A stretch of DNA of 32,805 bases from the NCBI GenBank assembly GCA_024639005.1, contig JAHEJD010000004.1:62092-94896 (forward strand). Reading direction: 5' to 3'. The position numbers and the translations under genes are program-made. Below the pieces are notes generated by a model. It ran no database searches and was not told where the DNA came from. It saw nothing but the letters and a program-made list of their open reading frames with translations. This document shows positions 1 to 32,805 of the stretch, one piece after another (positions within the stretch are counted from its first letter, which is position 1; every line of letters begins with the position of its first letter). Source of the DNA: Chromatiaceae bacterium. GTDB taxonomy: Bacteria; Pseudomonadota; Gammaproteobacteria; Chromatiales; Chromatiaceae.

Positions 1-843
1 CTACCCGCCCACTGCTTCCAGCAACGGCGAGCGGTTCATTCCCCGGACCACAAATCCGGCGACCTCGGGCGGCCGCTGCCGTAGCAGGGACTCCGCCTCG
101 GCGCGGCTGGCACAGGGCGCGAACACACAGGCCCCGCTGCCGGTCATCCGCGCTTCGGCTTTTTCGCTCAACCAATCAAATACTTGTTTCACAGCTGGGT
201 AGCGCTTTGTTACCACGGACAGACAATCGTTGGTCTGCTCCCCTGCGAGAAAGTCGCGTATTGTGATTCTGCGGGAATTCCTTGTCAATTCGGGGTCTTG
301 GAAGACCTTTCCCGTATCGACGTGGATGGCCGGTGCCAGCAGGAGATAAATCGGCGTCGTCGGTTCGATATCGCTGAGCGCTTCTCCCACTCCCTCGGCC
401 CATGCGGCCCTGCCATGAACAAATATTGGCACGTCTGCACCGAGTTTCAGCCCGAGGGTCATCAAGCTGGCGCGATCAAGCCCGCATCGCCACAAATGAT
501 TGAGCGCAACAAGTGTGGTCGCCGCATCCGAGCTGCCGCCGCCAAGCCCACCGCCCAGCGGGATGCGCTTGTCCACATGGATTTCGACGCCGTGCGAACA
601 ACCGGTATCCCGCTGCAGCAGCCTTGCCGCGCGGACTACCAGGTCGTCGGCCGATGCCACGCCGGGCAGCGGGCTGACGCGTCGAACAACGCCATCTTGG
701 CGCACCGAGAAAAACAGTGAGTCGCAGAGGTCGATGAACTGAAACACCGTCTGCAGCAGATGGTAGCCGTCGGGTCGTCGTCCGACGATGCGCAACATCA
801 GATTGAGCTTGGCCGGCGCAGGCCAGGCATCAGGGGCTGTCAT
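1..843 (-). CDS. ispE: 4-diphosphocytidyl-2-C-methyl-D-erythritol kinase
   Basis: This cytoplasmic GHMP-family kinase phosphorylates the 2-hydroxyl of CDP-methylerythritol with ATP in the non-mevalonate (MEP) isoprenoid pathway. Visible motifs are PAPAKLNL (residues 8-15, with the catalytic-type Lys12), DGYH (25-28), the glycine-rich ATP loop GGGLGGGSSDAA (97-108), GADVP with Asp137, and a C-terminal TGSGACVF motif. The length of 280 residues matches the family (E. coli 283). The ATG overlaps the TGA of the upstream TPR gene (ATGA at 840-843), so the two are translationally coupled. In Pseudomonas and relatives lolB lies between these two genes, and it is absent here. The stop codon lies exactly at the window edge, so the gene is complete. 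Confidence 0.97.
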   Translation of the reverse strand: MTAPDAWPAPAKLNLMLRIVGRRPDGYHLLQTVFQFIDLCDSLFFSVRQDGVVRRVSPLPGVASADDLVVRAARLLQRDTGCSHGVEIHVDKRIPLGGGLGGGSSDAATTLVALNHLWRCGLDRASLMTLGLKLGADVPIFVHGRAAWAEGVGEALSDIEPTTPIYLLLAPAIHVDTGKVFQDPELTRNSRRITIRDFLAGEQTNDCLSVVTKRYPAVKQVFDWLSEKAEARMTGSGACVFAPCASRAEAESLLRQRPPEVAGFVVRGMNRSPLLEAVGG

Positions 844-2594
844 CGTGATCCGGCCTGAAGCCTCTCGATCACTGCGCGGATTTTATCGCTATCGGGCGAG
901 TGCGCCAGGCCTTCTCGCCAGACTGCCTGTGCATCGGCACGCTGACCGCTCACCCACAGCACCTCACCCAGGTGCGCGGCAATCTCGTCATCCTGGGTCA
1001 GTGCCAGCGCGCGGCGCAGGTAGCTCGCGGCCTTGACCAGATCACCTTGACGGTACAACACCCAACCCATGCTATCGAGCACTGCCGGACTGTCGGGACG
1101 CAGCTTCAGCGCCCGCGAGATGTAGGCGAAGGCCTCATCGAGACGCTCATTACGGTCGGCCAGCGTGTAGCCCAGCGCATTGAGGGCATCTGCGTAGTCC
1201 GGGTCTTCTTCGAGCAGGCGCCGAAGGTCGCGCTCCATCCAGCCAAAATCGCCGAGTTCGACAACAAACAGGGCGCGGTTGTAGAGCAGATCCTGACTAT
1301 TGGGAAATGCCGCGATGGCCGCCTCGTACAACGCCAGGGCATCGTCTGGATCGCCGTACTCTTGGACGATCTGGGTCTCCGCGACGTAGAGGTCTGCCGC
1401 ACGGCCGGGGTTGGCGATGCGTGCCCGCTGCAGGGTATCGCGCGCCTCGGCCAGACGCCCGGTCCGCCCCAGAATCTGCGCCGTACGCATGACCGCGTCG
1501 ATCTTCAGCTCCGTGCCGCCGACAGAGCGGAATAAACCGATTGCCAGATCGTCGTTGCCGTTTTCCTCTTCGACCTGAGCGAGGTAGTAGCTGGCCTCAT
1601 CACGCCGATCCGGTACGCCGCGCAATTCCTGCCAGAGTGGGCGCGCCTCGTCCCAGTTTTCCTGCTGGGTCGCGAGCATGGCGTATCCAAAGGCGATCTC
1701 GTCATCATCCGGCGTCAACCGGTGCAGTTCGCGAAACTGTTCCAGCGCCGCGGGATAATCGGCGAGGTCCACCAGCAGCCGCGAGTAAGTGGTGCGCAGC
1801 AGCACGCTGTCGGGATAGAGACGTACGCCTTCATTTAGCAGTGTCCGCGCCTGCTCGCGCTGATTCTGTGCCACCAGTACTCGGGAAAGCAGCACCCGCG
1901 GCTGTTCCCACGCGGGATCCTCGGTAATCACCGCGCGCAGGCGCGCCTCGGCCTCGGCAAATCGCTGATGCGCGGTTTCCATTACCGCCAGGGCGTACAA
2001 AGAGCGCACATCGTCCGGATGCCGTTCGTGCAGTCCCTGCATCAGCTGTTCGGCCCCAGCGCGATCGGGCTCGGCGCTGAGCACACCGGCCGCCTGCAGG
2101 AAGCCGTCGAGGTCGCGTGCGTCAGCGATCTTCACCAGGGCATCCAACTGCTCTCCGGCCGCGTCGATCTGCTGGTTGCGCAGAAACAGCACAGCTGCGA
2201 GCTGGCGCGCCGTGACGTCGTTCGGCGCGAATTCGACCCATCGTCGCACCGCGGCTAGGCCGGCTGGATAGTCTTTGAGATGCAGCGCGATCCGCGTGGC
2301 TCTTTCGGCTGCGTAGGCATCCTGCGCCAAGATCGCGGCATGCTGATAGTGGCTCTGCGCCAACCGTAGGTCACCACGATTGGCGCCTATCTCGCCCACC
2401 AGGTAGCTGTAGATCAAGTCCTCATCCAGCTCGCGCGCGACGGGTTCCGGCTCGGGAAACGGCAGCACCATGGGAACCGGCGTCTCGGCAGCGCTGTCGC
2501 TTGCCGCCGCCGGTGGCTTCTGCTGTAGGGTTGTGCAGGCCTGGGTGGCAAACAGCAGGACAAGCCCCAAGCCTAAGACGAGTACTCTCACCAT
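840..2594 (-). CDS. TPR-repeat protein, probable envelope lipoprotein
   Basis: This 584-residue protein consists almost entirely of tetratricopeptide repeats. The clearest are in the C-terminal third, with helix pairs such as ALNALGYTLADR and AVLDSMGWVLYRQGD. TPR arrays act as protein-interaction scaffolds. I chose the ATG at 2594 because it begins a hydrophobic signal segment (MVRVLVLGLGLVLLFATQAC). The longer frame to 2681 would start at TTG and add a charged extension. Cys20 follows the hydrophobic core, but the preceding TQA is a poor lipobox, so lipidation is likely rather than certain. Homologues occupy the same place beside lolB, ispE and divergent hemA in Pseudomonas. No partner is evident, and its exact role is unknown to me. 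Its stop overlaps the ispE start. Confidence 0.88.
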   Translation of the reverse strand: MVRVLVLGLGLVLLFATQACTTLQQKPPAAASDSAAETPVPMVLPFPEPEPVARELDEDLIYSYLVGEIGANRGDLRLAQSHYQHAAILAQDAYAAERATRIALHLKDYPAGLAAVRRWVEFAPNDVTARQLAAVLFLRNQQIDAAGEQLDALVKIADARDLDGFLQAAGVLSAEPDRAGAEQLMQGLHERHPDDVRSLYALAVMETAHQRFAEAEARLRAVITEDPAWEQPRVLLSRVLVAQNQREQARTLLNEGVRLYPDSVLLRTTYSRLLVDLADYPAALEQFRELHRLTPDDDEIAFGYAMLATQQENWDEARPLWQELRGVPDRRDEASYYLAQVEEENGNDDLAIGLFRSVGGTELKIDAVMRTAQILGRTGRLAEARDTLQRARIANPGRAADLYVAETQIVQEYGDPDDALALYEAAIAAFPNSQDLLYNRALFVVELGDFGWMERDLRRLLEEDPDYADALNALGYTLADRNERLDEAFAYISRALKLRPDSPAVLDSMGWVLYRQGDLVKAASYLRRALALTQDDEIAAHLGEVLWVSGQRADAQAVWREGLAHSPDSDKIRAVIERLQAGSR

Positions 2595-2732
2595 GCCTAG
2601 ATTAGTCGATTGACGCGCCGGCGAAAACGCCTTGTCGCGCTTTCGTCCGAATCCGGGAGTGGCCCGCACACTTGCATTCAACCATTTGATATCTCAAAAT
2701 TTCCCATCGGTCACTCAGCCACCAACACCAAT
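2595..2732. promoter_or_regulatory. Divergent TPR gene / hemA promoter region
   Basis: This 138-base spacer between two divergent genes must hold both promoters. It contains TTGCAT (2672-2677) followed after 17 bases by CAAAAT (2695-2700), a weak sigma70-like pair facing hemA. A small inverted repeat, TTTGA-TATC-TCAAA, lies at 2685-2698. There is no convincing Shine-Dalgarno sequence before hemA. The elements are read by eye only. Confidence 0.3.
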
Positions 2733-4013
2733 ATGCCCCCGCTAGTCATTGGTCTCAACCACACAACCGCTCCGGTCAGCATCCGCGAGCGTGTGACCTT
2801 TGGCCCGGATATCGTGGTTGGTGCGCTGCGCAGTCTGGCGGAGCTGCCAGGCATCGAGGAGGCGGTGATTCTCTCCACCTGCAACCGCACCGAGATCTAC
2901 TGCAGCGCCAACGATGCGGTCGAAGATCCGCAGGAGTTGACCCGCGATTGGCTGGCCAGGTTCCACGGCCTGTCGGTGGAGGATATCGCACCTTTTCTTT
3001 ACCACCGCGAAGGCAGGAAGGTCGTGGCCCATCTGCTGTCGGTCTCCAGCGGTCTGGATTCCCTGGTGCTGGGCGAACCGCAGATCCTTGGCCAGGTGAA
3101 GAGCGCTTTTCAGACCGCAAACGAGGCGGGCCGCACCGGCAAGCTCCTGACCCGATTGTTTCAGCATGCCTTTGCGACCGCCAAGCAGGTGCGCACCGAC
3201 ACGGCGATTGGCGACAGTCCGGTGTCAGTCGCATTTGCCGCGGTCAGCCTGGCCCGCCAGATCTTCACTGATCTTTCGAAGCAGACTGCCATGCTGATCG
3301 GCGCTGGCGAGACGGTCGAACTCGCAGCGCGCCACCTGGTTCAAAACGGCATCGGCCGCATCATCGTCGCCAACCGCACGATTGCGCGTGCCGAGGAGCT
3401 GGCACTGCAGTTCGACGCCTATGCGATCAGTTTGACAGAGATCCCGTCACATCTGGCAGATGCGGACATCGTGGTTGCCTCAACCGCCAGCCCGATGCCC
3501 ATTCTTGGCAAAGGCACGGTGGAGAGCGCGCTGAAACGGCGCCGCCACCGGCCGATCTTCATGGTCGATATCGCAGTACCACGGGATATCGAGGCCGAGA
3601 TAGCCGATCTGGAAGACGTGTACCTCTACACCGTCGATGATCTCGAAGACGTCATACAGGATAACCTGCGCTCGCGCCAGGAGGCCGCTGAGCAGGCACG
3701 CGAGATCATCGCGTTTCAGGTCGACGAATTTCTTGCCTGGATGCGCTCGCTGGATGCAGTGGGTCTGATCCAGGATTACCGCCAGCAGGCCGGCGAGATC
3801 CGCGACGAAGTGCTGCTCAAGGCCCGACATATGCTCGAATGCGGTAAGCCTGCCGACGAGGCCCTGAATTACCTTGCCCAGACCCTGACCAACAAACTAC
3901 TGCACACCCCGAGTGCGCAGTTGCGCGAGGCCGGCAGCAGCGGCCGGCGTGAGCTTCTCGAGGCCGCCAACGCCCTATTCCAGCTGGGTCACGGAAAATC
4001 GGGCAACGATTAG
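2733..4013 (+). CDS. hemA: Glutamyl-tRNA reductase
   Basis: The enzyme reduces glutamyl-tRNA(Glu) with NADPH to glutamate-1-semialdehyde, the first committed step of C5-pathway tetrapyrrole synthesis. The N-terminus has [13 protein letters not shown] (7-19) and [10 protein letters not shown] with the thioester-forming Cys50. [16 protein letters not shown] (108-123) follows, then the NADPH-binding GAGETVELA (190-198), and a C-terminal helical dimerisation domain. The length of 426 residues is typical (E. coli 418). I chose the ATG at 2733 because homology begins there. An in-frame extension back to 2610 (ACG/GTG-rich, overlapping the divergent promoter) has no family match. It heads the hemA-prfA-prmC run, a conserved gammaproteobacterial order. 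It is separated from prfA by 82 bases. Confidence 0.97.
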
Positions 4014-4095
4014 CCAGGACTGCGCGTCCACGCTCGCCGGTCCACCCGGTCGACCCACCCCGCATCGATGCCGCAAGGCCGCCGCCGCACAAACA

Positions 4096-5175
4096 ATGAA
4101 CCCCAGTATTCGCAGTAAGCTCGAACAGATCAGCGACCGTTACCAGGAGATTACCGCGCTGCTCGCCGACCCGGCGATCCAGGCCGATGCGAATAATTTT
4201 CGCGACCTGAGCCGCGAATACGCCCAGATCGAACCGCTTAGCCTGTGCTACCAACGCCATGTCACGGCTGAGGCCGAGTTGCACAGCGCCGAGGAGATGT
4301 TGGCGGATCCAGAGATGGCAGAACTCGCCGAGGACGCCTGCCGCGAGGCCCGCGCCACCTTGGGTGAACTCGAGCCTGAACTCCAGCGTCTGCTGCTGCC
4401 GCGCGATCCGCACGATGCACGCAATGTCTACCTCGAGGTGCGCGCCGGCACCGGGGGTGCGGAGGCGGCACTGTTCGCCGGTGACCTGTTGCGCATGTAC
4501 CTGCGGTATGCGGAACAACGGCGCTGGAAGACCGAAATGGTGGCCGAGAGCCTCGGCGAACTCGGCGGCTACAAAGAGGTGGTGGTGCGCATCATCGGCC
4601 AGGAGGTCTACTCGCGGCTCAAGTTTGAATCCGGGGCACATCGGGTGCAGCGGGTACCGGAGACCGAGTCACAGGGGCGCATCCATACCTCGGCCTGTAC
4701 CGTGGCCATCTTGCCGGAGGCCGAAAGCGTCGATGAGTTCGAGATCAACCCAAGCGATCTGCGTATCGATACCTACCGCTCATCCGGCGCCGGCGGTCAG
4801 CATGTCAATACCACGGATTCGGCGGTGCGCATCACCCACCTGCCGAGCGGCGTCGTGGTGGAGTGTCAGGACGAACGTTCTCAGCACAAAAACAAGGCGC
4901 GTGCCATGTCCCTACTGCAGGCACGGCTGCTCGCTGCGGCCCGTGAGAGCGCCGCTGCCAGCCAGGCCGAGGATCGCCGCCTCCAGGTCGGCAGCGGCGA
5001 CCGCTCGGAGCGCATTCGAACCTACAACTTCCCGCAGAACCGTGTGACCGACCACCGCATCAATCTCACGCTGTATAAGCTCGACGAGATCGTGCAGGGT
5101 GCCCTGGATCAAGTCATCGACCCTCTGCAACGTGAGCATCAGGCCGGACAGCTGGCCGCCCTGTCGGCGGAATGA
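4096..5175 (+). CDS. prfA: Peptide chain release factor 1
   Basis: RF1 recognises UAA and UAG in the ribosomal A site and triggers peptide release. The protein has 359 residues. The stop-codon-reading tripeptide is PET at 188-190 (PAT in E. coli), the RF1 rather than the RF2 (SPF) form. The universal peptidyl-hydrolysis motif GGQ is at 233-235 inside [17 protein letters not shown]. Both positions match E. coli RF1 exactly. The ATG at 4096 begins the conserved N-terminal helix ([12 protein letters not shown]). A longer in-frame reading from 3913 runs through the end of hemA and is not real. The stop overlaps the prmC start (ATGA at 5172-5175), which fits coupling with the methylase that modifies the GGQ glutamine. 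Confidence 0.97.
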
Positions 5176-6026
5176 ACACCATCCGTGCGCTACTCGCGGA
5201 CGCGCGGCAGGTGTTGGCCGCTACTGCCGATACGCCGGCGCTGGAGTCTGAGATCCTGCTGGCGCATGTGCTCGGGCAGGATCGCAGCTGGCTGTACGCG
5301 CACCCGGAACACGCCCCCACCGCGGCCGAGATCACCGCCTTCACCAAACGGCTGGCGCGGCGCCGCGACGGGCATCCGATCGCCCACCTCACCGGCAGGC
5401 GCGAATTCTGGTCGCTCACACTCAGCGTCAGTCGCGACACCCTGATCCCGCGCCCCGAGACTGAGGGGCTGGTCGAGATTGCACTGGAGGTTACGCCGCC
5501 TGACGACGCAGATATCCTGGATCTCGGTACCGGCAGTGGCGCCATCGCCCTCGCTTTGGCCAATGAACGGCCGAACTGGCGTGTCCTGGGGGTTGATCGA
5601 GATGCCGCCGCGCTGGAGATCGCCCGCGCCAACGCCCGAGGACTGGGCCTGCCTAGCGTGGAGTTCGAACGTGGTGATTGGTTCTCGGCACTGCCCGCCG
5701 GCACATCCTTCGATCTGATCGTCTGCAATCCGCCCTACGTGGCGCAAGATGACCCGCATCTCGCACGCGGTGACGTCCGCTTCGAGCCTGTGCAGGCCCT
5801 GGTGGCCGGCGAAGACGGTCTCGATGACATACGCGCAATTATCGGTGCGGCACCAGGTTTTTTGCGTCCCGGCGGTTGGCTGTGGCTGGAACACGGCCGC
5901 GATCAGGGCAGCCGTGTGGTGGATCTGCTGCAGGGCCAAGGCTTTCAGCAGGTCGCGCTGCGCCGCGATCTGGCGGGCCAGGAACGCTATGCAGGAGGGC
6001 GCATGCCGGTGAGATTTCTCGGCTAG
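5172..6026 (+). CDS. prmC: Release factor glutamine methyltransferase
   Basis: PrmC (HemK) N5-methylates the glutamine of the GGQ motif in release factors RF1 and RF2, using S-adenosylmethionine. The 284-residue protein has the usual N-terminal helical substrate-binding domain (roughly 1-80). The linker carries [12 protein letters not shown] (91-102). A Rossmann methyltransferase domain follows, with motif [13 protein letters not shown] (117-128) and the catalytic NPPY (186-189) that positions the amide. It overlaps prfA by four bases, so enzyme and substrate are made from one message. There are no anomalies. Confidence 0.96.
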
Positions 6027-6079
6027 TCGCGCAATGATCGCCCTTGACCGGTAGGGTCTTTCGGCCCAGCATTGCCACT

Positions 6080-6490
6080 ATGGACAACCAGGGCGACAGC
6101 CTGCAACGGCAACGCGAGATCGCGTTTTGCTCCCTGCACCCCGATGACAATCAGGCACGCTCGGCGGCCGACTTTCTGATTGCGATCGACGGGGTGCAGC
6201 GCGTCGACGTGATCGACGCCGCGAACCTGGTCGTCTGTTATCAGCTGCTGGTGATCTGCCTTGCAGATATCGAGGGGCTGTTACAGCAGCGCGGCTTTCA
6301 TCTCGACAACCGACTCATGTACAAGATCCGGCGCGCGCTCTTTCACTATACCGAGGAGACCCAGCGGGCGAATCTGGGCTGCGCCCAGGGTGACGCAAAC
6401 TGCACCCAAAAGGTCTTCGCCAATCGTTACCGCAAACGCGAACATGGCTGTCAGGACGATCGGCCAGAGCATTGGCGACGTTATCTCTAG
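6080..6490 (+). CDS. Conserved-looking hypothetical protein, 136 residues
   Basis: I do not recognise a named family. The reading frame runs from an ATG at 6080, 53 bases after prmC; an in-frame TTG at 6044 is a less likely start. The first half (about residues 12-75) has a beta-alpha-beta-beta-alpha-beta look reminiscent of a ferredoxin/heavy-metal-associated fold, but the CxxC of metal-binding HMA domains is absent. The C-terminal part contains Cys residues (LGCAQGDANC, EHGC) and a strongly basic/aromatic tail (ANRYRKREHGC, HWRRYL). The clear separation from the overlapping moeB upstream frame, and its place between prmC and moeB on the same strand, support a real gene. Function unknown. 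Confidence 0.68.
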   Translation: MDNQGDSLQRQREIAFCSLHPDDNQARSAADFLIAIDGVQRVDVIDAANLVVCYQLLVICLADIEGLLQQRGFHLDNRLMYKIRRALFHYTEETQRANLGCAQGDANCTQKVFANRYRKREHGCQDDRPEHWRRYL

Positions 6491-6557
6491 GCGGAGTCGG
6501 CAGGATCTAGCCTGGAAATCCCACCGGCCGGCCACGCAGAATTACTTCACTTCCCCG

Positions 6558-7301
6558 ATGGATGACGACGACCTGCTGCGTTACAGCCGCCAGATCATGC
6601 TCCCCGCGCTGGGCATCGAGGGCCAGCAGCGCTTGCGCGAGGGGAGCGCACTGATCGTCGGGCTGGGCGGTCTGGGTTCCCCGGCGGCAATGTATCTGAC
6701 CGCGGCCGGCATCGGTACGCTGGCGCTAGCCGACGACGATCGGGTTGATCTGAGTAATCTGCAACGCCAAGTGCTGCATACCACACAGCGTATCGGCCTC
6801 GCCAAGACCGTCTCGGCCGAACAGGGGTTGCGCGCACTGAATCCCGCGCCGCGGCTTGTGCTACACGACACCCGGCTGCGCGACGCTGCACTACAGGCCG
6901 CCGTGGCCGACGCCGACGTCGTCCTCGATTGCAGCGACAACTTTGCCACCCGTTTCGCACTGAATCGGCTCTGCTACGCGCTCCACAAACCGCTGGTCTC
7001 GGGCGCGGCCATCCGTTGGGACGGCCAGATCACCGTCTTTGACGGCGGCCCCACCGGTCCCTGCTACCGCTGTCTCTACGATGAAGACGGCGAGGAGGAG
7101 CTGAGCTGCAGCGAAAACGGCGTCATCGCCCCGCTGGTCGGCATCATCGGCTCGATGCAGGCACTCGAGGCCATTAAGCTGCTGTGTGGTGTCGGCGAAG
7201 ACCTGAGCGGTCGCGTGCTGATCCTCGACGCCCTGCGCATGCAATGGCGGGAGCTGCGGCTGCGGCCGGACCCGTCCTGTCCGGTGTGTGGCGGGAGATG
7301 A
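6558..7301 (+). CDS. moeB: MoeB/ThiF-family sulfur-carrier adenylyltransferase
   Basis: This E1-like enzyme adenylates the C-terminal glycine of a small sulfur carrier (MoaD in molybdopterin synthesis, or ThiS/CysO-type carriers). The 247-residue protein (E. coli MoeB 249) has the nucleotide-binding VGLGGLGSPAA (34-44), then DDDRVDLSNLQRQVLH (59-74). The zinc knuckle is split as CYRC (169-172) and CPVC (241-244). No C-terminal rhodanese domain is present, so it is the short MoeB form. I chose the ATG at 6558 by homology (MDDDDLLRYSRQIMLP); the frame open back to 6261 overlaps the preceding gene. The hemA-prfA-prmC-moeB order is common. Which carrier it serves cannot be told from the window. 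Confidence 0.93.
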   Translation: MDDDDLLRYSRQIMLPALGIEGQQRLREGSALIVGLGGLGSPAAMYLTAAGIGTLALADDDRVDLSNLQRQVLHTTQRIGLAKTVSAEQGLRALNPAPRLVLHDTRLRDAALQAAVADADVVLDCSDNFATRFALNRLCYALHKPLVSGAAIRWDGQITVFDGGPTGPCYRCLYDEDGEEELSCSENGVIAPLVGIIGSMQALEAIKLLCGVGEDLSGRVLILDALRMQWRELRLRPDPSCPVCGGR

Positions 7302-7360
7302 TCGCGTGGCACCGCAGCTGCCGCGGATAGCCTCCCGGCAGATACAACGGCCCAAAACCT

Positions 7361-7972
7361 ATGCCGAAAAAGCCCGTCCAACCCCTTGACCTCGACCGAT
7401 TGCGGCGGGATATCGTGTTCAGCGACACCCTGCTTGGACATCCCTTGACCTTCCACACCACCTGGGGGCTGTTTTCGCCCAAGGCCATCGATGAAGGCAC
7501 CCGGCTGCTGCTGGATCACCTGGAGGTACGGCCGGATGAGCGCGCCATTGACCTGGGCTGCGGCTACGGGCCGCTGGGGTTGGCGATTGCCAAGTCGGCG
7601 CCGCAGGGCCGCTGCCTGATGGTCGACAAGGACTTCGTCGCCGTCGACTATGCCAACAAAAATGCGAAAACGAACAACATTCCGAATGCGCATGCGATTC
7701 TCAGTGATGGTCTGCGCCATGTCCCCAGGCAGACTTTCACCCTCGCCGTGACCAACCTGCCGGCTAAGACCAGCAAGGAACACTACTATCTGTTTTTCAA
7801 CGACGTTTATGAACATCTCGAGGCAGATGGCCAGTTCTATGTCGTGGTCATCAGCGGCCTGCGCCAGTTCATCGCGCGCGCCTTCGAACAGGTGTTCGGC
7901 AATCACCGCAAGCTAAAACAGGGCCGGCATTACACGGTGGCCATGGCGCAAAAGCGCATTACGCAGGACTAA
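7361..7972 (+). CDS. Class I SAM-dependent methyltransferase, small-domain (RsmC/RlmG-like) type
   Basis: The 203-residue protein has the architecture of the single-domain 'methyltransferase small' family, related to the C-terminal halves of the rRNA guanine-N2 methylases RsmC and RlmG. The entry segment HTTWGLFSPKAIDEGTRLLL (32-51) resembles the FS-x-x-x-(I/L)D-x-G-(T/S)-x-L-L pattern of that family. Motif I is IDLGCGYGPLGLA (63-75), with an acidic residue at the end of beta-2 (VDKD, 88-91). Motif IV, normally NPPF/Y in N-methylases, reads NLPAK (132-136). That departure makes the substrate uncertain. It stands 59 bases after moeB and may share its transcript. The target, RNA or otherwise, is not known. 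Confidence 0.82.
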   Translation: MPKKPVQPLDLDRLRRDIVFSDTLLGHPLTFHTTWGLFSPKAIDEGTRLLLDHLEVRPDERAIDLGCGYGPLGLAIAKSAPQGRCLMVDKDFVAVDYANKNAKTNNIPNAHAILSDGLRHVPRQTFTLAVTNLPAKTSKEHYYLFFNDVYEHLEADGQFYVVVISGLRQFIARAFEQVFGNHRKLKQGRHYTVAMAQKRITQD

Positions 7973-7993
7973 AGATCAGATTGAGGTCTGCCG

Positions 7994-8017
7994 ATAGGGT
8001 CGTCAGAAGTACCCTAT
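7994..8017. repeat. Inverted repeat upstream of the GGDEF gene
   Basis: ATAGGGT (7994-8000) and ACCCTAT (8011-8017) form a perfect 7-base stem around a 10-base loop, between the methyltransferase stop and the cyclase ribosome-binding site. It could end the upstream transcript (there is no U-run) or act as an operator or leader hairpin for the cyclase. Confidence 0.35.
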
Positions 8018-8040
8018 TCTCGATCTTCAGAGGACAAACG

Positions 8041-9066
8041 ATGAGCGCTGCTGCCGACAAACTGACCGTGGAAACGGCTGCGGAATATCTGCGCCTGGCC
8101 CTGCCGTTGATGTCGCAACAGCGCGTTTCGACCACACCCGAGAACTACGCGGTCTGGTACACCTATGTCGGTGGCGCGAACGCTGAACTCAACGCAGAGA
8201 TCGACCGTCTGATTGCGGAGAAAAAGCCATTCACCGAGGCGGTGTGCGCCCGGCTGTACCAACAATTCGTGGCCGAGCACGAGGTCGGCAATATCGGACA
8301 GGTGCGCGAGCAGCTCAACAGGATCCTCGGCGAAGTCGGTGCGTCGCTCGATGAGGCCGGCAATGGCGCGCGCGCGTTCGAGGGCAAACTCGGCGGCCTG
8401 GTCGACGGCGTGGCGGAAAATAACGATCTGTCGGATATTCGTCAGATGCTCCAGACCCTGATTACCGAGACACGTAGCATGCAGGACGCTACACAAGGGA
8501 TGCGCAGCCAGTTCGAGTTGAAATCGAAAGAGATCGAGGAACTCCACGAGCAACTGCAGCACGAACGCAAGCGCGCCAACACCGATCCACTGACCGGCCT
8601 TTACAACCGTTTCGCGCTGCTCGAAGAGCTAAACAGGGCCATTGCAGAGATGCCGAGTGACGCGCCACCCTCGGTGGTGATGCTGGACATCGACCATTTC
8701 AAATCGGTCAATGACACCCACGGTCATCTGATCGGCGATCGCGTCATTCGCTTTGTGGCCCAGGTGATGGAGAAGAACATCAAGGGCAAGGACAGCGCTG
8801 CGCGTTACGGGGGCGAGGAATTCACCGTGCTGCTGCCTGAGACACCGGGCGGCGGCGCCCGGTCCGTGGCCGAATCAATCCGCAAGGCGGTCGAGAGCGC
8901 CCAACTGGTGCGCGCAGACAACAAAAAGCCCTTGGGGCAGATCACCATCTCCGCCGGTATCGCGACGTTTCAGGCCGGCGAGGATGTCATGGAATTCGTC
9001 AATCGCGCCGATCAGGCCCTTTACCGTTCGAAGAGAGAGGGCCGCAACCGGGTCAGTGTCGCCTGA
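8041..9066 (+). CDS. GGDEF-domain diguanylate cyclase
   Basis: This predicted cytoplasmic enzyme condenses two GTP into the second messenger cyclic di-GMP. The 341-residue protein starts at the ATG at 8041, preceded by AGAGGA at 8029-8034. Residues 1-130 form a helical N-terminal region (TPENYAVWYTYVGG) seen in several proteobacterial cyclases and presumably sensory. A coiled linker (about 155-180) follows, then the GGDEF domain from TDPLTGLYNR (181-190). The metal-binding MLDIDHF (214-220) and the active loop GGEEF (257-261) are intact, so it should be catalytic. The inhibitory-site RxxD five residues before the loop is KGKD (248-251), a conservative but non-consensus change. There are no membrane segments. 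The stop faces that of the next gene two bases away. Confidence 0.93.
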   Translation: MSAAADKLTVETAAEYLRLALPLMSQQRVSTTPENYAVWYTYVGGANAELNAEIDRLIAEKKPFTEAVCARLYQQFVAEHEVGNIGQVREQLNRILGEVGASLDEAGNGARAFEGKLGGLVDGVAENNDLSDIRQMLQTLITETRSMQDATQGMRSQFELKSKEIEELHEQLQHERKRANTDPLTGLYNRFALLEELNRAIAEMPSDAPPSVVMLDIDHFKSVNDTHGHLIGDRVIRFVAQVMEKNIKGKDSAARYGGEEFTVLLPETPGGGARSVAESIRKAVESAQLVRADNKKPLGQITISAGIATFQAGEDVMEFVNRADQALYRSKREGRNRVSVA

Positions 9067-9068
9067 TT

Positions 9069-10103
9069 TCAGGCCAGACCGCGCGCCAGCCACGGCCCGA
9101 TCGCACGACTTAGCCCTACCGGCAGGCGTTTCCAGGTATTGATGAAGTGGCGATATCTGGGATTGTTCGGATTCAGATCCGGCATCTCGGTCGCCTTCAC
9201 CAGAAAATACTCGTAGCACAGGGGTTCGGGCGCAAAGCCCCAGTGCTTCTTGAAACGAAAAGATCCAGTGTCAACTTTGCTGCGGCCGAAATCGAATACG
9301 CGACAGCCACGCTCGACGGCACGCCGCATCACTTCCCAGTACATGAAGTCGTTGGCCGCGAGGTCGCGCGCCGCGGCGATGCCGCCCCCATAGAAAGGCA
9401 TCACTTGATCGCGGAAGTAGTAGTTCATCACCGACGCCACTAGCCGGCCTTCGTGGCGAATAGTGACCACGTCGACGTCCTCTCCGAACTCGGCGCGGAT
9501 AGCGCGAAAATGCGCCTTATCGAACACCGGCGTCCCCAGGTTGCGTACGCTCTCGGAATACGCCAGATAGAGGTTGTCGATGCCCTCGTCCAACTCGCTG
9601 GTCAACCCCGCCTTGATGCCCTTGCGTACCATCGCCCGTTGTTTGCGCGGAATGGCGCTCATATTCGCCTCGTGATCTTCGCTCAGGGCGCGTCGGAACG
9701 TGACATAGAGGTTATCTTTGCGCAGCCAGTCTTCGCGAACCGGTTGCTCGTTGCGCACCTCGAGATGATCGACACCGAGTGTCTGTGCGAGGCGCATCGC
9801 ATGTGCCTCGAGCGCCTCCCTGATGGCGTCGTCGTCGGCAAGGGCACCGCCGTAAACACAAAACGGCACCGAGATCAGAGAGTGACCAAACAGCAAGTGC
9901 TTGACTTGACCAAGCGGCAAGAGGCCGCACAGGACGCCGTCGCGCAGCGCCATCAGGTAGTGGCCGGGATGCCGATAGGTGGATTCGATCAGGCGCTTCC
10001 ACCCATAGCGGTGAAAGAACGTGCCCCGCGGATGTGCCAGCACATAGGCGTCCCAGACCCCGGCGTCCGCCTCATTTGCCATTCGGATCTGCACGTCGTT
10101 CAC
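9069..10103 (-). CDS. FemAB-family (XrtA/PEP-CTERM-associated type) acyltransferase
   Basis: The 344-residue protein looks like the FemAB/GNAT-fold family found with exosortase (XrtA) and PEP-CTERM exopolysaccharide loci. Its opening (VQIRMANEADAGVWDAYV, AHPRGTFFHRYGWKRLIE at 24-41) and the C-terminal FDFGRSKVDTGSFRFKKHWGF are typical. FemAB relatives transfer aminoacyl groups from aminoacyl-tRNA; this subfamily's acceptor is unproven. I chose the GTG at 10103 because AGGTGA at 10110-10115 lies 6 bases before it; a TTG at 10109 abuts that SD and is unlikely. The window has no exosortase, PEP-CTERM or polysaccharide genes, so it is an orphan here. It lies 122 bases after gatB on the same strand and could be read through from it. 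Confidence 0.82.
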   Translation of the reverse strand: MNDVQIRMANEADAGVWDAYVLAHPRGTFFHRYGWKRLIESTYRHPGHYLMALRDGVLCGLLPLGQVKHLLFGHSLISVPFCVYGGALADDDAIREALEAHAMRLAQTLGVDHLEVRNEQPVREDWLRKDNLYVTFRRALSEDHEANMSAIPRKQRAMVRKGIKAGLTSELDEGIDNLYLAYSESVRNLGTPVFDKAHFRAIRAEFGEDVDVVTIRHEGRLVASVMNYYFRDQVMPFYGGGIAAARDLAANDFMYWEVMRRAVERGCRVFDFGRSKVDTGSFRFKKHWGFAPEPLCYEYFLVKATEMPDLNPNNPRYRHFINTWKRLPVGLSRAIGPWLARGLA

Positions 10104-10225
10104 CAACAATCACCTACAGTGCCAACAAGAAAAACCGAGGGTATGCGTCACGCGGCGCCAGGCGCCTTGTGATCGACCCAGACGCACGACGGGCAATACG
10201 CTATATCGGCATTTGCAGTAGCGGG

Positions 10226-11671
10226 CTAAGCCTCCAGCTTTTTGCGCAATAGCGCATTGACCTGCTGCGGGTTCGCCTTGCCCTGCGATTTCTTCATGAT
10301 CTGGCCGACGAAAAACCCGAGCATCTTGGGTTGCTTCGATGCGTCGGCATTGCGGTAATTCTCGACCTGCTCAGCATTTACCGCCAGCACCTCATCGACC
10401 AGTGCCTCGATGGCACCACTATCGGTGATCTGCCTGAGACCCCTCGCCTCGATGATCGCATCGGCATCACCCTCACCGGCCCAGATTGCGGCCAGTACGC
10501 CTTTCGCGATCTTGCTGGAGATGGTGTTGTCCTTGATGCGCGCGACCAGTCCACCCAGCGTGGCGGCAGCTACCGGGCTCTCGCCGATATCCAGCCCCTG
10601 TTTATTGAGCGCCGCGGCCAATTCACCCATAACCCAGTTGGCAGCCAGTTTCGCATCGCCCCCGGCAGCCGCCGCGGTCTCGTAGTAGTCTGCCTGTGCC
10701 CGGGTGCTGGTCAGCACATCGGCATCGTAGGCCGACAGCCCGTAGTCTGCCTCGAAGCGCGCTCGCCGGGCGTCCGGCAGTTCGGGCATTTCGGCGACCA
10801 CCTCGGCGATAGACGCTGCATCGATCTGCAGCGGCAACAGGTCCGGATCGGGAAAGTAACGATAATCGTTGGCCTCTTCCTTGCTGCGCATGGACCGGGT
10901 CTCATCCTTGTCCGCATCGTACAGACGGGTCTCCTGGACGACCCGGCCACCGTCCTCTAATACCTCAATCTGCCGCCCGACCTCATAATTTATGGCCTTT
11001 TCGAGAAAGCGGAAGGAATTGATGTTCTTGAGTTCGGCGCGCGTACCCAGCTCGGCCTGGCCCTGCGGGCGTATCGAGACATTGGCGTCCATGCGGAACG
11101 AGCCTTCCTGCATATTGCCGTCGCAGATCCCGATGTAGGTCACGATCTGATGTATCTTTTTGGCGTAGGCAACGGCCTCCTTGGCCGAGCGCATGTCCGG
11201 CTCGGAGACAATCTCGAGCAGCGGGGTGCCAGCACGGTTGAGATCGATGCCGGTCATGCCGTGGAAGTCCTCATGCAGCGACTTGCCTGCATCTTCTTCG
11301 AGGTGCGCACGCGTCACCCCAACCACCTTGCCCGAACCGTTTTCCTGCATGACCTCGACGCTCCCCTCGCCGACCACCGGCAGCTCGTACTGGCTGATCT
11401 GATAACCCTTGGGGAGGTCGGGATAGAAATAGTTCTTGCGGGCAAACACCGAGCGCTCGGCGACCTGCGCGCCGATCGCTTTGCCAAAGCGCACTGCCAT
11501 ACGCACCGCCTCGCGATTCAATACCGGCAGCACACCCGGCATGCCCAGGTCGATCAACGAGGCCTGGGTGTTCGGTTCGGCGCCGAATTCGGTCGAGGAT
11601 GCCGAAAATATCTTCGCCTTTGTCGCGAGCTGGGTGTGGATCTCGAGACCGATGACGGTTTCCCATTGCAT
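10226..11671 (-). CDS. gatB: Asp-tRNA(Asn)/Glu-tRNA(Gln) amidotransferase subunit B
   Basis: GatB binds misacylated Glu-tRNA(Gln) or Asp-tRNA(Asn) and phosphorylates the attached side chain before the ammonia delivered by GatA amidates it. The 481-residue protein opens with [13 protein letters not shown] (3-15), which contains the conserved GLEIH. It continues with [18 protein letters not shown], and ends with the helical YqeY-like tRNA-binding tail ([10 protein letters not shown]). Length and ends match the family. The start is an ATG. It is the last gene of gatC-gatA-gatB, 124 bases after gatA. That gap holds a bulged GC hairpin (11738-11760) but no gene. Confidence 0.97.
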
Positions 11672-11795
11672 GCTTTGTCATCCAAGAAGTTGTTCGTTGA
11701 TCAAAAAATGCCGCGGATCGCATCCGAGGAAGATCCATAGGCCCTCGCCCGCGGGCCCTAACGCCTCACGCCCGCCGACCTAGCCCGGCGCCGAT

Positions 11796-13253
11796 TTAGA
11801 AGCCCGCAGGGCGCTGCCGGTGCCAGTCGGTCGCCAGTTGCAGTTGGTGTGCCACATTCAACAGGCGCGCCTCGTCGAAATAGCTGCCGATCAGCTGCAG
11901 GCCCACCGGCATGCCATCGCTGGCCGGGGCCGGGATCGACATACCCGGCAGGCCGGCCAAGTTGACCGCGATAGTGTAGATGTCTTGTAGGTACATCGAC
12001 ACCGGATCGTCCGCCTTCTCACCGAGACGGAACGCCGTGCCCGGTGCGGTCGGACCGACGATCACATCGCATTTTTCGAACGCCTGGCGGAAGTCGTCCG
12101 CGATCAGCTGACGCACCTTCTGTGCCTTCAGGTAATAGGCATCATAGTAACCTGCCGACAGAGCGTAGGTTCCAATCATGATCCGGCGCTTTACCTCGGC
12201 ACCAAAGCCCTCCGAGCGCGAACGCTTGTAAAGATCCTCGAGGTCTTTCGGATCCTCGCAACGGTGGCCATAGCGCACCCCGTCGAAGCGCGCCAGATTA
12301 GAGGAACATTCGGCCGGTGCGACAACGTAGTAAGCAGGCACCGAGAGCCCCGCATTCGGCAGGCTGATCTCGACCATCTCGGCACCGAGCCGCTTGAGTT
12401 CCTCTACCGCGGCCAGCACCGAGGCGCCGACGCCCGCATCCAGGCCGTCGCCCATGAATTCTCTGACGACGCCGATCCTGACGCCCCGGATATCGTTGCC
12501 GAGCGCGCCGGCGTAGTCGTCTACCGGCCGCTGCGCGGACGTCGAATCGCGTTCGTCGAAACCCGCTATGCCGGCCAGCATGAAGGCCACATCTTCGGCA
12601 CTGCGGGCCATCGGACCGGCCTGATCGAGCGATGAGGCGAAGGCGACCATGCCCCAGCGCGAGCAGCGCCCATAGGTTGGCTTCAGACCCGTGATGCCGG
12701 TCAATGCGGCGGGTTGGCGGATGGACCCGCCGGTATCGGTGCCGGTCGCCGCCACGCACAATCGCGCCGCAACGGCCGCCGCCGAGCCGCCGGATGAGCC
12801 GCCTGGGACGGTCCCGGTGTCCCATGGATTACGCACCGGGCCGAAATAGCTGGTCTCGTTCGAGGAGCCCATCGCGAACTCGTCCATGTTCGTCTTCCCC
12901 AGCATCACAGTGCCCGCCTGCTGCAGCTTGCCGACCACGGTCGCGTCATAGGGAGACATGAAGTTCTCCAGCATGCGGGAACCGCAGCTGGTGCGCACAT
13001 CCAGAGTGCAGAAGATATCCTTGTGGGCGATCGGGACGCCCGTCAGCGGCCCAGCCTGGCCAGCAGCGATGCGCTCATCCGCCGTCTTGGCCTGGGCGAG
13101 CGCGGTCTCCTCCGTGACCGTGATGAAGCAGTTCAATGCCGCATCGTGCGCCCGAATGCGCTCCAGCATATGCGTCGTCAGCTCGGTGCTGGACACCTCG
13201 CCGGCGCCCAGGCGCCTGCTCAGCTGGGCGATGGATTGTTCATGCAGTTCCAA
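11796..13253 (-). CDS. gatA: Asp-tRNA(Asn)/Glu-tRNA(Gln) amidotransferase subunit A
   Basis: GatA hydrolyses glutamine or asparagine and channels ammonia to GatB. The 485-residue amidase-signature protein shows the Ser-cisSer-Lys triad as Lys78 (in HKDIF), Ser153 (in GGSSGGS) and Ser177 (in TGGSIRQPA). The spacing is identical to that in Staphylococcus GatA. Its start is a TTG at 13251-13253, preceded by AGGA at 13261-13264 with 7 bases between. Homology begins at [11 protein letters not shown], and the next Met is residue 29, already inside the conserved helix, so TTG is the best supported start. It follows gatC by 56 bases. Confidence 0.96.
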
Positions 13254-13309
13254 GGCTCAATCCTGATCGGTCCTGAGTGCGGAGGGTCGCATCTGTGAGT
13301 TCGGCATTC

Positions 13310-13597
13310 TCACTCGATCACCTTGGGCACCAGGAAAAGGCCGTTCTCCACGGCAGGCGCGCCTGCCTGATAGCGCTCGCGTGCGATGGGCTCGGTGACC
13401 AGATCCTCGCGCAGGCGCTGTGCCATCTCGAGCGGATGGGCCATCGGCGTTACCTGCCCTGTGTCGACCGCATCCATCTCCGCGACGAGGTCGAGGATCT
13501 TCGATAGTTCTGCGCCGAGCGCCTCGAGCTGCTGCGGCTCTACCGCCAGGCGGGCCAGATGGGCTATCTTCGCCACTTCATCAGAGGTCAGAGACAT
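13310..13597 (-). CDS. gatC: Asp-tRNA(Asn)/Glu-tRNA(Gln) amidotransferase subunit C
   Basis: GatC is the small belt subunit that wraps around and stabilises the GatA-GatB complex. The 95-residue protein has the typical start SDEVAKIAHLARLAV, the middle LVAEMDAVDT and the ending VENGLFLVPKVIE. It is the promoter-proximal gene of gatCAB and is divergent from mreB. A GatCAB operon means Gln-tRNA and/or Asn-tRNA can be made by transamidation; whether glnS or asnS also exist cannot be seen here. Confidence 0.95.
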   Translation of the reverse strand: MSLTSDEVAKIAHLARLAVEPQQLEALGAELSKILDLVAEMDAVDTGQVTPMAHPLEMAQRLREDLVTEPIARERYQAGAPAVENGLFLVPKVIE

Positions 13598-13687
13598 CGC
13601 TTTGGGAGCCTTGGGTTGTCGCGCTTACAAGGCGGCGAAATTACCACAATCCGATGCAGCCCCGAAAGCGAATACCCCGCCGAGCGC

Positions 13688-13716
13688 TTGCCGAACTCCG
13701 GGGCCGTTGCTAGATT
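13688..13716 (+). promoter_or_regulatory. Candidate sigma70 promoter for mreB
   Basis: TTGCCG (13688-13693) and TAGATT (13711-13716) are separated by exactly 17 bases. Each matches four of six consensus positions. They lie about 100 bases before the mreB ATG in the 217-base gap divergent from gatC. The rest of that gap holds no gene I can support. Confidence 0.45.
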
Positions 13717-13757
13717 ACGCGTCTCTTCGGGCTATGGGCGCCCGGCTTTTCGCGTAA

Positions 13758-14864
<1,107 letters not shown>

Positions 14865-14917
14865 CGTTGCGGACGCGGTGCTTCGACCGAGCGTCGCGCG
14901 TGGCTTATCGCAAGAAC

Positions 14918-14933
14918 GGAGAGCCTTACCATC
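14918..14933 (+). promoter_or_regulatory. Ribosome-binding site and ATC start codon of mreC
   Basis: GGAGAG (14918-14923) is followed after exactly 7 bases by ATC (14931-14933), which opens the conserved MreC N-terminus (KPIF). Between the mreB stop and this point the frame contains no ATG, GTG or TTG. The first standard start codon is a TTG at 14973, inside the membrane helix and without an SD at proper distance. Confidence 0.7.
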
Positions 14934-15869
14934 AAGCCGATCTTTGCACAGGGCCCATCGCAAGCCACCCGCTTGGTGGTCGCCGTCATTCTGTCTCTGG
15001 GCCTGCTGGTGCTCGACCATCGTTATCACCACCTGCAGCAGCTGCGCAACGCACTCGCGTTTCTGACCTATCCGCTGCATTACCTGGCCGATCTGCCATT
15101 CACCGCCTCACGCTGGCTGGGCGAGACGACCAGCGACCGCGACGTGCTGCTGGAACAGAATCGGGAACTGCGCAACCAAAATCTGCGTCTGCGGGGGGAA
15201 CTCCAGAAATACGAATCGCTGCAGGCGGAGAACCTGCGCCTGCGAGACCTCGTCGATTCTTCGTTCAAGGTCGGCGACCGGGTGCTGGTCGCGGAGCTCT
15301 CTTCGGTCGACCTCGATCCCTACAAACAACAGGTCGTTATCAACAAGGGCGCAGCATCGGGCGCCTATGAGGGACAACCGGTGTTGGATGCGCATGCGGT
15401 GATGGGCCAGGTGATCGGCGTGACGCCATTCTCTTCGACCGTGCTGCTGATCACCGACATCAGCCATGCACTGCCGGTGCAGGTACTACGCAGCGGCCTG
15501 CGCACCATCGCTGTGGGTACTGGGCGCATTGACGCACTGGCACTCCCCTACCTTCCCACCAACTCCGACATCGCGGAGGGCGATCTGTTGGTGACATCGG
15601 GACTCGGCGGCAAGTTTCCACCCGGCTATCCGGTGGCCACAGTGACGCGAGTCGACCGCTCCCCGGACGCGCCTTTTTCGTCTGTCGTCGCAGAGCCGCG
15701 CGCACACCTCGACCGCAGTCGCGAGGTCCTACTGGTCTGGACGGTGCCGAATCAGCTCCCCATGCTACCGGGCGCAGCCGGGGCGGAAACACCCGATGCC
15801 GGCGCGGATGCGCCCACGCCGGCGGCCGATGAATCCCTCGGCGCAGACCGGCCGGAGCCGGCCACATGA
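14931..15869 (+). CDS. mreC: Rod shape-determining protein MreC, apparent ATC start
   Basis: MreC is a bitopic inner-membrane protein whose periplasmic beta domain activates PBP2-RodA. Reading from the ATC at 14931 gives 312 residues. The short cytoplasmic end is (M)KPIFAQGPSQATR, the same KPIF-x-x-GPS pattern as E. coli MreC. Next come a membrane helix (about 15-31), a coiled coil rich in L/E/Q/N (about 75-110), and the beta-rich domain to about residue 270. The tail is Ala/Pro/Asp-rich and low in complexity. Reading from the TTG at 14973 instead gives 298 residues and removes the conserved end. A sequencing error (ATG to ATC) is the simplest alternative. Its stop overlaps the mreD start (ATGA at 15866-15869). 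Confidence 0.92.
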   Translation: MKPIFAQGPSQATRLVVAVILSLGLLVLDHRYHHLQQLRNALAFLTYPLHYLADLPFTASRWLGETTSDRDVLLEQNRELRNQNLRLRGELQKYESLQAENLRLRDLVDSSFKVGDRVLVAELSSVDLDPYKQQVVINKGAASGAYEGQPVLDAHAVMGQVIGVTPFSSTVLLITDISHALPVQVLRSGLRTIAVGTGRIDALALPYLPTNSDIAEGDLLVTSGLGGKFPPGYPVATVTRVDRSPDAPFSSVVAEPRAHLDRSREVLLVWTVPNQLPMLPGAAGAETPDAGADAPTPAADESLGADRPEPAT

Positions 15870-16351
15870 GCGCAGACGGACACGGGCGTCTAGTCATACT
15901 GATCTCCCTGTGTATCGCGATGCTGCTGACCATTTTGCCGATGCCAGAGTGGGCACGCCCGTTTCGTCCACAGTGGGTCACCCTGGTATTGCTGTATTGG
16001 GCGATTGCGCTGCCGCATCGGATCGGCGTCGGCAGCGGATTCTTGGTCGGCATCGTGCTCGATGTGCTGACCGGCACGCTGCTGGGGCAGCATGCGCTCG
16101 GACTGTCGGTCGTGGCCTTCATCGCCATTCAGCTGCATCAGCGAATCCGCGTGTTTCCTTTTTGGCAGCAATCACTCGGCATACTGGTGCTGCTTGTCAT
16201 CGAGCGTCTGCTGGCGCTATGGATAACAGGCGCGACCCGCGGCGAGACCCCAGGGCTCGTTTACTGGACAGTGCCACTGATCGGCGCGCTGCTTTGGCCA
16301 TGGATTTTTGTCACACTGCGCTCAATCCGCCGCCAATTCGAGGTCAGCTGA
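15866..16351 (+). CDS. mreD: Rod shape-determining protein MreD
   Basis: This is a small polytopic inner-membrane partner of MreC in the elongasome. The 161-residue protein has about five hydrophobic helices (for example LVILISLCIAMLLTILPM near residues 9-26, then WVTLVLLYWAIALP and IGALLWPWIFVTL). It has the conserved GFLVGIVLDVLTGTLLGQHAL segment of the family, in which the charged Asp lies in a membrane context. It overlaps mreC by four bases. The mrdA start lies 7 bases beyond its stop, so translation is likely coupled along the operon. Confidence 0.95.
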   Translation: MSADGHGRLVILISLCIAMLLTILPMPEWARPFRPQWVTLVLLYWAIALPHRIGVGSGFLVGIVLDVLTGTLLGQHALGLSVVAFIAIQLHQRIRVFPFWQQSLGILVLLVIERLLALWITGATRGETPGLVYWTVPLIGALLWPWIFVTLRSIRRQFEVS

Positions 16352-16358
16352 CCGCAGC

Positions 16359-18197
16359 ATGCAGCTCAAGGACAACATCCGCGAGAGCCAGGCCTTTCTG
16401 ACCCGCACCATCGTGGCGGGCATGTTGGTGCTGGCGACCATGTTGCTGCTCGTCTCGCGCATGGTGCAGCTGCAGGTCGTCGATCATGAACACTTCACGA
16501 CGCTATCACGCGAGAATCGCGTCAAGCTGGTGCCGCTGCCACCGACCCGAGGCCTGATCTACGACCGCAATGGGGTGCTGCTGGCTCGGAATCGTCCGGC
16601 GTACAGCCTGGAGATCACGCCCGAGCAGGTGGGGGACCTGCAGGGCACCCTGAACGAGCTGGCCAAGGTAATCGAGATCGATGGGGAGGACCTGGAGCGC
16701 TTCTGGCAGCTAAAGAAACGCAAACGTCGTTTCGACAGCGTGCCCATCCGGATCGATCTGAGCCAGGATGAGACCGCACAGTTCGCGGTCCATCGCCATC
16801 GCTTCCCCGGGGTGGACATCAAGGCACAGCTTTTGCGTCACTACCCACACGACGTCAAGACCAACCATGTGCTGGGCTATGTCGGCCGCGTAAGCCAGGC
16901 AGATCTGGAGCAAATCGACGCCTCGAATTACGCGGGGACCAGCCACATCGGCAAGAACGGCGTCGAAAAGACCTACGAATCGGCACTGCACGGGGTCGTC
17001 GGCCTGGAGCAGGTCGAGGTCAATGCCGCCGGCCGCCGGGTACGCACGCTGGAACAGAGCGCCCCGGAGCCTGGCGTCGACGTCCATCTTCACCTGGACA
17101 TTGGCCTCCAGGAGGTGGCCATGCAGGCATTCGGCGACAACAACGGCGCCGCTGTCGCCATCAACCCGCAGAACGGCGGTGTTCTGGCCTTCGTCAGCCA
17201 GCCCGGTTACGACCCCAACCAGTTCGTCGAAGGCATCAGCACGAAAAACTACAGGGCGCTGCAACAGGACGAGGATCGCCCGCTGTACAATCGTGCACTC
17301 CGTGGTCAGTATCCGCCAGGGTCGACCGTTAAGCCCTTTATGGGACTGGCCGGATTGGAGCGCGGGGCCATCACCTACGACAGCAGTATCTACTGCCCCG
17401 GCTTCTACCAGTTGCCGGGCAATGTCCACCGCTATCGGGACTGGAAGAAGGGCGGCCATGGCTCCATGGATGTGGAGTCGGCGATCGTCCAGTCTTGTGA
17501 CGTCTACTTCTACAGACTCGCCCATGATCTTGGCATCGACCAGCTGCACGACTACCTGTCGCAGTTTGGCTTCGGCGATCGCACCGGCATCGACCTGACC
17601 GGAGAGTCGACCGGTTTGCTGCCATCGCGCGACTGGAAACGCCGTGCGCGGCGTCAGCCCTGGTATCCGGGCGAGACCCTCATCATGGGGATCGGCCAGG
17701 GCTATTATCTGACCACGCCTTTGCAGTTGGCCGCAGCGACCGCAGCAATCGCCAATAACGGAACCTTTTTTACACCCCACGTCGTCGACTACCTACACGA
17801 CCGCGACCGCGGCGAGATCAACCCGATCCCGCCACACGCCAAGTTAGTTCCGATCGGTGCGCAGCAGAATTGGGAGGATGTACGCAATGCCATGCGCGAT
17901 GTGGTCGAGAGCGCGCGTGGCACGGCCAAGCGCATTCGCAGCGATCGTTACCAGATCGCCGGCAAGACCGGCACGGCCCAGGTCTTCACTGTTGCCCAGG
18001 ACGCCGAGTACGAGGAAGACGAAATAGACAAGAAGCTCCGCGATCATGCGCTGTTCGTCGCCTACGCCCCGGTCGAGGATCCACAGATCGCGGTCGCGGT
18101 CGTGGTTGAGAACGGCGGCCATGGGGGCGCCGTCGCTGCACCGATTGCGCGCCAGATCATGGATGCCTACCTGCTCAGAGAGGACGCCGGACCTTGA
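16359..18197 (+). CDS. mrdA: Penicillin-binding protein 2 (elongasome transpeptidase)
   Basis: PBP2 is the DD-transpeptidase that cross-links lateral-wall peptidoglycan made by RodA. The 612-residue protein has an N-terminal membrane anchor (about 19-42) and a non-catalytic pedestal domain beginning with LPPTRGLIYDRNG. The transpeptidase domain has the acylation motif Ser322-Thr-Val-Lys325, the second motif Ser379-Cys-Asp and the third motif Lys536-Thr-Gly. The spacing and flanking sequences closely follow E. coli PBP2 (633 residues), including RDWKK and IGQGY. The start is ATG 16359 by homology; the frame remains open back to 16308 inside mreD. The stop overlaps the rodA TTG start (TTGA). 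Confidence 0.97.
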   Translation: MQLKDNIRESQAFLTRTIVAGMLVLATMLLLVSRMVQLQVVDHEHFTTLSRENRVKLVPLPPTRGLIYDRNGVLLARNRPAYSLEITPEQVGDLQGTLNELAKVIEIDGEDLERFWQLKKRKRRFDSVPIRIDLSQDETAQFAVHRHRFPGVDIKAQLLRHYPHDVKTNHVLGYVGRVSQADLEQIDASNYAGTSHIGKNGVEKTYESALHGVVGLEQVEVNAAGRRVRTLEQSAPEPGVDVHLHLDIGLQEVAMQAFGDNNGAAVAINPQNGGVLAFVSQPGYDPNQFVEGISTKNYRALQQDEDRPLYNRALRGQYPPGSTVKPFMGLAGLERGAITYDSSIYCPGFYQLPGNVHRYRDWKKGGHGSMDVESAIVQSCDVYFYRLAHDLGIDQLHDYLSQFGFGDRTGIDLTGESTGLLPSRDWKRRARRQPWYPGETLIMGIGQGYYLTTPLQLAAATAAIANNGTFFTPHVVDYLHDRDRGEINPIPPHAKLVPIGAQQNWEDVRNAMRDVVESARGTAKRIRSDRYQIAGKTGTAQVFTVAQDAEYEEDEIDKKLRDHALFVAYAPVEDPQIAVAVVVENGGHGGAVAAPIARQIMDAYLLREDAGP

Positions 18198-19333
18198 GTT
18201 ATGTGCCGCGGCAACTGGGGGATCTGACGCCGTCCAATCCCGCCCGACGCCAGGGTCTTCTGGCAGTCTTTCATATCGACCTGCCTTTGCTCGCCGGCGT
18301 CTTGATGCTGAGTGGATTCGGTCTGATCGTGCTGTATTCGGCCTCGGGTGAGAATCTCGCCCAGGTGCAGCGCCAGGCGATTCGCATCGTATTGGCCCTG
18401 GCGATCATGCTGGCTGTTGCACAGATCAACCCGTCCACGTTGCGGCGATGGAGCCCCTGGCTTTATACCCTTGGCGTGCTGATGCTGATTGCCGTATTGA
18501 CATTCGGCGAGGTCGGGAAGGGCGCTCAGCGCTGGCTCGACCTCGGAGTCGTTCGCTTCCAGCCGTCGGAGATGGTCAAACTGGCGGTGCCGCTGATGAT
18601 CGCCTGGTATCTGGCCGAGAAACGCCTGCCACCGAGTTGGCAGCGCCTCGCGTTCGCTGCGCTGCTGACGGTGGCGCCGGTGCTGCTGATCGCCAAACAA
18701 CCGGATCTCGGCACCGCGTTACTGGTCGGTTGCGCGGGGATTCTTGTGTTATTTTTTGCCGGCATCAGCTGGCGGCTGATCGGCGGTCTGATCGTTGCCC
18801 TCGCGGGCGCGGCACCGGTAGCCTGGTACCTGATGCGCGATTACCAGCGCCAGCGTGTGCTGACCTTTCTCGATCCGGAGAAAGACCCGTTGGGTGCCGG
18901 TTATCACATCATCCAGTCGAAGATCGCGATCGGTTCAGGCGGAATCTACGGTAAAGGATGGCTCAACGGCACTCAGTCGCAGCTGGACTTTCTCCCGGAA
19001 CGCCACACGGATTTTATTTTTGCGGTACTGTCGGAGGAATTCGGCCTTGTCGGCGTGTTGGTACTGCTGTCCCTCTACCTGTTCGTGATCGCTCGCGGCC
19101 TGTATATTGCCACGCGGGCCCAGGAGACCTTCGCCCGTCTGCTGGCAGGCTCCCTGACACTGGTTTTCTTCGTCTACCTGTTCGTCAACACGGGAATGGT
19201 CAGCGGCCTGTTGCCCGTAGTCGGCGTACCGCTCCCTCTGGTAAGTTACGGCGGGACTTCGCTGGTGACCCTGATGGCCGGCTTCGGTATCCTGATGTCC
19301 ATTCATACTCATCGCAGGTTGCTGCCCACCTGA
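18194..19333 (+). CDS. rodA: Peptidoglycan glycosyltransferase RodA (MrdB)
   Basis: RodA is the SEDS-family polymerase that makes glycan strands from lipid II together with PBP2. The 379-residue protein has about ten membrane helices. Family landmarks are GKGAQRWLDLG, KQPDLGTALLV, the large periplasmic loop with GSGGIYGKGWLNGTQSQLDFLPERHTDF (split by a helix boundary), and the C-terminal GVPLPLVSYGGTSL. The apparent start is TTG 18194, overlapping the mrdA TGA. A GTG at 18203 is an alternative, but AGAGG upstream is better placed for the TTG. The stop is followed after 2 bases by the mltB ATG. Confidence 0.96.
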   Translation: MSYVPRQLGDLTPSNPARRQGLLAVFHIDLPLLAGVLMLSGFGLIVLYSASGENLAQVQRQAIRIVLALAIMLAVAQINPSTLRRWSPWLYTLGVLMLIAVLTFGEVGKGAQRWLDLGVVRFQPSEMVKLAVPLMIAWYLAEKRLPPSWQRLAFAALLTVAPVLLIAKQPDLGTALLVGCAGILVLFFAGISWRLIGGLIVALAGAAPVAWYLMRDYQRQRVLTFLDPEKDPLGAGYHIIQSKIAIGSGGIYGKGWLNGTQSQLDFLPERHTDFIFAVLSEEFGLVGVLVLLSLYLFVIARGLYIATRAQETFARLLAGSLTLVFFVYLFVNTGMVSGLLPVVGVPLPLVSYGGTSLVTLMAGFGILMSIHTHRRLLPT

Positions 19334-19335
19334 CT

Positions 19336-20334
19336 ATGCGAAACATAATGTTGTCCGCGCTGTTGTTGCTCCTCGCCGCCAGCGCCAGCGCCAAGACCCC
19401 TGACCAGCTGCGTGCCGAGTTCATCGACCAGATGGTCGAGCGCTACGGCTTCTCGAAACGCGAGGTCACCCGTTCGCTCTATCAGGCAGAGCTGCGCCGG
19501 CCGATACTCGAGGCCATCGCACGACCGGCCGAGAAGACCCTCAACTGGAGCGAATACCGGGAAATCTTCGTCACACCGTCACGCATAGGCGGTGGCGTAG
19601 AGTTCTGGCGGCGCCATGCCGACACCCTGGCACGCGCCGAACGCGAGTATGGTGTCCCAGCGCAGATCATTGTCGCGATTCTGGGTGTAGAGACCCGATA
19701 TGGCGCCAATACCGGCGGCTATCGCGTTCTGGACGCACTGCACACCCTGGGTTTCCACTATCCTCGGCGCGGAAAATTCTTTCGCGAACAACTCAGCCAC
19801 TTCCTGCGTTTCGCCCGCGAGGAGAAGCTCGCGCCGACGAAGCCGACGGGCTCCTACGCGGGGGCAATGGGCGTGCCGCAATTCATGCCGGACAGTTTCA
19901 GGATCTACGCGGTGGATTTCGACGGTGACGGTCAGCGCGACATCTGGCAGAACATCGACGACGTCATCGGCAGCGTAGCCAATTATTTCGTCGAGAAGGG
20001 CAAGTGGCAACCGGGGGAGCCTGTGGCGGGACCTGCGCAAGGCGTCACTGCGGAACACCAGGCGCTGGTCGATGCCGGGTCTAAACCCAGCCTGAATGTC
20101 GACCAGGTGGTGTCGGCCGGCATCGAGTTCGGCCCGCACCCAACGAGCGGGGGCAAAGTCAGCCTGATGGAGTTCGAGACCCATGACGGCAAGGAGTATT
20201 GGGTTGGCTTGGACAATTTCTACGCCATCATGCGATACAATCCGCGCACCAAATATGCCATGGCCGTTTTCCAACTGAGCGAGGCGATCCGTGAACGCTA
20301 TGCACAAGCGGGCGCCGTACCAAGCGCCGGGTAA
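19336..20334 (+). CDS. mltB: Membrane-bound/periplasmic lytic murein transglycosylase B
   Basis: This glycoside hydrolase family 103 enzyme cleaves the MurNAc-GlcNAc bond to give 1,6-anhydro-muropeptides. The 332-residue protein has a cleavable signal peptide ending near ASASA-KTP (residue 19/20). The catalytic glutamate is Glu119 in ILGVETRYG, followed by SYAGAMGVPQFMPDS, which lines the active site. Unlike E. coli MltB it has no lipobox Cys, so it is likely soluble periplasmic, like the Pseudomonas SltB1 enzyme encoded at the same place between rodA and rlpA. The start is ATG 19336; a longer frame from 18958 lies within rodA and is not real. Confidence 0.95.
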   Translation: MRNIMLSALLLLLAASASAKTPDQLRAEFIDQMVERYGFSKREVTRSLYQAELRRPILEAIARPAEKTLNWSEYREIFVTPSRIGGGVEFWRRHADTLARAEREYGVPAQIIVAILGVETRYGANTGGYRVLDALHTLGFHYPRRGKFFREQLSHFLRFAREEKLAPTKPTGSYAGAMGVPQFMPDSFRIYAVDFDGDGQRDIWQNIDDVIGSVANYFVEKGKWQPGEPVAGPAQGVTAEHQALVDAGSKPSLNVDQVVSAGIEFGPHPTSGGKVSLMEFETHDGKEYWVGLDNFYAIMRYNPRTKYAMAVFQLSEAIRERYAQAGAVPSAG

Positions 20335-20337
20335 CGC

Positions 20338-21210
20338 ATGAGTCGACCCATGCCACGCAGACTCCCGGGTTGTCCGCCGCGGTTACGGCATCTGCTCAGG
20401 ACTACCGTTCTCGGCCTCACGCTGGCCGGCTGTGGCACGCAGATCACCGGGCCGACGGATGAGCGAGACGGCCCAGGCGAACATCGCGACGTTAGTCATG
20501 TGCCCGACGCGGTACCCAGGGTCGAACCACGCAGCCGCGGCGGCAACCCGAGCACCTATAAGGTGCTGGGAAAGCGCTATTACACTTTGCAGCACAATAA
20601 AGGCTTCGTAGAGCGCGGCATAGCCTCGTGGTACGGCCGCAAGTTTCACGGGCGAACCACCTCCAACGGCGAGACCTACGACATGTATCGCATGTCGGCC
20701 GCGCACAAGCGCCTGCCTATACCGACCTATCTCGAGGTAACGAACCTGGAGAACGGCCGGCGTGTCGTCGTCAGGGTGAACGATCGTGGCCCCTTCCACG
20801 AAAACCGCGTCATCGACCTGTCGTACGCTGCCGCGTCTCGCATCGGCATGCTGGACAAAGGGACTGCCCTGGTAGAAATCCGCGCCATCGATCCGCGAGC
20901 GCCGCAACCGGCAAAGATGACGCGCGTCGCCAAGACGCCCGGCCAAGGGCAAGAGGCGGCGCCACAGGCCAGAGTGCCACGGATTTTTCTTCAGGCCGGC
21001 GCCTTCAGCGACACCGGAAATGCCGAGCGCTTGCGCAGGCGCCTGGAGGGCGGACTCTCGCGCCGGGTGCGCGTAACCCCGGCCGCGTCGGCCAATGGCC
21101 CAGTGCATCGGGTGCAGGTTGGTCCATTGGCATCGGTCGAGATGGCCGATCAGGTGACGGCTCAAATGCATCAGCTAGGCGTCTCCGAACCCCTAGTGGT
21201 AATTGACTAG
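20338..21210 (+). CDS. rlpA: Septal-ring lytic transglycosylase RlpA
   Basis: RlpA is an outer-membrane lipoprotein that cleaves denuded (peptide-free) glycan strands. The 290-residue protein has a lipobox LAGC with Cys32. The double-psi beta-barrel domain (about 90-170) contains the catalytic trio Glu112 (in SNGETYD), His123 (in AAHKRLP) and Asp149 (in VNDRGPF). Their spacing is identical to Glu120/His131/Asp157 of P. aeruginosa RlpA. The C-terminus (about 212-290) is a SPOR domain that binds denuded glycan and targets the septum. It starts three bases after the mltB stop. Confidence 0.96.
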   Translation: MSRPMPRRLPGCPPRLRHLLRTTVLGLTLAGCGTQITGPTDERDGPGEHRDVSHVPDAVPRVEPRSRGGNPSTYKVLGKRYYTLQHNKGFVERGIASWYGRKFHGRTTSNGETYDMYRMSAAHKRLPIPTYLEVTNLENGRRVVVRVNDRGPFHENRVIDLSYAAASRIGMLDKGTALVEIRAIDPRAPQPAKMTRVAKTPGQGQEAAPQARVPRIFLQAGAFSDTGNAERLRRRLEGGLSRRVRVTPAASANGPVHRVQVGPLASVEMADQVTAQMHQLGVSEPLVVID

Positions 21211-21237
21211 ATTTGGCTCCCTCGACGGAATGTCACG

Positions 21238-21267
21238 CTGACTAAGGCCTTGCTCACAAGGTAAACT
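21238..21267 (+). promoter_or_regulatory. Candidate promoter for dacA and downstream genes
   Basis: CTGACT (21238-21243) and TAAACT (21262-21267) are 18 bases apart and each matches four of six sigma70 consensus positions. They lie in the 184-base gap between rlpA and dacA, the longest gap within this strand run, which otherwise shows no gene. Confidence 0.33.
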
Positions 21268-21394
21268 CTGGCTTTCTGGTCCGGTCACGTCTGGAAAGCG
21301 TGCGTGGATCGTCAGCGACAATGCGGTAAAGCGCATCGGCCCATCGTATCCTTGCCGATTAAATCCGGCAGACCGTCAATAGGAACGTAGTATC

Positions 21395-22531
21395 GTGCAG
21401 CTATCAGTCTTAGCCCTTGCCTCGTTTATCCTGGTCGCGCCGCTACTTGGCCGCGCCAACAACGCGGTACCCGCGCCACCGTCGGTCTCCGCCACCGGTT
21501 ACCTGCTGATCGACACCGATAGCGATACGGTGCTCGCGGCTCGAGACGCTGAGCAGCGTCTCGAGCCCGCAAGTCTGACCAAGATCATGACCGCCTACGT
21601 GGTGTTCCGCGAACTGCAAGGCGGCTCGATAAAACTGTCCGACCAGGTGTTGGTCAGTGAAAAGGCCTGGAAGACGCCGGGATCGCGGATGTTCATCGAA
21701 GTCAACACGCGCGTCTCAGTGGAAGATCTGCTTAAGGGTATGGTGGTCCAGTCAGGTAACGATGCTAGCGTGGCACTGGCAGAACACGTCGCCGGCAGCG
21801 AGGAGGCGTTCGCCAATCTGATGAACGACCATTCGCAGCGACTCGGCATGTTCGACACCCACTTCGTCAATGCTACGGGCCTGCCCGATCCGGAGCACTA
21901 CACTACACCGCGCGACATCACCGTAGTCAGCGAGGCGATGATCCGCGAGTTTCCAGAGCCGTATAGGCTGTATTCGGTGCGTGAATTCACCTACAACGAC
22001 ATACGCCAGAAGAACCGCAACGAGCTGCTGTGGCGCGATACGAACGTTGACGGCATCAAGACCGGCCACACTTCTGCCGCGGGCTACTGTCTGGTGGCCT
22101 CGGCACAACGCGATGGCATGCGCCTGATCTCTGTCGTCATGGGGACCGACAGTGAGAAGTCGCGGGCGCGCGAAAGTCTGGCGTTGCTCAACTATGGCTT
22201 TCGCTTCTTCGAGACCCACCGCTTGTATGGAGCAGACGACCGCCTGACCCGCGCGCGCGTGTGGATGGGGGATCGGGAACAGGTGGCGCTGGGTCTCGAA
22301 AGGGACCTGTTCGTCACTATCCCGCGGCGGCAGTACGACAATCTGGAGGCGCGAACCGAGATCGACCCGCAGCTGCAAGCGCCTTTGAGCAAAGGGCAAA
22401 AGGTCGGTGAGGTGGTCGTCGAACTCAACGGCGAGGTCATCAAGCGCGAGCCGCTGGTCGCGCTGGAGAATATCCCGGAAGGTGGGATCTGGCGCACTGT
22501 CGTCGATACCGTGTTAATAATGCTGGAGTGA
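21395..22531 (+). CDS. dacA: D-alanyl-D-alanine carboxypeptidase (PBP5/6 type)
   Basis: This low-molecular-weight PBP removes the terminal D-Ala from pentapeptide stems, limiting cross-linking. The 378-residue protein starts at GTG 21395 with AGGA 10 bases upstream, and has a signal peptide of about 21 residues. The three active-site motifs are Ser60-Leu-Thr-Lys63, Ser120-Gly-Asn and Lys222-Thr-Gly. A C-terminal beta domain follows, then an amphipathic terminal helix (IWRTVVDTVLIMLE) that anchors PBP5/6 to the inner membrane. Homologues at this position are called dacA in E. coli and dacC in Pseudomonas. It releases D-Ala next to a D-amino-acid aminotransferase gene. Confidence 0.95.
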   Translation: MQLSVLALASFILVAPLLGRANNAVPAPPSVSATGYLLIDTDSDTVLAARDAEQRLEPASLTKIMTAYVVFRELQGGSIKLSDQVLVSEKAWKTPGSRMFIEVNTRVSVEDLLKGMVVQSGNDASVALAEHVAGSEEAFANLMNDHSQRLGMFDTHFVNATGLPDPEHYTTPRDITVVSEAMIREFPEPYRLYSVREFTYNDIRQKNRNELLWRDTNVDGIKTGHTSAAGYCLVASAQRDGMRLISVVMGTDSEKSRARESLALLNYGFRFFETHRLYGADDRLTRARVWMGDREQVALGLERDLFVTIPRRQYDNLEARTEIDPQLQAPLSKGQKVGEVVVELNGEVIKREPLVALENIPEGGIWRTVVDTVLIMLE

Positions 22532-22543
22532 CAGGCCACTATC

Positions 22544-22563
22544 GCCCGGTCGTTTCGCCGGGC
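22544..22563 (+). repeat. GC hairpin after dacA
   Basis: GCCCGG (22544-22549) pairs with CCGGGC (22558-22563) across an 8-base loop, 12 bases after the dacA stop. No U-run follows, so any terminator activity would be weak. Confidence 0.3.
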
Positions 22564-22603
22564 AGATCACGCCATAAAGAGGCCATCGGATGAGACCTGA
22601 CAT

Positions 22604-23485
22604 ATGAGCGAATCGCTGCTGGCCTACCTGAACGGCGAGTATCTGCCCCGCAGCGAAGCCTGTTTGCCCATCACTGATCGTGGCCTGCTGTTTGGCGATA
22701 GCGTTTACGAGGTCATACCGGCCTATGGCGGGCTGCCATTTCGTGTCAGCCATCATCTGCGGCGCCTTGATCGCAGCCTCGCCGCGATACACATGCGCAA
22801 CCCGCTCGACCATGCACAGTGGCAAGCCGTGTTGGAACGACTGGCGGCACAGCTGCCGGGCCAGGATCAATCCATCTACCTGCAGGTAACTCGCGGCGCC
22901 TATCCAATACGCAACCACGTGATACCGCAGCAGGTAAAGCCGAACGTCATCGCATTCACCAGCGTCAACCCACCCCGAAATCCGGACAACGCGCGGCGCG
23001 GCATCAAGGCGATCACGCTGCCTGACAACCGCTGGCATCGCTGCGACATCAAGGCCACCACGCTACTCGCCAATGTGCTCGCGCGCGCACAGGCCACTGA
23101 GGAGGGGGCCGATGAGGCCATTCTGATTCGCGATGGTGCGGCCATGGAAGGCAGTGCGAGTAACCTGTTTATCGTCAGCAACGGCCTGCTGCTGACGCCG
23201 CCCGACAGCGAAGATCTCCTGCCGGGCATCACCCGTGACCTGGTGCTGGAGTTGGCACGTGAGGCCGGCGCTCCCTACGCTCAGGCATCGATCCACCACA
23301 GCGACCTCGAAACGGCCGAAGAGGTCTGGTTAACCAGCTCGACACGCGAGATTTCGGCAGTCGTCGAACTCGATGGGCGGCCGGTCGGTAAGGGCGTGCC
23401 CGGCGAGCACTGGTACCGCATGGACGCGCTATTTCAGGCCTGCAAGGAACGTCTGCGCCTAGGGAGCGAATGCCGTGACAACTGA
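22604..23485 (+). CDS. dat: D-amino-acid aminotransferase (class IV, PLP-dependent)
   Basis: This enzyme interconverts D-alanine plus 2-oxoglutarate with pyruvate plus D-glutamate, feeding or recycling wall D-amino acids. The 293-residue fold-IV protein has TDRGLLFGDSVYEV (24-37), the PLP-binding Lys150 in DIKATTLLANV and the cofactor-region MEGSASNLFI (181-190). The fold is shared with branched-chain aminotransferases and 4-amino-4-deoxychorismate lyase. Placement after dacA supports the D-amino-acid assignment; the exact substrate is inferred. Its end overlaps the ybeD start by 11 bases. Confidence 0.9.
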   Translation: MSESLLAYLNGEYLPRSEACLPITDRGLLFGDSVYEVIPAYGGLPFRVSHHLRRLDRSLAAIHMRNPLDHAQWQAVLERLAAQLPGQDQSIYLQVTRGAYPIRNHVIPQQVKPNVIAFTSVNPPRNPDNARRGIKAITLPDNRWHRCDIKATTLLANVLARAQATEEGADEAILIRDGAAMEGSASNLFIVSNGLLLTPPDSEDLLPGITRDLVLELAREAGAPYAQASIHHSDLETAEEVWLTSSTREISAVVELDGRPVGKGVPGEHWYRMDALFQACKERLRLGSECRDN

Positions 23486-23744
23486 GGAACCACAAGGATT
23501 TCAGTTTCCGTGCGAATACGAGATCAAGGCCATGGGTATCGACGACGGCGGCTTTCACGAACTGGTCCTCGAGGTGATCCGCCGACACTGTGACACCCTG
23601 CGCGAGGAGAGTCTGCGTGGGCGCCCCAGCCGGAACGGGAAGTATGTCTCCATCAGTGTCGTGATAGAGGCCAGCAGTCGCGCCCAGCTCGACGCAATCT
23701 ATGCCGACCTGACGGCGCACGAGAAGGTGCTCATGCGCCTTTAG
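23475..23744 (+). CDS. ybeD: DUF493 (YbeD) family protein
   Basis: This small cytoplasmic alpha/beta protein has an ACT-like fold and no settled function. It is widely conserved between dacA and lipB, and regulation of lipoate or related metabolism has been suggested from that context. The 89-residue product (E. coli YbeD 87) starts at GTG 23475 inside the end of dat. It has FPCEYEIKAMG, the central GRPSRNGKYVSISVVIEA and a C-terminal helix with AIYADLTAHEKVLMRL. Reading overlaps dat by 11 bases, suggesting coupled translation. Confidence 0.92.
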   Translation: MTTEEPQGFQFPCEYEIKAMGIDDGGFHELVLEVIRRHCDTLREESLRGRPSRNGKYVSISVVIEASSRAQLDAIYADLTAHEKVLMRL

Positions 23745-23786
23745 GATGAACAACACTCAAGTGAGTGCCATTCTCTTGAAGAGCGC

Positions 23787-24443
23787 ATGGCAACGTGCCC
23801 CGACACCGGCATGAAAGATAAGCGCATTGTTGTACGTCGGCTCGGCCTGTGTGACTACCTACCCACCTGGCAGGCGATGCGCGCGTTCACCGATCAACGC
23901 GACGAGGAGACCCGCTCCGAGCTGTGGATCGTCGAGCACACGCCAGTCTTCACCCAGGGGCAGGCGGGCCGGCCGGAGCACCTGATCAGCCCCGGCGGCA
24001 TCCCGGTGGTGCAAAGCGATCGCGGTGGCCAGGTGACATATCACGGCCCTGGCCAGCTGGTGATCTATCTGCTGCTATCGTTGCGCGAGTGCGGCATCGG
24101 CATACGTCGACTGGTGAGCGTCATGGAGGACACGATCATTGAACTGCTGGCTGCCCGCGGTCTCGAGGCCGAGGCGCGTGCCGATGCGCCTGGGGTTTAC
24201 GTGGCGGGGCGCAAGATCGCGTCTCTGGGACTGCGCGTGCGGCGTGGGTACACCTATCACGGCCTGGCACTCAATGTGGCTAACGACCTGGAGCCCTTCC
24301 GCCGCATCGACCCCTGCGGTCACCGCGGACTCGAGGTCACCAGCACCGCTGTACTCGGCATTGCAGACGACCTGGACCAACTAGCCGGCGAGCTGATCGA
24401 GCGTCTCGCCGCAGCGCTGGGCTACGTGATTGAACCAGCCTGA
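23787..24443 (+). CDS. lipB: Octanoyl-[acyl-carrier-protein]:protein N-octanoyltransferase
   Basis: LipB moves the octanoyl group from ACP to the lipoyl domains of 2-oxoacid dehydrogenases and GcvH, the first step of lipoate synthesis. The 218-residue protein shows VEHTPVFTQGQAG (49-61), SDRGGQVTYHGPGQLV (77-92), the active-site pair Lys143 (GRKIASLGLRV) and Cys177 (RIDPCGHRGLEV). ATG 23787 has a purine-rich GAAGAG only 3 bases upstream; ATG 23811 (MKDKRIVVRRLG) matches the E. coli N-terminus better and is a real alternative. LipA, which inserts the sulfurs, normally follows but does not here. Confidence 0.95.
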   Translation: MATCPDTGMKDKRIVVRRLGLCDYLPTWQAMRAFTDQRDEETRSELWIVEHTPVFTQGQAGRPEHLISPGGIPVVQSDRGGQVTYHGPGQLVIYLLLSLRECGIGIRRLVSVMEDTIIELLAARGLEAEARADAPGVYVAGRKIASLGLRVRRGYTYHGLALNVANDLEPFRRIDPCGHRGLEVTSTAVLGIADDLDQLAGELIERLAAALGYVIEPA

Positions 24444-24597
24444 CCGTTACGATGCGACCGTCAGAGGGCGCCCCTCAGCAGGCGCTTGGCGCGCCTCAGC
24501 CAAGAAAGCGCCCCATTTCAGTGCATTATCAACATTGAATACTGCGAGCCCATTGTTTAGGCTTTGAGGTGTTAATCGCTGCAAAGGCCCGTGTCGC

Positions 24598-26370
24598 ATG
24601 TGTGGAATTTGCGGCGAAATTCGCTTCGACGACACCCTCCCTGCGGTAGATCGCGTGGCACGAATGAACCACGTGCTGTTCCCACGCGGCCCAGATGGCA
24701 GCGGCATCCACCTGGCGGGCCGCCTCGCAGTCGGTCATCAGCGGCTCAAGATCCTCGATCTCAGCGAGCATGCGCAGCAGCCCATGATCGACAGCGAGCT
24801 GGGTCTTGGCATCGTGTTCAATGGCTGCATCTACAATTTTCGCGATCTGCGCGTTCAGCTGCGCGCCCTCGGTTATCGCTTTTTCTCCGATGGCGATACC
24901 GAGGTCATCCTCAAGGCCTATGCCGCCTGGGGGATAGAGTGCGTGAACCGGTTCTACGGCATGTTTGCGTTTGCGATCTGGGAGCGCGACTCGGGCCGCC
25001 TGATCCTGGCCAGGGACCGCTTCGGCATCAAGCCCCTGTACTACACAGAGTCGTCGCACAGCCTGCGCTTTGCGTCCACGCTGCCGGCGCTGTTGGCCGG
25101 CGGCGATATCGATACCGACATCGACGCCGTGGCGCTGCATCACTACATGAGCTTCCACGCGGTGGTGCCGGCGCCGCACACGATCATCCAGGGCGTGCGC
25201 AAACTGCCGCCCGCGACAGTCCGCGTGATCGATGCGGATGGACGCAGTCGTGACCACCGTTTCTGGCGGCTGCATTTCGGCGCCCGCCCCGAGGAGCAGC
25301 AACTGGCCTACGAGGACTGGCAGGAGATCACACTCGATACGCTGCGCAGGGCCGTTGAACGCCGCCTGGTCGCCGATGTGCCGGTCGGTGTGTTGCTGTC
25401 CGGCGGACTGGATTCGAGTCTGATCGTAGGCCTGCTCGCCGAACAGGGCCAGCGCGGCCTCAACACCTTCTCGGTCGGCTTCGAATCGGTCGAAGACGAG
25501 GCCGGTGACGAGTTCCAGTATTCGGACATCATCGCCAGACACTTCGACACCGATCACCATCAGATACGGGTCGACTCGGCGCGTCTGCTGCCGGCATTGC
25601 AGCACTGTATCCAGGCGATGAGCGAACCCATGGTCAGCCATGACGTCATCGGCTTTTATCTGCTCTCGCAAGAGGTCGCTAAGCATGTAAAGGTGGTGCA
25701 AAGCGGACAGGGCGCGGACGAGGTTTTCGCTGGCTACCACTGGTATCCGCCGCTGCGCGACAGCAGCGATCCGGTCGCCGACTATGCAAATGTATTTTTC
25801 GACCGAGACCACAGCGAATTCGCCGAGGCCGTGCATCCGCGTTTTGTCAGCGAGGACTTCAGCCGGGCCTTCGTCGCGCAGCACTTCAATACGCCCGGCG
25901 CGCAGCGTCCGATCGACAAGGCGCTGCGCCTCGATACCCAGATCATGCTGGTCGACGACCCGGTCAAGCGCGTCGATAATATGACCATGGCCTGGGGCCT
26001 CGAGGCGCGTGTCCCCTTCCTGGATCACGAACTGGTCGAACTTGCCGCACGCATCCCCGCCGAGTTCAAGATCGCCTCAGGCGGCAAGGGCGTTATCAAG
26101 GAGGCAGCCCGCTCGGTGATCCCGAACGAGGTCATCGACAGGCCGAAAGGTTACTTTCCAGTGCCGGCACTGAAGTACCTGGATGGCGAGTATCTCGAGT
26201 TTGTTCAGGATGCCTTGGCGCGCCCGGCCGCACGCGAACGCGAGCTGTTCCGTGACGACTATCTCAAGCGACTGATGGCCGAGCCCAAAAAGCACATCAC
26301 GCCGCTACGGGGTTCCAAGGTCTGGCAGATCGCCCTGCTGGAGATCTGGCTACAGCAGCACGGCATCTGA
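24598..26370 (+). CDS. asnO: N-acetylglutaminylglutamine amidotransferase (asparagine-synthase family)
   Basis: This enzyme amidates the terminal carboxyl of the dipeptide N-acetylglutaminylglutamine with glutamine-derived ammonia, giving the osmoprotectant NAGGN. The 590-residue protein has Cys2 as N-terminal glutaminase nucleophile (MCGICGEI), FPRGPDGSG (28-36), FNGCIYNFRDLR (74-85) and the synthetase P-loop SGGLDSS (268-274). QGADEVFAGY and the late LEARVPFLDHELVE follow. It resembles asparagine synthase B, but adjacency to the GNAT/ATP-grasp gene and the M42 gene identifies the NAGGN 'trio' known from Pseudomonas and Sinorhizobium. The 154-base gap before it holds a possible -10-like AATACT near 24538 and a small GAGGG-CGC-CCCTC hairpin. 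Osmotic induction is expected but not shown. Confidence 0.93.
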   Translation: MCGICGEIRFDDTLPAVDRVARMNHVLFPRGPDGSGIHLAGRLAVGHQRLKILDLSEHAQQPMIDSELGLGIVFNGCIYNFRDLRVQLRALGYRFFSDGDTEVILKAYAAWGIECVNRFYGMFAFAIWERDSGRLILARDRFGIKPLYYTESSHSLRFASTLPALLAGGDIDTDIDAVALHHYMSFHAVVPAPHTIIQGVRKLPPATVRVIDADGRSRDHRFWRLHFGARPEEQQLAYEDWQEITLDTLRRAVERRLVADVPVGVLLSGGLDSSLIVGLLAEQGQRGLNTFSVGFESVEDEAGDEFQYSDIIARHFDTDHHQIRVDSARLLPALQHCIQAMSEPMVSHDVIGFYLLSQEVAKHVKVVQSGQGADEVFAGYHWYPPLRDSSDPVADYANVFFDRDHSEFAEAVHPRFVSEDFSRAFVAQHFNTPGAQRPIDKALRLDTQIMLVDDPVKRVDNMTMAWGLEARVPFLDHELVELAARIPAEFKIASGGKGVIKEAARSVIPNEVIDRPKGYFPVPALKYLDGEYLEFVQDALARPAARERELFRDDYLKRLMAEPKKHITPLRGSKVWQIALLEIWLQQHGI

Positions 26371-26378
26371 GCAGACCG

Positions 26379-28118
26379 ATGAGCAAAGAGGAACGTTATC
26401 GCACGCGACTGTTACGACAAAGGGCGCCCAGTCTGTCCGGGGCCGAACCGACTGCCGAGCGCGGCAAACCGCCCCCGAAGGCCGACGCAATCATCGACTG
26501 CGGTTGGGGTCGGCTGATTTTTGCCCATACATTTCGGGATAATCGCAGACTGGCCGATGCGCTGTTGGCCGAGCTGCCCGGCAAGCGGGATATCGCTTTC
26601 TATGTCGGCGATCCGCATGTGCTGCTGGCGATGGAGCCGCAGAACCTGTTCCTTGACCCTTCCCACACCTATCGTCTCTGGCTGGATCGCTATACGGTGT
26701 CACAGCTGCGGCCGCGCGGTTTCAGTGTGCGCCTGATGAACAGCCGGGTAGACGCCGAAGCAGTGCATCGCGTCTACTTAGCGCGGCGCATGATACCGCC
26801 GCCGATCGAGTTCATGTGGAACATGCGGACCTCGCGGGCGCTGCAGTTCTTCATTGCCGCAGACATCCACACCGGCGAAGTCCTCGGCGTTGCTACCGGG
26901 ATCGATCATGTCGAAGCGTTCGCCGATCCGGAAGAGGGCGCGAGCCTGTGGGCGCTGGCGGTCGATCCGCAGGCGCGTCACCCGGGCGTCGGGCAGGCCG
27001 TGGTGCGGCACATGGCGGAATATTTCATCGGACGCGGCCGAAGCTATCTCGACCTTTCCGTAATGCACAACAATCGCGAGGCGATCCGGCTCTACGAGCG
27101 GCTCAAGTTCAAACGTATCAGCGTATTTACGGTCAAGAACAAGAACTCGTTTAACGAACCGCTGTTCACCGGCACCCAACCCGAAGAGAAGCTGAATCCC
27201 TACGCACAGATCATCACCCGCGAGGCGCAGCGGCGCGGTATCTCAGTAGATGTACAGGATGCCGAGGGGGGCTTCTTTGAGCTCTCGCTGGGTGGCCGCA
27301 GTATCACCTGTCGCGAGTCACTGAGCGAATTGACGACTTCGATCGCGATGAGCCGCTGCGATGACAAAGCGGTCACCCACAGGCTGCTTCGCCGCGCCAA
27401 TCTGCGGGTACCGGAACAGCTGTTGGTGACGGACACCGCCCAGGCAGAGCGATTTCTCGAACAGCGTGGCGCCGTGGTGGTAAAGCCCGCTCGCGGCGAA
27501 CAAGGCAACGGAATCAGCGTCGATGTGCGCGATGCGGCCGCGTTACATGCCGCGATCGACGAGGCGAGGAAGTTTTGCGAGAACGTATTGCTGGAAGAAT
27601 ACGTGCGTGGAGGCGACCTGCGGATCATCGTAATCGATGGCAAAGTGGTTGCCGCAGCCACACGCAAGCCGCCGCGCATCCAGGGTACCGGCCGTGACAG
27701 CATTCGCCAGTTGATCGAAAAACAGAGTCGCCGCCGCGAGGCCGCCACCGGCGGTGAAAGCCGGATACCGCTCGACCGCGAAACCGAGCGCTGCGTCGAG
27801 GAAGCAGGCTTCTCAATGGACGATATCCTGCCTTACGGTGACTATCTGACGGTGCGCAAGACCGCCAACCTGCACACCGGCGGGACCATCCACGATGTGA
27901 CCTTGAAACTGCACCCGGCACTGCGCAAGGCAGCGATTGGCGCCGCGGCAGCGATCGATATTCCGGTCACCGGGCTCGATTTCATTGTCCCCGACCCAAA
28001 GGGCGCCGACTACGTCATCATTGAGGCGAACGAGCGACCCGGCCTGGCGAACCACGAGCCACAGCCGACCGCTGAACGCTTCATCGACCTGCTGTTTCCA
28101 AAGACCGCGGAGCGCTAG
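26379..28118 (+). CDS. ngg: N-acetylglutaminylglutamine synthetase
   Basis: This bifunctional enzyme joins glutamines into N-acetylglutaminylglutamine, using an acetyltransferase and an ATP-grasp ligase domain. In the 579-residue protein residues about 115-250 are a GNAT domain (LWALAVDPQARHPGVGQAV at 190-208; NNREAIRLYERLKFKR at 231-246). The C-terminal half (about 320-575) is ATP-grasp, with the nucleotide-binding VVVKPARGEQGNGIS (366-380), LLEEYVRGGDLRI (404-416) and the metal/ATP site IIEANERPG near 553. It starts 8 bases after asnO and is certainly co-transcribed. A perfect 10-base hairpin spans its stop codon. Confidence 0.94.
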   Translation: MSKEERYRTRLLRQRAPSLSGAEPTAERGKPPPKADAIIDCGWGRLIFAHTFRDNRRLADALLAELPGKRDIAFYVGDPHVLLAMEPQNLFLDPSHTYRLWLDRYTVSQLRPRGFSVRLMNSRVDAEAVHRVYLARRMIPPPIEFMWNMRTSRALQFFIAADIHTGEVLGVATGIDHVEAFADPEEGASLWALAVDPQARHPGVGQAVVRHMAEYFIGRGRSYLDLSVMHNNREAIRLYERLKFKRISVFTVKNKNSFNEPLFTGTQPEEKLNPYAQIITREAQRRGISVDVQDAEGGFFELSLGGRSITCRESLSELTTSIAMSRCDDKAVTHRLLRRANLRVPEQLLVTDTAQAERFLEQRGAVVVKPARGEQGNGISVDVRDAAALHAAIDEARKFCENVLLEEYVRGGDLRIIVIDGKVVAAATRKPPRIQGTGRDSIRQLIEKQSRRREAATGGESRIPLDRETERCVEEAGFSMDDILPYGDYLTVRKTANLHTGGTIHDVTLKLHPALRKAAIGAAAAIDIPVTGLDFIVPDPKGADYVIIEANERPGLANHEPQPTAERFIDLLFPKTAER

Positions 28119-28148
28119 CCAAGACCGCGCTTTGTGTCCGGTCTTGGC
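28118..28148 (+). repeat. Perfect 10-bp hairpin at the ngg stop codon
   Basis: GCCAAGACCG (28118-28127) and CGGTCTTGGC (28139-28148) are exact inverse complements around an 11-base loop. The left arm begins with the last base of the ngg TAG. No U-run follows. It could protect the asnO-ngg mRNA 3' end or attenuate read-through into the peptidase gene. Confidence 0.6.
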
Positions 28149-28221
28149 GCGTATGGTTGGGCATCGAAATATCATAAGATGCTAAGCCGTGTGGAATACC
28201 CCAACCCGGACTGAACCCTCT

Positions 28222-29331
28222 ATGAAGAACCTGCCGATCGACCAAACCTATGTCCAGGATGTACTCTTTCGGCTATTGAACACACCTAGCCCGAGCGGTT
28301 ACACAGACCGGGTAGTGCATCTGGTCGCGGACGAGCTCGAAAAACTGGGAGTCCAGGTCGAGCTGACGCGACGCGGCGCTATACGTGCCACCCTCAACGG
28401 AGAGCGCAGCAGCCCGGACCGCGCCATTGTGGCGCACATCGACACCCTCGGCGCAATGGTGAAGGGGCTAAAGGACAACGGGCGCCTCGAGCTGGTTCCG
28501 ATAGGCCACTGGAATGCCCGCTTCGCCGAGGGCGCAAGGGTAACGCTGTTCACCGACATAAGCTCGCATCGCGGCACTATCCTGCCGTTGAAGGCGTCCG
28601 GGCACACCTTTGCGGACGAGATCGATAAGCAGCCGTCCAATTGGCAGAACATCGAACTGCGCGTCGATGAGGTCTTCTACTCGCGTAAAGACCTGATGCG
28701 GCTCGGCGTGCATGTCGGCGATTTTGTTGCCATCGATCCACAGCCTGAGGTTCTGGAAAACGGCTATATCGTCTCCCGACACCTGGACGACAAGGCCGGC
28801 GCGGCCGTGTTGCTCGGCGCCGTCAAGGCAGTGGTAGACAACAAGATCAAGCTGCCCGTCGACTGCCACCCTCTGTTCACGATCTCGGAAGAGGTCGGCT
28901 CCGGCGCCTCCGCTGTATTGCACGGCGACGTCTCCGAGATGCTGACGCTGGACAACGGCACCACGGCGCCGGGCCAGAATTCCAGCGAGTTTGGTGTCAC
29001 CATCTGCATGGCAGACATGAGCGGCCCGTTCGACTACCACCTGACCAACTATTTGATCCGGCTGTGCCAGGAGTTCGAAATCCCTTACCAGCGGGATATC
29101 TTTCGCTTCTATCGCTCGGACAGTGCAGCGGCGGTGGAGTCGGGCGCCGACTTGCGCACGGCGCTGGCCACCTTCGGTGTCGACGGATCGCATGGCTGGG
29201 AGCGCATCCACTGGAATGCGCTCGAGTCCTTGACCAAACTGGTCACGGTCTATATGCAGTCTCCGCCGCTGTTCCTGCGCGACCAAGACGACATCGGTCC
29301 GCGCTTCGGCTTCCCGATGCAGCCGGCCTAG
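28222..29331 (+). CDS. M42-family metallopeptidase of the NAGGN locus
   Basis: This third member of the NAGGN trio is a dinuclear metal aminopeptidase/deacylase-like hydrolase, possibly degrading or trimming the osmolyte; its true substrate is unproven. From ATG 28222 the protein has 369 residues. Candidate metal and catalytic residues are His72 and Asp74 (AHIDTLGAM), Asp189/Asp190 (RHLDDKAGA), Glu223/Glu224 (ISEEVGSGA), Asp244 (TLDNGTT) and His324 (GSHGWERIH). A GTG at 28189 would add eleven residues (MWNTPTRTEPS) without family resemblance; neither start has a strong SD. It is separated from ngg by 103 bases containing a strong hairpin, so it may be expressed at a different level. Confidence 0.9.
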   Translation: MKNLPIDQTYVQDVLFRLLNTPSPSGYTDRVVHLVADELEKLGVQVELTRRGAIRATLNGERSSPDRAIVAHIDTLGAMVKGLKDNGRLELVPIGHWNARFAEGARVTLFTDISSHRGTILPLKASGHTFADEIDKQPSNWQNIELRVDEVFYSRKDLMRLGVHVGDFVAIDPQPEVLENGYIVSRHLDDKAGAAVLLGAVKAVVDNKIKLPVDCHPLFTISEEVGSGASAVLHGDVSEMLTLDNGTTAPGQNSSEFGVTICMADMSGPFDYHLTNYLIRLCQEFEIPYQRDIFRFYRSDSAAAVESGADLRTALATFGVDGSHGWERIHWNALESLTKLVTVYMQSPPLFLRDQDDIGPRFGFPMQPA

Positions 29332-29337
29332 CCCGCC

Positions 29338-29359
29338 GTCGGCGCGGATGGCAGCCGAC
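29338..29359. terminator. Possible weak bidirectional terminator
   Basis: GTCGGC (29338-29343) and GCCGAC (29354-29359) form a 6-base stem in the 72-base gap between two convergent genes. The position fits a terminator, but no U-run is present on either strand. Confidence 0.25.
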
Positions 29360-29403
29360 AGACCGCTAAGCAGCCGTCGCTGACAGGGTTCCTTCGCCGC
29401 GAC

Positions 29404-30627
29404 TCAGGGTCGAGCCAACGCACACTGGACCACATCGATCTGGCGAGCGCGGAACCCCGCCTCGCAGAATGCCAGGTAGTAGCGCCACATACCGCGGAAC
29501 CGCTCGTCGTAACCGTGCGCCTCCATCCATTCGGTGCAGCGGTCGAATTTTGCGTGCCAGTGTGCAAGGGTATCCGCATAGTCGAGGCCGAAAGCCGCGA
29601 TACGCTGTTGTATCAGGCCTGCCCCCGCGGCCAGCTGCTGCAGATGCTTCTTGGTCGGTAACATACCACCGGGGAAGATGTAGGTCTGGATAAAGCCGCC
29701 CGGATTTGCAGCGTATGCGTCGAAATACGCCTCGTCGATCGTGATCACCTGCAATGCAGCACGCCCGCCCGGTCGCAGGCATCGGCTGAGCGTCGAGAAG
29801 TAACTCTGCCAGTACTGGCGACCGACCGCCTCGAACATCTCGATCGACACGATATGATCGACGTGCCCCTCGAAATCACGGTAATCGCACAAACGCAGCT
29901 GGACCCGCTCCGCCAGACCGGCCTTCGCTGTGCGTGCCTGGGCATAGTCGAGCTGCTCGCGCGACAGCGTAATTCCGGTCACCCGAAAACCCTGGCGTGC
30001 TGCATACTCGGCGAAGCCGCCCCAGCCGCAACCAATCTCGAGGATATGCTGCCCGGGAGATGCATCAAGCAGTTTCAGCATCTGCGCGTACTTCCGCTGC
30101 TGAGCGACATTGAGCGGACCACCCTGCTCGAAAATCGCCGCAGAATAGGTCATCGTGGAATCTAGCCACTGCGCGTAGAAGTCGTTGCCCAGGTCGTAGT
30201 GCGCCGCGATATTGCGCCGGCTGCCGCGCCGGCTGTTGCGGTTCAGCCAGTGCTGCATGCGCACGGTCGCCCGAGTCAGCGGATGTCGGGTGTCGGATTC
30301 GGCGTAGACATCGAGGTTCACCGCCAGCAGCTCGAGCAGTGCGGCGAGATTGGAGGATGTCCAGTCGCCCGCGATAAAGCCTTCGGCGAAGCCGAGATCG
30401 CCGCGCCAAAATAGCCGGCGCAGTAGCGCCGCCGGGCGCCCGATCGTCACATCCGCCGTCGGACCCGGCTCCGTCCCGCGCAGTACGAAGGGACGAATCG
30501 TACGCAGCGCGACTTGGAGTGAGCCGCGGCGCAGTCGCGTCATTTGATCTATCAAACGTCGCTCATACCACGCCATCTCGGCAACTGGTGGCATCTCGAC
30601 AGCGAGAGAACCCGTCTGCGAACGCAT
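29404..30627 (-). CDS. Cyclopropane-fatty-acyl-phospholipid synthase family methyltransferase (Cfa/UfaM-like)
   Basis: This enzyme is predicted to transfer a methyl group from S-adenosylmethionine to an unsaturated acyl chain of membrane phospholipids. The 407-residue protein has the Cfa N-terminal lipid-binding region, HYDLGNDFYAQWLD (143-156), SAM motif I ILEIGCGWGGFAEYAA (195-210), and YIFPGGMLPT (316-325). The E. coli Cfa bicarbonate ligands Cys139 (YSCAYW) and His266 (MFEHVG) are both alanine here: YSAAIF with Ala163 and MFEAVG with Ala267. This points to the UfaM type, which makes methylated unsaturated acids, rather than a ring-closing cyclopropane synthase. It is the last gene of an operon, one base after DUF1365. 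Confidence 0.92.
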   Translation of the reverse strand: MRSQTGSLAVEMPPVAEMAWYERRLIDQMTRLRRGSLQVALRTIRPFVLRGTEPGPTADVTIGRPAALLRRLFWRGDLGFAEGFIAGDWTSSNLAALLELLAVNLDVYAESDTRHPLTRATVRMQHWLNRNSRRGSRRNIAAHYDLGNDFYAQWLDSTMTYSAAIFEQGGPLNVAQQRKYAQMLKLLDASPGQHILEIGCGWGGFAEYAARQGFRVTGITLSREQLDYAQARTAKAGLAERVQLRLCDYRDFEGHVDHIVSIEMFEAVGRQYWQSYFSTLSRCLRPGGRAALQVITIDEAYFDAYAANPGGFIQTYIFPGGMLPTKKHLQQLAAGAGLIQQRIAAFGLDYADTLAHWHAKFDRCTEWMEAHGYDERFRGMWRYYLAFCEAGFRARQIDVVQCALARP

Positions 30628-30628
30628 G

Positions 30629-31402
30629 TCAACTTACCTCTTCGGTCGGTGGCACAGGTTTACGATGGAAGCGCTCTCCTTTTAACCAAATCTTGAGCGC
30701 TTGCCAATGAATGGCCGCTATGACCTTCAGCGTCTGCGCCGGCACGCGTAACGTCTGCCAGAGAAGTTGCCCCGTCGTGAACGGCCGTCGCTGGCCGGTC
30801 TGACTCGCTATCAGCATGAGTCGATCGCCATCGAACTCGCGGATGAACACGCGGAGTTCCTCGTCCGGCCTCGCCAACTCGAAATCGTAGCTTGCCTGCA
30901 TACCGATGAAAGGCGAGACATGGAAATCCTTGGCATGGCGGTCGCACAATGGCCATTCCGGCTGTCCAGGGCCGGGCCGGAGCAGGTAGCAGTGTCGCTC
31001 GCCAAAGGTGTTGCGGACCTCGGCAATGACGGCGGCGGGTCGCCCCTCGACGGTCTCACAAAACCACAGGCTCAGCGGATTGAATACCCAGCCGAGAAGG
31101 CGCGGAAAGCACAGCAGGCGAATCTTCAGCGCACCGCCGTCCAGTCCGTGGCTGGCCAGCACATGTTCGGCCCAGCCGCGCAAGTCTCGACTGCCTGCCG
31201 GAAGATGGTCTCGGTCGTAGAAACTCAAAAGGTTAAAGCGATTGCGTGAGAACACCGGTGTCTTCTTTGCCGCCTGATCGATCGAATCGATGTCCAGCAG
31301 CAGGCTGAAGACGCGATAGCGAAATCGGTAGGCGGCCGTAAAGAATCGTCGATGCATTACCTCGGCGCTGTAGAGACTGACCACGTCCGAAGACAGACTC
31401 AT
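30629..31402 (-). CDS. DUF1365 family protein
   Basis: The 257-residue protein belongs to DUF1365, which regularly sits between a FAD-dependent amine-oxidase-like gene and a Cfa-family gene. Its biochemical role is unknown. Family landmarks are SAEVMHRRF (12-20), YRFRYRVFSLLLDID (25-39), FNLLSFYDRDH (56-66), the highly conserved GWVFNPLSLWFC (104-115) and HAKDFHVSPF. Its His/Asp-containing conserved segments could be catalytic. The start overlaps the upstream oxidase stop (ATGA at 31399-31402), and its stop lies one base before the methyltransferase ATG. All three genes are thus translationally coupled, implying one pathway in lipid modification. Confidence 0.93.
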   Translation of the reverse strand: MSLSSDVVSLYSAEVMHRRFFTAAYRFRYRVFSLLLDIDSIDQAAKKTPVFSRNRFNLLSFYDRDHLPAGSRDLRGWAEHVLASHGLDGGALKIRLLCFPRLLGWVFNPLSLWFCETVEGRPAAVIAEVRNTFGERHCYLLRPGPGQPEWPLCDRHAKDFHVSPFIGMQASYDFELARPDEELRVFIREFDGDRLMLIASQTGQRRPFTTGQLLWQTLRVPAQTLKVIAAIHWQALKIWLKGERFHRKPVPPTEEVS

Positions 31403-32733
31403 GCCGCCTTGCCTACCAGCTGCGGGACCAGCGTAAGGTCGCGTGAGGCCTGAACCTCAGAAGCCCACGGGATCCGCGCACCCAGCGCCTGAGCAACCTC
31501 GACGCCAGACCGTATACCGTCCTCGTGAAAGCCATAGCCCGTCCAGGCGCCCGCAAACCAGGTGCGGGCGCGTCCCTGGATGCGGTGCAGCTGCTTTTGC
31601 GCCGCCAGTGCTGCCGCGTCGAACACCGGGTGATGATATTCATAGCAGTCGACGACCGTTTCAGCGCGAGGCTCCCGCAGCGGGTTGAGACTGACAAAAT
31701 AGTCCTGACCGGTGGACAGGCGCTGCAGAGAGTTCATCCAGTATGTGACGCTGACGGCCCGCGACGCGTCACCGGCCGATTCGCTCAGGTAATTCCAGGA
31801 GGACCAGACGCGGCGTGCCTGCGGCATCAGGTCGGCGTCGCGGTGCAGAAACACGCGATTTGCCTGATAGGGGATCGCACTGAGGATCTGGCGCTCCGAT
31901 GGGCTTGGATCTGCGAGCAGCGCCAGCGACTGATCACTGTGACAAGCCAGCACAACGTCGTCGAACGCCTCGCGCTGGCCGTCGGAAAAGATCAGCGTGA
32001 CCTGCTCCGCGTCGCGTTCGATTCGGGCGACGCGGGCACCCGTCACTGCGCGCTCACCGAGGTCAGCGATCAAGCTCTGCACGTAGGTGCTGGCGCCGCC
32101 GTTTACCGTCCGCCATTGCGGCCGGTCGGCCACACGGATCAAGCCGTGGTTGGAAAAAAATCGCAGAAAACTCAGTGCGGGAAACCGTGCGATCTGGCCG
32201 CGTGGGCATGACCAGATAGCGGCGGCCATTGGATAGAGGTACTGAGCGCGGAAGCGTTCGCCGAAGCCGCCGCGGTCGAGGAACTCCCCAAGCGAGACGT
32301 CCGCCGCAGGCGGCACCAGAAGGGCGCGCTGCGCGGCGCGATTGAATCGCACGATGCTCCAGAGCAGGCCCCAGAAGCGCCCGCTGACCAGATTGCGCCG
32401 CTGCCCGAAAAGGGTGTCGAGGTTGGTGCCGGCGTATTCAAGCCGCCCGCTGTCAAAGGACGCAGAAAATGACATGTCGGTCGGATAGGTGTCGACGCCG
32501 AGGTGTTCGAACAGCGCGGATAGCAGCGGGTAGTTTTCACGGTTGAAGACCATGAAGCCGGTGTCTATCGCGACCTGCCCGTCCCGATCAGCGATGACCG
32601 CGGTGTTGGTGTGGCCACCAAAGCGCGTAGCGGCCTCAAAGAGACGTATGCCCGGCTCGCTGCGCAGCAGCCATGCGGCTATCGTTCCGCTGATGCCGCT
32701 GCCGATTACCGCCACTTGTCTGTTTTTGTCCAT
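31399..32733 (-). CDS. FAD-dependent amine-oxidase-like oxidoreductase (UfaD-like)
   Basis: This predicted flavoprotein is of the NAD(P)/FAD-binding amine-oxidase fold. The 444-residue protein begins with a dinucleotide-binding GSGISG (11-16), the acidic residue Glu33 and RFGGHTN (38-44). IDTGFMVFNRENYP follows, and the C-terminal FAGAWTGYGFHEDG resembles the flavin-contacting motif. In Rhodobacter a comparable gene (UfaD) with a Cfa-like methylase (UfaM) makes furan fatty acid precursors; the same role here is an inference. ATG 32733 is preceded by GGGA about 6 bases away. It is the first gene of the three-gene operon, and its upstream DNA carries TGTATAGC direct repeats. Confidence 0.93.
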   Translation of the reverse strand: MDKNRQVAVIGSGISGTIAAWLLRSEPGIRLFEAATRFGGHTNTAVIADRDGQVAIDTGFMVFNRENYPLLSALFEHLGVDTYPTDMSFSASFDSGRLEYAGTNLDTLFGQRRNLVSGRFWGLLWSIVRFNRAAQRALLVPPAADVSLGEFLDRGGFGERFRAQYLYPMAAAIWSCPRGQIARFPALSFLRFFSNHGLIRVADRPQWRTVNGGASTYVQSLIADLGERAVTGARVARIERDAEQVTLIFSDGQREAFDDVVLACHSDQSLALLADPSPSERQILSAIPYQANRVFLHRDADLMPQARRVWSSWNYLSESAGDASRAVSVTYWMNSLQRLSTGQDYFVSLNPLREPRAETVVDCYEYHHPVFDAAALAAQKQLHRIQGRARTWFAGAWTGYGFHEDGIRSGVEVAQALGARIPWASEVQASRDLTLVPQLVGKAA

Positions 32734-32737
32734 TAAT

Positions 32738-32784
32738 AATCCCGCTTTGTCTGGTTTTTATTGCTTTCTAAGTCGAATCCCGCT
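32738..32784 (-). repeat. Repeated AGCGGGATT in the oxidase leader
   Basis: AGCGGGATT (minus strand) occurs at 32746-32738, where it supplies the likely ribosome-binding site, and again at 32784-32776, overlapping the end of the second TGTATAGCG repeat. Two exact 9-base copies 38 bases apart in a 72-base leader may be chance or a second regulatory element. Confidence 0.3.
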
Positions 32785-32800
32785 ATACATAGGCTATACA
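32781..32800 (-). promoter_or_regulatory. Two TGTATAGC direct repeats spaced 11 bp
   Basis: On the minus strand TGTATAGCC (32800-32792) and TGTATAGCG (32789-32781) are head-to-tail copies starting exactly 11 bases apart, one helical turn. They end 47 bases before the FAD oxidase start. Tandem 11-bp repeats with TGTA-type cores are the operator form of the MerR-type CarH/LitR regulators. Further copies could lie beyond the window edge. Confidence 0.55.
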
Positions 32801-32805
32801 AAAAA

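Follow-up and report, generated by a model that had tools for sequence, protein, structure and literature searches.

The window, that is the whole stretch of 32,805 nucleotides from a Chromatiaceae bacterium that was analysed, represents the end of contig C59 of an assembly that comprises 155 contigs and is 95.8% complete. Its terminal part carries three genes encoding a protein of the FAD amine-oxidase type, a DUF1365 protein and a Cfa-family methyltransferase (Table 1). The same three domain types occur in the same order in the ufaD-ufaO-ufaM genes of R. palustris (RPA2571-2570-2569), which are described as necessary and sufficient for a furan fatty acid, with DUF1365 being contained in UfaO (PMC7380195). 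Since the gene set and the gene order correspond to those of R. palustris, the term lipid-modification operon used in an earlier, sequence-only reading of this DNA can be narrowed down to that of a probable operon for furan fatty acids, ufaD-ufaO-ufaM. The osmoprotectant genes that are convergent with the lipid operon all scored above the respective NCBIfam cut-offs.

The window overlaps exactly with the start of a second contig, C21, on which a divergent operon of three genes is followed by a photolyase gene (Table 1). The first gene of this operon encodes a member of the glutathione peroxidase family (GPX) and the third a MerR-type regulator. The join of both contigs is supported beyond the overlap by the same gene order in relatives belonging to the genus, as the order lipid operon - GPX - MerR is present on single contigs in the genomes G001, G007 and G008, and G003 and G004 likewise have ufaD and GPX in divergent orientation. 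The ufaD and GPX genes are separated by a shared 95-bp intergenic region.

Table 1. Coordinates of the features at the locus and in its continuation (window positions unless a contig is named)
Feature	Position	Strand	Remarks
NAGGN (N-acetylglutaminylglutamine amide) osmoprotectant genes	24598-29331	+	amidotransferase, synthetase, M42 peptidase
Cfa-family methyltransferase gene, ufaM-like	29404..30627	-	PF02353, E 3.5e-80
DUF1365 gene, ufaO-like	30629..31402	-	PF07103, E 4e-78
FAD amine-oxidase-type gene, ufaD-like (fatty acyl desaturase of furan fatty acid synthesis)	31399..32733	-	PF01593; gene order
Exact 121-bp overlap with the start of C21	32685..32805		C21 continues the chromosome
Candidate -35, TTGCTT	32761..32766	+	3/6 letters of TTGACA, consensus match only; 17 bp before the first box
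TGTATAGC-CTA-TGTATAGC	32782-32800	minus	pattern search of the window; start-to-start distance exactly 11 bp
Putative tandem operator, two TnnACA boxes (TATACA-N5-TATACA)	32784-32789, 32795-32800	+	11 bp start to start
GPX (glutathione peroxidase family)	C21:145-705	+	first gene of the divergent operon; Pfam
DUF3429	C21:702-1169	+	second gene of the divergent operon
MerR	C21:1243-2229	+	third gene; start re-assigned; 33927-34913 in extended window coordinates (C21 position + 32684)
Photolyase	C21:2817-4292	minus	after MerR
Second ufaD-ufaO-ufaM operon (L012)	C17:1-3602		

The two 11-bp-spaced copies of TGTATAGC that had been noticed upstream of the FAD oxidase-DUF1365-Cfa operon are indeed present, and the pair is the sole match in the window at up to three mismatches, with 0.05 matches expected by chance. 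Read on the opposite strand, it comprises two boxes of the TnnACA type, by which the repeat box of CarH is described (PMC9304148), and the TATACA pair is located 51-67 bp 5' of the ATG of the FAD-oxidase gene. The exact pattern was listed twice in the assembly, on C59 and on C21, which reflects one physical site within the contig overlap. A two-mismatch copy of the TGTATAGC pair is present at the same relative position on the short contig C17. Other matches in the assembly with two or three mismatches look like background, with nine in all versus 18 for the reversed control pattern. A third box was not found beside the pair, the 11-bp positions on either side reading TCGAAT and GCCAGG. Likewise, the window contains no inverted half-site TGTnnA before the pair, and its promoter contains no T..ACA pair at 18 bp. 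Candidate -35 sequences at an equal spacing of 17 bp from the first box were detected on C17 (TTGACA, matching the consensus at 6/6 letters) and in G001 (TTGACT, 5), G004 (TTGACC, 5) and G008 (TTGCAA, 4). The first box would thereby be a candidate -10 region of the divergent GPX-DUF3429-MerR promoter, and a protein bound at this position would be expected to block that promoter. With respect to the promoter of ufaD itself, inspection by eye yielded no convincing -35/-10 elements overlapping the boxes.

A search of nine whole genomes of the genus with the pattern CTAWACA-N4-CTAWACA resulted in five exact physical sites (G000, G001, G003, G006 and G008), all of them just upstream of GPX, and in six further matches with one mismatch, which is level with the eight of the reversed control. 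At the GPX promoter, two mismatches were found in each of G004 and G007, and G005 has a single box only. The boxes of G002 read TCGACA and TGGACA and lie between ufaD and the MerR operon with the 11-bp spacing being kept, and the separate GPX promoter of this genome is devoid of the pair. In G006, the site is kept upstream of GPX, though the ufaD-like gene is located elsewhere. No boxes were detected within 351 bp upstream of the 14 ufaD loci outside the genus, nor at the ufaD copies located separately in G005 and G006 (42% identity). The loci outside the genus and the arrangement in G006 indicate that the presence of the site is tied more to the MerR operon than to the lipid operon. A lack of the repeat upstream of orthologous operons, which the sequence-only reading had named as evidence against itself, thus applies in part, the exact repeat being a property of the GPX promoter in five of the nine genus genomes and not of the ufaD loci outside the genus. 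In the interpretation of the site, the MerR operon accordingly takes the central place that the sequence-only reading gave to the lipid operon.

A second operon of the ufaD-ufaO-ufaM type was found on contig C17 (Table 1). The divergent promoter is present there as well, and the boxes of the putative operator deviate by one mismatch. The DNA of this operon is 71% identical to that of the window's operon, which is about as far as G001 (72%), and the eight other genus genomes yielded one match each. Both values make it less likely that C17 carries a second operon of the same organism, and C17 is probably a stray contig of a relative.

The regulator encoded by the divergent operon resembles CarH in its DNA-binding part. 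CarH is the best solved relative of the helix-turn-helix (HTH) region (5c8d, E 2.6e-12), with the match being limited to residues 39-102, and the NCBIfam CarH model likewise matched in the HTH only, with 53.9 bits and thus far below the cut-off of 400. Neither a Pfam B12-binding domain nor PF02607 was matched at E <= 1, and the protein contains neither DxHxxG nor W-x9-EH, which we take to be the B12-binding motifs of CarH. Among the MerR relatives, W-x9-EH is present in 0/85 and DxHxxG in 1/85 (L085). The assembly contains only one other match to this regulator, a weak one in a 168-aa frame (E 1.7e-5), and further matches in the eight other genus genomes are no stronger than 7.6e-6. Accordingly, a divergent merR/litR gene, which the sequence-only reading had proposed to look for beyond position 32805, does lie next to the site and is CarH/LitR-like, whereas the B12-binding domain expected along with it was not found. 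The notion of a B12-responsive operon is contradicted by these motif and domain searches as well as by the lack of any stronger second MerR match in the assembly.

In the AlphaFold model of the MerR protein (mean pLDDT 79, pTM 0.46), the HTH is followed by a middle domain of the CheY/Rossmann type and by a helical end. This middle domain, predicted to be Rossmann/receiver-like, resembles the B12 domain of CarH in its modelled fold. When the model was applied in Foldseek, CarH ranked first (E 8.9e-8) with a TM of only about 0.2, that is, a loose match of the whole protein. A second aligner placed receiver domains and CarH level, with Z about 12, and the rmsd of 11-16 in the CarH rows indicates that the domains are placed differently in the MerR model and in CarH. 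The MerR gene of G006 is intact and specifies 327 aa, since the stop within the match lies just before the gene start; this genome was left out of the MerR alignment A1.

The helical C-terminal domain contains three cysteines and one histidine, C257, C259, C280 and H291. In an unselected set of 85 proteins, the CxC..C pattern is present in 82 (missing in L108, L112 and L121), C280 in all 85 and H291 in 81. All four residues are invariant in 60/60 sequences including six stand-alone proteins, with the limitation that this set is a selected one whose added sequences were picked by the motif pattern, which was passed by all six stand-alone proteins and all eight further MerR loci tried. For alignment A2, 61 representatives were reduced to 55 by removal of L074, L116, L121, L128, L129 and L133; together with the protein of the window's genome, 46 sequences were aligned and ten remained unaligned (L082, L094, L098, L102, L104, L108, L110, L112, L113 and L118). 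Predicted alone, the domain forms three helices (pLDDT 89). Foldseek yielded nothing better than E 1.2, and sequence searches with this domain gave weak, scattered matches, the best ones having E 0.00086 in Pfam (2/46 members), E 0.018 in NCBIfam and E 0.77 in the PDB. The structure 7f7p (Z 8.2, rmsd 2.5, 82 aligned residues) was rejected as a fold relative, as the match is within the arrangement common to helical bundles. A profile of the domain matched in at least 11 of 398 genomes, the window's genome being among them.

The connection between boxes and regulator was analysed in 80 named loci encoding this MerR type, which are the best 80 of at least 571 relatives; L096 and L132 were dropped for having less than 200 bp of upstream sequence, leaving 78 loci. 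Within 560 bp upstream of MerR, a same-strand T..ACA pair exactly 11 bp apart was detected in 41 of these 78 loci from the best 80 relatives, compared with 0-6 loci for each other spacing between 7 and 40 bp, including 3/78 for 18 bp. A set of 200 dinucleotide shuffles resulted in a mean of 1.06 and a maximum of six loci with the 11-bp pair, and control stretches from the same loci contained it in 12 of 1214 cases. When the loci were thinned to less than 60% MerR identity, the 11-bp pair was retained in 21/39, and the other spacings reached a mean of 1.91 and a maximum of 5. Since the upstream stretches end at the start of the tblastn match, a site near a mis-set start could be missed; with 30 bp more of upstream DNA the number increased to 42/78. 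No exact double box was found in 37 of the 78 loci. The four genus loci of the set (L060-L063) showed no site in the searched stretch because the genus site, where present, is more distant from MerR and precedes GPX or a different gene of that operon; the 11-bp test is thus independent of the window. This enrichment provides the strongest evidence for a role of the window's repeat as putative operator for this MerR.

The boxes of the wider family often read TGGACA, TAGACA or TCGACA, with the 11-bp spacing still being kept. In eight plasmid and phylum loci encoding this MerR type (L151-L154 and L199-L202), namely plasmids of Burkholderia (two), Caballeronia and Methylomagnum (one each) and four genomes drawn from the phylum, the exact double box is absent (0/8), and the TnnACA grammar as written is therefore not universal for this type of regulator. 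Three boxes are present in only three of the 41 pair-bearing loci (L084, L089 and L093). Additionally, an inverted half-site TGTnnA was observed 15 or 16 bp before the TnnACA pair upstream of MerR in 13 of the 41 loci (L066, L067, L086, L091, L092, L117, L128, L130, L131, L133, L134, L135 and L139), which suggests a three-part operator in part of the family. Upstream of MerR in L105 and L106, the sequence TGTACA-N5-TGTACA is present, in which each box is its own reverse complement, so that the pair is found on both strands. This MerR type also occurs in the purple sulfur bacteria Thiocapsa, Lamprobacter, Thiocystis and Thiohalocapsa (L082, L086, L092, L104, L112 and L117), where no match to other proteins of the window's cluster was detected within about 8 kb (tblastn, E <= 1e-6).

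The locus shares features with several characterised systems. The CarH/LitR proteins of class I from Thermus thermophilus, Bacillus megaterium and Myxococcus share the CarH-like MerR HTH and the 11-bp TnnACA tandem overlapping the promoter, whereas the window's MerR is devoid of the B12 motifs and has the predicted domain order HTH - Rossmann - helical Cys/His domain. The characterised CarH operators contain three or four boxes, compared with two in the window, and one or two boxes with degenerate neighbours are described as sufficient in some cases (PMC9304148). The class II LitR proteins PplR/PmlR of Pseudomonas, which act with short LOV proteins, likewise represent B12-less MerR proteins encoded beside photolyase and ufaM genes and act as repressors on the target promoter. 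They contain PF02607 and bind TGTACA-N12-TGTACA, with boxes 18 bp apart (PMC9758184); in contrast, the regulator described here lacks a PF02607 match, its putative site has the 11-bp spacing, and no exact LOV motif was found in the window's genome. The parallel with the Pseudomonas LitR-ufaM system that had been drawn from the window is consequently valid for the lipid operon but not for the spacing of the boxes.

With respect to class III, the LitR protein of Burkholderia multivorans reportedly depends on a non-B12 chromophore (PMC6739363). The CxCP..C..H domain recurs at the C-terminus of MerR proteins from Burkholderia, including one encoded in a light-type island, with about 31% identity over 94% of the length. 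The class III protein as published may have this Cys/His domain as well. None of the Burkholderia loci examined shows two exact boxes 11 bp apart. A further likeness by description is that to the V. cholerae MerR protein VCA0056, which is part of a predicted operon with phr and needed for light-responsive genes; in this species, the response to blue light runs via ChrR and a MerR-like protein, in contrast to the window's genome, which lacks a ChrR match, and the Cfa-type gene VC1122 is light-induced (PMC5241685).

The neighbourhood of the regulator provides hints on the signal. The photolyase gene adjoins the MerR operon on C21, a photolyase-family gene is located two genes after MerR in L200, and photolyase-family, folE and cryptochrome-type genes are neighbours in several MerR loci. 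A plasmid island of Burkholderia anthina combines genes for a lipocalin, ufaD/O/M-like proteins, FolE, a sigma factor, DUF3429, this MerR type and a photolyase. Light is suggested by the photolyase gene at the present locus, the gene in L200 and the B. anthina island, and MerR systems of Pseudomonas are reported to answer to blue light (PMC9758184). A light or photo-oxidative signal for the MerR protein appears plausible from this gene context.

Comparison of the loci shows TnnACA boxes, the 11-bp spacing, a place on the putative -10 region facing the MerR operon and a tie to this MerR type. On these grounds, the repeat is very probably a CarH-type operator and, by its position, a repressor site of the MerR operon. 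Of the view that the repeat represents a CarH/LitR-like operator, the 11-bp TnnACA grammar stands, as it goes with the adjoining MerR type, and the B12 part has to be given up. In the proposed mechanism, the MerR protein would sit on the boxes and block RNA polymerase, resulting in autorepression. The C-terminal three-Cys/one-His domain would read a signal, most likely light or light-made oxidants, upon which MerR would be released and the GPX, DUF3429 and MerR genes switched on. Through the shared intergenic region, from which control of the lipid operon by the site is inferred, ufaD-ufaO-ufaM would probably be switched on as well and furan fatty acids would enter the membrane; B12 would not be involved. 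As a whole, we consider it likely that the MerR protein of the LitR/CarH family encoded by the divergent operon has its operator in this repeat and that the mechanism operates in this way.

Sensing by the Cys/His domain of MerR itself is the preferred reading, and the nature of the sensed signal gives rise to the first alternative. The conserved three cysteines and one histidine, together with the position of GPX as first gene of the operon, would also fit a protein that senses oxidants, lipid peroxides or a metal, with light acting indirectly or being irrelevant. We regard this as unlikely, although it deserves serious consideration, since light is indicated by the photolyase-family, folE and cryptochrome-type genes that adjoin MerR in several loci; the two readings are inseparable by sequence.

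A blue-light flavoprotein could instead remove MerR from the DNA, either a short LOV protein, as with the established pair of PmSB-LOV and PmlR2 (PMC9758184), or a BLUF protein, as in E. coli BluR/BluF. The window's genome does contain one BLUF gene, and at least one is present in six of the nine genus genomes. None was found in G002, G004 and G006, all of which contain MerR, and G006, which consists of one contig and is listed as 100% complete, combines the lack of BLUF with an intact MerR and the exact operator. An exact LOV motif, in a form that we assume to be diagnostic and by which a variant motif would be missed, occurs in none of the sequences of the window's genome (95.8% complete) and in one of the nine genus genomes. 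A flavoprotein partner is improbable in the light of this distribution.

The repeat might also be no operator, TATACA merely representing a -10 hexamer and the second copy a chance occurrence or a second promoter. A -35 candidate does precede the first box at a distance of exactly 17 bp in the window, C17, G001, G004 and G008, but the second box follows exactly 11 bp further on in five of nine genomes, with one to two mismatches in C17, G004 and G007, and G002 and much of the wider family have TGGACA, TAGACA or TCGACA boxes, which are unlike a -10 hexamer and nevertheless spaced by 11 bp. This explanation is very unlikely. Slightly less credible still is transcription of the operon by an ECF sigma factor (sigma-E) held by ChrR, for which precedents are the increase of furan fatty acid in R. 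sphaeroides upon loss of chrR (PMC7380195) and the blue-light response shared by ChrR and MerR in V. cholerae, along with the light induction of VC1122 (PMC5241685). Unlike the R. sphaeroides furan system, the window has a MerR-type site in the promoter region; a ChrR cupin was matched nowhere in its genome and in two of the nine genus genomes, and the window's promoter contains no sigma-E-like sequence with fewer than 3 mismatches of 10. Finally, a B12 (AdoCbl)-dependent CarH that represses the lipid operon in the dark would account for the 11-bp TnnACA grammar and the CarH-like HTH but is hardly tenable, since the only CarH-like regulator found in the assembly is devoid of the B12 motifs and of a Pfam B12 domain at E <= 1; a non-canonical cofactor is conceivable in view of the CarH-B12-like fold predicted for the middle domain, as is a missing regulator gene in view of the completeness of the assembly.

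Under the preferred reading, in which MerR senses through its own Cys/His domain, a more general scheme may tentatively be considered, although we would rather expect it to fail than to hold in full. A large branch of CarH-type repressors would have kept the 11-bp grammar and swapped the B12 photoreceptor for the three-Cys/one-His helical domain, a new sensor of light or singlet oxygen, perhaps with an Fe-S or other metal centre, that also occurs as a stand-alone protein, once beside stress genes. For a CarH/LitR branch that is independent of B12, the data yield a DNA code that can be put to the test, TnnACA-N5-TnnACA, as well as a site of four residues and a link to probable furan fatty acid genes. 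Should the Cys/His domain act as sensor, it would be of a new type and could serve as a genetic switch without B12. In the literature, no title or abstract on this pair of operator and domain was found, most subscription papers being beyond the reach of the search.

Stand-alone proteins of 102-112 aa with the domain are encoded in at least six other genomes (L203-L208), and the four Cys/His residues are kept in 6/6. In five of these loci, a T..ACA pair is present only in L203, outside any GPX promoter. In the sixth, L206, the gene of the stand-alone protein is located beside lipocalin and GPX genes (Pfam), and the GPX promoter contains, as one case, the sequence TGTACA-N5-TATACA with boxes 11 bp apart, 34 bp before the GPX start.
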